A program made the translations under genes and the position numbers. A stretch of DNA of 64,000 nucleotides, taken from NCBI RefSeq assembly GCF_014635585.1, contig NZ_BMDC01000002.1, forward strand, positions 186,001 to 250,000, read 5' to 3'. The DNA is from Rothia aerolata (GTDB lineage: Bacteria > Actinomycetota > Actinomycetes > Actinomycetales > Micrococcaceae). The notes below the pieces were generated by a model. That model searched no databases. It was not told the DNA's origin and saw only the letters and a list, made by a program, of their open reading frames with translations. This document shows, piece by piece, positions 1 to 64,000 of this stretch; positions within the stretch are counted from its first letter, which is position 1; every line of letters begins with the position of its first letter.

Positions 1-836
1 ACAACCCGGCCAATGTGATCTACCATCACGCCCATGCGCACCATGCGGTTAACCGCGCCGTACATACCCGAGGCTGCGGTACCCACAAAAAACGCCACGC
101 AGATCACGTCTACCCATTCGAGAATTGCCTCGATCACGGCAGAGAAACCGCGGGCGGAACTGAAGCCCCAGAAGGTACGGGCGGTCTCGGCCGGGGCGGC
201 ATTCTCTGCCACGGTATCAGGGCCGGAAGGCATGTGCTTTTTGACCATCAGCACCGTGACCACGGTGACGACGATTACCGGAACCGACCAGGCCATAGCC
301 AGCGAAACAATATCCCCGGCAAAGGCGATGACCAGCAGGATAGCCAGAATCCGCAGGGTAGGTAGAAGCACGTTCTGCATGGCGGTAAAGGTGACCACGC
401 GGTTGAGACCGCGGAGCACACCGAAGCTGACAGTCATCACCGCCGCAGCAATCAGAAAGGGCGCTGCGGCCTTGACGGCGGTGCGGTACTGGTCGGAGAG
501 GTCCGGCGATAGTGCGGGCAGGGCATAGATCAGGGCCACCAAGGTGAGAGCTACTGAAAAACACAGCGCCGGAATCAGCGCAAATCGAATCAGCTGCTTG
601 ATGGCAGAGTAGCGACCGAGAGCGCGCTGGGCCGAGATGGTGCGCACTAGGCCGGTGTCTGCTCCAAAGACCGAGAGCGAGGTGCCGATGGCAAAAAGAG
701 CCATCACTTGAAAGAACTCACCGGAAGTCTCTTTGCCCATCGCGTTGGTGACCAGCAGGGTTGCCAAAAAAGCAGCGGCTGCGCCGTAGATGACAAAGAC
801 CGATGAAATGGCTCCGCTTTTAGCCAGAGATGGCAT
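1..836 (-). CDS. Polysaccharide flippase (Wzx/MATE-like), 3' part beyond window
   Basis: An open frame runs from an ATG at 836 to the window edge with no stop (about 278 residues, C-terminus missing). The visible part is strongly hydrophobic with several membrane segments, an early conserved-looking stretch 'MGKETSGEFFQVMALF', and a cytoplasmic loop before 'FWGFSSARGFSAVIEAILEW'. This pattern of two halves each beginning with an amphipathic/membrane pair is typical of oligosaccharide flippases of the Wzx/MurJ superfamily, which move undecaprenyl-linked sugar units across the membrane. Its ATG directly follows the stop of the O-antigen ligase-like gene (TAAATG), so it is the next gene of the same polysaccharide operon. 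Substrate unknown. It could also be a MurJ-like lipid II flippase, but the operon context favours a surface polysaccharide. Confidence 0.8.
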   Translation of the reverse strand, partial: MPSLAKSGAISSVFVIYGAAAAFLATLLVTNAMGKETSGEFFQVMALFAIGTSLSVFGADTGLVRTISAQRALGRYSAIKQLIRFALIPALCFSVALTLVALIYALPALSPDLSDQYRTAVKAAAPFLIAAAVMTVSFGVLRGLNRVVTFTAMQNVLLPTLRILAILLVIAFAGDIVSLAMAWSVPVIVVTVVTVLMVKKHMPSGPDTVAENAAPAETARTFWGFSSARGFSAVIEAILEWVDVICVAFFVGTAASGMYGAVNRMVRMGVMVDHIGRV

Positions 837-2135
837 TTAGAGACCCTCCCTATAGGTTGTTGAGCGCATCAGCAATGCCAAACACAGCATCATTGAAGCC
901 ATTTGCATGCTGTCAAAACTGTAGATAACGAAGATGCAGGCTGCCGCTACCGGTACAGAGTGAATCCAGTAACCCGCATCTGAGTTCAGCGAGGCGATGG
1001 TGAAAATTGAAGACCACATAAAGGCGATAAACAGGCCCAGCCCCACCAGGCCAAAGCAGAACATCAAAGCCCAGAGGTAGCCCTGGGTACCCATGGAGAT
1101 ACCCGCTTCAGGGTCGGGCCGGGCGGTGCCGTAGCCAACCAGCGGTGACTTGAGCACAGCTTCCCAGGTATGTTCGTAGAGCATAGACCGGGTTCCGGTG
1201 GAATCTGAGTATTCCTGCCGCCCCAGAATCTGGGCCACCGCTCCGGTAGCTACCAGGGTGATTCCCACCAGAAGCATGGAGAGAAGGGCATAGAAAGCCA
1301 ACTTGAGGTTACCGTTGAGCACCTGCCGGAAAATCACGTAGACCACGCTGATAGTGAGGCCAATAAACATACCGCGGTTAGAGGTTGCAATAGCGGGCAC
1401 AGCACCGGCCAGAATGGAAAGCGCCAAAATAACTTTGGTGCGCTTCCGATCTGAGGCAGAAATCATGGCCAGAACAATCGGGGTCAGAAGCGCAAAGGCC
1501 AGACCCCAGGAATTAGCGTAGGGGAAGGGCGCTGCCGGGCGAATGTAGGGCTCGGGTGCTCCCCAGGGCTCCTGTACCTCAGCCAGCGGCGGAAGAACAT
1601 AGTCTTTGACCAGAGGGTTCTGTAGCATACCGCCGGGAATCAGAAAACTCATGGGTGTGGTCACCCTGAAATCCGGGAAGAAAATGGCAAACCAGCCCAA
1701 AATGACCACGGTGTACCAGAGAGCCACTAGTCCACCCAGCAGTGCCTGCGGAGTAATGCGCTCGCGGGCATTGAAGTAGTAAACGCTGTAGACACAGGCG
1801 TTAAAAATAACCAAAAACCTGATACCCCAGGCGAGAATATCGCTGCCGCCGCGCAGAGAAACGGTGCACACCACGCACCAGATGATTAGCGCAATCCAAA
1901 TCCAATGGGTTTTGAATATCAGAATGTTTTTGCGAACACCCATGTAGAAGAGCATGACGATAGACAGCAGCGTGGGCGCAAACTGACCCATCCCCAGCAC
2001 CCAAATCAGAGGGTAGCCATAGAAAAGGGTAAAGAGGGGCCAGGCGGGCAAGACACGCTGTTGACGCGCCAGGTCTTCATCGGATCCCTCTGCATACCGA
2101 TGAACCTGGCGCGGCTCGAAAAGTGAGAGTGCCAT
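837..2135 (-). CDS. O-antigen ligase/polymerase-like membrane protein
   Basis: 432 residues with about 10-12 hydrophobic segments and one larger extracytoplasmic loop (roughly residues 165-205, rich in Pro, Gly and charged residues, 'GGMLQNPLVKDYVLPPLAEV'), followed by 'PYANSWGLAFALLTPIVL' and an 'RGMFIGL' stretch. This is the usual layout of the WaaL/Wzy (O-antigen ligase and polymerase) superfamily, which joins lipid-linked glycan units on the outer face of the membrane. In a Gram-positive cell it would polymerise or transfer a capsular or wall polysaccharide. The gene lies 13 bases downstream of the glycosyltransferase stop and its stop abuts the flippase ATG, so it is translated within one operon. 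Polymerase versus ligase cannot be told from sequence alone. Confidence 0.82.
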   Translation of the reverse strand: MALSLFEPRQVHRYAEGSDEDLARQQRVLPAWPLFTLFYGYPLIWVLGMGQFAPTLLSIVMLFYMGVRKNILIFKTHWIWIALIIWCVVCTVSLRGGSDILAWGIRFLVIFNACVYSVYYFNARERITPQALLGGLVALWYTVVILGWFAIFFPDFRVTTPMSFLIPGGMLQNPLVKDYVLPPLAEVQEPWGAPEPYIRPAAPFPYANSWGLAFALLTPIVLAMISASDRKRTKVILALSILAGAVPAIATSNRGMFIGLTISVVYVIFRQVLNGNLKLAFYALLSMLLVGITLVATGAVAQILGRQEYSDSTGTRSMLYEHTWEAVLKSPLVGYGTARPDPEAGISMGTQGYLWALMFCFGLVGLGLFIAFMWSSIFTIASLNSDAGYWIHSVPVAAACIFVIYSFDSMQMASMMLCLALLMRSTTYREGL

Positions 2136-2148
2136 GCGGTCGATTCCC

Positions 2149-3072
2149 CTAAAGACCGCGGCCGGTTTTGTTGACGAGTTCCAGAAGGGTCTGAGGCTTA
2201 ATAAGTCCCGTAGAGACCACTAGGGCAGCCCAGGCACGCAGCTGCTTGGGGTCGCGGGTCAAAGCCGAACGGGCGTAGGCAAAGGCATCTTTTCTATTGC
2301 CAAGGGCCGCATGGGCAAAGGCAATCTGACCGGCAATGCGAGCCAGGCCCTTGGGCTGGCGCTCGAACTCGGGGAACTTCTGCAGAATGTAGGTGAGGCC
2401 ACCTGCCATTGACTCCCAGTGCCCCGAGAAGAAGGAGGGGCGGTCCCAGAGAATCAGCGCACCGGGCTCGGTCACCGAGAAGATATCGCCCAGTCGCGCT
2501 GCGCGCAGGGCGAGGTCGTAGTCTTCGCCATAGGCGGCAGGGAGATCCTCGTCTACCGGGCCAATGCGGTTGGTATCCACCAGATCCGCTCGCTTAAAGA
2601 GGGTGGTGCTGGGGTGAATCTGGAACTGGCGGGAGACCAGCAGATCTTCAAAAGTTACCCGTTCGGGGCCGCTTCGCACCACGTCTTTACCGTCGGTGCG
2701 CACTTTAATCCAGGAGGAGATAGCAATGGCTTCGGGGTGCTTTTCCCACAGGGCCAGCTGGGCCGAAAGACGTTGGGGATACCAAAAATCGTCGTCATCA
2801 CAGAAGCCGATGAGCTCGCCGCTAGCCAAATCTAGACCGGTGTTGCGGCCGCCTGCCAGACCCTTCGAGTGGTGGTTGACGGCGGTGACCAGCGAGCGGT
2901 TCTGGGGTACGGTGAGGTCGCTGAGATCATCAATCTCTACGTAGTCAAAGACCACCACAACTTCCAGGTGGCCGGGGTAGTCCTGGTCAAACATAGCCTG
3001 CACGGTTTTGCGCAGCATTTCGGGGCGTTTACCGGCGGTTGCGATCAGAGCAGAAATCTTAGGAATAGACAT
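2149..3072 (-). CDS. Family 2 glycosyltransferase
   Basis: 307 residues. The N-terminus 'ISALIATAGKRPEMLRKTV' is a GT-A nucleotide-sugar fold start, followed by 'GGRNTGLDLASGELIGFCDDDD' where the DDD cluster (about residues 92-95) is the metal/UDP-sugar binding motif, and a later 'EDYDLALRAARLG', a typical acceptor-side ED motif. The last 80 residues are helical with TPR-like character. No membrane segments: a cytoplasmic enzyme adding a sugar to a lipid-linked acceptor. Its ATG directly follows the stop of the CDP-alcohol phosphotransferase (TAAATG). Sugar donor and acceptor cannot be read from the sequence. Confidence 0.88.
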   Translation of the reverse strand: MSIPKISALIATAGKRPEMLRKTVQAMFDQDYPGHLEVVVVFDYVEIDDLSDLTVPQNRSLVTAVNHHSKGLAGGRNTGLDLASGELIGFCDDDDFWYPQRLSAQLALWEKHPEAIAISSWIKVRTDGKDVVRSGPERVTFEDLLVSRQFQIHPSTTLFKRADLVDTNRIGPVDEDLPAAYGEDYDLALRAARLGDIFSVTEPGALILWDRPSFFSGHWESMAGGLTYILQKFPEFERQPKGLARIAGQIAFAHAALGNRKDAFAYARSALTRDPKQLRAWAALVVSTGLIKPQTLLELVNKTGRGL

Positions 3073-3822
3073 TTAGGCCTCCAGGGGAGTGTTGAGTGAA
3101 ACGTACTTGCGGCGCATAGACATAGCGGTGGTGAGGAAGAAGCCCAGGAAGAGGATTGCGTAGGCAACCAAGAAGCCCCAACCCCAGCCCCAGAGAATGA
3201 AGAGCCAGCAGAAAGTACCGGAATCCATGTGGAGGTTGATAAAAGACCGCAGGGTACCGCCGGCGGGCGGAGCAGCGGTTTTACGGTTATTGCGTAGCTG
3301 CTCGGCAAGAATCTGGCTCATAAAGTAGCCCACGGTCAGCACAGAGAAAGCCAACGGCAGCCACCAGATGACCCAGCCGTTGAGCGGCCAGTGATCTTCA
3401 AAACGCACAAAGCCGATAAAAATAGCCAGGTGCTGGGCCGGGGTGCGAATAGCATCGACCACGTGGTCAAGCCATTCACCGGCGGGAGATGAGGCGCCTG
3501 TCACGCGAGCCACTTGGCCGTCTGCGGAGTCCATGGCGTAGCCGAGGGCGTAGAGGACGGCGACGCCCAGGGCGGTGCCGAAAGTCGGCGGTGCTGTGAC
3601 CAGCAGAATCATGCCTGCAAGGGAGAGGGCGGCGCTGATAGCGGTCACGCCGTTGGGCGTGATGCCGAATTTCACCGCCGCCGCAGCGAAGTAGCGTGCC
3701 AGGCGGCGGTTAACCCAACGGGTATAGGCAGGAACGCCGTGACCGGGTTTCTGGGCAGCCCCCAAAGCTGCCAGCGTATCGCGAAAACCGGTTGGACGAT
3801 TCGAAGTGTGTTGCGAGATCAA
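3073..3822 (-). CDS. CDP-alcohol phosphatidyltransferase family protein
   Basis: 249 residues, about six membrane segments. It contains the complete CDP-alcohol phosphotransferase signature as 'DSADGQVARVTG' followed by 'AGEWLDHVVD' (D-x2-D-G-x2-A-R-x8-G-x3-D-x3-D), so it should be active. The family transfers a phospho-alcohol from a CDP-activated donor to an acceptor such as inositol, glycerol phosphate or a sugar. First gene of the polysaccharide operon, which suggests a role in making a polyol-phosphate link or a lipid anchor for the glycan rather than bulk phospholipid; this is inference. The start is a TTG with only a weak upstream AAGG, so the exact N-terminus is uncertain. Confidence 0.85.
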   Translation of the reverse strand: MISQHTSNRPTGFRDTLAALGAAQKPGHGVPAYTRWVNRRLARYFAAAAVKFGITPNGVTAISAALSLAGMILLVTAPPTFGTALGVAVLYALGYAMDSADGQVARVTGASSPAGEWLDHVVDAIRTPAQHLAIFIGFVRFEDHWPLNGWVIWWLPLAFSVLTVGYFMSQILAEQLRNNRKTAAPPAGGTLRSFINLHMDSGTFCWLFILWGWGWGFLVAYAILFLGFFLTTAMSMRRKYVSLNTPLEA

Positions 3823-3834
3823 AATCTAAAAGAC

Positions 3835-3863
3835 CTTATAAATTTTGCAACGGCGTTTGTAAA
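3835..3863 (-). promoter_or_regulatory. Candidate promoter of the polysaccharide operon
   Basis: On the minus strand, TTTACA (3863-3858) and TATAAG (3840-3835) are separated by exactly 17 bases, a good match to the housekeeping sigma pattern. Transcription would begin about 6 bases before the TTG at 3822, so the message would be nearly leaderless or the true start codon lies further inside. The rest of 3864-4056 shows no gene on either strand. Confidence 0.45.
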
Positions 3864-4056
3864 ACCCCATAAGCCATTGCGCGCGAATAATTGTCTAGAC
3901 CAGTAAATATTTGGTTATTAGTTGGTTGAGCTAAAAGTTTACCGAGGGAAGAAAGAATTATTGAGCAGAAACAGCACAAACTGCTGTTTTGTGGGGCGAT
4001 ATGTGGCCACTATTCCCGCATATCAGGGGAAGATGACCGACACACCAAAGAGGAAA

Positions 4057-4099
4057 GAAGGCTGAATACCGGCAAGGGGCTCGCCGGTATTCAGCCTTC
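4057..4099 (-). terminator. Intrinsic terminator after the fibrinogen-domain gene
   Basis: A perfect 17-bp inverted repeat (4057-4073 with 4083-4099, 9-base loop) lies 15 bases after the stop at 4114. On the minus strand it is followed by a pyrimidine-rich TTTCCTCTTT tract. Confidence 0.85.
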
Positions 4100-4113
4100 T
4101 CTAGAGGCAGCTC

Positions 4114-7110
4114 TTATTTCTGCAGGTCAGCGGAGAGGTCGAAGCTGGCAGAGGCGCCAATACCCCAACGGTCTTGAGCGTGTACTGACAGAGCAATGGT
4201 GTTCTTACCGGCCTGAAGGTCCGATGCGGGAACCTCTACGGTAATCCAGTTGTTCTGGGCGTCTTCATCGCTCTTGATCGACATGGCCAGCGAAGCGGCA
4301 TAGATGGGTCGCGGTGCTGCAACCATGTTGTCTCGGTTGACTTCCTTGCCATTGACGTAGAGCACTGAACCATCGTCTGAACGAACCTTAATCACCAGCT
4401 TGGAGTAGTTCTCGGGCTTGTCAATGGTGACAGACTTGCGCACGTAGATGGAGGCAGGCTGCGTAGTGCCCTCGCCTGGGATTACAGTTTCCACGGGGGC
4501 GGTACCCCAACCCAGCGGAGCCTTACCCTGCTGCCAACCGGTTACAGTGGTGTCGGTGTTCTTCCAGTCAGCGGGAGTGGTAAAGGCGTTGACCAGGTAG
4601 TCCCACTGGGAACCGGCGGCGATAATCTCGCCCGACTGATCTTTCTCTTCCTCAGCAACCGGTGCCGGGGTGGGTTCCTCGGCAGGTTGAGTGGCCTCCT
4701 CCGCAGGCTGAGTGGCTTCCTCGGTGGGCTCCTGGGTCGGCTCATCGACAGGAGCGGGGGTTTCTTCAGGCGCAGCCGGTGCCGTCGCAACCGGCGTGGT
4801 TTCTGAGTAGTTACCCGCGTTATCTACCGAACGAACGAAGTAGCGGGCACCGTCCTGGTGATCCACCTCGTAGGTGGTCTTACCGCCGGTCACGGTGGCG
4901 ATCACGCGGTCATTACGCAGCACCTGGTAGTCGGTGGCGCCCTTGGTGCCGGAGGTCCAGCTCAGCTGATCCTTTCCGTCTGCGGTAGCTACCTGAAGGT
5001 TGGACGGCGCGGCGGACGGAGTAATATCGCGGGGAGCGTAGCGAGCAAAGCCCACGGTATCTTGCGTACCGCTGGTGCCCAGGGTCTTGGATATGTCGCC
5101 ACCAACCCAGAGAACGCCCTCAGAGTCAACAAAAGATTCCCAGATGCCGTTACCGCGCTGGCCGGTGAGCATGGGGTTGAAATCTTGCAGGAACTTACCG
5201 GTGGTCTCGTCCCAGGCACCTACCATGCGGATTCGGTTAATCTCGTAGGTGGTTGCTTCGGGATTATCGTGGGTGTCTGCGCCCTCGTAGGCCCAGTTCT
5301 CACAGTGGCAGGAACCGTAAATAATACCGTTCTTCTTATCCCGGAAGAGATCCTGGAAATCGCCACCGTTCTTGGTGATTGCCGAGTAGGAACGAGAGAG
5401 GTCGGATTTGTTGTACTGGGCAATCAGGTGCTCAGCACCGCCTGCCCACACGGTCGAGCCTGCGTCCTGAACATCAAACTGGAAACCGGCCCGGTCACCC
5501 TGAGCCGCGCTGTAGTAGGAGAGCTTCCAGTCCCAGGGCATCTTGTTGTAGCCGGTGGTGGTGTTCATGTTGGCAAGTTTCCAGGCGCGTTCGCCGCGGT
5601 TGGTAGAGAAGTAACCAGCCGCATAGACGTTCTCGTTGTCGTCACCGGCGGAGATGCCGTTGACGGTGCCGTTGAACTCGGGGTTCCAGTTCCAGTCAAC
5701 GCTACCGTTGCTCATATTGAAGCGGGCGGCGTTGCGGGAGTATTCAAAAGCGCTTGAGGTGTTTCCCTTGACGTGGGTGAAAGCACCACCGATGTAGAGG
5801 TAGCCGTTGGCTTCTTGGATAGTGCGAACACGGGCAACGTCAGAGGCCAGGCGGTTCTCAACCTTCCAGTCAAAGGTGCGATCAATCTCGCCGGTGACGG
5901 GATCAAGCACCACAAAACCGGTCACATCTTCACCGTTGACCTGGGTGAACTCACCGCCAACGGCCAGCTTGCCGTTGGAGAGTCCCTCAAGAGCCTTGAT
6001 CTGGCCGTTGAATTTGGGCATGAAAGACCGCACCAGCTGGCCGTCTTTGACATTGAAACCGGCCAGGAAACGCTGGTCTACAGTTTCACCGCTGCGGCTC
6101 ACCAGGTTCTTGAAGTCACCGCCGGTGAATACGGTATCGCCCACCTGGGTAATTGCCTGCACCTGGGTGTTCATTTCACCCACGTTGCCGGTACCGGTTT
6201 CTAGAGAAGTGCGCCATTCCATGCGGGAGGAAAAGCTGCTGGGTAGCGCTCGCTGCTGTTCTGCCCCCAGACCGGTATCTGCGATGGTTTCAAAACCGGC
6301 GTTGTCCTGGGTCAGCTTGGGGCGGGCGTAGAGCTGGGTAAAGGCCATCGCGGTGTTGCCGGTCTTCGACCACAGGTGGGTGGTGGGGGTATTGGAGCCC
6401 CGCACGTAGTAGCCGAAGGTGAAGCCGTTGAGCCAGTTGGTGTCGCGGTTGGCCTTGAAGACCAGAGCGTTATAGCGGTTATCCCAGTTACCAACAGAGC
6501 CTTTACTGGTGGCGTAGTTGGTGTCCAAGCCTAGACCGGGAGGATTATCGAAGCGAATGTCACTCCACTGGGCGAACGCTGCCAGTGCCCAGGTCCAGTT
6601 CTGCTGGTTCATGCGCTTGGCATAGGCGTTCTGCCACTGGGTGCCCTCGGCATTGGTGGCGCGCTTGAACAGCAGACCGTCCTCCAGATCGCTGGGGGAC
6701 TGACCGCCCATCAGGGCGTCAACAGTCTTTGAGTCCAGCTGAACAGGTGAGAAGGCATCGGTGCCGTCTGGGTTGTTAGCCAGGTCAGCGGGGTTACCTT
6801 TGCCCTGATAGTCCTCGGTCCAGCCTTCGCGGCCGCGGCCGAGCATAACCCAGCCACCGCCGTCGGTCTCTTGGTCGCAGTAGAACCGCGCGGGTGCTTC
6901 CATTTCGGGGGTGAAGAGCCAGTAGGCTCCTGACTTTGATTCGGGGTCGTTCTGCTTAATTTCATAGCAGGACGCCGCTGCCTTATCTGAGCTGGAACCG
7001 TCGGGAGTGTTCTCCGCGGCCTGGGCAAAGGTGGTCGGCAAAAGTGTGACACCGAGGGTCAGGGACGCCGCTGCTGCAATGAGGGGGCGTGTTAGTTTTT
7101 TGATCTTCAT
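4114..7110 (-). CDS. Secreted fibrinogen-domain/beta-propeller protein
   Basis: 998 residues. Signal peptide (residues 1-31, Lys-rich start, hydrophobic core, AQA-A cleavage). Residues about 46-260 look like a fibrinogen C-terminal-like domain: Cys48 and Cys78, then 'DGGGWVMLGRG', matching the GGGW hallmark. Residues about 290-690 contain spaced 'GGDF', 'GGEFTQVNG', 'GGAFTHVKG', 'AAGYF', 'WAGGAE' and 'WVGGDIS' units, as in delta-60-type beta-propellers. A fibronectin III-like module follows (about 695-775), then a Pro/Glu/Thr-rich linker with 'EEATQPA' repeated, then a C-terminal jelly-roll module (about 830-996, 'VRSDDGSVLYVNGKEV'). No LPXTG motif or final anchor, so it is probably released or held non-covalently. 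A role in glycan binding or adhesion is inferred. It is the second gene after a lipoprotein (6-base gap) and next to a polysaccharide operon. Confidence 0.8.
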   Translation of the reverse strand: MKIKKLTRPLIAAAASLTLGVTLLPTTFAQAAENTPDGSSSDKAAASCYEIKQNDPESKSGAYWLFTPEMEAPARFYCDQETDGGGWVMLGRGREGWTEDYQGKGNPADLANNPDGTDAFSPVQLDSKTVDALMGGQSPSDLEDGLLFKRATNAEGTQWQNAYAKRMNQQNWTWALAAFAQWSDIRFDNPPGLGLDTNYATSKGSVGNWDNRYNALVFKANRDTNWLNGFTFGYYVRGSNTPTTHLWSKTGNTAMAFTQLYARPKLTQDNAGFETIADTGLGAEQQRALPSSFSSRMEWRTSLETGTGNVGEMNTQVQAITQVGDTVFTGGDFKNLVSRSGETVDQRFLAGFNVKDGQLVRSFMPKFNGQIKALEGLSNGKLAVGGEFTQVNGEDVTGFVVLDPVTGEIDRTFDWKVENRLASDVARVRTIQEANGYLYIGGAFTHVKGNTSSAFEYSRNAARFNMSNGSVDWNWNPEFNGTVNGISAGDDNENVYAAGYFSTNRGERAWKLANMNTTTGYNKMPWDWKLSYYSAAQGDRAGFQFDVQDAGSTVWAGGAEHLIAQYNKSDLSRSYSAITKNGGDFQDLFRDKKNGIIYGSCHCENWAYEGADTHDNPEATTYEINRIRMVGAWDETTGKFLQDFNPMLTGQRGNGIWESFVDSEGVLWVGGDISKTLGTSGTQDTVGFARYAPRDITPSAAPSNLQVATADGKDQLSWTSGTKGATDYQVLRNDRVIATVTGGKTTYEVDHQDGARYFVRSVDNAGNYSETTPVATAPAAPEETPAPVDEPTQEPTEEATQPAEEATQPAEEPTPAPVAEEEKDQSGEIIAAGSQWDYLVNAFTTPADWKNTDTTVTGWQQGKAPLGWGTAPVETVIPGEGTTQPASIYVRKSVTIDKPENYSKLVIKVRSDDGSVLYVNGKEVNRDNMVAAPRPIYAASLAMSIKSDEDAQNNWITVEVPASDLQAGKNTIALSVHAQDRWGIGASASFDLSADLQK

Positions 7111-7116
7111 GACTTC

Positions 7117-7941
7117 TTAGCAATCGGGGTTATTGGGCATCTCGCGGTAGGCGATCTTCCACGAACCGTTGTCTTCTGTGAGTGTGAAAATGTTCAGGGA
7201 ACGTTTGGGAGTGCTGTCTGAGGTGAGCACGTTGCCGGCGGAATCCTTGATTTTGACGTCGGATGCATCTACGCATACCTCAAGGAGTTTGGCGGGTTTT
7301 CCCTGGAATTCTGTATCGGCTAGCTTGGGTTCGCCCACGAACTTGGCGGAGCCTTCTTGGCTCCAGCCGCTGTTGGCAAACTCAAGGGCTGAGGCGGTGA
7401 ATTCATCTGCTGCCGAGCCAGTTGAAACCTTGTCGATTTCTTCAGCTGACTTATCTGCCAGGGCGATGTTTTCACCGGTAGCAGTGTTCTCTTGAAGCTG
7501 CTCAGCTTCTTCAGCAGAGGGCGCATCGACGGTCTTGGTCTCTACATTCTGTAGAACGTTTTCGAACTGGCCGTAGAGATTCTCAGTGGTCTTGACGTTT
7601 TCTTGGTCAAGGGCCACCTGGCTGGCTTTGACTTCTTCGCCCTGAGACTCAATCTTGCCGGGGTCAGCCTCTGCAGACTGAGAAGAATCATCCTGCGCCT
7701 TCTTTGAAGGGTCGGATGACTGAGCTGACTGCTGATCTTTGGCAGAGGGAGAGGAGTCGGCGGAGGCCTGTGGCTGCCCTTGCTGTTCTGCTGATGCAGA
7801 AGCAGAAGCGGTATCTGATGATTGGTTCTGCGCATCGGTAGAACTATCAGAAGAGCAACCGCTTAAAACGAGCGCGACTGCGAGCATTCCCGTGGCGGTT
7901 ATCCCTGTTAAACGCGCGCGAGAAGTAGAGATGAAAGTCAT
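7117..7941 (-). CDS. Lipoprotein of unknown function
   Basis: 274 residues. The N-terminus has a lipoprotein signal with lipobox 'LSGC' (lipidated Cys29), followed by a long Ser/Gln/Asp/Ala-rich low-complexity spacer (about residues 30-115) that would span the cell wall, then a compact domain of about 150 residues ending 'YREMPNNPDC' with paired cysteines (in 'LEVCVDASD' and the C-terminal residue). I do not recognise the folded domain; it resembles the small sensor-like alpha/beta domains common in actinobacterial lipoproteins. RBS AGGGG precedes the ATG. Its stop is 6 bases before the ATG of the fibrinogen-domain protein, so the two are one operon and may act together at the cell surface. 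Confidence 0.75.
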   Translation of the reverse strand: MTFISTSRARLTGITATGMLAVALVLSGCSSDSSTDAQNQSSDTASASASAEQQGQPQASADSSPSAKDQQSAQSSDPSKKAQDDSSQSAEADPGKIESQGEEVKASQVALDQENVKTTENLYGQFENVLQNVETKTVDAPSAEEAEQLQENTATGENIALADKSAEEIDKVSTGSAADEFTASALEFANSGWSQEGSAKFVGEPKLADTEFQGKPAKLLEVCVDASDVKIKDSAGNVLTSDSTPKRSLNIFTLTEDNGSWKIAYREMPNNPDC

Positions 7942-8291
7942 CTATCCCCTATATGAATTATGCGTTGATTACTGTTTTTGTTTTAGTACACCGGTGCGGA
8001 ATCGGTGGTTTTAAAGAAGTTCCCAGGCTTCCTCAGCTCTTATCTTAGAGCTACACAATCACCCTCGTATGTCCCCCAAAGAGGCGGAAAACGGACTTGT
8101 GGGCTATTCGGTGGTATATGAAGCCTGTGAATAGAGGGGTTATTTCATTTGTCCCCTCTTTTTCTGGGCTTAGAAAGCAACGTATTAACAAAATCTGTTG
8201 CGCAAGCCAGGCTCAGTGCCTGCTGTCTGACCCTGTGCGATAATTGTTCAGCACCTTTTTGACCCAGTTTTGTGGAAAGTAGCCGGTTTTT
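7942..8291. other. 350-base intergenic region between lipoprotein gene and mfd
   Basis: Divergent region holding the promoters of the lipoprotein gene (minus) and mfd (plus). A GATAAT -10-like box lies at 8239-8244, 48 bases before the mfd ATG, without a clear -35. The region also contains a small AGCTCT/AGAGCT palindrome near 8035-8052 and an orphan terminator-like hairpin at 8133-8165 (listed separately). No convincing protein frame. Confidence 0.5.
8133..8165 (+). terminator. Orphan terminator-like hairpin upstream of mfd
   Basis: AGAGGGG (8133-8139) pairs with CCCCTCT (8153-8159) over a 13-base loop and is followed directly by six T residues on the plus strand. There is no plus-strand protein gene upstream, so it may end a small RNA or attenuate mfd. 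Confidence 0.5.
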
Positions 8292-11200
8292 ATGAGCCTT
8301 CGCGGTCTAACTAAACTTCTGTCCCAGGAACCAAGCTTTAGCCGCATCTCGGCGGCGGCTGCCGCTCCGCCGGCGCAGCGGTCTGCTGAACTGGTGATGG
8401 CTGCTGTGGACGGCGCTCGGCCGGTTCTGCTGGCAGAGATTGCAGCGGGGATGCAGAGTCAGGATGAGGGAGCCTGTCTGCTGGCTATTACCGCCACCGA
8501 GCGGGAGGCAGAAGACACCGTATCGGCCCTTGCCTCCTTTATGGATCCACAGAAAATTGCCCTCTTTCCGGCCTGGGAGACCCTTCCCCACGAGCGCCTC
8601 TCGCCGCGGTCTGACACCGTGGGTCAGCGCCTGACCGTTCTGCGGCGTCTTGCGGGTTCAGACCGTCCCGCCGTGGTGGTGGCGCCGGTGCGCGCCGTCA
8701 TTCAGCCCTTTGTTTCCGGTCTTGAAGCGATGGAGCCGGTACGCCTGGCGGCTGGCGAAGAACGAGATTTCGATGAAACCGTTAAGGCTCTCACCCAGGC
8801 CGCCTACTCCCGTGTTGACCTGGTGTCTAAGCGCGGTGAATTTGCCGTGCGCGGCGGTATTCTCGATGTTTTCTCCCCGGTGGCTGACCACCCGGTACGT
8901 ATCGAATTTTTCGGTGATGAAATTGAGAACATGCGCTGGTTCTCGGTGGCAGACCAGAGAACCCTCAGCGGGGGAGAGCACCCCAGCGAGATTATCGCTC
9001 CTCCCTGCCGTGAGCTGCTGATTACCCCCTCGGTGATGTCCAAGGCAGCGCGCCTGCAGGGGGATTTTCCCGGGGCAGCCGCCATGCTCGAGAAGATTGC
9101 GGGTGGAATCTACGTTGAGGGTATGGAATCGCTGACCCCGCTGCTGGTGGAAGAGATGACCACCCTGCTCGATGTGCTGCCCGAACACTCTCTGCCGGTG
9201 GTGCTGGAGCCCGAGAAAGTACGCTCGCGCGCCGCCGATCTGGTAGCCACCAACGAGGAATTTTTGCTGGCTGCCTGGGAGTCTGCCACCGACAATTCCA
9301 ATGCCCCCATTGACCTGGGCCAGAACAGCGCGGGTTTTGGTGCCGGAGCCTTCCGCACCGTGGCCGACCTGCGCGAGAGAGCCCTGGACCGCCGGCTGGG
9401 CTGGTGGGCCATGACCGCCCTGGGGGTGGACGACGCTATCGAGGACGGCGTTGATACCCTCACCTTCGAGGCCCGGGCGCCCCATTCCTACGCAGGAAAC
9501 GTGAACGAGCTGCTCACCGAGGTTGGGAAGAAAGTCAGGGACGGCTGGCACATTATTGCCGTGACCGACGGCCCAGGCCCGCTCCAGCGCCTGCTCTCTG
9601 TCTTCCAGGAGGCAGAGATTCCAGCAGCCCGCACCGAAGACCTGGTGGAAGCTCCTGACGCGGGCATGATTGAAATGACCACCGCCGCTGCCGGTAAGGG
9701 TTTTATGATGGACGCCGCCCGCATCGGCTTTCTCACCGAAGCTGACATTCTGGGCCGCGCTTCCAGCTACGGCACCCGCGATCTGCGCGCCGCCAAGCTG
9801 CCCGTGCGCCGTCGTAAAAATGCTGTGGACCCCATGGCACTCAAGGCCGGCGACTACGTGGTACACGAGCAGCACGGCATCGGCCAGTTTATCGAGCTGG
9901 TGCAGCGCCCGATAGCCGGTGCCATGATTAAGCCCGGCCAGCCCAAACCCATGAAGGAATACCTGGTGCTGGAATACGCGGCGTCCAAACGCGGCGGTGC
10001 TAAAGACCGCCTCTTCGTACCCACCGACCAGCTGGATCAGGTTTCGAACTACGTGGGCGGCGATGCCCCGGCCCTATCAAAGATGGGCGGCTCGGACTGG
10101 GCCAAGACCAAGTCCCGGGCCCGCAAGGCGGTCAAGGAGATTGCCGCAGACCTCATCAAGCTTTATTCAGCCCGCCAGGCAAGCCGAGGCCATGCCTTCG
10201 GCCCCGATACCCCCTGGCAGGCCGAGCTTGAAGAGGCCTTCCCCTACCAGGAGACCCCCGACCAGCTCTCGGCTATCAACGAGGTCAAGGCCGACATGGA
10301 GAAAGAGGTTCCCATGGACCGCCTGATCTCCGGCGACGTGGGCTACGGTAAAACCGAGATTGCCGTGCGGGCCGCTTTCAAGGCGGTGCAAGACGGCAAG
10401 CAGGTGGCGGTGCTGGTGCCCACCACCCTGCTGGCCCAGCAGCACCTTGAGACCTTTACCGAGCGGTTCTCGGGCTTTCCCGTGCGGGTTGCCGCCCTCT
10501 CGCGTTTCCAGACTAAGAAAGAAGCGCTCGAAACACTTGAGGGGCTGAAGAACGGTTCTATTGACGTGGTGGTGGGCACCCACCGGATTCTCTCCGAGTC
10601 CACCCAGTTCAAAGACCTCGGCCTGGTGATTATCGACGAGGAACAGCGCTTTGGCGTGGAGCACAAAGAAAAGCTCAAGACTATGCGCACCAATGTTGAC
10701 GTTCTTGCCATGTCTGCGACTCCGATTCCCCGCACCCTGGAGATGTCGCTGACCGGTATTCGTGAGACCTCCACCCTGGCCACTCCGCCCGAGGAACGCC
10801 ACCCCGTGCTGACTTTCGTGGGCGCCCGTACCGACAAGCAGATTACCGCCGCTATTCGCCGCGAGCTCATGCGCGAGGGCCAGGTTTTCTTTGTGCACAG
10901 CCGAGTCTCTTCGATTGAGCGGGTTGCCTCCGAGATCCAGCAGCTGGTACCCGAGGCCCGCATCGCTGTGGCCCACGGAAAGATGAGCGAATCGCGCCTG
11001 GAACAGATTATTGTGGACTTCTGGGAGCGGAGGTTCGATGTGCTGGTCTGCACCACCATCGTGGAAACCGGCCTGGATATTTCCAACGCCAATACCCTGA
11101 TTGTCGATCAGGCCCAGAACTACGGTCTCTCACAGCTGCACCAGCTGCGTGGCCGCGTGGGCCGTGGTCGCGAGCGCGCCTACGCCTACTTCCTCTATCC

Positions 11201-11903
11201 CACCGACAAGATGCTGGGGGAGGTCGCGCTAGAGCGCCTGAAGGCCGTTGCCACCCACAACGAGCTGGGTGCCGGTATGCAGCTGGCCATGAAGGATCTT
11301 GAAATTCGCGGTGCCGGTAACCTGCTGGGCGGCGAGCAGTCGGGCCACATTGCCGGTGTGGGCTTCGACCTCTACCTGCGACTGGTGGGCGAGGCCGTTG
11401 CTAACTTTAGGGGAGATGAGGACGACGCCGCTCCGGCCGAGGTAAAGGTGGACCTTCCGGTCAACGCCCACCTACCGCACGACTATGTTTCCTCAGAACG
11501 TCTGCGACTAGCCGCCTACCGCCAGATTGCCCAGGCTGTCTCCGAAGAAGAACTGGCAGAAGCCCACGAGGAGCTGGTAGATCGCTACGGTGAGGTTCCC
11601 GAGGCCACCGAAAACCTCTTCCGTATCGCTTCGCTGCGCCTGCGCGCCCGGGCCGTGGGACTGTCTGAGATTGTTGCCATGGGCCCCAAGGTTCGTTTCT
11701 TTCCGGTTGACCTGCCCGAATCTAAAATCATGCGGCTCAACCGCATGTATCCGGGTTCCCTGCACAAGCAGATTCCTGGAACCGAGCAGTGGCAGATTCT
11801 GGTACCCCGGCCCAAGACAGCCCGGGTAGGCGGAAAAGACCTGGTGGATGAGGCCATGGTTCAGTGGACCAACGACTTCATCAGAGCGATTTTCGAGGCA
11901 TAA
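8292..11903 (+). CDS. mfd: Transcription-repair coupling factor Mfd
   Basis: 1203 residues, the full length of the family. It removes RNA polymerase stalled at DNA damage and recruits UvrA. The N-terminal UvrB-like module (about 1-350, 'FPAWETLPHERLSPRSDTVGQRL') is followed by the RNA polymerase interaction domain (about 515-600, 'GDYVVHEQHGIGQFIELV'). The RecG-like translocase has Walker A 'GDVGYGKTEIAVRAA' near residue 680, 'IIDEEQRFG' near 780, 'SATPIPRTLEMSL', and 'QLRGRVGRGRERAYAY' near 950. A C-terminal TRCF domain begins after 'LPHDYV' (about 1060). The ATG at 8292 has a modest GGAAAG upstream. It stands alone, closed by a terminator. Confidence 0.98.
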   Translation: MSLRGLTKLLSQEPSFSRISAAAAAPPAQRSAELVMAAVDGARPVLLAEIAAGMQSQDEGACLLAITATEREAEDTVSALASFMDPQKIALFPAWETLPHERLSPRSDTVGQRLTVLRRLAGSDRPAVVVAPVRAVIQPFVSGLEAMEPVRLAAGEERDFDETVKALTQAAYSRVDLVSKRGEFAVRGGILDVFSPVADHPVRIEFFGDEIENMRWFSVADQRTLSGGEHPSEIIAPPCRELLITPSVMSKAARLQGDFPGAAAMLEKIAGGIYVEGMESLTPLLVEEMTTLLDVLPEHSLPVVLEPEKVRSRAADLVATNEEFLLAAWESATDNSNAPIDLGQNSAGFGAGAFRTVADLRERALDRRLGWWAMTALGVDDAIEDGVDTLTFEARAPHSYAGNVNELLTEVGKKVRDGWHIIAVTDGPGPLQRLLSVFQEAEIPAARTEDLVEAPDAGMIEMTTAAAGKGFMMDAARIGFLTEADILGRASSYGTRDLRAAKLPVRRRKNAVDPMALKAGDYVVHEQHGIGQFIELVQRPIAGAMIKPGQPKPMKEYLVLEYAASKRGGAKDRLFVPTDQLDQVSNYVGGDAPALSKMGGSDWAKTKSRARKAVKEIAADLIKLYSARQASRGHAFGPDTPWQAELEEAFPYQETPDQLSAINEVKADMEKEVPMDRLISGDVGYGKTEIAVRAAFKAVQDGKQVAVLVPTTLLAQQHLETFTERFSGFPVRVAALSRFQTKKEALETLEGLKNGSIDVVVGTHRILSESTQFKDLGLVIIDEEQRFGVEHKEKLKTMRTNVDVLAMSATPIPRTLEMSLTGIRETSTLATPPEERHPVLTFVGARTDKQITAAIRRELMREGQVFFVHSRVSSIERVASEIQQLVPEARIAVAHGKMSESRLEQIIVDFWERRFDVLVCTTIVETGLDISNANTLIVDQAQNYGLSQLHQLRGRVGRGRERAYAYFLYPTDKMLGEVALERLKAVATHNELGAGMQLAMKDLEIRGAGNLLGGEQSGHIAGVGFDLYLRLVGEAVANFRGDEDDAAPAEVKVDLPVNAHLPHDYVSSERLRLAAYRQIAQAVSEEELAEAHEELVDRYGEVPEATENLFRIASLRLRARAVGLSEIVAMGPKVRFFPVDLPESKIMRLNRMYPGSLHKQIPGTEQWQILVPRPKTARVGGKDLVDEAMVQWTNDFIRAIFEA

Positions 11904-11905
11904 GA

Positions 11906-11943
11906 AAAAGCGGGCAACTCCCTTCAGGGAGCTGCCCGCTTTT
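11906..11943. terminator. Bidirectional terminator between mfd and the 11970 gene
   Basis: 17-bp stem with one mismatch (11906-11922 with 11927-11943, TTCA loop), flanked by A4 and T4, directly after the mfd stop. It can serve both converging transcripts. Confidence 0.9.
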
Positions 11944-11969
11944 AGGTTTCTCAGACTGAGAGCTACGGC

Positions 11970-12395
11970 CTAGCGCATGGTCAGGTCTACACCGTTTTCG
12001 CGGTTCTCAGTGTTGGTCTTAGAAGACATCAGGTGGTAGACAATGCCCCAGGGCACAATCAGCAGAACCAGGGCGATCAGCCAGGGAACAACGCCGTGGC
12101 TACCCACAATGCCCTCGGGGTAGAAGCCCAGCATATAGAGACCCAGCAGGAAGACCACGAAGAGAATCACGAAGATCACCAGGCTAGAGCCAATCTGGCC
12201 CTGGCCGGAATAGGTGGGGCCGTGAGCTTCTTCAAAGCCGCGACCCTCTTTCTGCAGACCCAGGGTCTCAACGTTGCTGCGCTTCTCGGATTCAGAGTGC
12301 AGCTGGTCAGAACCGTGGTGGTGGGTGTGATGGCCAGCGGTACCCGCTGAAGTGTGGGCTGATGCTCGCTCGCTGGAGACCTTCTCAGAAGACAT
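11970..12395 (-). CDS. Small membrane protein with His-rich N-terminus
   Basis: 141 residues, not recognised. The N-terminal 75 residues are hydrophilic and contain a His cluster 'HHTHHHGSDQLH' (about 22-33), which could bind metal, though that is only a composition argument. Two strong membrane segments follow ('SSLVIFVILFVVFLLGLYML' and 'VVPWLIALVLLIVPWGIVYH') with a short loop between, then a short charged tail. The layout resembles the small two-TM proteins often annotated as hypothetical in Micrococcaceae. The ATG has GGAAAG upstream. Monocistronic, convergent with mfd. Confidence 0.7.
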   Translation of the reverse strand: MSSEKVSSERASAHTSAGTAGHHTHHHGSDQLHSESEKRSNVETLGLQKEGRGFEEAHGPTYSGQGQIGSSLVIFVILFVVFLLGLYMLGFYPEGIVGSHGVVPWLIALVLLIVPWGIVYHLMSSKTNTENRENGVDLTMR

Positions 12396-12454
12396 AGAGA
12401 ACTACTTTCCGTATCGGGGCACTCACCTGTGAGGCTGCCCGAATGTGCATGTGC

Positions 12455-12483
12455 TTTCTCACCCCAGTATAAGGGGTGAGAAA
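12455..12483. promoter_or_regulatory. 11-bp perfect inverted repeat around a -10-like TATACT
   Basis: TTTCTCACCCC (12455-12465) is repeated inverted at 12473-12483; on the minus strand the 7-base centre plus one flanking T forms TATACT, 75-85 bases upstream of the ATG at 12395. It could be an operator overlapping the promoter of that gene. It could also be the deoC terminator, but no T tract follows on the minus strand. Confidence 0.35.
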
Positions 12484-12532
12484 AACTTATGCACAGTGTG
12501 TCAATGAATGTTAGGGCTTTTTGAAGCGCAGT

Positions 12533-13222
12533 TTAGTAGGAACCCTCGCCCGCTTCACCGGCTTCGATGATTGCGATGCCCTTGGAAGCACCGATTCGGT
12601 TAGCTCCCGCTTCAATCATGGCCAGGGCCTGCTCGCGGGTGCGCACGCCACCGGATGCCTTGACGCCGATGTTGGGGCCAACGGTCTTGCGCATTAGGGC
12701 AATGTCTTCAACGGTGGCACCGGCAGAGGAATAACCGGTGGAGGTCTTCACAAAGTCGGCACCGGCTTCTACCGCAGCCTCGCAGGCAAGCACCTTCTGA
12801 TCATCGGTGAGCTCGGAGGTCTCGATGATGACCTTGACCTTAGCGTTACCGGCATGGGCAGCATCTACCACAGCCTTAATATCGTCGACCAGAGCCTGAC
12901 GCTTTTCGGCGCGGGCATCGGCAATGTTGATCACCATATCGACCTCGGCGGCACCGGCGGCCACAGCGGTGGTGGTCTCAAAGGCCTTGACCTCGGTGGC
13001 AGAAGCACCGAAAGGGAAGCCGATCACCACGCAGGGAACCGCCGAAGCGCCGTCCAGCTCCTGCGCCAGCACCGGAGCCCACACGGGGTTGGCGCAGACG
13101 GAGGCGAAGCCGTGCTCGCGGGCCTCTGCACAAAGACGGCGCACGTCGGCCTCGGAGGCGGTGGGGGCGAGAATGGTGTGGTCAATCATTGCTGCCAGTT
13201 CGGCATTGGAAATGTCAGTCAT
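12533..13222 (-). CDS. deoC: Deoxyribose-phosphate aldolase DeoC
   Basis: 229 residues, normal length. It splits 2-deoxyribose 5-phosphate into glyceraldehyde 3-phosphate and acetaldehyde, the last step of deoxynucleoside breakdown. Family residues visible: '[14 protein letters not shown]' at the start, 'EVDMVINI' (catalytic Asp), '[10 protein letters not shown]', the Schiff-base lysine in 'DFVKTSTGY', and 'VKASGGVRT' with the second active-site lysine. AAAGGAG precedes the ATG. It lies on the same strand as the phosphosugar mutase and purine nucleoside phosphorylase genes, forming a salvage cluster, but a long palindrome (13291-13363) sits between it and the mutase. Confidence 0.97.
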
Positions 13223-13290
13223 GTTTCTCCTTTGAATACTTAGGTTTATGAAGGCATACGGGGCCGAAAACGAATAGTTCAGTTGGGTAA

Positions 13291-13363
13291 GCGTTTGCGG
13301 GGTCTGCGCCCCGACACCCTAACGCCAGCCCCGAGCCAGTCGGGGCGCAGATCCCACAAACGC
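13291..13363. repeat. 25-bp imperfect palindrome between deoC and the mutase
   Basis: 13291-13315 pairs with 13339-13363 with two mismatches; 23-base loop. It lies in the minus-strand gap after the mutase stop and before deoC, so it may act as a terminator or mRNA stabiliser. The loop contains AACGCCAGCCCCGA, which recurs at 27238. Confidence 0.7.
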
Positions 13364-13408
13364 TTTGACGCTGCGCACCTTGCTCTGGGCTGAGAAGCCC
13401 GGAAAGAA

Positions 13409-15139
13409 TCAGAGCCCCAGCGCCGCCCGGATTTCATCGGCAACCTGCTTCAGCGCCGTAGTTGCCTGGGTCCGTGCCTGCGCCAGAGCCTCCTGCGGCT
13501 GCGAGTCGGCGGGCTTTGCCTCTACCTCGCGGATGACCTCCAGGTAGCACTTGAGCTTGGGCTCGGTACCCGAGGGGCGCACGATCACGCGGGTGCCGTC
13601 TGCCGCCAGGTACATCATGCCGTTGGTGGGCGGCAGGGTCTCGGTTCCCTGGGACATATCGATCACCTCGGTCACCGGCGAACCCGCCAGAGAGGCCGGC
13701 GGGGTCGCCCGCAGGGTCGCCATCATGGTGGTAATCTGGCTGAGGTCGTCCACCCGGATTGAGACCTGGTCCGTTGCATAGACCCCGTGCTCGGCTGCCA
13801 GCTCATCGAGCACGGTCAGCAGGGTCTTGCCCTCCCGCTTGAGCTGCTGGGCGTAGATAGCAACCGCCAGAGCCGCCGAGACGCCGTCCTTATCCTTCAC
13901 CGAGGCGGGATCAACGCTGTAGCCGATGGCCTCCTCGTAGCCGTAGGCCAGGTTCTCGATGCGGGCAATCCACTTGAAACCGGTCAGGGTCTCGCGGTGC
14001 TCCAGTCCGGCAGCTCGGGCGATAGCGCCCAGCTGGCGGGAAGATACCACCGAGTTGGCGAAGATGGGCTTGGGGTTCTGCTGCGACGTATCTCCCAGGC
14101 GCTGCAGGGTTGCCACGCCCAGCAGGGAGCCAATTTCGTCTCCGCGCAGGGCCCGCCAGGTCTTGACCGCCGGGTCAAAGACGGCAAAAGCGGCGCGGTC
14201 GGCATCGGGATCATTGGCGATAATCAAATCTGCCTGCTCGCGCTCAGCCACCTTGAAGGCCAAATCCAGCGCGCCCGGCTCTTCGGGGTTGGGGAAGGAG
14301 ACGGTGGGAAAGAGCGGGTCGGGGTCGAACTGCTCAGCCACCGGAGTAACCGACTCGAAACCGGCGTTTTTCAATACCTTGAGCACAGTCTCTCCGCCCA
14401 CGCCGTGCATGGCGGTGTAGACAATCTTCAGGTCGCGCTCGGCGGGCTGAGCCAGCGCACCCACCGCTGCCACGTAGTCATCGGCTACCGAGCCGGGCAA
14501 CACCTGCCAGCCCTCGGCCGCCAGCTCAATCGCGGCGTCGTCCACACCGGCAATCGCCGCTGCGATATCGGAGTCGAAGGGCGGCACAATCTGGGCGCCG
14601 CGGGCGTGCTCTTCGACAGCCTGACCACCCAGGTAGACCTTGTAGCCGTTATCCTGGGGCGGGTTGTGGGAGGCGGTGACCATCACGCCCACCTCGGCGC
14701 CGTATTCCCGGGTAGCCCAGGCAAGCACGGGGGTGGGCAGGGGAGCGGGCATCAGCTTGGTCTTGATACCCGCCGCCTCAAAAATCGCTGCGGTTTCCTG
14801 CGCGAAAATATCGGAGTTGAAGCGGGCATCAAAGCCGACGACGGCGCTGGGTGACTCCCAGCCCTCAGCGGTGGCGCGGCCAGAAATGTAAGCAGCCAGG
14901 CCAACTGCCGCCCGACGCACCACCACGCGGTTCATACGCATGGGGCCAGCGCCCAGGGCAGCGCGCAAACCGGCGGTGCCGAACTGAAGGGTGCCCGAGA
15001 AACGGTCCTGAAGGTCAGCGATAGCCTCAGAATCTTGAGCCTCTGCCCGGCTAATAATCTCGGTGAGCTCTGCGCGGGTAGCTTCGTCGGGGTCAATGCT
15101 CAGCCAATACCTGGCCTGGTCGATGAGATGTTCTGTCAT
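13409..15139 (-). CDS. Phosphosugar mutase (phosphoglucomutase/phosphomannomutase family)
   Basis: 576 residues, alpha-D-phosphohexomutase family of the long (PGM2-like) type. The phosphoserine loop is 'TASHNPPQDNGYKVYLGG', the metal-binding loop 'NDPDADR', the sugar-binding loop 'YGYEEAIGYSVDP', and the phosphate-binding loop near the C-terminus 'VRPSGTEPKLKCYLEV'. Homologues next to purine nucleoside phosphorylase (for example pmmB of Mycobacterium) are annotated as phosphomannomutase; with deoC and purine nucleoside phosphorylase as neighbours, a phosphopentomutase role feeding DeoC is plausible but not shown. AAGGAC lies before the ATG; 9 bases separate it from the nucleoside phosphorylase stop, so the two are co-transcribed. 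Confidence 0.92.
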   Translation of the reverse strand: MTEHLIDQARYWLSIDPDEATRAELTEIISRAEAQDSEAIADLQDRFSGTLQFGTAGLRAALGAGPMRMNRVVVRRAAVGLAAYISGRATAEGWESPSAVVGFDARFNSDIFAQETAAIFEAAGIKTKLMPAPLPTPVLAWATREYGAEVGVMVTASHNPPQDNGYKVYLGGQAVEEHARGAQIVPPFDSDIAAAIAGVDDAAIELAAEGWQVLPGSVADDYVAAVGALAQPAERDLKIVYTAMHGVGGETVLKVLKNAGFESVTPVAEQFDPDPLFPTVSFPNPEEPGALDLAFKVAEREQADLIIANDPDADRAAFAVFDPAVKTWRALRGDEIGSLLGVATLQRLGDTSQQNPKPIFANSVVSSRQLGAIARAAGLEHRETLTGFKWIARIENLAYGYEEAIGYSVDPASVKDKDGVSAALAVAIYAQQLKREGKTLLTVLDELAAEHGVYATDQVSIRVDDLSQITTMMATLRATPPASLAGSPVTEVIDMSQGTETLPPTNGMMYLAADGTRVIVRPSGTEPKLKCYLEVIREVEAKPADSQPQEALAQARTQATTALKQVADEIRAALGL

Positions 15140-15148
15140 GGTTCGTCC

Positions 15149-15997
15149 TTAGATTTTCTCAATAATGTCAGCCAGCAGACGGGAGATACGGGGGCCGGCG
15201 TCCTTGCCAGCCTGAATTACCTCTTCGTGGTTGAGAGCTGTTTCCTGAATACCGGCCGCCATGTTGGTGACCAGCGAAATACCAAAAACTTCCATACCCA
15301 CAGAGCGGGCTGCAATGGCCTCTAGCGCGGTAGACATGCCCACCAGGTCAGCACCCAGAGTCGCCATCATCTTGATTTCAGCGGGGGTTTCATAGTGGGG
15401 GCCGGGGGCCTGATAGTAAACGCCCTCCAGCAGAGAATCATCAATGGAGCGGGCAATCTCCCGAATACGGGGTGAGTAGAGATCGGTGAGGTCCACGAAA
15501 TGGACACCCTGCAGGGGAGAGGTGGCGGTTGCGTTGATATGGTCGGAAATCAGAACCGGCATACCCGCCGAGTAGGAGGGATTCAGGCCGCCGCAACCGT
15601 TGGTCAGAATCATGGTCTCAGCACCGGCAGCTGCCGCGGTGCGCACACCGTGCACCACAGCATCAACACCCTTGTTTTCATAGAAGTGGGTGCGGGCGCC
15701 AATCACCAGGGCCCGCTTTCCAGAGGAGGTAAGAATAGAGGAAATAGTACCGGGGTGGCCCGCCACAGCAGAGGCGTGGAAGCCCGGAATCTCCTGGGCA
15801 TCCATTACGTGGGTGGTCTCACCGATTAGGCTGGCAGCCTCGCCCCAGCCGGAGCCCAAGGTCAGAGCAATATCGTGCTTCTGCACATCGGTTGCCTCTG
15901 CGATAAACTTCGCGGCCTTGCGAGCGGCAACAGCGGCAGGATGGTCTTCATGGGAAGTGGGCAGGGCCCACACATCAATAGAATTTTCGTTCATCAC
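15149..15997 (-). CDS. Purine-nucleoside phosphorylase
   Basis: 282 residues, trimeric-type (PNP/MTAP family). It phosphorolyses purine nucleosides to the base and ribose 1-phosphate. Family stretches: 'IALTLGSGWGEAASLIG' with the phosphate-binding GSG, 'GHPGTI', 'GARTHFYENKGVDAVVHGVR', 'ILTNGCGGLNPSYSAGMPVLISDHIN', 'GPHYETPAEI' and 'LVGMSTALEAIAAR'. Start is GTG at 15997 or the next ATG codon at 15994. First gene of the minus-strand salvage operon; divergent from lpdA across about 120 bases that must hold both promoters. Confidence 0.96.
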   Translation of the reverse strand: MMNENSIDVWALPTSHEDHPAAVAARKAAKFIAEATDVQKHDIALTLGSGWGEAASLIGETTHVMDAQEIPGFHASAVAGHPGTISSILTSSGKRALVIGARTHFYENKGVDAVVHGVRTAAAAGAETMILTNGCGGLNPSYSAGMPVLISDHINATATSPLQGVHFVDLTDLYSPRIREIARSIDDSLLEGVYYQAPGPHYETPAEIKMMATLGADLVGMSTALEAIAARSVGMEVFGISLVTNMAAGIQETALNHEEVIQAGKDAGPRISRLLADIIEKI

Positions 15998-16119
15998 AAG
16001 CCTAAATTACCAGTTTTCCGCCTCTGCCTGTGGGGCTGAAACCGCTCGGGCGCCGGAAAATTAAGGTAAACATCGACTTAGAGTTTGAATGAAACTATCA
16101 AAGAGAACACAATAGTAAT

Positions 16120-17538
16120 GTGACTCTCAAAACTGATTACGCATCACACAAAATCATCATTCTTGGCGGTGGCCCCGGCGGTTATGAGGCGGCCCTGGTG
16201 GCGTCGTCCTTGGGCGCAGACGTAACCCTCATTGAGGCCAAGGGGCTGGGTGGCTCGGCGGTTCTCACCGACGTCGTCCCCTCAAAAACCCTCATTGCCT
16301 CCGCAGATCTCATGACCCGCATCTCCGAAGCCGCAGATCTGGGTATTACCGTGGGCGACCCGCAGGCAGACCGCACCGTTCACGTTGACCTCGGCACCGT
16401 CAATGAGCGCTTGGTCAACCTGGCCCACCAGCAGTCCAACGATATTAAGCGCACCGTCGAGCGCTCCGGTATCAAGGTGATTAGCGGTAAGGGCAAGCTC
16501 AAAGACCACCACACCGTTGAGGTAACCGATAGCGACGGTCTGGTCTACGACCTTCAGGCGGAGTTTATTCTTCTGTCGGTGGGCACCCACCCCCGTGAGC
16601 TCGAGACCGCGAAGCCAGACGGCAAGCGAATTCTCAACTGGACCCAGCTCTACAACCTCGAAGAAATGCCCGAAGAGCTGATTGTGGTTGGTTCCGGTGT
16701 GACCGGTGCGGAGTTCGCCTCTGCCTACAACGGCCTGGGCAGCAAGGTCACCCTGATTTCTTCGCGCGACCGCGTGCTGCCGGGCGAGGACGAGGACGCC
16801 GCTACTGTGCTGGAAAACGTATTCGAGCGCCGCGGTGTTCGGGTGATGCCGCGCTCCCGCGCCCAGGCTGCTGAGTATACCGAGGACGGCGAGGGCGTGA
16901 TCGTCACCCTCTCTGACGGCCGCAAGGTCTCTGGTTCCCACGTGCTCATCGCCGTGGGTTCCATTCCTAACACCGAAGATTTGGGACTGGAAAACGCCGG
17001 GGTTGAGGTCTCGGAGTCGGGTCACATTAATGTAGACCGCGTCTCCCGTACCAATATCTCTAACATCTATGCAGCCGGTGACTGCACCGGTGTTTATCCG
17101 CTGGCCTCTGTGGCTGCCATGCAGGGCCGCATCGCAATTGCCCACCTGATGGGTGACCACGTGCGCCCGCTCAAGACCCACCAGGTAGCGGCCAATATCT
17201 TCACCTCACCCGAGATTGCTACCGTGGGCGTTTCTGAGAAGGAAATTCAGTCCGGTAAGTATCAGGCAGACACCGTGATGCTCTCGCTGAACACCAACCC
17301 CCGCGCCAAAATGATGGCGGTCAAAGACGGCTTTATCAAGATTTTCTCGCGTAAGCACTCCGGTACCGTGATCGGTGGCGTGGTGGTGGGTCCCCGAGCC
17401 TCAGAGCTAATCTTCCCCATCTCTCTGGCGGTGGATCAGAAGCTGCACGTTGACGATTTGGCAGAGACCTACACCGTTTATCCGTCTCTGACCGGCTCGA
17501 TTTCAGAGGCTGCGCGAAAGCTCCATAAGCGGCTCTAG
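16120..17538 (+). CDS. lpdA: LpdA-type NAD(P)H quinone reductase
   Basis: 472 residues, pyridine nucleotide-disulfide oxidoreductase fold. FAD-binding 'IIILGGGPGGYEAAL' at residues about 9-23, NAD-binding 'VVGSGVTGAEFASAYN' near 190, second FAD motif 'NIYAAGDCTGVYPL' near 313, and a dimerisation domain at the end. The redox-active CxxxxC pair of dihydrolipoamide dehydrogenases is absent: the site reads 'GLGGSAVLTDVVPSKT'. The C-terminal His-Glu motif is also replaced ('YTVYPSLTGSISEAAR'). Both are known features of mycobacterial LpdA, a quinone reductase, so lipoamide dehydrogenase activity is not expected. GTG start; the overlapping ATG at 16118 is followed at once by TGA. Confidence 0.9.
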   Translation: MTLKTDYASHKIIILGGGPGGYEAALVASSLGADVTLIEAKGLGGSAVLTDVVPSKTLIASADLMTRISEAADLGITVGDPQADRTVHVDLGTVNERLVNLAHQQSNDIKRTVERSGIKVISGKGKLKDHHTVEVTDSDGLVYDLQAEFILLSVGTHPRELETAKPDGKRILNWTQLYNLEEMPEELIVVGSGVTGAEFASAYNGLGSKVTLISSRDRVLPGEDEDAATVLENVFERRGVRVMPRSRAQAAEYTEDGEGVIVTLSDGRKVSGSHVLIAVGSIPNTEDLGLENAGVEVSESGHINVDRVSRTNISNIYAAGDCTGVYPLASVAAMQGRIAIAHLMGDHVRPLKTHQVAANIFTSPEIATVGVSEKEIQSGKYQADTVMLSLNTNPRAKMMAVKDGFIKIFSRKHSGTVIGGVVVGPRASELIFPISLAVDQKLHVDDLAETYTVYPSLTGSISEAARKLHKRL

Positions 17539-17558
17539 GATTTTCTAACCCTCTGCGC

Positions 17559-17613
17559 GAGTGGTGGATTTTAGGCTTAAATTCCTTATGTTTAAGCCTG
17601 AAATCCACCACTC
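17559..17613. repeat. 23-bp palindrome (family A copy 1) after lpdA
   Basis: 17559-17581 pairs with 17591-17613 with a single G:T, 9-base loop. On the plus strand it is followed by ATTTTATATTTT, so it can terminate lpdA, and it lies 4 bases from the convergent MHS transporter stop. The arm core GGTGGATTTTAGGCTTAA also occurs at 63051 after the dGTPase gene. Confidence 0.85.
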
Positions 17614-17616
17614 ATT

Positions 17617-19008
17617 TTATATTTTCTCCAAATCCACGTCGCGGGTCTCATGGGTGATGGCCATAAAGACAATGGAGAGCACCGCCGCCCCTGCCAGATA
17701 GAGGCCAACAGCGCCCACCCCACCGCGAGAATTAAGCCAGACCGCCACATAGGGGGTCAGCGCAGCGCCCAAGATGGAAGAGACATTGTAGGAAATACCC
17801 GAGGCTGTGTAGCGCACGTTGGTGGGGAAGAGCTCCGGTAGGTAGGCAGACATAGCACCCGAGGTCACGCCCATCAGAGCCATACCGATTGACATGAAGA
17901 TAACGATGCGCACGAGATTGGCATCTGCTCCGGTTCCCACGGCTTCGGGGCTCATAAAGAAACCAAAGGACAATCCAAAAAGTGCAACGATGCTGGTAAG
18001 AACTAATTGGGAGCGCCGCCGGCCGTAGCGGTCTGCCAGCCAGCCGGAAACCGGCACCATGGCAGCGAAGAAGAGGATGGTAATGAGCTGGATAATCAGG
18101 AAGGTGCGGTAGGGGATTGCTAGGCCACCCGCCTCCACTGAGGCAATGCCATAGGAAAGAATCCAGGCAGTCATCAGATAAAAAATCACAAAGGTGGTCA
18201 TCATAATAAAGGTGCCCTGAATCATGGGCCACCAGGCAACCCTAAAGGCCTCAGCCAAGGGTGACTTAACTTTCTTATCTTCTTGAACAGCCGCCCTAAA
18301 GACCGGGGTTTCTTCGAGTTTGAAGCGGACGTAGAGGCCTACGGCCACCATCGCCAGAGAGGCCAGGAAGGGAAGGCGCCAGCCCCAGACCAAGAAGTTA
18401 TGGTTGAGCTCGCCGGCGTGCTGAGTGGAGTCAAAGCCCATGAAAATGGTCAGCAGGAGCATGAAGCCGTTGGCGAGAATAAAGCCGAAGGGAGCGCCGA
18501 GCTGGGGCCACATGGCAGTACGAGCACGCCTATCTTGCTCGGCATATTCGGAGGCGATGAGCACAGCGCCTGACCATTCGCCACCTAAACCTAAGCCCTG
18601 GCAGAATCGCAGGATGGTGAGCATGGCCGGTGCCCACAGACCGATTTGATGATAGGTGGGCAGCAAACCGATGAGGAAGGTTGCCAGACCCATAGTGAGC
18701 AGGGCACCGACCAGGGTCGCCTTGCGACCAATGCTGTCGCCGAAGTGGCCAAAGATGACTGACCCGATCGGCCTTGCAATAAACGCGGCGCTGAAGGTTG
18801 CCATAGAAGCTAGCAGCTTGGCGGTGTCATCGTTGCCGGTAAAGAAGAGGGCAGGGAAAACCGCTATCGCTGCGGTGGCGTAGATGTAAAAGTCATAGAA
18901 CTCGATGGTGGTGCCCACCAGGGAGGCCAGAATGACTCTCGACTTGGGCACCGCGGTGGGGTGAATCTGAGATGGGTCCTTGGTGTTTTCTTGTGCGAGG
19001 CTACTCAA
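17617..19008 (-). CDS. MFS transporter, metabolite:H+ symporter (MHS) family, copy 1
   Basis: 463 residues from the chosen TTG, 12 membrane segments. Family signs: 'GTTIEFYDFYIYATAA' in TM1, 'RPIGSVIFGHFGDSIGRK' (the loop 2-3 signature), 'FCQGLGLGGEWSGAVLI', 'ADRYGRR' in loop 8-9, and 'ELFPTNVRYTASGISYN'. These are typical of the ShiA/ProP/KgtP group, which take up organic acids or osmolytes with protons. A longer frame reaches 19089, but the TTG at 19008 has AAGGA upstream and matches the start of the tandem paralogue. It is preceded by a strong hairpin (19038-19099), so it may be weakly expressed by read-through or have its own promoter. Substrate not deducible. Confidence 0.92.
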   Translation of the reverse strand: MSSLAQENTKDPSQIHPTAVPKSRVILASLVGTTIEFYDFYIYATAAIAVFPALFFTGNDDTAKLLASMATFSAAFIARPIGSVIFGHFGDSIGRKATLVGALLTMGLATFLIGLLPTYHQIGLWAPAMLTILRFCQGLGLGGEWSGAVLIASEYAEQDRRARTAMWPQLGAPFGFILANGFMLLLTIFMGFDSTQHAGELNHNFLVWGWRLPFLASLAMVAVGLYVRFKLEETPVFRAAVQEDKKVKSPLAEAFRVAWWPMIQGTFIMMTTFVIFYLMTAWILSYGIASVEAGGLAIPYRTFLIIQLITILFFAAMVPVSGWLADRYGRRRSQLVLTSIVALFGLSFGFFMSPEAVGTGADANLVRIVIFMSIGMALMGVTSGAMSAYLPELFPTNVRYTASGISYNVSSILGAALTPYVAVWLNSRGGVGAVGLYLAGAAVLSIVFMAITHETRDVDLEKI

Positions 19009-19037
19009 AAGATAGTTCCTTAGCTGGAGAAAGAAAA

Positions 19038-19099
19038 ATAGTTCACTCTGGCTGGTTGTGTGCAAACTTGTCTGCACAGAACCAGCCACAGTGAACTAT
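19038..19099 (-). terminator. 27-bp hairpin between the tandem transporters
   Basis: 19038-19064 pairs with 19073-19099 with two mismatches, 8-base loop. On the minus strand it follows the stop of copy 2 and is followed by TTTTTCTTTC, a convincing intrinsic terminator placed 29 bases before the TTG of copy 1. Confidence 0.85.
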
Positions 19100-19140
19100 C
19101 AAGAAGTTTCATTCGGCGTGGGGCTCAAGCGGAGCTTCCT

Positions 19141-20541
19141 CTACTTGCGGGCCATGGTGTTCAAATCCACGTCGCGGGTCTCATGGGTGATGGCCATGAA
19201 GACGATGGTCAGCACAGCGGCTCCTGCCAGGTAGAAGCCCACGGCTCCCACACCGCCGTGGGCATTGAGCCAGACTGCAGCATAGGGGGTCAGCGCAGCG
19301 CCCAAGATGGAAGAGACATTGTAGGAAATACCCGAGGCTGTATAGCGGACGTTGGTGGGGAAGAGCTCGGGCAGGTAAGCCGACATGGAACCGAAGGTCA
19401 AGCCCATGAGGGTCATGCCGATGGCCATAAAGATTACAATGCGTACAATGTTAGCTTCTGAACCGGTACCTACCGCGTCTGGAGCCATGAAGAAGCCGAA
19501 GGAAAGGCCAAAGAGCACAATGAAACCGGTAATCACCAGCTGGGAGGAACGGCGTCCGTAGCGGTCTGCCAGCCAGCCAGAAACAGGAACCATGGCGGCG
19601 AAGAAGAGGATGGTAATGAGCTGGATAATCAGGAAGGTTCGGTAGGGAATAGCCAGACCCCCTGCTTCTACCTTGGCGATGCCGAAGGAAAGAATCCAGG
19701 CTGTCATCAGGTAGAAGAGCACGTAGGTTGCCAGCATGATGAAGGTGCCCTGAATCATGGGCCACCAGGCGACCTTAAAGGCTTCTGCCAGAGGAGTTTT
19801 AACCTTTTTGTCTTCTTTGACGGCCAGCTTAAAGACCGGGGTTTCTTCCAGTTTGAAGCGGACGTAGAGGCCTACCAGCACCATCACCAGGGAGGCCAGG
19901 AAGGGAAGGCGCCAGCCCCAGACCAAGAAGGCGTGGTCGAATTCTCCGGCATGTTCAGCCGAGTTGAAGCCCATGAAAATGGTCAGCAGGAGCATGAAGC
20001 CGTTGGCGAGAATAAAGCCGAAGGGAGCGCCGAGCTGGGGCCACATGGCGGCGCGGGCCCGCTTGCCGTGGTCGGCGTACTCGGTAGCTAGTAGCGCTGC
20101 ACCTGACCATTCACCGCCCAGGCCGAGGCCCTGGCAGAATCGCAGGATGGTGAGCATAGCGGGTGCCCAGAGGCCAATCTGGTGGTAGGTGGGCAGCAAG
20201 CCAATCAGGAAGGTCGCCAGGCCCATAGTAAGCAGGGCACCGACCAGGGTTGCCTTACGGCCAATGCGGTCGCCGAAGTGACCAAAAATCACCGATCCGA
20301 TGGGGCGGGCCACGAAAGCCGCACCGAAGGTCGCCATAGAAGCCAGTAGCTTGGCGGTGTCATCGTTACCGGTGAAAAAGAGGGCGGGGAAAACAGCTAC
20401 TGCCGCGGTGGCGTAGATGTAGAAGTCGTAGAACTCAATGGTGGTGCCGATGAGCGATGCCAGAATGACTCTCGACTTAGGCACTGTGGTGTGAGGTTTC
20501 CGAGGTGTGGCCTCGGTATTTTCTGCAGCAACGCTACTCAA
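19141..20541 (-). CDS. MFS transporter, metabolite:H+ symporter (MHS) family, copy 2
   Basis: 466 residues, 12 membrane segments, a close paralogue of the gene just downstream: long stretches such as 'ALLTMGLATFLIGLLPTYHQ' and 'NVRYTASGISYNVSSILGAA' are identical, and differences gather in the N-terminus, TM7-8 and around loop 8-9. It carries the same MHS signatures ('RPIGSVIFGHFGDRIGRK', 'GEWSGAALLATEYA'). The TTG start has AAGGAG at good spacing. The pair looks like a tandem duplication; substrate specificity may have split between the copies. Upstream (20542-20653) lies the end of the convergent-to-divergent gap before the carboxylase alpha gene, with no other gene. Confidence 0.92.
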   Translation of the reverse strand: MSSVAAENTEATPRKPHTTVPKSRVILASLIGTTIEFYDFYIYATAAVAVFPALFFTGNDDTAKLLASMATFGAAFVARPIGSVIFGHFGDRIGRKATLVGALLTMGLATFLIGLLPTYHQIGLWAPAMLTILRFCQGLGLGGEWSGAALLATEYADHGKRARAAMWPQLGAPFGFILANGFMLLLTIFMGFNSAEHAGEFDHAFLVWGWRLPFLASLVMVLVGLYVRFKLEETPVFKLAVKEDKKVKTPLAEAFKVAWWPMIQGTFIMLATYVLFYLMTAWILSFGIAKVEAGGLAIPYRTFLIIQLITILFFAAMVPVSGWLADRYGRRSSQLVITGFIVLFGLSFGFFMAPDAVGTGSEANIVRIVIFMAIGMTLMGLTFGSMSAYLPELFPTNVRYTASGISYNVSSILGAALTPYAAVWLNAHGGVGAVGFYLAGAAVLTIVFMAITHETRDVDLNTMARK

Positions 20542-20653
20542 GAGAAAACTCCTTGTGCTGAGTGGAAATCTTTTGTGTGTTTGAGCAAAAGATTAGTGCC
20601 CCACTAGCGCAAGGAGTATTCTTGTATCAAATTTTGAGATTGTTGCTGAAAGC

Positions 20654-22477
20654 CTACTTAATGGTGGCGATCACGGCGCCGGCGGTCACTGTCTCGCCGG
20701 GCTTGAGCTTCAGGCCGGTGACCTTGCCCGCCTTGTGGGCGGTGATGGGCTGTTCCATCTTCATGGCTTCCAGCACCACAATCAAGTCGCCCTCAGCCAC
20801 CTTCGCGCCGTCCTTAACCTCGACCTTCACGATGGTTCCCTGCATGGGGGAGGTGAGGTCGTTGGAATTGGTGGACGCCGCGCCGCGGGCCGAGCGGTCT
20901 TTGCGGGCCTTCTTGGCTGTGGGTTTAGCCGAGGACGACGCGCCGGAGCCGAGGGAGGCGGGAAGAACAACCTCAAGGCGCTTGCCGCCGACTTCCACGA
21001 CGACCTTCTGACGGTCGTCGTCGTCCTCAGTCTCACCAAAGCTACCGTTGTAGGGGGCAATGGTGTTGTTGAATTCGGTCTCAATCCAGCGGGTGTGAAC
21101 GCCAAAGGTACCCTCGGAATCGGGGGCAAAGGCTGGCTCGTCGAGAACGGCGCGGTGGAAGTTAGCCACGGTGGGCATACCTTCAATGACCAGCTCTGAC
21201 AGGGCCCGGCGGGAACGCTCAATAGCTTCTTCGCGGCTGGAGCCGGTCACAATCAACTTGGCGAGCATGGAGTCAAAGGAACCGCCAATAACGTCGCCCT
21301 CAACCACACCTGAATCCCAGCGTACGCCGGGGCCAGACGGTACCCGCAGCTTTTCCACGGTACCGGGGGAGGGCATGAAGGAGCGGCCGGCGTCTTCACC
21401 GTTGATACGGAACTCAAAGGAGTGGCCACGCAATTCGGGGTCGGTGTAGCCCAGCTCTTCGCCGCGGGCCAGACGGAACTGCTCGCGCACCAGGTCGATA
21501 CCCGATACCTCTTCGGAGACGGGATGCTCCACCTGCAGGCGGGTGTTGACCTCGAGGAAGGAAATGGTGCCGTCGGTACCCACCAGGAACTCGCAAGTGC
21601 CAGCGCCGGTGTAGCCAGCTTCTTTAAGAATTGCCTTAGAAGATTCGTAGAGGCGTTCGGTCTGCTCGTCGGTGAGGAAAGGAGCGGGAGCTTCTTCTAC
21701 CAGTTTCTGGTTGCGGCGCTGCAGGGAGCAGTCGCGAGTGGAGACCACGACGACGTTGCCGTGGGCGTCTGCCAGGCACTGGGTTTCCACGTGGCGGGGG
21801 GAGTCGAGGAAGCGCTCGATAAAGCACTCGCCGCGACCAAAAGCGGCGGTGGCTTCGCGCACCGCGGAGTCGTAGAGCTCGGCAATCTTCTCGCGCTCGC
21901 GCACCACCTTAATGCCGCGGCCACCGCCACCGAAGGCTGCCTTAATAGCAATGGGCAGGCCGTGCTCGTCGGCAAAAGCCTCTACCTCGGCGGCTGAAGA
22001 GACGGGATCTTTGGTGCCGGGCACCTGGGGTGCGCCCACTTTCTCAGCGATGTGGCGGGCGGCCACCTTATCTCCCAGGGTCGAAATTGACTCGGGGGAG
22101 GGGCCAATCCAGGTAAGGCCGGCGTCAATGACCTTCTGCGCGAACTCGGCGTTTTCGGAGAGGAAACCGTAGCCGGGATGAACCGAGTCTGCACCGGAGC
22201 GTTGCGCGACGTCGAGGAGCTTATCCATCACCAGGTAGGAATCTGAGGCGGTGGCGCCGCCCAGCGAAAAGGCTTCGTCGGCAAGGCGCACGTGCAGGGC
22301 ATCGCGGTCTGGTTCAGCGTAGACAGCCACGGTGGAGATACCTTCATCTTGGGCTGCTCGAATCACGCGAACCGCGATTTCACCGCGGTTGGCAATGAGA
22401 ATCTTGGAGACGGGGCCGGTATGGCGCCCCTCAACGGGGATAAATTCGCGACTTAATCGCTCAGTATTTTTGGTCAA
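20654..22477 (-). CDS. Acyl-CoA carboxylase alpha subunit (biotin carboxylase + BCCP)
   Basis: 607 residues. Biotin carboxylase part from about residue 24 ('[19 protein letters not shown]'), with ATP-grasp motifs '[12 protein letters not shown]', '[18 protein letters not shown]' and '[16 protein letters not shown]', ending near 460. A linker rich in Ala/Ser/Lys follows, then a biotin carboxyl carrier domain in the last 75 residues with the biotinylation site 'EAMKMEQ' (Lys about 573). It carboxylates biotin for an acetyl/propionyl-CoA carboxylase, the AccA3 type of Actinobacteria. The beta and epsilon genes (30455, 30150) and birA (32639) lie 8-12 kb away. TTG start with AAGGAG at ideal spacing. 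Downstream of maf on the same strand. Confidence 0.96.
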
Positions 22478-22551
22478 TGAAAAGCTCCTTTATATCCTTC
22501 ACGAGTTTACCGATAGTTTGAGGCAGATGTGTTTGAAATTTAGTGAGGTTT

Positions 22552-23178
22552 TCACCAAAAGTTGGTAATTGACTGCCCCAGCTGGTGCATCATGCTGCGC
22601 AGAGCGTTGAGGGAAAGCCCCACCACGGTGTGGAACTCTCCTTCGATTCCCTTAATAAAGGGCGCCCCAAAACCGTCAATGGTAAAGGAACCCGCCACCC
22701 ACAGGGGCTCTTCGGTGGCAAGGTAGGCTTCGATTTCCTCGTCGGAAAGCCGGTCAAAATGTACGATGGCGGTGCGTAGTTCAGAGGCCTCTTTGCCGGT
22801 GGCAGTATCAATGAGCCAGTGGCCGGTGTGTAGCTGCCCCGACTGCCCACTCATGGCGGTAATACGCTGCCGGGCTTTCTCCACGGTGTGGGGTTTTCCA
22901 TAGGCCCCACCGTCAAATTCAAAGACCGAATCGCACCCGAGAACCAGCGCATCGGCGGCCTCAACCCGGGCAGCGACGTCCTGCGCCTTCGCCTGGGCCA
23001 GCAGCTGGGCGGTCTGCGCCGGGGTGATTTCGCCCAGCCCCGCCGCAAAGGCCTTCTCCTGGGCCTGGGCCAGCACCGCGTCTTCGTCGACATCTGACAC
23101 CAGAACCTGAAAGTCCACCCCCGAATCGGTGAGCAGTTTTTGCCGGGCGGGCGAAGACGAGGCGAGGATAAGTTTCAT
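22552..23178 (-). CDS. maf: Maf family nucleotide pyrophosphatase
   Basis: 208 residues from the chosen ATG. Maf proteins hydrolyse non-canonical or specific nucleoside triphosphates to monophosphates and have been linked to septum control. Signature 'LILASSSPARQKLL' at the N-terminus, 'LGCDSVFEFDGGAYGKPH' with the catalytic Asp, 'HFDRLSDEEIEAYLATEEPL' and 'GSFTIDGFGAPFIKGIEG' near the end. A longer frame reaches 23247, but the family signature begins at the ATG at 23178. An internal Ala/Gln-rich helical insert (about residues 45-75) is longer than in most Maf proteins. It is followed on the same strand by the carboxylase alpha gene, a pairing seen in other Actinobacteria. Confidence 0.93.
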   Translation of the reverse strand: MKLILASSSPARQKLLTDSGVDFQVLVSDVDEDAVLAQAQEKAFAAGLGEITPAQTAQLLAQAKAQDVAARVEAADALVLGCDSVFEFDGGAYGKPHTVEKARQRITAMSGQSGQLHTGHWLIDTATGKEASELRTAIVHFDRLSDEEIEAYLATEEPLWVAGSFTIDGFGAPFIKGIEGEFHTVVGLSLNALRSMMHQLGQSITNFW

Positions 23179-23302
23179 CAGAGCCGGGGCACCTTTCATC
23201 GGTGGGAGCCTAGTTAATATTTGAGACAGAACTTCACTGTGCCACATTTTCTCCCTACAGTTTAAATCTCATGAATGACTTACAGCACAGTTAAGAGGCG
23301 TT

Positions 23303-25654
23303 ATGACTGACCACCACAATCTTATCTCTGAGACCGATGAATTTTCCCGGCTGGTTTCTGACCTACAGATTGCCCCTGAACTGAGCGTGGTTTTCAGGGC
23401 CTACTCCCGTTACCTGCTCCAGCTGGGAGTTCCCGCCGAAGCCGCTACGGTCAGCCGGTATTTGCGGGATTTTCCGGAGATTACCGGCGATTTCGTGGAG
23501 TTCTTTGAACTGGGCTTTGACCCCGCGCGGCAGCTGGGTCAGTCGGAGCGGGTATCTGCCCGCGATACCCTGCAGGCAGGGCTGAGCCGCCGTATTGAGA
23601 AGGTGCAGGACGACGCCGCTGCCGCTTTCTTCTCGGCGCTACTTGAGGTGCAGGCGGCTACGGTACGCACGAATTTTTACCAGAAGAAGCCCACCCTGGC
23701 GCTGAAGATGAGCACCCAGAAGATTACTCGGGCTCCCCAGCCCCGCCCCCTGTGGGAGATTTGGGTTTACTCGCCCAAGGTTGAGGGAACCCACCTGCGC
23801 TTTGGAATGGTCTCCCGGGGCGGCCTGCGTTGGTCTGATAGGCCGGAGGATTTCCGCACCGAGATTCTGGGCCTGGTCAAGGCCCAGCGGGTTAAGAACG
23901 CGGTAATCATTCCCAACGGTTCGAAGGGTGGTTTTGTGCCCAAGGGTCTGCCCGACCGTGATCGGGAGAAGGAACTGTATTCTCAGATGGGCGTTGAAGC
24001 CTACAAGCTCTTTATTGGTTCCCTACTCGATGTCACCGATAATCTGCAGAACTCGGGCGGTGAGCGGAAGATTAAGAGCCCCGAAAACGTGGTGGCCCTG
24101 GACGGGCCCGACCACTACCTGGTGGTTGCCGCCGATAAGGGAACAGCTACCTTCTCGGATACAGCCAATACCCTCTCGACCTCCCGCGGTTTCTGGCTGG
24201 GAGATGCCTTTGCTTCTGGCGGCTCTGTGGGCTTTGACCACAAGGACATGGGCATTACCGCCCGCGGTGCCTGGGAGTCGGTCAAGCGCCACTTTGCCTC
24301 GCTACAGCACGATAGTCAGAGCGAAGATTTCACCATGGTGGGCGTGGGTGGTATGGCCGGTGACGTCTTTGGTAACGGTGCCCTGCTCTCCGAGCATATC
24401 CGCCTGATTGCCGCCTTTGATTCGCGGCATATCTTCATCGACCCGCAGCCCGATGCTGCTAGCTCCTATCGCGAGAGGCAGCGCCTCTTTAATCTGCTCC
24501 GGGCCTACTGGACCGACTATAACCCCGAGCTCATTTCAGCCGGTGGCGGGGTCTTTAGCCGCTCTGCTGATTCGATTCCGGTCGCCGAGCCCGTGCGTGA
24601 AGCCCTGGGGCTTGCCCCCGAGGTTGAAGAGCTGACTCCCAGCGAGCTCATTCGCGCTATTGTTGCCGCACCGGTGGATCTTTTCTACACCGGTGGCACC
24701 GGCACCTATGTGCGCGCCAGTGATGAAACCGATGAGCAGGTGGGCGATAGCGATAACGATTCCATGCGCATCACCGCCAGCCAGCTGCGGGCAAAGGTGG
24801 TTGCCGAGGGCGGTAACCTGGGACTAACCCAGCGCGCCCGCATTGAGGCCGCCCGCCGCGGCGTTCTGATCAACACCGACGCCCTCGATAATTCTGCCGG
24901 TGTTGAGACCTCTGATCACGAGGTCAACCTCAAGATTCTCATTGACCAGCTTATTGCCGCCGGTGAACTCGATGAAAGCCAGCGGGCACCCCTGATTGAA
25001 AGCCTGGTGGATGAAGTGGGGCGGCAGGTGCTCGAATCCAATATCAACCAGAACGTGCTGCTCCAGGCCGAGCGCCTGGGCGCGGGGCGGGCCCAGAGCA
25101 GCGCCGTCGAGCTACTCGACTTCCTCGAAGAGCGGGCGGGGCTGGACCGGCAGGTGGAGTTCCTGCCCACCACTGATGAGCTGGACGAGCGCCGCGAAGC
25201 AGGGGAGGGGGTGACCAGCCCCGAGCTGGCCGTGGTGCTGGCCTATACCAAGATCTGGCTCACCGGTGAGCTCCTTGACGCCAAGCTGGGCCGGAATCGC
25301 GACTTTTCCTTCGCCCTGGATCAGTACTTCCCCGCAGAAATCACCGAGCGCTACGGCCGGTACTTCTGGCAGCACCCCCTGCGCGAGCAGATTATTGCAA
25401 CGCGGGTAGCCAACGAAGTAATCGATACAGCGGGTATCGCCTTTGTACTGGAAGCCATGAAGAAGCACGGCGTCTCGGCGGTAGAGGTTGTTCGAGCCTT
25501 CTACCGTGCCCGGGCAGAAGAGGGGCTGGCGCAGAAAGCCCAGCAGCTACGATCGCTGGCTCCGACCACCGCTTTAGAGCAGTGGATCAAGCAGGCCCGG
25601 GAACTCTTCCGCCTGACCGAAGAGTCCACCGACCGAATTCTGGCAAGTCGCTAG
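23303..25654 (+). CDS. Compact NAD-specific glutamate dehydrogenase
   Basis: 783 residues. The catalytic region of the large NAD-dependent glutamate dehydrogenases (oxidative deamination of glutamate to 2-oxoglutarate) is clear: 'PLWEIWVYSPKVEGTHLRFG', 'SRGGLRWSDRPEDFRTE', 'GLVKAQRVKNAVIIPNGSKGGF', 'GVGGMAGDVFGNGALLS', 'LISAGGGVFSRSA', 'VVAEGGNLGLTQRARIE' and 'DNSAGVETSDHEVN'. Usual members of this family are about 1000 to 1600 residues. Here the regulatory N-terminal region (several hundred residues) and part of the C-terminal helical tail are missing. The ATG is preceded by AAGAGGCG and the region upstream is maf on the other strand, so the missing part is not nearby. The frame is intact, so it is a short form rather than a pseudogene. 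Confidence 0.9.
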   Translation: MTDHHNLISETDEFSRLVSDLQIAPELSVVFRAYSRYLLQLGVPAEAATVSRYLRDFPEITGDFVEFFELGFDPARQLGQSERVSARDTLQAGLSRRIEKVQDDAAAAFFSALLEVQAATVRTNFYQKKPTLALKMSTQKITRAPQPRPLWEIWVYSPKVEGTHLRFGMVSRGGLRWSDRPEDFRTEILGLVKAQRVKNAVIIPNGSKGGFVPKGLPDRDREKELYSQMGVEAYKLFIGSLLDVTDNLQNSGGERKIKSPENVVALDGPDHYLVVAADKGTATFSDTANTLSTSRGFWLGDAFASGGSVGFDHKDMGITARGAWESVKRHFASLQHDSQSEDFTMVGVGGMAGDVFGNGALLSEHIRLIAAFDSRHIFIDPQPDAASSYRERQRLFNLLRAYWTDYNPELISAGGGVFSRSADSIPVAEPVREALGLAPEVEELTPSELIRAIVAAPVDLFYTGGTGTYVRASDETDEQVGDSDNDSMRITASQLRAKVVAEGGNLGLTQRARIEAARRGVLINTDALDNSAGVETSDHEVNLKILIDQLIAAGELDESQRAPLIESLVDEVGRQVLESNINQNVLLQAERLGAGRAQSSAVELLDFLEERAGLDRQVEFLPTTDELDERREAGEGVTSPELAVVLAYTKIWLTGELLDAKLGRNRDFSFALDQYFPAEITERYGRYFWQHPLREQIIATRVANEVIDTAGIAFVLEAMKKHGVSAVEVVRAFYRARAEEGLAQKAQQLRSLAPTTALEQWIKQARELFRLTEESTDRILASR

Positions 25655-25670
25655 GGCAGCTCTCAGAAGC

Positions 25671-25705
25671 AGGTGCAGGCGGGGATTCATACCCCGCCTG
25701 CACCT
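25671..25705 (+). terminator. Hairpin after the glutamate dehydrogenase gene
   Basis: Perfect 14-bp GC-rich stem (25671-25684 with 25692-25705, 7-base loop), 16 bases after the stop. The following sequence is only moderately T-rich. Confidence 0.7.
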
Positions 25706-25849
25706 CACCTGTATCCCCTCCAAAGTAGCGAGACGCTCGTCATAGGGGAGCTCAAAAGCCCTGATTTTCAGCGGCTGCCAATTTTTGCGTGCGTAACATT
25801 AGTAAATACTCTCTCGCTGTGCTAAAGAAATAGGCGTACTCTCGATTGC

Positions 25850-27238
25850 ATGTCTACTACACGCACATCTCGTCTACCGGGTTGGATGACAAAATTCGGT
25901 AACCAAATTATCTTTGCCCTGATAGCCGGTGTTCTCTTGGGCCTGCTCGCTACTCAGATGGGTGGCGACCCCGAGGAGAGCCCCAACTGGCTCATGACCA
26001 CTCTCGATACCATCGGTTCCAGCTACGTGACCCTGCTCAAGGCAGCGGTGGTGCCGCTGGTATTCACCGCGGTGGTGAGCTCCATTTCTAACCTCTCCCA
26101 GGTCTCTAATGCCGCCCGCCTGGCAACCAAGACCCTGATCTGGTTCGGTATCACCGCCTTCTTCTCGGTGATTGTGGGTATCGTGCTGGGTCTGGTGGTT
26201 CAGCCCGGCGCCAACACCAATCTGGCAACCCCCGAGACTTACTCGGGTACCGAGGGTAGCTGGCTGGCCTTCCTGCAGGGCCTGATTCCCGTCAACTTCT
26301 TGGGTCTGGGCGTTTCTGCCAAGATGGCTGAGGACGGCGGTGTGTCGGCTTCGGCCTCCTTCAATGTGCTCCAGGTGCTGGTGGTCTCCGGTGCCATTGG
26401 CATTGCTGCGCTCAAGGTGGGCGAGGCCGCTAAGCCCTTCATCGCCGTGGTCAATTCCGCCCTGGCTATTATTCAGAAGGTTCTTTGGTGGATTATCCGC
26501 CTGGCCCCCCTGGGTACCGTGGGCCTGATTGGTCGCGCCGTTTACTCCTACGGCTGGACTTCCATGGGAGCCCTGCTCAAGTTTGTGATTACCCTCTACG
26601 TGGGTCTGTTCATCGTTATGTTCGTGATCTACCCGATTGTTGCAAAGACCTCGGGCCTGTCGGTCAAGCAGTTCTTCAACGGGGTCTGGCCTGCCACTCA
26701 GCTGGGCTTTGTCTCCCGCTCATCCATGGGTACCATGCCCGTGACCCAGGCGGTCGCCGAGCGTAACTTTGGTGTTCCCCGCTCCTACGCCTCCTTTGCG
26801 GTTCCGCTGGGAGCAACCACCAAGATGGACGGCTGCGCCGCAGTTTACCCCGCCCTGGCGGCCCTCTTCGTGGCCCAGTTCTACGGCGTGGACCTGAACT
26901 TCACCCACTACCTGCTCATCATCATGGTGTCGGTGCTGGGTTCGGCGGCAACCGCCGGAACTACCGGGGCCACCGTGATGCTGACCCTGACCCTCTCCAC
27001 TCTGGGACTGCCCCTGGACGGCGTGGGCCTGCTACTGGCCATTGACCCCATCATCGATATGGGCCGCACCGCCCTGAATGTTTCGGGCCAGGCCCTGGTG
27101 GCGGCTATCGTGGCTAAGCGCGAGGGCATTCTTGATGAAACTGCCTACAACGCAGCCCGCACCGACAATGGCTTTGTGCCTGAAACCCGCAGTGCTGAAA
27201 ACCACTCCAGCCTGAGGGCGCCGGTCAACCTCCCTTAA
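25850..27238 (+). CDS. Dicarboxylate/glutamate:cation symporter (DAACS family)
   Basis: 462 residues, about eight membrane segments plus two re-entrant hairpins. Family motifs: 'SSMGTMPVTQAVAERNFGVP' (HP1 serine-rich loop), 'ATTKMDGCAAVYPALAALFVAQF' (NMDG-type substrate and sodium site in TM7), 'AGTTGATVMLTLTLSTLGLP' (HP2), and 'AIDPIIDMGRTALNVSGQAL' (TM8 with the D and N/R residues that bind the amino and carboxyl groups). It imports glutamate, aspartate or C4-dicarboxylates with protons or sodium. The glutamate dehydrogenase gene lies just upstream on the same strand, which favours glutamate, but a terminator and 200 bases separate them. RBS weak. Confidence 0.93.
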   Translation: MSTTRTSRLPGWMTKFGNQIIFALIAGVLLGLLATQMGGDPEESPNWLMTTLDTIGSSYVTLLKAAVVPLVFTAVVSSISNLSQVSNAARLATKTLIWFGITAFFSVIVGIVLGLVVQPGANTNLATPETYSGTEGSWLAFLQGLIPVNFLGLGVSAKMAEDGGVSASASFNVLQVLVVSGAIGIAALKVGEAAKPFIAVVNSALAIIQKVLWWIIRLAPLGTVGLIGRAVYSYGWTSMGALLKFVITLYVGLFIVMFVIYPIVAKTSGLSVKQFFNGVWPATQLGFVSRSSMGTMPVTQAVAERNFGVPRSYASFAVPLGATTKMDGCAAVYPALAALFVAQFYGVDLNFTHYLLIIMVSVLGSAATAGTTGATVMLTLTLSTLGLPLDGVGLLLAIDPIIDMGRTALNVSGQALVAAIVAKREGILDETAYNAARTDNGFVPETRSAENHSSLRAPVNLP

Positions 27239-27279
27239 ACGCCAGCCCCGATGCCAGTTGACTGGCGCCCTCAGGCTGG
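27207..27279 (+). repeat. 23-bp hairpin spanning the symporter stop codon
   Basis: 27207-27229, inside the last codons of the symporter, pairs with 27257-27279 with one mismatch; the stop codon lies in the loop. Not followed by a T tract. Confidence 0.7.
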
Positions 27280-27329
27280 TGCGCGTGTCGCTTCATCCCG
27301 GTGCTAGTTGACTGGCGCCCTCGGGCTGG
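27246..27329. repeat. Two 34-base direct repeats
   Basis: 27246-27279 and 27296-27329 are 34-base direct copies 50 bases apart with about four substitutions; both contain GTTGACTGGCGCCCTC. Either copy could pair with the arm inside the symporter gene. Confidence 0.7.
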
Positions 27330-27367
27330 ATGTCTTCTAGGGTGCACCTCAACCTCTCTAGACAGAG

Positions 27368-27407
27368 ATATGGCACCTTGGCACATCGCCAAGGTGCCAT
27401 ATTTTTC
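27368..27407. terminator. Terminator between converging symporter and aldehyde dehydrogenase genes
   Basis: Perfect 15-bp stem (27368-27382 with 27388-27402, 5-base loop) with T6 on the plus-strand side. Confidence 0.88.
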
Positions 27408-28933
27408 TAGAAGAGGCCGGTGGGCTGGTCTGAGTAGCTGACCAGCAGGTTCTTGGTCTGCTGGTAGTGGTCCAGCATCATCAGGTGGTTTTCCCTACCA
27501 AAGCCTGACTTCTTGTAGCCACCAAAGGCGGCGTGGGCGGGGTAGTTGTGGTAGTTGTTGACCCAGACGCGGCCTGCCTGAATGGTGCGCCCTGCCCGGT
27601 AGGCGAGGAATTGGTCCCTGGTCCACACGCCCGCACCGAGGCCGTAGTCGGTGTCGTTGGAGATGTGCATGGCGTCGTCAAAGTCCTTGAAAGAGGTTGC
27701 CGCCAGCACCGGGCCGAAGATTTCCTCCCGAAAAATCCGCATGTTGTTTTTTCCGGCAAAAACGGTGGGCTGGATGTAGAACCCATCGGCTAGGTCGCCC
27801 GAGAGGTCGCAGGCTGACCCACCCACGAGAACCTCAGCGCCGTCGTCCTTCTGAGCAATGGAGAGGTATTTCGAAATCTTGTCGTACTGCTCTTTAGAGG
27901 CCTGGGCTCCCACCATGGTTTCGGTATCCAGCGGGTTGCCCTGCTTCATGAGCTTGACCCGCTCAATACCGGCGTTGATGAAATCGTCGTAGATAGATTC
28001 CTGAATCAGTGCGCGGGAGGGGCAGGTGCAGACCTCGCCCTGGTTGAGGCCGAACATGGCAAAGCCCTCAATTGCCTTGGCACGGAAGGAATCATCTTCG
28101 CGCCAGACGTCCTCGAAGAATACGTTGGGGGACTTGCCTCCCAGTTCCAGGGTGACGGGAATGATGTTCTTGGCGGCGGCCTCCATAATGATGGAGCCGG
28201 TGGTGGTTTCGCCGGTAAAGGCAACCTTGCGAATTCTGGCGTGGCCGGAAAGCGCGGCACCGGCTTCGGCGCCGAAACCGTTGACCACGTTGAGCACGCC
28301 CGCCGGGAGCACATCTGCCAGTAGGTCAATCACGTAGAGAATGGAGACCGGGGTCTGCTCTGCCGGCTTGAGCACAATGGTGTTACCCGCTGCGAGGGCA
28401 GGAGCGATCTTCCAGGCCGCCATGAGCAGGGGGAAGTTCCAGGGAATAATCTGACCGACTACACCCAGGGGCTCGTGAAAGTGGTAGGCAACGGTGTCTT
28501 CATCCAGCTGGGAGAGGCTGCCTTCCTGGGTGCGGATTGCCGATGCGAAGTAGCGGAAGTGGTCAATGGCTAGCGGAATGTCTGCGGCGAGGGTTTCCCT
28601 CACCGGTTTCCCATTTTCCCAGGTCTCGGCCACCGCAATTTTCTCTAGGTTGGCCTCAAGGGTATCGGCAATCTTGAGAAGGAGTGCAGCCCGCTCGGTG
28701 GGGGAGGTCTTACCGTAGGTCTCGAAAGCCGCCCAGGCGGCGTCCACCGCTTTATCGATATCTTCGGCGTTGCCGCGAGCCACCTCGGCGAAGGGCTTGC
28801 CATTGACCGGCGAGATGTCTTCGAAGTATTCGCCGGAGGATGGCGCCACCCACTCTCCGCCGATAAAGTTTTCGTAGCGGGAGCGGAAGGTCACGAGGGA
28901 ATCTTTGCTGTTGGGGGAGGAATAGACGGTCAC
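27407..28933 (-). CDS. Aldehyde dehydrogenase, AldB-like
   Basis: 508 residues from the chosen GTG. NAD(P)-dependent oxidation of an aldehyde to the acid. Motifs: '[20 protein letters not shown]' (cofactor site), '[15 protein letters not shown]', '[10 protein letters not shown]', the glutamate in '[13 protein letters not shown]', the nucleophile in '[15 protein letters not shown]' (Cys near residue 300), and 'EEIFGPVLA'. The E-V-C-T-C form is shared with the E. coli AldB and acetaldehyde dehydrogenase group. A longer ATG frame starts at 28951, but AAAGGAG lies inside it at the right distance before the GTG at 28933. DeoC releases acetaldehyde, a possible substrate source. Monocistronic. Confidence 0.93.
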
Positions 28934-29043
28934 GAGGGTCTCCTTTGACATCGCAAAATAACAAACACTCTAAGATATGTGAGCTGCCTCATAATCTTAG
29001 AGTGAATGTTACCTATATTCGCCGATGTGTGCAAAGACGCAAG

Positions 29044-30075
29044 TTAGAACTCGGTGGTCTCGCCCTCAAAAAAGATGCCGGCACCGTTGCGGGCCTGGGT
29101 ACAGATTTCGTTGACCGAGCGCGAGAGCAGGGTCAGCCTGCGGTAGGTGGCAATCTGCTCATCGGTTTGGGTGCCCTGCTGAAAAGCGCTGAGCATCTCG
29201 GTGAAGAAAGCCGCCTCATCGCGCATGAGCTCGCTCAGGGGGCGGGAGCCGATCTCCGCACCGGAGTCAAAGAGCACTTCCTCTGAATCCTTTGAATAGC
29301 GGGTCACCCGGTCAATGCCGGCGCAGGAAGAGAAACGGATGGTCTCTTTCCCCAGCAAAATCTCGCTGGGAGCGGTGGAGTGGGCGTTTTTCGCAATGGT
29401 GATTATGACGTTGAAATCCTCGTAGGTGAGAATGAGGGTGCCCGCCGAATCCACCCCGGTGGGGGTCACTGCGGGGTAGTAGTTGATGCCGTCGGGCTCA
29501 CCGAACCAGGAGACGGCGTTGTAGACGGGGTAGATTCCCAAATCAACCAGGGCACCGCCACCGAATTTCAGGGAGAAGATATTGGGTTCTTCTCCCGCCA
29601 GCACGGCATCCCACCGCGATGAGTACTGAGAGAAGTTCATGCGCACGGTAGCGGGAGTTTGAGAAGCTAGTGCTTCTCGAATTATCTCGTGGGCGGGTTC
29701 GTAGATATGGCGGGCGGCTTCAAAGACCAGCACTTTTGCCTGCTGGGCTGCTGCAAAAACCTGATCCCACTGGGCGGGGTTCCAGACCGCCGGCTTCTCT
29801 ACCACCACGTGTTTTCCCGCGCTAATGGCGGTCAGTGCATGGGAGGCGTGCAGGGAATTGGGGGAGGCGATATAGACCGCATCTACCTGCTCAGAGCCAC
29901 ACAGCTCTTCTACCGAGGTAAAAGCGAGGGCGCTCAGCTGATGGTCTTCGATGAAAGCCTGAGCATTTTCAAGGCTGCGACTCTGTACTGCGGTGATCTC
30001 GGCCTCCGGGGTCTGCTGGAGGGCGCGGGTAAATTCACCGCTAATCATTCCGGTTGAGATAATTCCAAAACGCAT
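29044..30075 (-). CDS. Gfo/Idh/MocA family oxidoreductase
   Basis: 343 residues. Rossmann start 'MRFGIISTGMISGEF' (a GxxxxG-type variant), then 'VDAVYIASPNSLHASHALTA', 'GKHVVVEKPAVWNPAQWDQV' with the family 'EKP' motif (catalytic Lys), and 'GGGALVDLGIYPVYNAVSWFG', matching the C-terminal dehydrogenase domain signature. NAD(P)-dependent oxidation or reduction of a sugar or cyclitol is expected; substrate unknown. A longer TTG frame begins at 30111, but the Rossmann fold begins at the ATG at 30075. It lies 74 bases after the carboxylase epsilon gene on the same strand and may be read from that operon. Confidence 0.9.
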   Translation of the reverse strand: MRFGIISTGMISGEFTRALQQTPEAEITAVQSRSLENAQAFIEDHQLSALAFTSVEELCGSEQVDAVYIASPNSLHASHALTAISAGKHVVVEKPAVWNPAQWDQVFAAAQQAKVLVFEAARHIYEPAHEIIREALASQTPATVRMNFSQYSSRWDAVLAGEEPNIFSLKFGGGALVDLGIYPVYNAVSWFGEPDGINYYPAVTPTGVDSAGTLILTYEDFNVIITIAKNAHSTAPSEILLGKETIRFSSCAGIDRVTRYSKDSEEVLFDSGAEIGSRPLSELMRDEAAFFTEMLSAFQQGTQTDEQIATYRRLTLLSRSVNEICTQARNGAGIFFEGETTEF

Positions 30076-30149
30076 AAGACTATCTAACCGCTTCAACCGC
30101 CCCAGCGCCAAATAGGTGCTGGGGCGGGTTTGCTTGGTTGCGGGGCTGT

Positions 30150-30440
30150 TTACATAGGACGAGCGCGCCGCCAGGAGCCGGGGCCCGGCCGCAGGCGTTC
30201 GCCCAGGCGGTGTCCCCGGTAGAGACGCCGCTGCCAGGCTGCCATGGCGGAGTTATCTTGCTTGGAGGCGGGAGCCTGCAGAGAAAGCAGCACTGCGGTG
30301 AGCGTCGCTAGCTCTTCTTCGGTGGGCTGGCCAGAGACCACCGAGAAGAGGGGAGACTGCTCGGTCTCCGTATCGTTATTTGAGGTCTGTTCTTCGCTAC
30401 CTTTGGCACCGAAGTTCAGGAAGGAACGGTGAGTAGCCAC
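30150..30440 (-). CDS. Acyl-CoA carboxylase epsilon subunit
   Basis: 96 residues. The centre 'VVSGQPTEEELATLTAVLLS' matches the short conserved block of actinobacterial acyl-CoA carboxylase epsilon subunits, and the C-terminus is basic with Trp/Arg ('AWQRRLYRGHRLG', 'GSWRRARPM'), also usual. Epsilon subunits strengthen the alpha-beta contact in acetyl/propionyl-CoA carboxylases. GTG start with AAAGGG upstream; 14 bases after the beta subunit stop, a pairing that supports the call despite low sequence conservation of the family. Confidence 0.88.
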   Translation of the reverse strand: MATHRSFLNFGAKGSEEQTSNNDTETEQSPLFSVVSGQPTEEELATLTAVLLSLQAPASKQDNSAMAAWQRRLYRGHRLGERLRPGPGSWRRARPM

Positions 30441-30454
30441 GGGGCCCTTTCGGT

Positions 30455-32065
30455 TTAGAGGGGAATATTGCCGTGCTTCTTGGCGGGGCTAGAGGCTCGC
30501 TTATCGCGCAGGGCCCGCAGGGACTTAATAATCCGCACGCGGGTCTCTGAGGGGGCGATGACCTCGTCAATGTAGCCCAGCTCTGCCGCCTGATAGGGGT
30601 TGAGCAGCTCTTCCTCATATTTCTGAATCAGCTCTGCCCGCTTGGCCTCGACGTCGCCGCCGTCCTTCTCCACCTCAGCCAGTTCGCGGCGGTAGAGAAT
30701 ATTAACCGCACCTTGGGCTCCCATCACGCCAATCTGGGCGGTGGGCCAGGCCAGGTTAATGTCGGCACCCAGCTTCTTAGAGCCCATCACAATGTAGGCT
30801 CCGCCGTAGGCCTTGCGGGTAATCACGGTGACCATGGGAACGGTCGCCTCGGCATAGGCGTAGAGCAGCTTGGCGCCGCGGCGAATAATGCCGTTGAACT
30901 CCTGGTCGGTACCGGGCAGGAAACCGGGAACGTCCACAAAGGTCAAAATCGGGATGTTAAAGGCATCGCAGTTGCGCACAAAGCGGGCTGCCTTCTCCGA
31001 AGCATTAATGTCTAGGGTGCCAGCAAACTGCATGGGCTGGTTGGCAACAATACCCACGGTGCGGCCCTCAACCCGGGCATAGCCAATCATCACGTTGGGG
31101 GCGTAGAGGGCCTGCATTTCAAGGAAATGACCGTCGTCTACCACTGACTCAATCACAGCGCGCATGTCATAGGGCTGGTTGGCCGAGTCGGGAATCAGGG
31201 TGTCGAGATCGAGATCATCCACGGTCATCTCGGAATCCTGGTCGTGCTCCAGCGGCAGGTTCTCCATCAGGTTGTTGGAGGGGAGGAACTCAATGAGCTC
31301 CCGTACGAAGTCGAAGGCGTCTTCTTCATCTTCGGCCAGGTAGGTGGAGGTGCCGGTGACGGCGTTGTGGGAGTGGGCGCCGCCCAGGGTCTCCATATCC
31401 ACCTCTTCACCGGTAACGGTCTTAATGACGTCGGGGCCGGTGATGAACATGTGGGAGGTCTTATCAACCATCACAATGTAGTCGGTCAGAGCGGGGGAGT
31501 AGGCGGCACCGCCGGCGCAGGGGCCCATAATCACAGAAATCTGTGGAACCACACCAGATGCCCGCACGTTCATGCGGAAAATATCGGCGAACATCGCAAG
31601 AGAGGCCACACCCTCCTGAATACGTGCCCCACCGCCGTCATTAATACCAATAATCGGACAGCCGTTCTTCAGAGCGAACTTCTGGACCTTCACGATTTTC
31701 TCGCCGTTGACCTGCGAGAGCGAACCACCGTAGACCGTGAAGTCCTGGGCGTAAACAGCCACCAGCGCGCCGTCCACGGTACCGTAGCCAGACACCAGAC
31801 CGTCGCCCACCGGCCGTTTCTTCTCCATACCAAAAGCAGTGGAACGGTGCTTGGCCAGCGCATCGAACTCAACGAAAGAACCCTCGTCCAGGAACATCTC
31901 AATGCGCTCGCGGGCGGTGTTCTTACCGCGGGCGTGCTGGCGCTCAATCGGGGCTTCGCCGGTGGGAGCTAGGGTTGTCTCGCGGCGGGCGTAAAAGTCA
32001 GCAATTTTGCCGGCGGTGGTGGTCAGGTCAAACTCTGACTCGGCGGTGTTGTTGGTCTCAGACAC
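30455..32065 (-). CDS. Acyl-CoA carboxylase beta subunit (carboxyltransferase)
   Basis: 536 residues, normal length. The crotonase-like carboxyltransferase transfers CO2 from biotin to acetyl- or propionyl-CoA. N-terminal half: '[20 protein letters not shown]', '[20 protein letters not shown]', '[18 protein letters not shown]' and '[20 protein letters not shown]' (oxyanion and CoA site). C-terminal half: '[20 protein letters not shown]', '[20 protein letters not shown]', '[11 protein letters not shown]' and '[20 protein letters not shown]'. AAGGAATTGAT precedes the GTG start. It forms an operon with epsilon; alpha is at 20654. Confidence 0.97.
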
Positions 32066-32208
32066 ATCAATTCCTTGAAGATCGGCGCCAGGTGGGTTCT
32101 CTAGGCTGAGGGCTGCTGCTCAACAGTCTAACTCCCCAACTATAGTGGCTAAAGCGTGGTTTTTCTGGGTTTGGACGGCGCCACGTGGGTAAATGGGCGC
32201 GAATCTGC

Positions 32209-32493
32209 CTACTTGCCCAGGCTGCCCAGCACCGGATTCCACTCGCGGATTTCGCTGGAGAGTACCGCTCCACCGATGTTCATGGGGTCGTTCTTGAGAA
32301 TCTCAGCTACCTCAGACTCCGACTCAGCGGAGAAAATCAGCAGGGCTCCGGGCCGTTCTTCTGACACATAGGGGCCCGAGGCTAGCAGCTTTCCTGCTTC
32401 GAGCTGGCTGGTGAGGTAGGCGCGGTGGTCAGGGCGGTACTTTGCCTGCTCTTCTGCGGGGCCGTAAACGTAGGTTACTGCGAAGATGCTCAT
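32209..32493 (-). CDS. YciI family protein
   Basis: 94 residues, one YciI domain (ferredoxin-like fold): 'VTYVYGPAEEQAKYRPDHRAYLTSQ' contains the conserved R-x2-H pair and 'GKLLASGPYVS' the downstream glycine turn, followed by 'ESESEVAEILKNDPMNIGG'. The His-Asp pair of the family is present here. Functions of YciI proteins are mostly unknown; some act as dehalogenase- or isomerase-like enzymes. AGGAG lies before the ATG. Divergent from birA. Confidence 0.88.
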   Translation of the reverse strand: MSIFAVTYVYGPAEEQAKYRPDHRAYLTSQLEAGKLLASGPYVSEERPGALLIFSAESESEVAEILKNDPMNIGGAVLSSEIREWNPVLGSLGK

Positions 32494-32638
32494 GAGGGTC
32501 TCCTATATAAAGAGGTGTAATCTTTTCTTGCCTACTAATCTAACGCGGGAAAGCGGGTGAGAGCTAAATCTCCTCCATTTATTTCCGCGGCGGTTTCAGG
32601 GCAGTAAGAAAAACAGCGGGTAGTTCAAGGAGCGCACG

Positions 32639-33475
32639 GTGATTGACGAGTCCAAGGTTCAGATTGAAAGCCTCGATGAGGTAGTGATTTTGGAGTCGGT
32701 GGACTCTACCAACTCCTACGCCAGGCAGCAGCTGGGAGATCTCTTTCCTCCAAACCGTAAGCGGTGGGGCGAGCTGTCTCTTATTTCAACCGATGACCAG
32801 CGCTCGGGCAGGGGGCGGCTAGACCGCGTGTGGTCTGCCCCGGCGGGAACCTGCCTGTGCTCGTCTTTCATCATCCGCCCGCACGCCAACCCCAAAAACC
32901 AGCTACCCCAGGAAAGTTTTCACTGGTTTACCCTGCTGGTTTCGCTGGCTGCCGTTCAGGTCTGGAAGTCTTGGGGAACCGACGCCGCCATTAAATGGCC
33001 CAACGATGTGATGGTGGGCGGCAAAAAGGTCTGCGGTGTACTGGCCCAGCTGGTGGTTGAGCCCAACGGTCGTTTCTCGGCGGTGGTGGGAATCGGCATG
33101 AACCTCAACCTCACGGCCAGTGACCTACCGGTAGACACCGCAACCTCAGCCCTGGTGGAGACCGGCCGGGAATTCGACATGGAACAGGCACTGACCGAGC
33201 TGGGCGATACGGTGGCCCGCTACTACAGGGCCTTCAGCGCGGTGGGAGGCGATGCCTCTGCTCCCATGCTCGGTGGGCTCAGCCTGCTGGATATGGTGCG
33301 CAATAATATGGCCACCCTCGGCCAGCAGGTCACGGTTCACCTGCCCGGCGATGAAAAGGTGGTGGGGCTGGCTGTTAATATTGATGACGACGGCGCTGTG
33401 GTGGTGCGCGAGAGCGACGGCACGGAGCGCGCCTGGGCGGTCGGCGACGTCGTGCACATGCGCCCTATTGTGTAG
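32639..33475 (+). CDS. birA: Biotin--[acetyl-CoA carboxylase] ligase BirA
   Basis: 278 residues, the monofunctional type without an N-terminal DNA-binding domain, so it should not repress transcription. It activates biotin to biotinyl-AMP and attaches it to the carrier lysine. Motifs: 'VDSTNSYARQQL', 'TDDQRSGRGRLDRVWSAPAG' (the GRGRxxRxW adenylate loop), 'IKWPNDVMVGGKKVCGVLAQ' and 'VVGIGMNLNL'. A C-terminal SH3-like cap follows. GTG start with AAGGAG at good spacing. Placed next to the carboxylase beta/epsilon genes, whose partner alpha subunit is its substrate. Confidence 0.96.
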   Translation: MIDESKVQIESLDEVVILESVDSTNSYARQQLGDLFPPNRKRWGELSLISTDDQRSGRGRLDRVWSAPAGTCLCSSFIIRPHANPKNQLPQESFHWFTLLVSLAAVQVWKSWGTDAAIKWPNDVMVGGKKVCGVLAQLVVEPNGRFSAVVGIGMNLNLTASDLPVDTATSALVETGREFDMEQALTELGDTVARYYRAFSAVGGDASAPMLGGLSLLDMVRNNMATLGQQVTVHLPGDEKVVGLAVNIDDDGAVVVRESDGTERAWAVGDVVHMRPIV

Positions 33476-33528
33476 CTCCGGCGGCTTTGGGAAAACTCTC
33501 AGGTTTAGCCCCTACAATAGTCTCTGCT

Positions 33529-34038
33529 ATGAGACTGAACGGTACCCTTTACCCCCAGGAAGAGGTTCTGGTGGCCACCCGCAGCCACGAGGTTTTTCTT
33601 CTGCCTGCCCTGCTGTTCGGTTTCGCCGCGGTGGTGGCATGGAGCTTTGCCTCGGCGGTCTACCCGGCAAGTGCTGTCTTCGGAATTCTCGGCTACGCGC
33701 TGGCCATCTGGTGTACCTTTCTGAGTCTCAAGCGACTTTGGCGCTGGAGCACTACCGGGTTCTTTGTCACCTCGCAGCGGCTGGTGATTCAGCGGGCTGT
33801 TGGTAGCAGAACGGTGAGCATCCCCCTACAAAGTGTTGAGGGCATCGATGCCCGGCATACGGCCTGGAGGGCTGGCGGAGCCGCCACCCTAAGCGTGCAC
33901 GCCCAGGGTGGAATTCACGTGCTACGGCAGATTCCGCGCGGAGCCCAGTTCTCGCTGGAGGTTCAGCAAGCCCAGCAGCGTCTGCTGCGACCCAGCTCAG
34001 ATAGCTGGTGGCGCAGGCTCAACCCCTTTTCGTCCTAA
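33529..34038 (+). CDS. Membrane protein with PH-like (YdbS/bPH2) domain
   Basis: 169 residues from the ATG at 33529. Two membrane segments ('HEVFLLPALLFGFAAVVAWS' and 'AVFGILGYALAIWCTFLSL') followed by a PH-like beta domain: 'RWSTTGFFVTSQRLVIQRAV' and 'VSIPLQSVEGIDARHTAW' follow the bacterial PH-domain pattern (T-x2-R-L-hydrophobic then a hydrophobic repeat). The family is common next to birA in Actinobacteria; its molecular role is not established. There is no clear RBS; a TACAAT -10-like box at 33513-33518 suggests a very short leader. The frame is open back to 33487, but the family pattern starts at the later ATG. Confidence 0.8.
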   Translation: MRLNGTLYPQEEVLVATRSHEVFLLPALLFGFAAVVAWSFASAVYPASAVFGILGYALAIWCTFLSLKRLWRWSTTGFFVTSQRLVIQRAVGSRTVSIPLQSVEGIDARHTAWRAGGAATLSVHAQGGIHVLRQIPRGAQFSLEVQQAQQRLLRPSSDSWWRRLNPFSS

Positions 34039-34146
34039 ACCCGACACTCAGCGTTGGCATTGTAGCGAGCCGATGGAGTAGTGTGTATCACAGAGGAGAA
34101 ATCTCGGCTCTTTCGGCCGCATTGACAAGATCAGAAAGGATCAGGC

Positions 34147-35298
34147 ATGGAACCAACGGCACCGAGAGAGCAGCCTTCATCTACCTCTTCTGATGCCCCT
34201 GTCTCTGATCAGGCCCAGCCTCCAAAACCGGCTTACTGGGTTGCCCCCAACCCTGTGCAAGATAACCTCTACCGCTCTGAGGAAGACCTTGAGGCGGTGC
34301 GGCACCTTGAGCAGGTTCTGTTAGGTGAAGAACGCTCTCTGAAACGGCGGGAAGCCGCAGAGGCGGCCGAGGTTTCCCTACTTTCAGCCCGCAAGATTTG
34401 GCGGGCCCTGGGCATGCCCAACCTCACCGACCAAGACACCTATTTCACCCCGGCTGACTCTCAGGCACTGAAGGATATTACTGCCCTGGTGCGCGACTAT
34501 GGGATTACCGAAGAGGGCACCATGTCTCTGACCCGCTCGGTGGGGCAGATGACCGACCGCATGGTGGCCTGGCAGGTTGAGGCACTGGTGGAAGATATGG
34601 TGACCCATCGGGGAATCAGTGACTCACAGGCCCGCCACGACCTTCTGAAACTTTTGCCCGAGCTGATTGAGCAGCTAGAGCAGATTGTGCTCTACGGCTA
34701 CCGGCGCCAGCTCAACGCCGCCGTGTTGCGGCTTGCTCTGCGCGGGGAGAAACAGGGGGGCGTTGATCCGGCGGCTCTTCCGCTGGCCCGCGGTATTGGT
34801 TTCGCTGACCTGGTCTCTTATACCTCCCTCTCCCGCCAGATGAACGAAAAAACCCTGGCTGGCCTGGTGCAAAGTTTTGAGCAGCGTTGCGCCGAAGTGG
34901 TGGCTGTCGGTGGCGGACGAATTATTAAAACCGTGGGCGATGAAGTTTTGTTTCTAGCTGAAACGCCAGAGGCCGCCGCCCGCATTTCTCTCACGCTATC
35001 TAAACTGATTAAAGAAGACCCAAACCTACCTGAAGCCCGAGTCGCCTTTGTCTGGGGCAGGATTCTGCCTAAACTGGGAGACGTTTACGGCCCCACCGTA
35101 AACCTGGCCTCACGGCTTGTCGCATTAGCCGAACCCGGCGTCGTGCTGACTGACGATGCCACCGCGGAGATTCTCGACGACAACGAAGAGTTCGTGCTCA
35201 ACCGCTTAGAAACGCGGAATGTGCGCGGATTCGGTGATGTTTGCCCCGTCGCGATTACCCCGGGGGTCGGCAATGAACTGGAGATTGATTTCGTATGA
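34147..35298 (+). CDS. Class III adenylate/guanylate cyclase with N-terminal regulatory domain
   Basis: 383 residues, no membrane segments. The N-terminal 200 residues are helical ('EEDLEAVRHLEQVLLGEERS', 'SLTRSVGQMTDRMVAWQVEA') and resemble the pH-sensing regulatory domain of the mycobacterial cyclase Rv1264. The catalytic domain (about 215-375) has the first metal Asp in 'GFADLVSYTSLSRQM', the adenine-selecting Lys plus second metal Asp in 'IIKTVGDEVLF', and the transition-state Asn/Arg in 'YGPTVNLASRLVAL', so a functional adenylate cyclase is expected. AAAGGA precedes the ATG. Its stop overlaps the PP2C phosphatase start (ATGA), so the two are translationally coupled. Confidence 0.9.
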   Translation: MEPTAPREQPSSTSSDAPVSDQAQPPKPAYWVAPNPVQDNLYRSEEDLEAVRHLEQVLLGEERSLKRREAAEAAEVSLLSARKIWRALGMPNLTDQDTYFTPADSQALKDITALVRDYGITEEGTMSLTRSVGQMTDRMVAWQVEALVEDMVTHRGISDSQARHDLLKLLPELIEQLEQIVLYGYRRQLNAAVLRLALRGEKQGGVDPAALPLARGIGFADLVSYTSLSRQMNEKTLAGLVQSFEQRCAEVVAVGGGRIIKTVGDEVLFLAETPEAAARISLTLSKLIKEDPNLPEARVAFVWGRILPKLGDVYGPTVNLASRLVALAEPGVVLTDDATAEILDDNEEFVLNRLETRNVRGFGDVCPVAITPGVGNELEIDFV

Positions 35299-36383
35299 GC
35301 ACACACCTGACCACACTTGCCGGTAGCGCCACCGATGTTGGGGCCTACCGGGACAACAATGAAGATTCCTATTCCGTTGCCGGCACCCTCAGCGTGGTGG
35401 CAGACGGCATGGGCGGGCACGAAGCAGGTGAAGTGGCTTCGCGCCTGTGTGCTCGCACTCTGGCCTACTCTCAGATGTTCTCTCGCCCCGGCGGCATGAC
35501 CGAAGAAGAAGAGGCCGCCTACCAGCGCGAAGTCGCTGCTGAGGGCGAGGCATCCAATGATTCGGCAGAGGCCCGAGGCTTGCTGCGCCGTCGTCGTAAG
35601 AACACCTCGGCACTGAACCGCCAGATTATGCGCACCCTGGAAAAGCTGCGCGACGTCATTGGCGAAGCAGACGAAAAGATTAAAGACATGCTGGGCCAGC
35701 GCGCCGGTACCACCGTGACCGGTGCCTGGTTGACCAATATTGGCGACCAGTACATGTGGTTCATCTTTAACGTCGGGGATTCCCGTACCTACCGGCTGGT
35801 GCGAGAAGAAGACGTTGAGACAGACTCCACCGATATTTCTCTCTCTGCCGGGGCGATTGAGGGTCTGCACCTGGAACAGGTGACCGTTGACCACTCCGAG
35901 GTGCAGTACCTGGTCGACACCGGTCAGATTACCGCCCTAGAAGCTCTAACCCACCCCCGCCGCAACGTGATTACCCGCGCCCTGGGCACCGGTAACTACT
36001 GGGAACCCGATTTCTGGGTGATTCCCGCCCACGAGGGGGACCGGCTGATGATGTGCTCAGACGGCCTCTCCGGCGAACTGTCCCACAACTATATGGCAAG
36101 GGTGCTCGCTACCGTGGAGCACCCCCAGGATGCCGCAGATGTACTCCAGATGGCGGCTTTGCGCGCCGGTGGCCGCGACAATATCACCGTGGTGGTGGTC
36201 GATGCCATTACCGAGGAAACCGCCCAGCGCAATGCGGAGCAGCTGCGGGCCCTGACCGAAACTCAGCAGCAGAATATTGTCTCCCGCGCTGAGGACTTCG
36301 AGACTAAACACACCGCCACCGTGGAGCAGGAGTCTTATAACGACGAGCGCCGCCTCAAGCGCGGCAGCATTGAGGCACAGTAG
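35295..36383 (+). CDS. PP2C-type Ser/Thr protein phosphatase
   Basis: 362 residues. The PP2C motifs are all present: 'GAYRDNNEDSY', 'VVADGMGGHEAGEVASRL' (metal site), 'GTTVTGAW', 'NVGDSRTYRL', 'MMCSDGLSGEL' and 'GGRDNITVVVVDA'. There is an inserted charged helical stretch (about residues 55-105, 'EEEEAAYQREVAAEGEASN') between the metal site and the GTT motif, and a charged C-terminal tail of about 60 residues. No membrane segment, unlike PstP. It would remove phosphates added by Hanks-type kinases; none is in this window. Coupled by 4-base overlap to the cyclase gene. Confidence 0.92.
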   Translation: MSTHLTTLAGSATDVGAYRDNNEDSYSVAGTLSVVADGMGGHEAGEVASRLCARTLAYSQMFSRPGGMTEEEEAAYQREVAAEGEASNDSAEARGLLRRRRKNTSALNRQIMRTLEKLRDVIGEADEKIKDMLGQRAGTTVTGAWLTNIGDQYMWFIFNVGDSRTYRLVREEDVETDSTDISLSAGAIEGLHLEQVTVDHSEVQYLVDTGQITALEALTHPRRNVITRALGTGNYWEPDFWVIPAHEGDRLMMCSDGLSGELSHNYMARVLATVEHPQDAADVLQMAALRAGGRDNITVVVVDAITEETAQRNAEQLRALTETQQQNIVSRAEDFETKHTATVEQESYNDERRLKRGSIEAQ

Positions 36384-36409
36384 TCTCAGCCCGCTCTTAC
36401 CCGCGGTGA

Positions 36410-38635
<2,226 letters not shown>

Positions 38636-38710
38636 AGTGGGCTGTTATCTAGGGAAAACCGACAGCGAGGTGGCGTTTGTCGCTCATATTGTGTGACCTG
38701 AGTAACTAGA

Positions 38711-38755
38711 TTTGCGCCCTGTGGTCAATTTTTGACCCGGGGCGCAAAATTTTTT
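38711..38755 (+). terminator. Terminator after ligA
   Basis: Outer 9-bp stem (38711-38719 with 38740-38748) and inner GGTCAA/TTGACC pair, followed by a T6 run. Confidence 0.85.
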
Positions 38756-39224
38756 AAAAATTTTTTTTCGGCACCCGAGGCCTTAAAGATTGCGTTTCGA
38801 TAACGAAAGTAACGGTTTGGTAAACAGACTACTGACTTTTTTAAAGCCCGAGAAATCAAGGAAGTCGGCGGTGTTAAGGCTGAGACAGCAAAATTTTGCT
38901 CAGCCTGTCAGAAAAAAGTCAGCAGGCTGTTGAATCGTGCTGGTCAATGTGTGATGTCTCAAAAAGTGGTTGGCGGAACCCAAATCGTTACAGTATCGTT
39001 ATCAACGAACGAAATGCCCGAGAGAAAATCTCGAGGGAAAAACACAAGTTCAAGGTTCTTGGTTCACCTCATAGAACCTTGAATAATATGCCGGGTTTTG
39101 CCGCACACCTGAGTCCGTCTACAGGGCAAAACCTCAAACAGATACCCAATAAGCATCTAGGGTAGACGGCGACGCAAAGAAACCGGGGGACCGGCGGAGC
39201 GTTAGGTGGCCTTCATGGAGCATT
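38756..39224 (+). ncRNA. Long structured leader upstream of the Rpf gene
   Basis: Almost 470 bases without a protein gene, between the ligA terminator and the Rpf GTG. It contains several perfect inverted repeats: an 11-bp stem (38832-38842 with 38912-38922) enclosing a GGCTGAG/CTCAGCC hairpin (38878-38905); an 11-bp hairpin (39049-39059 with 39073-39083); and an interlocked pair, 9 bp (39094-39102 with 39125-39133) and 8 bp (39115-39122 with 39162-39169), which has pseudoknot or switch geometry. A GGCAAAACC and a GACGCAAAG box lie in the last part. Rpf genes of other Actinobacteria are controlled by c-di-AMP riboswitches, but I do not see that consensus here. The promoter is not clear; part of the region may lie upstream of the transcription start. 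Confidence 0.5.
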
Positions 39225-39965
39225 GTGAAGAAGACTTCAATTCGCCGTAACGTAACCCGCACCGCAGCAGCAGTTGTTCTCGGTGGTTCCGCAGCAGCAG
39301 CTTTCGCTGTTCCTGCAAACGCAGCATCCGTAGAGACCTGGGATGCACTGGCACAGTGCGAGTCCGGTGGTAACTGGTCCATCAACACCGGTAACGGCTT
39401 CTCCGGCGGTCTACAGTTCACTCCCTCAACCTGGGCTGCTTTCGGTGGCACCGGTTCACCCACCAACGCTTCCAAGGCTGAGCAGATTCGCGTTGCTGAA
39501 AACGTACTGGCTGGCCAGGGCTGGGGCGCATGGCCTGCTTGCTCCGCAAAGCTGGGTCTCACCGCTTCTGATGCATCGGGCACCCCCAACGTAGCTCCCG
39601 CTCCCAAGCCTGCAACCGTAGCACCTCAGGCTAACCAGGTTGAAGAGGTCAAGGCTCCTTCAGCTCCCGTAGTTCAGGAAGTTCCCGCAGCACCTGCTCA
39701 GGAAGCACCTGTAGCTGAGGCTCCTGCTCCCGCAGTCGTTGAGGCTCCCGCTGCTCCCGTAGCTGAAGCACCTGCAGCACCCGCTGTTCAGGCTCCCGCA
39801 GCTAAGGGCACCCAGTACACCGTTGTTGCAGGCGACACTCTCTCCGAGATCGCTCTGGCACACGGTATCTCTGACTGGACCGTTCTGGCAGCTGCAAACG
39901 CTGACGTTGTACCCAACCCCAACGTGATTGAGGTTGGTCAGGTTCTGACTATCCCCGCTGTCTAA
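39225..39965 (+). CDS. Resuscitation-promoting factor-like transglycosylase with LysM
   Basis: 246 residues. Sec signal peptide (1-33, 'AVPANA-A'), then an Rpf transglycosylase domain of about 75 residues: 'WDALAQCESGGNWSINTGNG' with catalytic Glu46, 'GGLQFTPSTWAAFGG' and 'VLAGQGWGAWPACSAKLG', with the paired cysteines 45 and the later one. A long Pro/Ala/Val-rich spacer ('APAPAVVEAPAAPVAEAPAA') crosses the wall and a LysM domain (about 196-245, 'YTVVAGDTLSEIALAHGISD') binds peptidoglycan. It should cut the glycan strands of peptidoglycan and help cells leave dormancy or divide. GTG start with GGAG only 4 bases away, a tight spacing that may matter for control by the leader. Confidence 0.95.
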   Translation: MKKTSIRRNVTRTAAAVVLGGSAAAAFAVPANAASVETWDALAQCESGGNWSINTGNGFSGGLQFTPSTWAAFGGTGSPTNASKAEQIRVAENVLAGQGWGAWPACSAKLGLTASDASGTPNVAPAPKPATVAPQANQVEEVKAPSAPVVQEVPAAPAQEAPVAEAPAPAVVEAPAAPVAEAPAAPAVQAPAAKGTQYTVVAGDTLSEIALAHGISDWTVLAAANADVVPNPNVIEVGQVLTIPAV

Positions 39966-39996
39966 GTTCAAGATAGCTGGCTAAAGACTTAGCGTG

Positions 39997-40032
39997 AAAA
40001 GCCCACCGGCACTAGCCGGTGGGCTTTTTCAT
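39997..40032 (+). terminator. Terminator after the Rpf gene
   Basis: Perfect 14-bp stem (39997-40010 with 40015-40028, ACTA loop) ending in a T5 run. Confidence 0.93.
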
Positions 40033-40112
40033 TTCTCTTCTAAACTCAGCACCAAACCTAAAAGACGGCTAAACTAGAGGGCGGAAAACTTTTCGCCGAA
40101 TACGGAGAATCC

Positions 40113-40409
40113 ATGTCTGACATTAACCGTGAGACTGTTGCGCACCTTGCGCAGTTGGCTCATATCGAAATGACGGATACCGAGCTTGATGCCCTGGCAT
40201 CTGAACTCGGTATTATCGTCGAGTCCGTTGCATCAGTATCTGAGGCTGTATCCGATGATATTCCGGCTACATCCCACCCCATTCCGCTGAAGAACGTCTT
40301 CCGTGAAGACGTGGTGGGTGAGACTCTGACCGCTGAGGAAGCTCTTTCTGGTGCTCCCGATGAGGCAGATGGCAAGTTCAAGGTACCGGCTATTCTGGTG
40401 GAGGACTAA
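40113..40409 (+). CDS. gatC: Asp-tRNA(Asn)/Glu-tRNA(Gln) amidotransferase subunit C
   Basis: 98 residues, normal length. GatC wraps the GatA-GatB contact of the tRNA-dependent amidotransferase that makes Gln-tRNA(Gln) and/or Asn-tRNA(Asn). '[20 protein letters not shown]' is the family N-terminal helix and '[20 protein letters not shown]' followed by '[13 protein letters not shown]' is the conserved C-terminal part. GGAGAA precedes the ATG. First gene of a gatCAB operon; its last codons carry the GGAGG that serves gatA. Confidence 0.97.
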
Positions 40410-40413
40410 GACT

Positions 40414-42005
<1,592 letters not shown>

Positions 42006-42006
<1 letters not shown>

Positions 42007-43511
42007 TGTCAGATGAAATTTTGAGCTTTGAAGAGGCCATGGAAAAGTACGATCCCGTACTTGGCTTCGAGGTACACGTTGAGCTGAATACCGCTACCAA
42101 GATGTTTGACTCAGCGCCCAACGAGTTTGGCGATACTCCCAACACCAACATCACCCCGGTGTCGCTGGGCCTGCCCGGTGTGCTGCCGGTGGTCAACGGT
42201 AAGGCGGTGGAGTCTTCCATCAAGCTGGGTCTGGCCCTGGGCTGTGAGATCGCCCCGGTCTCCCACTTCGCGCGGAAGAACTACTTCTACCCCGATACTC
42301 CCAAGAACTTCCAGACCTCTCAGTACGATGAGCCCATCGCAGCCAATGGCTCCATTGATATTGAACTGGAAGACGGTACCGTATTCACCATCGATATTGA
42401 ACGGGCCCATATGGAAGAAGATGCCGGTAAGCTGACCCACATGGGCGGTTCTGCCGGTCGTATTCAGGGTGCAGAGTTCTCCCTGGTGGACTACAACCGC
42501 GCCGGTGTGCCTCTGGTCGAGATCGTGACCCGCCCGATTGTGGGCGCTGGTGACCGTGCCCCCGAGCTGGCGCGCGCCTATGTGGCGGCTATCCGTGACA
42601 TCGTCAAGGCTCTGGGTATCTCCGATGCCCGCATGGAGCGCGGTAACGTGCGCTGTGATGCCAACGTGTCTCTGATGCCCAAGGGCTCCACCGAGTTCGG
42701 TACCCGTACCGAGACCAAGAACGTCAACTCCCTGCGCTCGGTAGAGCGGGCTGTGCGCTATGAGATTCAGCGCCATGCCGCTGTGCTTGAGGCGGGGGAG
42801 AAGATTGTTCAGGAAACCCGCATGTGGCACGAGGACACTCGTGAGACCACCGCTGGCCGCCCCAAGTCAGATGCTGACGACTACCGCTACTTCCCCGAGC
42901 CCGACCTGGTTCCGGTGGTAACTGACAGCGAGTGGATTGAGCGCCTGCGCGGTGAGCTGCCCGAGATGCCCGCCGAGCGTAACAAGCGTCTGAAGACCGA
43001 GTGGGGCTTTTCAGACGAGGAGTTCCGCGATGTCATTAATGCCGGAGCTCTTGAGCCCATTGAGGCCACCGTTGCCGCTGGTGCTCCTGCCTCCGTGGCC
43101 CGTAAGTGGTGGATGGGCGAGATTGCCCGTATCGCTAAGGAACGCGAGGTTGAACTCACCGAGACCGGTGCAACTGCCGAAACCGTGGTGGAGCTCAACA
43201 AGCTGGTTGAGGCCAAGAAAATCAACGACAAGATTGCCCGCCAGGTGCTGGGCTTTGTGGTTGACGGTGAGGGCAAGCCCGCCGACATCGTGGAGAAGCG
43301 CGGCCTGGCTGTGGTCTCTGATGACGGCGCTTTGAGCAGCGCTGTGGACGAGGCTCTTGCTGCTATGCCGGACGTCGCCGATAAGATTCGTGCCGGTAAG
43401 GTGCAGGCAGCCGGCGCCGTGGTGGGTCAGGTTATGAAGGCAACCCGCGGCCAGGCTGATGCTGCCCGTGTGCGCGAGCTGATTCTTGAAAAGCTGGGGG
43501 TCGAAGGCTAA
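42006..43511 (+). CDS. gatB: Asp-tRNA(Asn)/Glu-tRNA(Gln) amidotransferase subunit B
   Basis: 501 residues. The kinase-like subunit that phosphorylates mischarged Glu-tRNA(Gln) or Asp-tRNA(Asn) for amidation. Motifs: '[19 protein letters not shown]', '[15 protein letters not shown]', '[19 protein letters not shown]' (metal site), '[20 protein letters not shown]', 'RCDANVSL' and '[15 protein letters not shown]'. The C-terminal Yqey-like tail domain (about 360-501) binds tRNA. One-base overlap with gatA (TAATG), so translation is coupled. Confidence 0.97.
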
Positions 43512-43544
43512 GACTTTGGCTTTCAGCGCCTGACGCTCAAGAAT

Positions 43545-43582
43545 AAAGGGCCGGAACACTGTGAAGAGTGTTCCGGCCCTTT
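43545..43582 (+). terminator. Terminator after gatB
   Basis: Perfect 16-bp stem (43545-43560 with 43567-43582, 6-base loop). Confidence 0.88.
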
Positions 43583-43843
43583 GCGCGGTGAGAAGGGGAA
43601 GTCTCACCTCGGTGTTGATTGATACTAGGCCACCAGAAAAGCTCACAGTATCGTTTACCGACCATCTTGTGCTCAGGGGGCGGGAGCCTGCCATCGACAA
43701 TCAAAATGGTTGCTCAACCTACCTCTGATTCCGTTCCTAGCCTGAGAACGTTACAAGATGATGTATCCATTCTATGTGGGTCGGTGTCGCGCTTACGGCG
43801 CAGACACCCCTAATTTTACACGACAAGTGTCGATTATCTAATT
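43583..43843. other. Intergenic region after gatB with a second hairpin
   Basis: About 260 bases without a gene between converging transcripts. 43783-43808 forms a 10-bp stem with one bulge (GGTGTCGCGC with GCGCAGACACC) followed by CTAATTTTA on the plus strand, a possible back-up terminator. CGACAAGTGTCG at 43821-43832 is a short palindrome. The remainder shows nothing I can name. Confidence 0.4.
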
Positions 43844-44734
43844 TTAAGGGGCTATTTCGAAGATAATTTGCTCATTTCGTACCAGGGGAAGGTGAAAACT
43901 GGCTCGCCCGTGGTGCACATCGAGCAAAAAAGTCTGTTCCCTGCATTCCCCGGTGTCTTCTGCTACGGGTCGGCGGATAACTTTCAGCTGGTCAGGGGCT
44001 GATTCTTCGCACTCAAAATGGAGCCTAAAGAAGCAGTTTTCACGTTCAAGATAGCAGCGCAAAGAGGCCAGACCTACCTGCTCGGCGCTCTGGTCTACGG
44101 TAATCGCATAGACCAGCTCGGTGGATTCCATCTCGGCCAGGGGGTAGTCAAAGAGAAAATGCCACATATTGCGGGTGGCATCGAAAGTATCTGAGCCTCC
44201 CTGCAAGAGCTCGATATCGCTAATATCGGGGCTCTGCGGTGCCCACACGCCGTCCAACTCCGGCTGGAGAGAACGCAGAACTAAGCTGCAAATAAGCTTG
44301 CGGGGCTTGAGGTTTCTATCGATATAGATGTCGTAGAAAGAGGTGGTGATGGAATAGCGCAGGTTGGTGGTGGTGCTTGAGTATACCGGGGTCTCGGTAC
44401 CCGAGGTCAGTAGCTCGGCCATGGTGCGAACCGTTGAGCTATCCATGCCAAAGCAGTCGGCAAAAAGATGCAGGGTCTCCACGGTAATGCTCTGGCCCAG
44501 CAGTGCCCGGCGCACCCTGTCTTTGTAGCGGTTGGGCTGAGACGACGTGCCGTAGCGGGCATGTTCGGTATGGGCCAGGGCACGAGCAACTGCCCGGTAG
44601 CTGATCACCGAGGTATCATCGGGGATGTTAGCTGGTAGGTACTGAGCCCAGATTTTACGGCATTTTTCAGTCTTGAGTTCGGCGGCAAGAAGAGTTGCTA
44701 TCTGCTGGGCGGCCTGTTGCGTGGTCTCGTTCAC
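43844..44734 (-). CDS. Unknown protein, N-terminal HTH-like and C-terminal beta-rich domain (paralogue 1)
   Basis: 296 residues from the chosen GTG, not recognised. N-terminal ~110 residues are helical and include 'SYRAVARALAHTEHARYG' and 'DRVRRALLGQSITVETLHLF' followed by 'CFGMDSSTVRTMAELL', a pattern like a Cro/XRE-type helix-turn-helix. The C-terminal ~180 residues are predicted to be beta-strand rich ('RYSITTSFYDIYIDRNL', 'LRCYLERENCFFRLHFECEE'). No signal or membrane segment. The neighbouring gene is a paralogue with the same architecture. A longer TTG frame starts at 44794, but AGAGAGGAG lies at ideal spacing before the GTG at 44734. Last gene of a three-gene operon led by the oligopeptidase. 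A regulator or sensor is possible; no function claimed. Confidence 0.75.
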   Translation of the reverse strand: MNETTQQAAQQIATLLAAELKTEKCRKIWAQYLPANIPDDTSVISYRAVARALAHTEHARYGTSSQPNRYKDRVRRALLGQSITVETLHLFADCFGMDSSTVRTMAELLTSGTETPVYSSTTTNLRYSITTSFYDIYIDRNLKPRKLICSLVLRSLQPELDGVWAPQSPDISDIELLQGGSDTFDATRNMWHFLFDYPLAEMESTELVYAITVDQSAEQVGLASLRCYLERENCFFRLHFECEESAPDQLKVIRRPVAEDTGECREQTFLLDVHHGRASFHLPLVRNEQIIFEIAP

Positions 44735-44771
44735 CGGTTGCTCCTCTCTGTTTCTACTGGGCTCGGTAGAG

Positions 44772-45773
44772 TCATGCTTCCTGGTCCTGCTCAAAATCTT
44801 CGGGAGGAACGATAGTCCAGCTAAAGCCGCAAAAAGCCTTGTGAATCATGGAATAGTGCATGGAGTAGTGGGTTCTGCCCTGGGGCAGGGCCTCATCGAT
44901 AATCGGCAGCTCGTAGGCGTTGTCATCCCAGATACAGTGGTGAATATCCTGGGGAGGCTCATCGAAACGGACGATGGTGGTCACGTTGAACTTGGGCTTA
45001 TCGGAGGCTCCCACGCCCACGTGGTTGGTCAGTCGGCCGTCTTCGGTCAGGGTGTTTTTCACGTAGACCCAGGTGCGGATTCTATGAATTTCACCCTTGT
45101 TGAGAGGAGTCTCGGGCACAATGATGGGGCTGAGTAGCTTATTATGGGCGTCTTCCACCGCGCGGTCGTGGATGGTTTCAATCCTGCGGATGCTACCGCC
45201 ATCCAGTAGGTCCACCTTGACGTCATAGCCTTCAAAAATTGGTTTGATCGCCTCTAAACCATCAATCTCAGAAACGATAGTCTCAGAGACATCAAAATAT
45301 TTACCAAAACCGTACCGGTCGCCATAGAAGGTCAGTGTTTGGTCAAGGGTGGTGTATTCGCGATTGCGGTCAAATTCCTTGCGCTCTTCGCTGGCACTGG
45401 TGACCACCGAATTACTGAGATAGCGGTGGTAGACCACCGATTTCCAGAGCCTTTCGGTTTCTGCCTCAGAGAAGCCAAAGGCCGAGATAAACCTGTTGAT
45501 GATGCGGTCTGTCATCACCTCACCCGAAAGCGCCCGCCGCACCGAATCTTTAAGCTGGTTGGGGCTGATTTCTCGCCCCGCGGCGTCCGAGAGCTCATAG
45601 GCCATAAAAGTGGCTACGGCCCGTATGCTGATTCCCGGACTTCGGCGCCGCTGAACAAACTGCATCCACATTTCCTGGTAGGGAGATTGGCTGAGCAGGG
45701 CAGAGAGTTCTTCGTGCGGGGGATTGGGCGCAAGCGAGTGCACCACACGGTAGTGGGGGCTATCAGGGCTCAT
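44772..45773 (-). CDS. Unknown protein, N-terminal HTH-like and C-terminal beta-rich domain (paralogue 2)
   Basis: 333 residues, not recognised. It shares with its neighbour the block 'SIRAVATFMAYELSDAAGRE' ... 'NQLKDSVRRALSGEVMTDR' ... 'FISAFGFSEAETERLW' (compare RAVARALA, KDRVRRALLGQ and FADCFGMDSSTVR there), so both descend from one gene. The second half is beta-rich ('YDVKVDLLDGGSIRRIETIH', 'RIRTWVYVKNTLTEDGRLTN', 'KFNVTTIVRFDEPPQDIHHC'), with 'DLLDGGS' aligning to 'ELLQGGS' in paralogue 1. The middle part (110-180) is charged. It lies 9 bases after the oligopeptidase stop with GAGG before its ATG, so it is co-translated; paralogue 1 follows after 37 bases. Confidence 0.75.
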   Translation of the reverse strand: MSPDSPHYRVVHSLAPNPPHEELSALLSQSPYQEMWMQFVQRRRSPGISIRAVATFMAYELSDAAGREISPNQLKDSVRRALSGEVMTDRIINRFISAFGFSEAETERLWKSVVYHRYLSNSVVTSASEERKEFDRNREYTTLDQTLTFYGDRYGFGKYFDVSETIVSEIDGLEAIKPIFEGYDVKVDLLDGGSIRRIETIHDRAVEDAHNKLLSPIIVPETPLNKGEIHRIRTWVYVKNTLTEDGRLTNHVGVGASDKPKFNVTTIVRFDEPPQDIHHCIWDDNAYELPIIDEALPQGRTHYSMHYSMIHKAFCGFSWTIVPPEDFEQDQEA

Positions 45774-45782
45774 GGTACCTCG

Positions 45783-47954
45783 TCACTTCGGTGCGTCTGG
45801 CAGAAGGTGGGTGAGAGCGAAAGCGTAGGACCAGGCAGTTTCCTTCCAGCGGGTGTACCTGCCCGAGCCGCCGCCGTGGCCGCCGTCCATCTCAATTTTA
45901 AGCAGGGGAACGGGAGTATCTGCCGTAACGGTTTCCCGTAATTTCGCTATCCACTTGGCGGGTTCCACGTAGAGCACCCGGGTGTCATTGAAGCTGGTAA
46001 TAGCAACAATGGCGGGGTAGGTGACCGGGCGAATGTTCTCGTAGGGAGAGTAGGACTTCATGTACTGATAGACCTGCTGATCTTCAATCGGGTTGCCCCA
46101 TTCCTCCCATTCCAGGGCAGACAGCGGCAGATCGGGATCAAGAATCGTGGTCAGGGCGTCGACAAAGGGAACCTCGGCGATAACCGCCCTGTATTTTTCG
46201 GGTGCCATGTTGGCGACCGCGCCCATGAGCAGACCGCCGGCTGAGCCACCCTCTATCACGATGCGGTTGGCATCAACCCAGCGGCGTTGGCTCAGAAAGT
46301 CGGTGGAATCGATGAAGTCGGTGAAGGTGTTAATCTTCTTGAGCTTTTTGCCCTGCTGATACCAGTCCCGCCCCAGCTCTCCGCCGCCGCGAATGTGGGC
46401 TACGGCGTAGATGACGCCGCGGTCGAGGAGCGAGAGGCGGGCTACCGAGAAGTAAGGATCCATGGAAACCTCATATGAGCCGTAACCATGCTGGAACAGG
46501 GGGTGCTCGGTCTCGAGGTCGAGGTCAGCTCGGTGGATGATAGAGAGCGGAATCATCTCACCGTCACGGGCGGGGGCCCACATACGGTAGGCGGTGTAGT
46601 CGCCCGGATTGTAGCCGCCCAACACCGGAGTTTCCCGGCGTAGGTTCAGAGATTCGCTGCGGGGAAAGTAGTCGAATATCTGGGTGGGCGTGACCCAGGA
46701 GGTGTAGAGGATACGCACCACCGGCGAATCAATGCTGGTAGACATGACCGAGGTGGTGTAGATTTCCTCGAAAAACCCGGCGGGTTCGCTAAAGTCCAAG
46801 CCCGCAGCCGACTCGGAGGCGAGTAGGCTGCTCAGCTGGTTCAGTTCGGTCAGGAAGACCTTCACGGTGGTGTCTTGGCGGGCGGTGACCACCAGGTGGT
46901 CGGCGGTGAGGGCGAAGCCTTCAATGCGGACGTCGCTGCGGTGGGGCATCACGGGCAGCCAGCGGGTACGGTAGTCCTCGAAAGACTCCCCGGCAGGGTA
47001 GGGGGCGAGAACAAGTTCTGAGTTCAGCGCTTCATGGTCGTGCTGAATCAGCAGGTAGGACTCCCCGCCGATGGTGATGGGCTCAACGCCGTACTGAATT
47101 CTCTGCTTTTTATCAATCACTAGACGCGCGGGCTCCTCGAGGGCATCCAGGGCTAGCAGGCGTACCTCTGTGTACTCGGAGGAATAGGAAGTCAGCACCA
47201 GGTGGGAGCGGTCTTCAGAGAGTGAAGATTCTAGCCACAGTGCCGGATCTTTCTCGGTGAAGAGCACCCGGTCTGCCTCGGTAGACCCTATGGTGTGCAG
47301 ACGAACCTCATAGGGCCGCCAGGAGTCATCCACCAGCGAGTAAACCAGCCCGGCGGCGTCCGGCGTCAGATAGGCCCCGGAAAAAATATTGTCCAGATGG
47401 TCATCGAGCAGCTCACCTGTGGTGAGGTCTTTGAAATACTGCCGATAGCGCTCGCTACCGGAGTCATCAACACCAAAGGTCAAAAGCTCACCCGAGAGGG
47501 AGGGCTGGAAAGAGCCCAGAGAGAAGAAGTCCAGGTCGCGGGCAAAGTCGTTGCAGTCAAGCAGAACCTCCTCACCGGAGAGAGTCTGCTCCGGCTCAAC
47601 CTGCGGGGGAGTGAACCGCTCTTCAACGCTGCCTTCGGTCAGGGCAGCCACCCGGCAGTAGACCGGGTACTGTTCCCCCTCAATGGTGCGGGTGAAATAC
47701 CACCAGTCTCCAACGCGGGTGGGAACAGACAGGTCAGTTTCAAGCACCCGCGATTTAATTTCCTGGAAGATAGTCTCTCGCAACGGTTCCTGGTCTGCGG
47801 TGACCCGAGCCGTGTAGTCGTTTTCGGCACGGAGGTAGGAGAGAACCTCCTCAGATTCCCTATCCCGTAGCCACTCGTAAGAATCCACAAAAACGTCACC
47901 GTGAAAAATACGTTCAGACTCAACCTTGGCTGTCTGCGGAAGATTCTTATCCAT
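45783..47954 (-). CDS. S9 family oligopeptidase (oligopeptidase B-like)
   Basis: 723 residues. Prolyl oligopeptidase family: an N-terminal seven-bladed propeller (about 70-430, 'VGDWWYFTRTIEGEQYPVYC', 'LGSFQPSLSGELLTFGVDDS') gates a C-terminal alpha/beta hydrolase. 'PLFQHGYGSYEVSMDPYFS', 'AVAHIRGGGELGRDWYQQGK', the nucleophile in 'VIEGGSAGGLLMGAVANMAP' (Ser about 571), Asp in 'SFNDTRVLYVEPAKW' and His in 'DGGHGGGSGRYTRW'. The RGGGELGR stretch is typical of oligopeptidase B, which cuts short peptides after Arg/Lys. No signal peptide, so cytosolic. ATG at 47954 has AAAGG upstream; an earlier in-frame ATG at 47990 has none. Heads an operon with the two unknown paralogues. Confidence 0.92.
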   Translation of the reverse strand: MDKNLPQTAKVESERIFHGDVFVDSYEWLRDRESEEVLSYLRAENDYTARVTADQEPLRETIFQEIKSRVLETDLSVPTRVGDWWYFTRTIEGEQYPVYCRVAALTEGSVEERFTPPQVEPEQTLSGEEVLLDCNDFARDLDFFSLGSFQPSLSGELLTFGVDDSGSERYRQYFKDLTTGELLDDHLDNIFSGAYLTPDAAGLVYSLVDDSWRPYEVRLHTIGSTEADRVLFTEKDPALWLESSLSEDRSHLVLTSYSSEYTEVRLLALDALEEPARLVIDKKQRIQYGVEPITIGGESYLLIQHDHEALNSELVLAPYPAGESFEDYRTRWLPVMPHRSDVRIEGFALTADHLVVTARQDTTVKVFLTELNQLSSLLASESAAGLDFSEPAGFFEEIYTTSVMSTSIDSPVVRILYTSWVTPTQIFDYFPRSESLNLRRETPVLGGYNPGDYTAYRMWAPARDGEMIPLSIIHRADLDLETEHPLFQHGYGSYEVSMDPYFSVARLSLLDRGVIYAVAHIRGGGELGRDWYQQGKKLKKINTFTDFIDSTDFLSQRRWVDANRIVIEGGSAGGLLMGAVANMAPEKYRAVIAEVPFVDALTTILDPDLPLSALEWEEWGNPIEDQQVYQYMKSYSPYENIRPVTYPAIVAITSFNDTRVLYVEPAKWIAKLRETVTADTPVPLLKIEMDGGHGGGSGRYTRWKETAWSYAFALTHLLPDAPK

Positions 47955-48058
47955 GATTCGCCTTTCGAGCTGGGGAATGATTCCCACCATTTTATCGAAA
48001 GCCTGCGTGAAGAAATGTGACCGCGCTTTAACGCCAGCGTGAAATAAAAAGTTATCCC

Positions 48059-48089
48059 TTGACCGGTTCGGGCACGACCCGACTAGACT
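48059..48089 (+). promoter_or_regulatory. Candidate promoter of the SAM-regulated metY gene
   Basis: TTGACC (48059-48064) and TAGACT (48084-48089), 19-base spacer; transcription would start at about 48096, just where the riboswitch begins. Confidence 0.5.
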
Positions 48090-48097
48090 GTTTCACA

Positions 48098-48211
48098 GGT
48101 CATGAGAGCCAGTGATAAGCCCCAGCTTACTGGCCGGCAACCCTCCACTCGCGGTGGGGTGCCCTGGGTGAAGACCGGGCACAGTTCATCCGTTCTGTGC
48201 AAGCGCGGGGA
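48098..48211 (+). ncRNA. SAM riboswitch, SAM-IV type
   Basis: The aptamer begins GGTCATGAGAGCCAGTGATA (P1 5' strand, K-turn-like region), contains 'TGGCCGGCAACCCTCCACTC' and 'GCGGTGGGGTGCCCTGGGTG', and closes P1 with AAGACC (48171-48176). This is the SAM-I/IV core. The downstream hairpin CACAG/CTGTG and the AAGCGCGGGGAC tail (to 48211) match the extra 3' pseudoknot element that distinguishes SAM-IV, a form known from Actinobacteria. It should shut metY (and perhaps metX) when S-adenosylmethionine is plentiful. 48213-48321 is the expression platform, with a GATGCTCC and GGAACATC pair and the metY RBS; no T-rich terminator is visible, so control may be at translation. Confidence 0.93.
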
Positions 48212-48321
48212 CGATGCTCCAGAATCTTCTGAGGAACATCGTGAACCCTTCCGAGTAGATAACGAGCACCGGAAGATTCAGGCATGCGGCCCCAACACCG
48301 AACAAGATATTGGAGCAAAGC

Positions 48322-49668
48322 ATGAGTGCAAACCAGACCGTACCCACCCCCGAAAACCCCGACGGCTGGGGTTTTGAAACCAAGCAGATTCACGCGGGCC
48401 AGAGCCCTGACCCTGCAACCGGCGCACGAGCTCTACCCATCTACCAGACCACCTCCTTCGTCTTCAAGGATTCAGAGCAGGCAGCCAACCGCTTTGCTCT
48501 GTCTGAGCTGGGCCCGATTTATACCCGCCTCAATAACCCCACCCAGGAAGTCGTCGAAAACCGTATTGCCGCTCTCGAGGGTGGTGTGGGAGCCCTTCTT
48601 CTGGCATCGGGCCAGGCAGCCACCACCTACTCAATTCTCAATATCGCCGGTGCAGGCGACCACATTGTGGCATCGCCCTCCCTCTACGGCGGTTCCTATA
48701 ACCTGCTGAAGTACACCCTGGCCAACCTGGGCATTGAGACCACCTTCGTGGAGAACCCCCTGGACATTGAGCAGTGGAAGGCCGTGGTTTGCCCCAACAC
48801 CAAGGCCTTCTTCGGTGAGACCCTGCCCAACCCCCAGGGCGATGTGCTCGATATTGAAAACGTGGCGGCCGCAGCCCACGAGGCAGGCGTGCCCCTAATC
48901 GTCGATAACACCATCCCCACCCCCTACCTGCTCAACCCCATCAAGTTTGGCGCAGACGTGGTGGTTCACTCCGCCACCAAGTACCTGGGCGGCCACGGCA
49001 CCTCAGTCGGCGGTGTGATTGTAGACTCCGGTAACTTCGACTACGGCGCAGACCCCGAAAAGTACCCCCTCTTCAACACCCCTGACGAGGGCTACCACGG
49101 CCTGGTCTACGCCCGCGATTTGGGTGCCGACGGCGCGTTTGGAGTCAACCTCTCCTACATCCTCAAGGCCCGGGTTTCCCTGCTCCGTGATTTGGGTTCC
49201 TCCATCTCACCCACCAACGCCTTCAACATCGCAATCGGCCTGGAAACCCTCTCTCTGCGCATTGAACGTCACATCGAAAATGCCCGCAAGGTCGCAGAAT
49301 TCCTCGAAAACCACGAGGACGTGGAGTCCGTTACCTGGGCAGGCCTCGAGTCCTCCCCCTACTACGAGCTCGCCCAAAAGTACATTCCCAACGGCCCCGG
49401 CGCCGTCCTCGGCTTCACCCTTAAAAACGCCGACGCCGCCACCGCCAAGAAGTTCGTGGATTCACTTTCCCTGCACTCGCTGCTGGTCAATATCGGCGAC
49501 GTGCGCTCGCTGGCGGTGCACCCGGCCTCCACCACGCATTCGCAGTCATCGGTGGAAGAGCTCGAAGCGATCGGTATTAACCCCGCCTTTATCCGTCTCT
49601 CAGTGGGAATTGAGAGCATCGAGGATATTCTGGCTGACCTCAAACTCGGCTTCGACGCTATCCGCTAA
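48322..49668 (+). CDS. metY: O-acetylhomoserine sulfhydrylase/aminocarboxypropyltransferase MetY
   Basis: 448 residues from ATG 48322, which has GGAG six bases upstream. PLP enzyme joining sulfide to O-acetylhomoserine to give homocysteine. Motifs: 'GFETKQIHAGQSPDPATGAR', 'PIYQTTSFVFKDSEQAANRF', 'GPIYTRLNNPTQEVVENRIA', the phosphate site 'LASGQAATTYSILNIAGAGD', the Asp in 'PLIVDNTIPTPYL' and the PLP Lys in 'VVHSATKYLGGHGTSVGGV'. Then 'SLLVNIGDVRSLAVHPASTT', where the conserved Arg for substrate carboxylate follows. It sits behind a SAM riboswitch and in front of metX, so the pair makes homocysteine. Confidence 0.96.
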   Translation: MSANQTVPTPENPDGWGFETKQIHAGQSPDPATGARALPIYQTTSFVFKDSEQAANRFALSELGPIYTRLNNPTQEVVENRIAALEGGVGALLLASGQAATTYSILNIAGAGDHIVASPSLYGGSYNLLKYTLANLGIETTFVENPLDIEQWKAVVCPNTKAFFGETLPNPQGDVLDIENVAAAAHEAGVPLIVDNTIPTPYLLNPIKFGADVVVHSATKYLGGHGTSVGGVIVDSGNFDYGADPEKYPLFNTPDEGYHGLVYARDLGADGAFGVNLSYILKARVSLLRDLGSSISPTNAFNIAIGLETLSLRIERHIENARKVAEFLENHEDVESVTWAGLESSPYYELAQKYIPNGPGAVLGFTLKNADAATAKKFVDSLSLHSLLVNIGDVRSLAVHPASTTHSQSSVEELEAIGINPAFIRLSVGIESIEDILADLKLGFDAIR

Positions 49669-49680
49669 CCCCGTTTTGGG

Positions 49681-49711
49681 CGCCCCGACCTGCCTTGGGC
49701 AGATCGGGGCG
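49681..49711 (+). terminator. Hairpin between metY and metX
   Basis: CGCCCCGA (49681-49688) pairs with TCGGGGCG (49704-49711), with inner CTGCC/GGCAG. No T tract, so it may be a processing or partial terminator in the metYX operon. Confidence 0.55.
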
Positions 49712-49768
49712 TAGTGGCGTTTTGAGACTCTCCCCGTTCACCCCCTTTTAGTCGTACAGGAGCTTCAG

Positions 49769-50974
49769 ATGACAGCCCAGCCCCTTCCGCTAGAGCAGCC
49801 CGGCCCGCGCGCAGACGGCGTGCTCAAATACGCCCGTATAGGAGAGCTCACCCTGGAGAACGGGCAGGTGCTACCTGATGTGACCCTTGCCTACGAGACC
49901 TGGGGGCAGCTGAACGAGACTGCCGACAACGTGATTCTGGTGCTGCACGCGTTGACCGGCGATACCCACGTCTCGCGCGGGGTGGTGACTGAAGAGATGG
50001 ACGACGCCGCCCGCGTAGCTGCCAGCCACGAGGGCTGGTGGGCGGGGATTGTTGGCCCCGGCTGCGTGATTGATACCAACCGTTACTTTGTGCTGGCACC
50101 CAATATGCTGGGTGGCTGCTACGGTTCCACCGGGCCCTCATCGCCTGCCCCAGACGGCAAGCCCTACGGCTCCCGTTTTCCGCAGATTACCATTCGTGAT
50201 TCTGTGGCGGCCGAGCGGATTCTTCTCGACCAGCTGGGCATTCGCTCCCTGCGTTACGTGATTGGAGCCTCCCTGGGCGGGGCGCGCTCTATCGAGTGGG
50301 CTGCCACCTACCCCGAGCTGGTGGAGGGCTGCGCGGTGGTGGCTTCGGGGCACTCTGCCACGGGCGACCAGCTGGCCTGGGCCCAGACCCAGAATCTCGC
50401 CATTCGCTCAGACCCGGCCTGGGCCGGGGGAGACTACTACGGTAGCGAGGGGCCGGTTGCTGGCCTGGGGATAGCCCGGCGTATCGCCCACACCACCTAT
50501 CGGTCAGCCCCCGAGCTCAACTACCGCTTTGGCCGCCAGCCCCAGGGGGAGGAAAAACCTCTGGCAGATTTCAACGCCAGCCGGGGCCGCTACGAGGTGG
50601 AGTCTTACCTCGACCACCAGGCCGAGAAATTTGTGCACCGTTTTGACGCCAACTCCTACCTGGCGATTAACGAGGCGCTGATGACCCACGACGTGACCCG
50701 CGGGCGGGGAACCCTCAAACAAACCCTGGGGCGAACCCACTGCAACTGGCTGATTGCCTACGTCGATACCGACCGCCTCTTTTTCCCCAGCGAGTCCATG
50801 ATCATAGCCGCCGAGGCTCCCGGCAACGTTGAGGCCCACGCGATTCGGTCCCCCTGCGGCCACGACGGCTTTCTCATTGAGACAGACCAGGTTGAGGCGC
50901 TGCTGCGGCGAGCCTTTGCCGAGCAGGACGAGCGCCTGGCACGGTCGGTGGGCTACCTGATGGCGGGCGCCTAG
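49769..50974 (+). CDS. metX: Homoserine O-acetyltransferase MetX
   Basis: 401 residues, alpha/beta hydrolase fold. It acetylates homoserine with acetyl-CoA for methionine synthesis. 'LAYETWGQLNETADNVILVL', 'HALTGDTHVSRGV', 'WWAGIVGPGCVIDTNRYFVL', 'NMLGGCYGSTGPSSPAPDGK', the nucleophile in 'VIGASLGGARSIEWAATYPE', Asp in 'VDTDRLFFPSESM' and His in 'SPCGHDGFLIETDQV'. The G-C-Y-G-S-T-G-P oxyanion stretch is diagnostic of the MetX/Cys2-type acyltransferases. AGGAG precedes the ATG. Downstream partner of metY. Confidence 0.96.
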   Translation: MTAQPLPLEQPGPRADGVLKYARIGELTLENGQVLPDVTLAYETWGQLNETADNVILVLHALTGDTHVSRGVVTEEMDDAARVAASHEGWWAGIVGPGCVIDTNRYFVLAPNMLGGCYGSTGPSSPAPDGKPYGSRFPQITIRDSVAAERILLDQLGIRSLRYVIGASLGGARSIEWAATYPELVEGCAVVASGHSATGDQLAWAQTQNLAIRSDPAWAGGDYYGSEGPVAGLGIARRIAHTTYRSAPELNYRFGRQPQGEEKPLADFNASRGRYEVESYLDHQAEKFVHRFDANSYLAINEALMTHDVTRGRGTLKQTLGRTHCNWLIAYVDTDRLFFPSESMIIAAEAPGNVEAHAIRSPCGHDGFLIETDQVEALLRRAFAEQDERLARSVGYLMAGA

Positions 50975-50995
50975 AAGATAGGCGAGAATGAAACC

Positions 50996-51697
50996 ATGAC
51001 CTATACGATCGAATACTCCAACCGCCCCGAAGAACGCCCCGAATCCCACGCCGTGCTGCTGCTTCACGGCTACGGCTCCCACGAACGCGATTTGCTGGGC
51101 CTGGTACAGTACCTGCCCCGGCGCGGCGTCACCTATATCTCTATGAGGGCACCCCAGCCCGTGGGCGCCCTCCGCGACTCCGATAGCGCAACCAGTGCCG
51201 TGATCCCCGGTTCAGCCATGGGCTATCAGTGGTGGCCCCTGACCGGCGGAAGGGTTCCCGCCGAAACAGACACCCTGGGCGTGGAACTTGCCACCGACTA
51301 CGTGGTGGACTACCTCAAAGAAATCAAAGACACCTACGCCAGTATTTCCCTGCTGGGCTTCTCTCAGGGTATGGCAATTGCCTCTTCGGTAGCCCGCCGC
51401 CGCCCCGATCTCATTCACGCGGTAATTGGGCTTTCCGGCTTTGTGGTGGAGTCAGACAGCGACTTCTATAGGAATACCGAACTGACCGAGAAGAAGCTGC
51501 CCTTCTTCTACGGCCGCGGCGATTCAGACCCGGTAATCCACACCGAGCTAGTGGCCTTCACCGACAGCTGGCTACCGGGTACTGTCGATCTGGATTTCCA
51601 CCTCTACCCGGGCTTGGCGCACTCGGTCTCCGGCGAGGAACTAAACCACGTCAGTGACTTTATCGAGCGGCGAATCCTCGCCCCCGCGGCGTCCTAA
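50996..51697 (+). CDS. Phospholipase/carboxylesterase family hydrolase
   Basis: 233 residues, single-domain alpha/beta hydrolase. 'ESHAVLLLHGYGSHERDLLG' oxyanion loop, nucleophile in 'SISLLGFSQGMAIASSVARR' (GFSQG, as in carboxylesterase/acyl-protein thioesterase family), Asp in 'FFYGRGDSDPVIHTEL', His in 'LYPGLAHSVSGEEL'. Cytoplasmic; broad ester hydrolase, natural substrate unknown. It follows metX by 21 bases and could be read from the same message. Its last 4 bases overlap the convergent S4 gene. Confidence 0.88.
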   Translation: MTYTIEYSNRPEERPESHAVLLLHGYGSHERDLLGLVQYLPRRGVTYISMRAPQPVGALRDSDSATSAVIPGSAMGYQWWPLTGGRVPAETDTLGVELATDYVVDYLKEIKDTYASISLLGFSQGMAIASSVARRRPDLIHAVIGLSGFVVESDSDFYRNTELTEKKLPFFYGRGDSDPVIHTELVAFTDSWLPGTVDLDFHLYPGLAHSVSGEELNHVSDFIERRILAPAAS

Positions 51698-51921
51698 AAC
51701 TCCTCCTGTACCACGCGCACGGTGATACCGTTCAGCGACACCGTATCACCGGGGCGCAGTTGCTTGCCGCGGGCCTCCTCAATATCGCCGTTGACCTTAA
51801 CCAGGCCGTCTTGAATCAGCTCGCGGGCGTGCACCCCGTTCTCCACCAGGTTGGCCAGCTTGAGAAACTGGCCCAGGCGAATGGACTCATCTCGAATAAA
51901 AACTTCTTCAATATCACTCAT
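51694..51921 (-). CDS. Small S4-domain RNA-binding protein (YaaA/RlbA-like)
   Basis: 75 residues. One S4 fold: 'IRLGQFLKLANLVENGVHAR' and 'LIQDGLVKVNGDIEEARGKQ' then 'LRPGDTVSLNGITVRVV' match the S4 pattern (R-L-x2-F-L-K-x-A, G-x-V-x-V-N-G, G-D). Stand-alone S4 proteins of this kind bind structured RNA such as rRNA. Starts ATG, ends 4 bases inside the convergent esterase gene. Confidence 0.88.
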   Translation of the reverse strand: MSDIEEVFIRDESIRLGQFLKLANLVENGVHARELIQDGLVKVNGDIEEARGKQLRPGDTVSLNGITVRVVQEEF

Positions 51922-52052
51922 AGGTGCAAGTCTATAGGCTGTTGGAAAAAGCCGAATGCGGTACGCTTGATAGCGCGCTGAAGAAGACCTGGCGCACAGA
52001 CAGAAATCAACCCCTGCACGCCGTATCCAGCGGCGGGGCTTAAGGAGTAATA

Positions 52053-53435
52053 ATGGCAGAGAAGTCCACCCTTGATAACGTCATCACCCTGGCCAAGCGC
52101 CGCGGTTTTGTCTTTCAGGCGGGTGAAATTTACGGCGGTACCCGCTCGGCTTGGGACTACGGCCCGCTGGGTGCTGAGCTGAAAGAAAACATTCGTCAGC
52201 AGTGGTGGCAGACCTTCGTGCGCGGCCGTGAAGACATGGTGGGTCTGGACTCTTCCATTATTCTTCCCAAGGCTGTCTGGGAGGCCTCGGGCCACGTGGC
52301 AACCTTCACCGACCCGCTGGTAGAGTGCCTTTCCTGCCACACCCGCCTGCGCCAGGACCACCTAATTGAGGCCTACGAAGACAAGCACGGCAAGCAGCCC
52401 GAGAACGGCATGGCAGACATCAACTGCCCCAAGTGTGGCAACAAGGGTCAGTGGACCGAGCCCCAGAACTTCTCGGGCCTGATGAAGACCTTCCTGGGCC
52501 CGGTAGACAACGAAGAGGGCCTGCACTTCTTGCGCCCCGAAACCGCCCAGGGTATTTTCGTCAACTTCAACAACGTGGTTACTGCCGCCCGCCAGAAGCC
52601 CCCCTTCGGCATCGGTCAGATCGGTAAGGCTTTCCGCAACGAAATTACCCCCGGTAACTTCATCTTCCGTACCCGCGAGTTCGAGCAGATGGAAATCGAA
52701 TACTTTGTGCACCCCAGCGAGGCTGATGAGCACTTCAAGAAGTGGGTCGATGACTGCTGGAACTGGTTTGTTGACCTGGGTATTAACCCCGATAACATGC
52801 GCAAGTTTGACGTTCCCGCCGAAGACCGCGCCCACTACTCAGCCGGTACTATCGACCTCGAGTACAACTTCGGTTTCCAGGGCAACCCCTGGGGCGAGCT
52901 CATGGGTGTTGCTAACCGCACTGACTACGACCTGGGTGTACACAACAAGCACTCCAACGCCAAGCTGGAATACTTCGACCAGGCCTCCGGTGAGCGCTAT
53001 GTGCCCTACGTGATTGAGCCCTCCTTCGGCCTGACCCGCTCTATGATGGCCTTCCTGGTAGACGCCTACGTTGAGGACGAAGCTCCCAACACCAAGGGCG
53101 GCGTAGACAAGCGCACCGTGCTCAAGCTCGACCCCCGCCTGGCTCCGGTCAAGGCCGCGGTTCTGCCCCTGTCTAAGAAGGAAGAGCTGGTTCCCACCGC
53201 CCAGAAGCTCCAGTCTGAACTGACTAAGAACTGGAACGTTGACTACGATACTTCCGGTGCGATTGGCCGCCGCTACCGCCGCCAGGACGAGATCGGCACC
53301 CCCTTCTGCATCACCGTTGACTTCGATACCCTCGAGGATCAGGCTGTGACTATCCGCGAGCGAGACACCATGACCCAGGAGCGAGTCTCCCTGGATCAGG
53401 TGAAGTCTTACCTGGCAGATAAGCTGCTGGGCTAG
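52053..53435 (+). CDS. glyS: Glycyl-tRNA synthetase (single-chain, class II)
   Basis: 460 residues, alpha2-type GlyRS. Motif 1 '[20 protein letters not shown]' region, then the zinc-finger-like insertion with '[12 protein letters not shown]' and '[10 protein letters not shown]'; motif 2 '[20 protein letters not shown]' then '[16 protein letters not shown]'; motif 3 '[20 protein letters not shown]'. The C-terminal anticodon-binding domain begins near '[14 protein letters not shown]' and includes '[20 protein letters not shown]'. AAGGAG before the ATG. The 130-base leader has no T-box features. Confidence 0.97.
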
Positions 53436-53463
53436 TCTCTTCTGACTTTTATTTCAGGACGAC

Positions 53464-53496
53464 GCCGCCCTCCCCGTTCGCGGGGAGGGCGGCTTT
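53464..53496. terminator. Terminator after glyS
   Basis: Perfect 12-bp stem (53464-53475 with 53482-53493, GTTCGC loop) then TTT; between converging genes. Confidence 0.88.
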
Positions 53497-53519
53497 GTGC
53501 GTGGCGGCTGGGCTTTTTC

Positions 53520-54143
53520 CTAGAGGGCTACTGCCAGCTTGAAATCGGTGCTGAGGGCATCTGTGTGTCTTGATGCCTCCCAGTCGCTTCGGATAATCGA
53601 CTTAATCAGGGAGTCGTGGAAGTTACCGTTGAAGAAGAGCGCCTGGCGGCGTCGTCCTTCGGTCACGAAACCACAGGAGGAGTAGACGTAGCGGGCGCGG
53701 GTGTTGAACTCGAAAACTTCCAGCTCAATCCGGTTCAGCCCCAGGTGCTCGAAACCGTAGTCCACAATCAGCTGGGTGGTCTCGGTGCCCAGGCCACGGC
53801 CCTGGCCGCTGGCGCCGATAGCAATGCGGTAGTTGGCCGAGCGGTTGTGGGGGTCATAGTGGTTGAGTACGGTCTCGCCCACGTAGTTCTGGTGGGCAAG
53901 GTCAAAAATCGCCAAATCGAGGCGGTCGGTCTGGGCATTTCTCGAACAGTACCAGGAGCGCAGGCGCTGTTCATTGAAGCGGTGGGTGGTGCTTTCTTCG
54001 TCTGAGGAGACCGAGCCGGTCTTAGCCATGACCTCGGGCTCGGCCAGAATTTCTATCATGGCGTCGGTTGCTGCTAAGTCAAAGGGGCGGAGCTCTACCA
54101 GTTGTCCGGTGAGGGTGGGCTTGTGCGCAAACGGTGAAGTCAT
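53520..54143 (-). CDS. GNAT N-acetyltransferase, RimJ/RimL type
   Basis: 207 residues. 'LTGQLVELRPFDLAATDAMI' is the usual start of the RimL-like group; the acetyl-CoA site reads 'IGASGQGRGLGTETTQLIVD' (Q/R-x2-G-x-G/A), followed by 'LGLNRIELEVFEFNTRARYV' and 'CGFVTEGRRRQALFFNG'. It would acetylate a protein N-terminus, a small amine or an antibiotic; the acceptor is unknown. No strong RBS seen. Convergent with glyS. Confidence 0.88.
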   Translation of the reverse strand: MTSPFAHKPTLTGQLVELRPFDLAATDAMIEILAEPEVMAKTGSVSSDEESTTHRFNEQRLRSWYCSRNAQTDRLDLAIFDLAHQNYVGETVLNHYDPHNRSANYRIAIGASGQGRGLGTETTQLIVDYGFEHLGLNRIELEVFEFNTRARYVYSSCGFVTEGRRRQALFFNGNFHDSLIKSIIRSDWEASRHTDALSTDFKLAVAL

Positions 54144-54337
54144 ATTCCTGAGCCTAGGGGTGCTTTATGAACTCGGTCTTTGCCTCTTTTGTCTAGCGGG
54201 CAAAGAAAAAGTGGCTAGAACTCAAATTTAAATATTTTTCCTTGTCAGAGCTTTTCTACCTGGAAAGCTAATGCTACTCATCTGTTGTAAACCTGGGAAG
54301 AATCGGGAATAAACTTTGCGATTGTCTGTGTTTAGAA

Positions 54338-54363
54338 GGGGCTAAAACTAGCCCCCGTATAAT
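54338..54363 (+). promoter_or_regulatory. TATAAT box with an adjoining 7-bp inverted repeat
   Basis: A consensus TATAAT lies at 54358-54363, 40 bases before the TTG of the acetyltransferase gene. Directly upstream, where a -35 box would sit, GGGGCTA (54338-54344) is repeated inverted at 54349-54355, operator-like. The rest of 54144-54337 shows no gene. Confidence 0.45.
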
Positions 54364-54403
54364 GGCAGAAAGAAGAAGCCCCGTCTCTTTTTAAGGAGAA
54401 TTT

Positions 54404-55369
54404 TTGAGCGATTTTAGTTTCCGTCCCTGGCAAGAGGGTGATGACCTAGCCCTGCTCCAGGTGTGGTCAGACGTTGAAAACGGTCCGCAGCAGTCGTTTC
54501 GTACCATGCTGGCGGTAGATTCAGACGAGGCCCCCTGGCGCCGCACCCTGGTGGCAGAACACCAGGGCATTCCCGTGGCTGCTGCTACCGTCTACGAGAC
54601 TTCCCTGCACAACCGCCACCTGTGGGCCTACGTTGAGGTGGCTCCTGACCATCGGCGGAACGGATTGGGAACCGAGCTCTTGCAGCGGTTACGCGCCGAA
54701 GCCGCCTCAGCGCCGTCCGGAGTTACCTCCCTGCGCGCAAAAGTTGCGGTGGGTTCATCGGGAGCTGCCTTCGCCGCAGCCTCAGGGTTGCGCGAAATCC
54801 AGCGCTCACGCACCGTGCGGGTGGAGGCAGGCTCGGTGCCCCCGGTGCCGCTACGCATTAATGACGACGACCAACCGACCCAGGCCATTGAAGATATTGC
54901 AACCGGCTCGGTTGAGCTGACTAAAAAATTCTGGGACTTCTACCGTCGCTCGCATCAGTGGGATCCTCCGGCTGAAATTTCAATTGGCAGGGTGAACAGG
55001 CTCTTCCTCTCAGATGAGGCAGAGGCGCTCGGTGCCGTGGTGCTACGGGATCAAATTATTGAGGCTCGTCGCGAGGGCAAGAAGGGCGATATTAAAGCCT
55101 TTGCGGTGAGCTACCGCCCCTTCGAGCAGGATTCCCCTGATTTTCAGATTCCCGACGATGCCGCGACGGAGGTTCTGATCGGTTACGACTTTGACTACCC
55201 CGGAGCCCGGGAGGCCATTATGCAGGTGCTTTCCCTGCTGGTTGCCCAGTACCCGGTCACTCTTGAGGTGGACGACTCTATGGAAGATCTGGCAACCATG
55301 ATCGAGCCTCTGCTGAAGATGGGGGCTGCCAGCGTGGAGGAAGACACGCTGGTGGTTGCAGAAAAATAA
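54404..55369 (+). CDS. GNAT family N-acetyltransferase (two-domain)
   Basis: 321 residues. N-terminal GNAT domain (1-150): 'VAAATVYETSLHNRHLWAYV', then the acetyl-CoA loop 'VAPDHRRNGLGTELLQRLRA' and 'ASGLREIQRSRTVRVEAGSV'. The second half (150-321) looks like a degenerate second GNAT-like domain with 'VSYRPFEQDSPDFQIPDDAA' and 'LIGYDFDYPGAREAIMQVLS'. Such double-GNAT proteins are frequent in Actinobacteria. Acceptor unknown. TTG start with AAGGAG five bases upstream. Confidence 0.85.
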   Translation: MSDFSFRPWQEGDDLALLQVWSDVENGPQQSFRTMLAVDSDEAPWRRTLVAEHQGIPVAAATVYETSLHNRHLWAYVEVAPDHRRNGLGTELLQRLRAEAASAPSGVTSLRAKVAVGSSGAAFAAASGLREIQRSRTVRVEAGSVPPVPLRINDDDQPTQAIEDIATGSVELTKKFWDFYRRSHQWDPPAEISIGRVNRLFLSDEAEALGAVVLRDQIIEARREGKKGDIKAFAVSYRPFEQDSPDFQIPDDAATEVLIGYDFDYPGAREAIMQVLSLLVAQYPVTLEVDDSMEDLATMIEPLLKMGAASVEEDTLVVAEK

Positions 55370-55393
55370 AAATCTTTTTGTGAGCTGTTGATG

Positions 55394-55434
55394 CCCGCCA
55401 CAACCCTGTGTTTGCAGGGGGTGGCGGGTATTTT
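55394..55434 (+). terminator. Terminator after the double GNAT gene
   Basis: CCCGCCAC (55394-55401) pairs with GTGGCGGG (55421-55428), inner CCCTG/CAGGG, followed by TATTTTAG. Confidence 0.83.
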
Positions 55435-55605
55435 AGTAAGCTGAATCACTGATAAGCAGGGTGGCTAATTTATTCAGTAGGCTTGTTTTTAGATATTGAG
55501 CCTGCTTATGATTGTGGTGGTCGATGCGTCAAGGATCGAAGCAAAAAGGCTCCGATCCGCGTGTCAGTAAAAGAAGTAATCACAGAAAATAGAGGTTATT
55601 CCACG

Positions 55606-56481
55606 ATGGCTAACAACAACATTGTCGAGCAGCTCCGTAACTCCACTGTTTACGGTCAGGACGGCGAGAAGATCGGTAAGGTTGGCGTTGTATACGTTGA
55701 CGCTGATACCTCAGAGCCCACTTTCGTTACCGTAAACACCGGCCTGTTCGGTACCAACGAGTCTTTCGTTCCCGTCAACCAGGCGAAGTTCAATGGCGAC
55801 GATGTAACTGTTCCCTTCACCAAGGAATACGTTAAGGACGCTCCGAACATCGCTGAAGATGGCGAACTCTCACCCGCAGAAGAGCAGCGTCTCTACGAGT
55901 ACTACTCACTCTCCAACAACGGTGCTAACTACAACAACGGTGAGTACACCGAGCGCAACGCTGGCACTGCCGCAGGTACCGCTGGCGTAGCGGGCACCGC
56001 AGGTGTTGCAGGTCGCGATACCGACCGCCGCGATGCTGACCTTGACCGCGACCGCGTAGCAGCTGACCGCAACCGTGCAGACGCTGACCTGAACCGTGAT
56101 GGCGACGTCGTGGCTCACGAGGAGCGCCTGAACGTTTCCACCAACACCTCCGCTCGCGAAACCGGCAAGGTTCGTCTGCGCAAGGTTGTTCACAGCGACA
56201 CCGAGACCGTTGAGGTTCCCGTTCGTCGCGAAGAGATTCACGTTGAGCGCACCGACATCAAGGACGGCAAGGTTGTAGACGGCTACGACTTCGACTCCAA
56301 GGAAGCACAGGCTGACGTTACCGTGACCGCTCACGAGGAGCGCCCCGTTGTTTCCACCGAGACCGTTGCTACCGAGCGCGTGTCTGTGGGCAAGGAAGTC
56401 CACAACGACACCGAGCGCGTATCCGGTGAAGTTCGCAAGGAAGAAATCGTAGTTGAGGGCGACGAGAAGAACCGCCGCTAA
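55606..56481 (+). CDS. PRC-barrel and DUF2382 stress-type protein
   Basis: 291 residues from ATG 55606 (a frame opens earlier at 55483 but the PRC domain starts here). N-terminal PRC-barrel domain (about 1-85): 'NSTVYGQDGEKIGKVGVVYV' and 'FVTVNTGLFGTNESFVPV'. Central Ala/Gly and Asp/Arg-rich stretch with 'DRDRVAADRNRADADLNRDG', strongly charged and repetitive. Then two related DUF2382-type units, 'VAHEERLNVSTNTSARETGK' and 'TAHEERPVVSTETVATERVS', each followed by a V-R-R/K-E-E-I block. Cytoplasmic. Members are often induced by general stress in Actinobacteria (family knowledge); function unproven. Codons are unusually uniform (many GTT/GAC/CGC), as in a highly expressed gene. Confidence 0.9.
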   Translation: MANNNIVEQLRNSTVYGQDGEKIGKVGVVYVDADTSEPTFVTVNTGLFGTNESFVPVNQAKFNGDDVTVPFTKEYVKDAPNIAEDGELSPAEEQRLYEYYSLSNNGANYNNGEYTERNAGTAAGTAGVAGTAGVAGRDTDRRDADLDRDRVAADRNRADADLNRDGDVVAHEERLNVSTNTSARETGKVRLRKVVHSDTETVEVPVRREEIHVERTDIKDGKVVDGYDFDSKEAQADVTVTAHEERPVVSTETVATERVSVGKEVHNDTERVSGEVRKEEIVVEGDEKNRR

Positions 56482-56510
56482 TTCAACTCGGTTAGCTTTG
56501 CTAGCTTGAT

Positions 56511-56551
56511 AAAACTCCCCGTATTCTTCATCAGAGTGCGGGGAGTTTTTT
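56511..56551 (+). terminator. Terminator after the PRC/DUF2382 gene
   Basis: AAAACTCCCCG (56511-56521) pairs with CGGGGAGTTTT (56539-56549), then TTTTAT. Confidence 0.92.
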
Positions 56552-56619
56552 ATACCGGCCAAGAACCAAACTATTGAGAAGCGTGGGCGAAACTCCAACT
56601 CGCCCGTAAGGAGCACAGA

Positions 56620-57504
56620 ATGAGTGCAATGCAGGATCCTCGCACCAAGTACGATGCGATTGAGCCCCCGGAGCAGACCCAGCCCGAGCCGGGTCTGGAT
56701 ATTAAAATGACTCCGCTTGCCGATTTGGGTATTGAGAGCTATGTGGGCCACGGGCGTCTCGAGGGGCGCAAGGCCCTGATTACCGGCGGTGATTCCGGTC
56801 TGGGCGCAGCGGTAGCTATCGCCTATGCTCGCGAGGGAGCGGATGTTGCGATTTCCTACCTGCCCGCTGAAGAGCCCGATGCTGAGCGTATTATCGAGCA
56901 GATTGAAAAGGCTGGCCGCAAGGCGCTTGCCCTGCCCGGCGATCTCACTGAGCTGGCCCAGTGCCAGAAGATTGTTGAAGACACCGTAGAAGCCTTTGGC
57001 GGCCTGGATATTCTGGTCAATAACGCATCGCGCCAGGTGTGGCACGAGAACTTTGAAGACCTCTCCGATGAAGATTTTGATTTGACCATGAAGTCAAATA
57101 TTTATTCTTCCTACAGGGTTTCCAAGGCGGCGGTACCGCACATGAAGCCCGGCTCTTCCATTATCTTCACCTCCTCTATTCAGGGTTATGACCCCTCGGA
57201 GACCCTGCTGGACTACGCACTGACCAAGGCAGCTCAGAATAACTTCAGCAAGGGTTTGGCTCAGGCTCTGGGTCCCTGCGGTATTCGCGTGAATGCTGTG
57301 GCTCCCGGCCCCTTCTGGACTCCTCTGCAACCCAGCCACGGCCAGCCCCAGGAGAAGCTGACCCAGTTTGGCCTGGATACCCCGTTGGGGCGCGCAGGCC
57401 AGCCCGCCGAGATTGCCGGAGCCTATGTGTTCCTGGCGTCTGAAGAAGCATCCTATGTCTCCGGTGAGACCCTGGGCATCACCGGTGGTCGCCCGACTCC
57501 TTAG
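56620..57504 (+). CDS. Short-chain dehydrogenase/reductase (YghA-like)
   Basis: 294 residues, classical SDR with an N-terminal extension of about 45 residues, as in the YghA/general-stress-type SDRs. 'KALITGGDSGLGAAVAIAYA' (cofactor loop T-G-x3-G-x-G), 'LDILVNNASRQVWHENF' (NNA), catalytic Ser in 'IIFTSSIQGY' and Tyr/Lys in 'LLDYALTKAAQNNFSKGLAQ', 'VNAVAPGPFWTPLQPS', and 'YVSGETLGITGG' at the end. NAD(P)-dependent reduction of a carbonyl; substrate unknown. AAGGAG at good spacing. It follows the stress protein and may share its regulation. Confidence 0.92.
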   Translation: MSAMQDPRTKYDAIEPPEQTQPEPGLDIKMTPLADLGIESYVGHGRLEGRKALITGGDSGLGAAVAIAYAREGADVAISYLPAEEPDAERIIEQIEKAGRKALALPGDLTELAQCQKIVEDTVEAFGGLDILVNNASRQVWHENFEDLSDEDFDLTMKSNIYSSYRVSKAAVPHMKPGSSIIFTSSIQGYDPSETLLDYALTKAAQNNFSKGLAQALGPCGIRVNAVAPGPFWTPLQPSHGQPQEKLTQFGLDTPLGRAGQPAEIAGAYVFLASEEASYVSGETLGITGGRPTP

Positions 57505-57526
57505 GGTTTTAGGCTGCCCAGGTGAC

Positions 57527-57586
57527 TGGTGCAGAAAAGCGGTTTCCGATTGCGAGTTTGCAACCGGAAACCGCTTTTCTGCACCA
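57527..57586. repeat. 27-bp palindrome after the SDR gene
   Basis: 57527-57553 pairs with 57560-57586 with one mismatch, 6-base loop. No T tract on either side; it lies between converging SDR and ATL genes. Of the same general type as the palindromes at 17559, 19038 and 63050, but with a different core. Confidence 0.8.
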
Positions 57587-57659
57587 CTAGCGGGGTGCCC
57601 CGGCCTTGCGGGTGTCGGTCTTTATCTAAGGACGGCGCTGTCGAACTGGCTGCCGCGTG

Positions 57660-57992
57660 TTAGGTGAGGTCCGCGGTGGCTTTCTTCCAGTGCACCTCGA
57701 GTTCTTCTAGCTCAATCCGGTGGGATTTAAGCTGCGCACCTGTGCCTGCCGGGTTGAGCGAAATATTCTCTTCCCTCCAGTGGGGGAGTGCCTCGTTGAA
57801 GTGGCCGGGAATCTCGCCTTTGGCATTGCATACCCGCCACCAGGCAACATTAGACCCCCAGCGGGCCAGCAGGTTACCCACCACCCGCGGAGATTCGCCG
57901 GTGATTGCCCCAATATCGCCGTAGGTGGCAAGTTTGCCTCTGGGGATACACTCCACTGCTCGAAGAACTTTCTCTACCCGAAGATCATCCAT
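57660..57992 (-). CDS. Alkyltransferase-like (ATL) DNA repair protein
   Basis: 110 residues. Matches the DNA-binding domain of O6-alkylguanine alkyltransferases: 'VECIPRGKLATYGDIGAITG', 'SPRVVGNLLARWGSNVAWWR' with the arginine finger, then 'VCNAKGEIPGHFNEALPHWR'. Where active alkyltransferases have the reactive cysteine in PCHR, this protein has WWR. That is the mark of ATL proteins, which flip and bind alkylated guanine and hand it to nucleotide excision repair. Its ATG overlaps the stop of the upstream membrane protein gene (TAATG), so it is translated after it. Confidence 0.9.
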   Translation of the reverse strand: MDDLRVEKVLRAVECIPRGKLATYGDIGAITGESPRVVGNLLARWGSNVAWWRVCNAKGEIPGHFNEALPHWREENISLNPAGTGAQLKSHRIELEELEVHWKKATADLT

Positions 57993-58369
57993 TAGACGCC
58001 CAGATCTTTGGCGGTGCGGGACTTCTTAGAGTCTTTGGGATCCATTGAGAGGCGAGAAGCAAAAAGGGCAATCATGAAAGTGAAGACAACCTGGGCCGGT
58101 GATTCTGGAAAGATAATCCACGAGAATAGATGGCTGGCAATCACCGCGAGAAAGGTTCTTAGTGGCGACCATCGCACTAGACTGAAGCCTTTGCGTAAAT
58201 CTAGAAATAGGCCCACATTGAAAATAGCAACTGCCAGAGTCCAGATGGATGACTTGAAAAGGTCGTCACTTCGCAGAAACATAAGAATCCCGAAGATAAT
58301 CCAGCTAGCAATGGTTAGTACCACGGCGGTCTTGGAGGTATTACCAGGGGAGTTCTGTTGAGTCATCAA
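57992..58369 (-). CDS. Small membrane protein of unknown function
   Basis: 125 residues, not recognised. Four hydrophobic segments ('TAVVLTIASWIIFGILMFL', 'SSIWTLAVAIFNVGLFLDL', 'LRTFLAVIASHLFSWIIF', 'QVVFTFMIALFASRL') and a charged C-terminal tail 'DPKDSKKSRTAKD'. Gene order with overlapping neighbours (29 bases with the upstream HTH gene, one base with the ATL gene) points to a co-translated trio. Confidence 0.7.
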   Translation of the reverse strand: MMTQQNSPGNTSKTAVVLTIASWIIFGILMFLRSDDLFKSSIWTLAVAIFNVGLFLDLRKGFSLVRWSPLRTFLAVIASHLFSWIIFPESPAQVVFTFMIALFASRLSMDPKDSKKSRTAKDLGV

Positions 58370-58883
58370 GGTAGATCACCAGTCCTGTAATTTTCTTAGC
58401 TTTGTTGAAGGCGATTTGGCCAACCGGTTCCCCGTGGTCATGGCGGAGCCGAAAGGTGAGAACATACTGGGAGCCGGTCCATTCAATCACCGAGCGCTGA
58501 ACCTCAATAAAGGGTCCCACGGAGTCAATTACGGAGTGCCAGACTTTAGAAATCTTTCGTTTGGAGAGCAACCGCGCTGCCGCGTAGGTCATTAAAGCGT
58601 GCACCCGCTCTATGTCTGAGTGGGCCAGCGCAGCAAAAACCTCATCGGCTATTTGCTGTAGTTCTTTCTGGATTTGATCAAGGGAAGAAGCGTTATAGAC
58701 CCTTGTCTCATGGAAACGCTGTGATGCGGCCTGCTTGGTCACGCCGAGTATCGTTCCGATCTGCTGCCAGGTTGCCCCGGCGAGTCGGGCTTCCCCCACG
58801 GCGTCCTCAAGACTGCGGCTGGCGGCGGTGACGGCTGTCTGCGCCTCGCGTACCCGTTCGAGCAGGGGGTCGGAGTTTTCCAT
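58341..58883 (-). CDS. HTH protein with C-terminal DUF3887-like domain
   Basis: 180 residues. N-terminal helices carry a clear helix-turn-helix 'GATWQQIGTILGVTKQAASQ' (about residues 35-54). The second half (about 85-175) has the DUF3887-like pattern of small alpha/beta proteins: 'HSDIERVHALMTYAAARLLS', 'ISKVWHSVIDSVGPFIEVQR' and 'YVLTFRLRHDHGEPVGQIAF'. A DNA-binding regulator with a ligand-binding tail is plausible. AGGAGG precedes the ATG. First gene of the trio with the membrane protein and the ATL protein; TTGACA lies upstream on the minus strand. Confidence 0.8.
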   Translation of the reverse strand: MENSDPLLERVREAQTAVTAASRSLEDAVGEARLAGATWQQIGTILGVTKQAASQRFHETRVYNASSLDQIQKELQQIADEVFAALAHSDIERVHALMTYAAARLLSKRKISKVWHSVIDSVGPFIEVQRSVIEWTGSQYVLTFRLRHDHGEPVGQIAFNKAKKITGLVIYLDDSTELPW

Positions 58884-59039
58884 GATTCACCTCCTGACAT
58901 GTGGTTCTGTCAAAAAATCTTTACATTACACACTTTCCTCGATACTTGCTTGTCTGTCAAGAAAAACTTTCCTTACCCTCAAAAATTCTGTGAGCAATCC
59001 CAATCGCCCGGGTACTAGGGAGTGTGCGAAAATTGCTAG

Positions 59040-60218
59040 GTGACTGAAACTATCGCCCCCCGTTCAAAGCAGCTGAAACTACCTCCCCTGAACCTGGGCA
59101 AGCACACCATCGATGTACCGGTGGTGCTGGCGCCTATGGCAGGTGTAACCAACAAGGCTTTCCGCCGTCTCTGCCGTGAATACGGTGGTGGCCTCTACGT
59201 GACCGAGATGGTCACCGCACGGTCCCTGGTGGAGCGTCGTCCTGAGTCTCTGCGCATCATCGAGCACGACAGCGACGAGGCGATTCGCTCCATCCAGATT
59301 TACGGTGTGGACGCCGTCAACGTGGGTAAGGCCGTGCGGATGGTGGTCGAGGAAGACCGCGCAGACCACATCGACCTCAACTTTGGCTGCCCGGTGCCCA
59401 AAGTAACCAAGCTGGGCGGTGGCTCGGCTCTGCCCTGGAAGACCGACCTTTTTACCGCGATTGTAGAGACCGCCGTGAAGGAGGCCTCTCGCAACGATAT
59501 TCCGCTGACCATCAAAATGCGCAAGGGCATTGACGAAGACCACCTGACCTTCATTGAATCGGCAAAGATTGCTCGGGACGCCGGGGTTGCGGGTATTGCT
59601 CTGCACGGGCGCACCCTCGAACAGCGCTACTCGGGCCATGCCGACTGGAACGCTATTGCCGATCTGCGCGAGGCGATTCCCGATGTTCCGATTCTGGGCA
59701 ATGGCGATATTTTCTCCGCAGAAGATGCAATTTCTATGGTGGAACAAACCGGCGTAGACGGCATTGTGGTGGGCCGGGGTTGCCAGGGCCGCCCCTGGCT
59801 CTTTGGCGATTTGCAGAACGCTTTTGAGGGCTCCGAAGAGCGCTTCCGCCCCGGCGTTTCTGAGGTGGCGGATATGATTTACCGCCACGCTGAACTGCTG
59901 GTGGAGACCTTCGGCGATGAAGCCAAGGGTCTGCGCGAGATCCGCAAGCACGTAGCCTGGTACTTCCACGGCTACCCCGTGGGCGGACAGCTGCGCTCGA
60001 AGATGGCGACCGTTCCCGATCTGGCATCTTTCCGCGAGTATCTGGCTGAGCTGGACCACTCGATTGGCTACCCCGGTGCGCCGGTGGAGGGCCCCCGTGG
60101 CCGCGCGGGCTCACCCAAGAAGCCCCACCTGCCGCAGGGCTGGTTGGATTCGCGAGTGCTGGGGGACGCCGAGCGGTTGGGTCTTGCCGGTGCAGAACTG
60201 GACGTCTCGGGCGGCTAG
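59040..60218 (+). CDS. dusB: tRNA-dihydrouridine synthase (DusB type)
   Basis: 392 residues. Flavin TIM-barrel that reduces uridine to dihydrouridine in tRNA. 'PVVLAPMAGVTNKAFRRLCR' is the FMN-binding start, 'DHIDLNFGCPVPKVTKLGGG' holds the catalytic Cys, 'IPLTIKMRKGIDEDH', 'IALHGRTLEQRYSGHADWNA' and 'GIVVGRGCQGRPWLFGDLQN' are further FMN and tRNA contacts. The C-terminal helical part includes 'GLREIRKHVAWYFHGYPVGG'. Divergent from the HTH gene across a 156-base gap. GTG start (weak RBS). Confidence 0.96.
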   Translation: MTETIAPRSKQLKLPPLNLGKHTIDVPVVLAPMAGVTNKAFRRLCREYGGGLYVTEMVTARSLVERRPESLRIIEHDSDEAIRSIQIYGVDAVNVGKAVRMVVEEDRADHIDLNFGCPVPKVTKLGGGSALPWKTDLFTAIVETAVKEASRNDIPLTIKMRKGIDEDHLTFIESAKIARDAGVAGIALHGRTLEQRYSGHADWNAIADLREAIPDVPILGNGDIFSAEDAISMVEQTGVDGIVVGRGCQGRPWLFGDLQNAFEGSEERFRPGVSEVADMIYRHAELLVETFGDEAKGLREIRKHVAWYFHGYPVGGQLRSKMATVPDLASFREYLAELDHSIGYPGAPVEGPRGRAGSPKKPHLPQGWLDSRVLGDAERLGLAGAELDVSGG

Positions 60219-60229
60219 ACCCTGTCTCT

Positions 60230-61588
60230 TTAAACCTGGCCGAGGATGAGATGGGCCAGGGGAGCGGTGAGCACCAGACTCAGAATGACTCGTTCGAACC
60301 AGATGACAATCAGCTTCCAGAAAGAAATGGGAATTTCTGTGGCCAGGATTGAAGGCACCATGGCCGAGAGAAAGATAACCGCTGACACAGAGACTACCGC
60401 AATGATGAAAGCGTCAACGGTGGGTGCTTCCGCGCCCATCTGGCCTGCGGGCAGGAACATTTCAACCAGGCCCAGGCTCAGCGCTTTACCGGTGTTGGTA
60501 GGGTCGCTGAACCCCAGAAGGGAGTTGATGGGGTAGAAAATCCAGCCCATCCAGTCAAAAAGCGGGGTGTATTTTGAGAGCAAAAGGCCAATCAGCCCCA
60601 CAGACATAATGGAGGGCAGAATGGCCGATGCCATGAGAATCCCGTCTTTAAAGTTCAGCCACATGGTTTTGAAAACACCGGGAGAGCTCTGCAAAGTGCC
60701 GCGTGCCTGAGCCCAGGCATGCAGGAACTTACCCTTTTTAATCTCGACTTCGGGGCTGGGTGTGGAGCCCGGATAGTAGTCGTTAGGAATGGTGGAAAGG
60801 GGAGGAATACGCACCGAAATAGCGGTGACCAGATAGGTCACTATCAGGGAAACGAAGAAGTAGAGCAGCCAGTGGTCCATGATATTCAGTGCCTTAGCAA
60901 CAACCACCATGAAAGTAACCGAAACGGTGGAGAAGCCGGTGGCGATGATCGCTGCCTCCTTGGCGGTATAGCCACCGGTTTTATACATGCGGTTGGTCAG
61001 GAGCAGGCCCAGGGAATAGGAGCCAACAAAACTGGCGACGGCGTCCACAGCAGAACGGCCGGGAGTTTTCCAGACGGGGCGCATAATGGGGCGAACAAAG
61101 ACCCCCACAAACTCCATAAGACCAAAGCCGATGAGGAACCCCAGAAAAATAGCGCCGATGGGCACAATTAGTCCTACTGACTGAACCAGTGTGACCCAGA
61201 GGAAGGGACCGATTGACTCATCAGCCAGCCAGGCTGGGGGAGCGGTAAGCATCAGGACGGCGGCTACTAGACCAGGGATGTTGAGGAAAGCGAAAATCGC
61301 TTTGGTTGCTGATTGTTTCCAGGTGCCCGTGATGAAGGGGCGAATCGTTCCCAGGCAGATGAGCGCCAGCATGAGCCAGGGAGCTACGGGGCCTAGCAGG
61401 TTCTTGACGATGGTCACCGCGTGGTCAAGCGGAATGGAGGATTTGCCCTGGAACTCAACGGGTACAAAGAAGACGAAGATACCAAACAGCGAAAGCAAGA
61501 CTAATTTAATGGCATCTTTGGCGGTGCCAGGGCCACGGACGGTTGCCAGCGCTGCCGTTTTCTCTTCGGCAATGTAGTGCTCGGTCAT
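60230..61588 (-). CDS. YjiH family membrane protein (nucleoside-recognition/GATE domain)
   Basis: 452 residues, about ten membrane segments. The start 'LVLLSLFGIFVFFVPVEFQG', 'VGLIVPIGAIFLGFLIGFGL' and 'AVDAVASFVGSYSLGLLLTN' match the YjiH group and the nucleoside recognition (GATE) fold; 'GGYTAKEAAIIATGFSTVSV' is another conserved part. The family has no proven substrate; transport is inferred. AAGGGG precedes the ATG. Convergent with dusB, 11 bases apart and without a visible terminator between. Confidence 0.9.
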   Translation of the reverse strand: MTEHYIAEEKTAALATVRGPGTAKDAIKLVLLSLFGIFVFFVPVEFQGKSSIPLDHAVTIVKNLLGPVAPWLMLALICLGTIRPFITGTWKQSATKAIFAFLNIPGLVAAVLMLTAPPAWLADESIGPFLWVTLVQSVGLIVPIGAIFLGFLIGFGLMEFVGVFVRPIMRPVWKTPGRSAVDAVASFVGSYSLGLLLTNRMYKTGGYTAKEAAIIATGFSTVSVTFMVVVAKALNIMDHWLLYFFVSLIVTYLVTAISVRIPPLSTIPNDYYPGSTPSPEVEIKKGKFLHAWAQARGTLQSSPGVFKTMWLNFKDGILMASAILPSIMSVGLIGLLLSKYTPLFDWMGWIFYPINSLLGFSDPTNTGKALSLGLVEMFLPAGQMGAEAPTVDAFIIAVVSVSAVIFLSAMVPSILATEIPISFWKLIVIWFERVILSLVLTAPLAHLILGQV

Positions 61589-61688
61589 TATTCACCCCTT
61601 AAATGTATATACAAAAGAGTGTAATGCTTATCACTGGTTCTGAAAAGGGGTATTCGTGAGCTGAAGTGAGCCCCGCTAAACTGACAGC

Positions 61689-63044
61689 ATGAGCAAAATC
61701 ATTGAACCCGAAGACGGAATGGTTCCCGGTTCAGAGCTTGCCCCCACGGCAGGCTATACCGAGGTCGATGCTGAACGTTGGGTGCCTGAACTGCATCGAA
61801 ACGTCTACCGGTCTGCTTTTGAACGCGACCGGGCGCGGGTTCTGCACTCCTCAGCCCTACGCAGACTGGGCGCCAAAACCCAGGTCATGGATCCAGATAC
61901 TGACGACTTTGTGCGCACCCGCCTTACCCATTCCCTTGAGGTGGCACAGATTGGCCGTGAAGTGGGACGGATGCTCGGCTGCGACCCCGATGTGGTCGAT
62001 ACCGCCTGCCTCTCCCACGACCTGGGGCACCCACCCTTTGGCCACAACGGCGAGACAGCCCTGAACAAACTTGCCTCAGACGCCGGAGGCTTCGAGGGCA
62101 ACGCCCAAACCCTGCGCCTGCTAACCCGCCTGGAGCCCAAGGTCATTCGTCATGACGGGGGCTCAGCCGGTCTCAACCTCACCCGAGCCACCCTCGATGC
62201 AACCTGCAAGTACCCCTGGACCCTCGATGAGGCACCCGCCCGCCCCGACGGCCGTCCTAACAAAAAATTCGGCGTCTACCCCGACGACCGGCGGGTCTAC
62301 GACTGGTTCCGCGCAGAAGCCGCAGCAGCCGGCGCGAACCCCAAGCAGAAGTGCATGGAGGCAATGGTCATGGACCTAGCCGACGACATTTCCTATTCGG
62401 TGCACGATGTTGAAGACGCGGTGTTCGGCGGCCACGTGCAGTTAGAGGAGCTGCGCAACGTAAAGAACCGCGAGAAAGTTTTTGAGAAAACCCGCCAGTG
62501 GTACCTGCCGCGGGCAAGCGACGATGAGCTCGACGCCGCGTTGACCCGGCTGGAATCGCTGGATTGCTGGGTGCCCTATATGAGCGGCACCAGGGCATCG
62601 ATGGCGGCTTTCAAGGCACTGACTTCTAAGGTGATCGGGCGATTCGCCGCCACCTCGATGGAGACAACCCGCGAGAAATTCGGCTACGACCGACCGCTGA
62701 CCCGCTACTCGGCGCAGCTGATAGTTCCCGAGAAAACCGAGCACGAAATCGCCGTGATGAAGGGCATCGCCACCACTTTTGTGATGACCGTTCGCGACGC
62801 CCAGCCCCACTATGAAAACCAGCAGGAGATTCTGACTCTGCTGGTTGAGGCGCTTCTGGATAACCCCGACTACCTCGATCCGGTTTTTGCCGCCGATCTG
62901 CGGGAGCTGGGGCCCAATGACGACGTCGCCCGACTGCGACTGGTGATTGACCAGGTGGCCTCGCTGACCGACCGGTCTGCGGTGAACCTCTATAAACGAA
63001 TTACAGGCAATCACTGGGGCCTGGGAGATAAGCCGCTCTGGTAG
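61689..63044 (+). CDS. dgt: Deoxyguanosinetriphosphate triphosphohydrolase-like protein
   Basis: 451 residues, HD-domain dNTPase. Metal residues: His in 'RTRLTHSLEVAQIGREVGRM', HD in 'TACLSHDLGHPPFGHNGETA', Asp in 'VMDLADDISYSVHDVEDAVF'. 'SEAQTLRLL'-type stretch appears as 'GFEGNAQTLRLLTRLE'. It degrades dNTPs to deoxynucleosides and triphosphate; products would feed the salvage genes at 12.5-16 kb. Length matches the actinobacterial type. Weak RBS; ATG chosen as the only reasonable start. Confidence 0.95.
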   Translation: MSKIIEPEDGMVPGSELAPTAGYTEVDAERWVPELHRNVYRSAFERDRARVLHSSALRRLGAKTQVMDPDTDDFVRTRLTHSLEVAQIGREVGRMLGCDPDVVDTACLSHDLGHPPFGHNGETALNKLASDAGGFEGNAQTLRLLTRLEPKVIRHDGGSAGLNLTRATLDATCKYPWTLDEAPARPDGRPNKKFGVYPDDRRVYDWFRAEAAAAGANPKQKCMEAMVMDLADDISYSVHDVEDAVFGGHVQLEELRNVKNREKVFEKTRQWYLPRASDDELDAALTRLESLDCWVPYMSGTRASMAAFKALTSKVIGRFAATSMETTREKFGYDRPLTRYSAQLIVPEKTEHEIAVMKGIATTFVMTVRDAQPHYENQQEILTLLVEALLDNPDYLDPVFAADLRELGPNDDVARLRLVIDQVASLTDRSAVNLYKRITGNHWGLGDKPLW

Positions 63045-63049
63045 CCGAA

Positions 63050-63098
63050 CGGTGGATTTTAGGCTTAATTTTCGCAAAATTAAGCCTAAAATCCACCG
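63050..63098. repeat. 23-bp perfect palindrome (family A copy 2) after dgt
   Basis: 63050-63072 pairs perfectly with 63076-63098 over a 3-base loop. It lies between converging dgt and MDMPI-like genes. Arm core GGTGGATTTTAGGCTTAA is identical with copy 1 at 17562. Confidence 0.88.
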
Positions 63099-63119
63099 CT
63101 CGCGCCAAGGGGAAAGAGC

Positions 63120-63812
63120 CTAGAGCCAGCGCGGTGGCTCAAGGTCGGTATCAACACCGGCAGAACCGCGGCCCGAAGCCCAGCGGGCCAGCCCGGCGAG
63201 ACTTCCCCGAATCTCGGTGGAACCGGTTCCGTAACGCTCCCCAGAATCGGTGTCGATCAGGGTGAAATCAGCCTGATCGCCCCACTTGGCAAGAATCTCG
63301 GGAATTAGAGTCTGAAGAATAATTGTGGGAATCTGCTCAAAGGTGGCCCCCTTATTCAGGTCGAAAGCGTGAATCCAGACTTCCCGCGAGCGCATCCAGA
63401 GCATCTCTTCAGCCGGGACTGTGCGGCCCTGAGCTGTGCGCACCTGGTGGCCCCAGGCGGCGTCGTCCATCGAATTCCAAGCCGCAGTTAGCCGCGCAAC
63501 CGTGTGATCGTGCAGGTTAAAGAGCGCAGCCGGTGGCAGGGTGGTGCCGTACTCGATTTCCTCGTTGCGGGCGGTGGGGGAGGAATACATGGGAGTCTCC
63601 ACCCCCGTGGTTGCCCACTCCACCAGGTTGCACAGCGCCGCGGCGTTATAGCTGACGTGGGAAATGATGTGGGCCCGTGTCCATCCCTCGAGATTGGTTT
63701 CTTCGCCCAGTTCATCCTCGGTGATATGCGATACTTGCTGCGTGTAGTGGGCGGTACCGCGTAGCGCCAAAGTCATGCGTTCTTCTCGGGGGAGATCATG
63801 AAAACTTGCCAC
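63120..63812 (-). CDS. Mycothiol-dependent maleylpyruvate isomerase family protein
   Basis: 230 residues. DinB-like four-helix metal domain: 'TRAHIISHVSYNAAALCNLV' carries the first metal His, 'VARLTAAWNSMDD' follows, 'LWMRSREVWIHAFDLNKGA' gives the E-x3-H pair. The C-terminal domain ('RYGTGSTEIRGSLAGLARWA') is of the small MDMPI C-terminal type. MDMPI enzymes isomerise maleylpyruvate to fumarylpyruvate in gentisate breakdown using mycothiol. The FAH-family gene directly upstream (30 bases away) fits that pathway. GTG start with AAAGGAG. Confidence 0.88.
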   Translation of the reverse strand: MASFHDLPREERMTLALRGTAHYTQQVSHITEDELGEETNLEGWTRAHIISHVSYNAAALCNLVEWATTGVETPMYSSPTARNEEIEYGTTLPPAALFNLHDHTVARLTAAWNSMDDAAWGHQVRTAQGRTVPAEEMLWMRSREVWIHAFDLNKGATFEQIPTIILQTLIPEILAKWGDQADFTLIDTDSGERYGTGSTEIRGSLAGLARWASGRGSAGVDTDLEPPRWL

Positions 63813-63841
63813 CGGTCGGCTCCTTTGCTGGTGAAAACGGT

Positions 63842-64000
63842 TTATTCGAAGACGGTCTTGTTAGCGATTGAGCCTAGGCCTTCAATGCTGACCTCTACGA
63901 CGTCTCCATTACCAATGTAGCGCTTGGGGTCGCGGGCGTGGCCGACTCCGCCGGGGGTGCCGGTGATAATGACGTCGCCGGGGTTGAGCGGGTAGATGTG
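63842..64000 (-). CDS. Fumarylacetoacetate hydrolase family protein, C-terminal fragment
   Basis: Only the last 52 codons are in the window. They read '[20 protein letters not shown]' and '[20 protein letters not shown]', the classical end of the FAH family. With the maleylpyruvate isomerase-like gene just downstream, fumarylpyruvate hydrolase of the gentisate route is likely. 5' part beyond the edge. Confidence 0.85.

Follow-up and report, generated by a model that had tools for sequence, protein, structure and literature searches.

The Rpf-LysM gene of Rothia aerolata is preceded by a real, widespread cis-regulatory RNA, a pseudoknotted variant of the known orphan class lysM-Actino (RF03090) and not a new class. 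Its fold, the conservation of that fold, its exclusive association with one gene and its overlap with the start region of that gene are established by the comparisons described below. We consider it likely that this leader controls translation initiation of the Rpf-LysM protein, with an effector shifting the balance between the folded and opened forms. The RNA and its target were located in a stretch of 64,000 nucleotides (the window), and their parts are listed in Table 1.

TABLE 1 Parts of the Rpf-LysM leader and its target, in window coordinates
Feature	Position	Strand	Remarks
MtrA-type direct repeat GTTACAGTATCGTTATC	38987..39003	+	Presumed promoter element
Optional hairpin	39049..39083	+	Directly 5' of P1; arms 39049-39059/39073-39083, 11 bp in the window
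lysM-Actino-type cis-regulatory RNA (short form)	39084..39224	+	RF03090, E=8.8e-15; model R1, E=9.9e-32
P1 5' arm AUGC	39088..39091	+	Partner GCAU 39220-39223
Pseudoknot strand 1 GGUUUUGCC	39094..39102	+	Partner 39125-39133; 9 bp, perfect; covariation
P2 5' arm CACC	39106..39109	+	Partner GGUG 39205-39208
P3 5' arm CCGUCUAC	39115..39122	+	Partner 39162-39169; 8 bp, perfect
Pseudoknot strand 2 GGCAAAACC	39125..39133	+	Inside P3 loop
P3 3' arm GUAGACGG	39162..39169	+	Partner 39115-39122
P4 hairpin CCGG-GGGA-CCGG	39183..39194	+	Stem 39183-39186/39191-39194; GNRA-type GGGA loop, near-invariant
P2 3' arm GGUG	39205..39208	+	About 17-20 nt 5' of start codon
Shine-Dalgarno GGAG	39217..39220	+	Last G shared with P1 3' arm
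P1 3' arm GCAU	39220..39223	+	Ends one base 5' of start codon
Secreted Rpf-type transglycosylase, C-terminal LysM, 246 aa, GTG start	39225..39965	+	PF06737, 4.8e-32; PF01476, 2.9e-10

The original prediction had placed the leader at 38756 to 39224. Comparison among close Rothia relatives limits RNA-level conservation, and with it the functional RNA, to the much shorter interval 39084 to 39224, where identity was 70 to 90%, versus 43 to 57% in 38771 to 38975 and 26 to 40% in 39016 to 39087. The longer interval does contain several inverted repeats, as had been described, but the first of these belong to the terminator region of ligA or to a poorly conserved stretch; ligA stops at 38635, and a terminator-like repeat lies beyond it at 38711 to 38748. 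The predicted 11-bp hairpin directly upstream of P1 is present. We asked whether the motif includes this hairpin as a conserved element and found little support: the stem at this site in relatives measured 6.4 bp versus 5.0 bp by chance, and it is missing from some genera. An 89-amino-acid open reading frame with a TTG start (38896 to 39165), which overlaps the leader, had no Pfam match.

The direct repeat at 38987 to 39003 was 75 to 95% identical among close Rothia relatives, far above its surroundings. Of 86 leaders, 30 carry the MtrA consensus (PMC5650626), GTTAY-N5/6-GTTAY, no more than 300 nt upstream of the RNA, compared with 0.05 expected; the usual distance is ∼70 to 100 nt. Such MtrA-type repeats are common to many Rothia and Kocuria-type leaders. 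This pattern suggests that MtrAB may control rpf transcription and that the promoter may lie just downstream of the repeat, inside the interval first taken as leader; most of 38756 to 39015 would therefore be outside the mRNA.

At the curated cut-offs of Rfam, the interval 39084 to 39224 gave no match. Under permissive settings it matched RF03090, a family listed without known function, from end to end (E=8.8e-15, 63.7 bits); the gathering score of 153.8 bits was not reached, and the leader is accordingly a homolog by E value and not a formal member of the family. The score falls short because ∼75 nt of the RF03090 model between P2 and P3 are missing from the leader, and in the alignment 71 positions of the 215-nt model were unfilled there. 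The consensus helices P1, P2, P3, and P4 of RF03090 are all present with covariation support, and the downstream product contains PF01476, as expected for a family found upstream of LysM-domain genes in Actinobacteria. RF03090 and our leader have in common the order of the four helices and a similar 3' sequence ending in GGAGCAU. Two Rothia leaders (L032 and L033) are of the long form, which the Rfam cut-off accepts and which carries additional sequence between P2 and P3; a pseudoknot is possible there too (GGUUCUACC/GGUAGAGCC of L032). The RF03090 model at E≤1 found matches in 108 of 200 Micrococcaceae genomes and scored above its cut-off in 2 of the 200. The short form is the commoner one. 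Thus, the new class of leader that had been proposed is instead a form of an existing class that the cut-off misses. The lysM-Actino motif was reportedly first described by Weinberg et al. in 2017; our literature search, whose reach did not extend to that paper, found no mention of lysM-Actino. The window also holds an ordinary SAM-IV riboswitch (RF00634, 105 bits; 48098 to 48211, + strand), ∼100 bases upstream of an open reading frame (48310 to 49668) named from sequence as a PLP-dependent sulfhydrylase-like protein.

Covariation was evaluated in alignments A4 (63 diverse leaders) and A1 (28 short-form leaders), which were fitted to the nested structure and not to the pseudoknot; a further alignment, A5 (20 copies from genera without a DAC domain), is considered below. 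In A4, 93.9% of pair cells were standard, compared with 28 to 51% when partners were slid out of register, and 22 of 26 pairs showed changes on both sides. All five helices, the pseudoknot included, covaried in these homologous leaders, among them the two interlocking stems for which a covariation check had been proposed at the outset; none of 500 shuffles equaled any covariation measure, a count that is not a probability, as sequence relatedness was only partly controlled. By helix, 93.7% of P1 cells were paired, with both-side changes in three of four pairs; P2 was 98.4% paired, some diverged copies having CCCC/GGGG instead; covariation was seen in all nine tested P3 pairs; and P4 was 99.2% paired, with all four pairs covarying. 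Folding of the single leader sequence gave a z score of −1.2, which is not significant.

The two interlocking perfect repeats of the original prediction are found where it had placed them, as the 9-bp pseudoknot and the 8-bp P3. Pseudoknot pairs form in all 28 leaders of A1 (a few rows with one mismatch), in either of two registers: the helix has no bulge in a Rothia subgroup that includes the window and a bulged A elsewhere. The prediction had offered either a pseudoknot or a switch between two folds. The pseudoknot is upheld by its covariation, but a two-fold switch is not needed, because both stems covary and fit one fold; P3 and the pseudoknot are compatible parts of a single pseudoknotted structure, not alternatives to each other.

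To describe the distribution of the RNA, we used a covariance model built from the 28 short-form leaders (model R1). It detected the RNA in 271 of 398 Micrococcaceae genomes and 22 of 32 genera, and beyond the family in 29 of 396 genomes of an order sample and 7 of 297 of a class sample; the strong hits were all Micrococcaceae, and because some genomes were searched with stricter filters, a missing hit in these need not mean that the RNA is lacking. Among named genomes, it occurs in Rothia, several Arthrobacter, and a Kocuria, and a Candidatus Nesterenkonia gave a weak match. In Micrococcus-type and some other genera, the gene is present but no RNA was detected. R. aerolata has a single copy, and a few genomes have two matches (G230, at G230:C1:9530 and G230:C1:4350274; G1000; G877; and G182). 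The RNA lies directly 5' of an Rpf-LysM open reading frame in all 87 loci of set A2, where the start codon falls between 3 nt upstream and 13 nt downstream of the RNA end. Two genomes (G061 and G117) lack both the RNA and the full-length gene, and their genus-mates have both.

The gene often carries a different RNA elsewhere. The c-di-AMP riboswitch RF00379 (ydaO/yuaA) takes the same position before Rpf-LysM genes in other lineages and also controls cell wall hydrolases. We found it directly upstream of the corresponding gene (the closest homolog) in four other families of the order, and also at Rpf-LysM genes of Streptomyces, Embleya, Actinoplanes, Actinopolymorpha, Jiangellales, Frankiaceae, Humibacillus, and Lapillicoccus; other named loci in the same batches had neither RF00379 nor a lysM-Actino-type RNA. 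None of the Rpf-LysM loci tested carried both. Within Micrococcaceae, RF00379 is present in 105 of 131 genomes, and none of 30 such loci encodes an Rpf catalytic domain; by eye, the products resemble M23, NlpC/P60, and transglycosylase-like proteins. The only c-di-AMP riboswitch detected in the R. aerolata genome itself (L001; G000:C1:1211169-1211317, − strand) lies upstream of a 205-amino-acid secreted NlpC/P60-like protein. In Micrococcaceae, a different RNA occupies the rpf gene. The wider spread of RF00379 suggests that replacement ran from RF00379 to the lysM-Actino type.

c-di-AMP synthesis bears directly on what the RNA might sense. All 33 tested genomes with the canonical RNA encode the DAC domain (PF02457). 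It was not found in 25 tested genomes from genera g2, g3, g33, g35, g37, g42, and g48 (for example, G035, G036, G067, G069, G071, G076, and G082), and whole Micrococcaceae genera are thus apparently without c-di-AMP synthesis. By the resemblance of their leaders to those of named loci, assessed by eye, g33 probably corresponds to Nesterenkonia and g35 probably to Micrococcus. One of these genomes, G082 (g48), has a c-di-AMP riboswitch match (E 8e-11), yet no DAC-domain protein was found in it. A diverged copy of the lysM-Actino-type RNA is present in 16 of the 25 DAC-less genomes (g2, g3, and most of g33), and the copies examined are positioned at the Rpf-LysM start. In A5, 90.8% of nested pairs were formed, versus 34 to 49% in slid controls, and the pseudoknot averaged 9.4 pairs, versus 5.7 in shuffles; this mean is conservative, as it retains one row (L304) that is anchored too early in the sequence. 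The canonical and DAC-less groups share core loop bases (GA 39179-39180, GGGA 39187-39190, and GAG 39197-39199), and the GGGA loop of P4 is 94 to 100% conserved, including in genera without the synthase domain. P1 and the Shine-Dalgarno bases are well conserved in the canonical group only (80 to 100%); P1 spans a mere 4 to 5 bp, and its AUGC/GCAU form is not retained in the diverged copies of g2, g3, and g33, in which the mode of control may differ from the canonical one.

These data allow several identities for the RNA to be weighed. It is extremely improbable that the leader is a diverged ydaO or c-di-GMP-I aptamer. The first idea draws on the shared gene position in other families and the second on a few letters in common with c-di-GMP-I (GEMM-I, RF01051), namely, GGCAAAACC and GACGCAAAG, but neither RF00379, for which at least 38 bits are needed, nor RF01051 gave a match up to E=10 in 38640 to 39260, and model R2 had no hit in L001 or in the rpf leaders that RF00379 controls. 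The leader and RF00379 have no sequence or structure match, as the original prediction had held in separating this leader from the c-di-AMP riboswitch. Its comparison with c-di-GMP-I proved coincidental: the supposed box GGCAAAACC is a pseudoknot strand that varies freely between species, conservation of the supposed arm is limited to CGC...GA of CGCAAAGAA, and the common letters are mostly not conserved in homologs. A structurally unrelated second class of c-di-AMP riboswitch, replacing the ydaO type at the Micrococcaceae rpf gene, is quite unlikely. We favored this reading at first, given the gene position in other families, the 0 of 30 Micrococcaceae RF00379 loci with an Rpf catalytic domain, the DAC domain in 33 of 33 genomes with canonical RNA, and the precedent of Streptomyces coelicolor rpfA, which is controlled by c-di-AMP (PMC10117811). 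However, the RNA is carried by 16 DAC-less genomes that cannot make c-di-AMP by any known route, and their aligned copies are structurally intact. Because an intact RNA is kept without the synthase, c-di-AMP is unlikely as the effector unless specificity has changed. A literature search found no mention of a c-di-AMP-II riboswitch. The effector is probably something other than c-di-AMP.

Two further readings dispense with a small-molecule ligand or with switching. A regulatory protein or the ribosome might bind the pseudoknot and block translation, a reading that accords with the overlap with the ribosome-binding region, the control of a single gene family, and the narrow taxonomic range. We regard it as doubtful: autoregulation is implausible for a secreted enzyme, no partner protein was identified, and the compact core, GNRA-type loop, and conserved unpaired bases look more like a ligand-binding RNA. 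Alternatively, a constitutive structure could set mRNA stability or translation rate; a structured leader whose position ahead of a secreted protein is fixed could work without an effector, but conserved unpaired bases and a pseudoknot that covaries across genera exceed a simple stability hairpin, and we judge this explanation unlikely.

The reading that we prefer is control of translation initiation by the leader fold. The compact fold consists of P1, P2, P3, and P4 plus the pseudoknot, which joins the linker of P1 and P2 to the loop of P3. In it, P1 takes up part of the Shine-Dalgarno region and stops a single base short of the GTG, and P2 is inside the ribosome footprint, so that 30S loading would be blocked (folded, OFF); opening of the fold would allow the enzyme to be made. 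Control at initiation is likely because P1 shares a G with the Shine-Dalgarno sequence and comes this close to the GTG. The GGAG ends 4 bases before the GTG at 39225, as had been reported originally, and is 96 to 100% conserved in canonical copies. In some canonical copies the start codon is 6 to 13 nt past P1, and therefore weaker occlusion is expected in these. No intrinsic terminator was found inside the RNA on the + strand, which favors translational over transcriptional control. An effector would tip the balance between the folded and open states, and a small molecule is likelier than a protein because the core is compact and has conserved unpaired bases. We infer translational control, its sign, and the existence of an effector.

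For RNA annotation, the curated Rfam cut-off hides nearly all lysM-Actino members, and the class can now be given one target throughout (Rpf-LysM), a pseudoknot supported by covariation, and an overlap with the ribosome-binding site. The family also offers a natural experiment, in that the same gene has a c-di-AMP riboswitch elsewhere, and the lysM-Actino-type RNA is kept in genomes without c-di-AMP synthase. Tentatively, a riboswitch class may have taken over the rpf gene of Micrococcaceae, sensing a signal of wall growth or resuscitation other than c-di-AMP and masking the translation start. The leader RNA is a testable candidate for a new gene control switch, and an orphan RNA becomes a testable question about the control of resuscitation-promoting factor synthesis.
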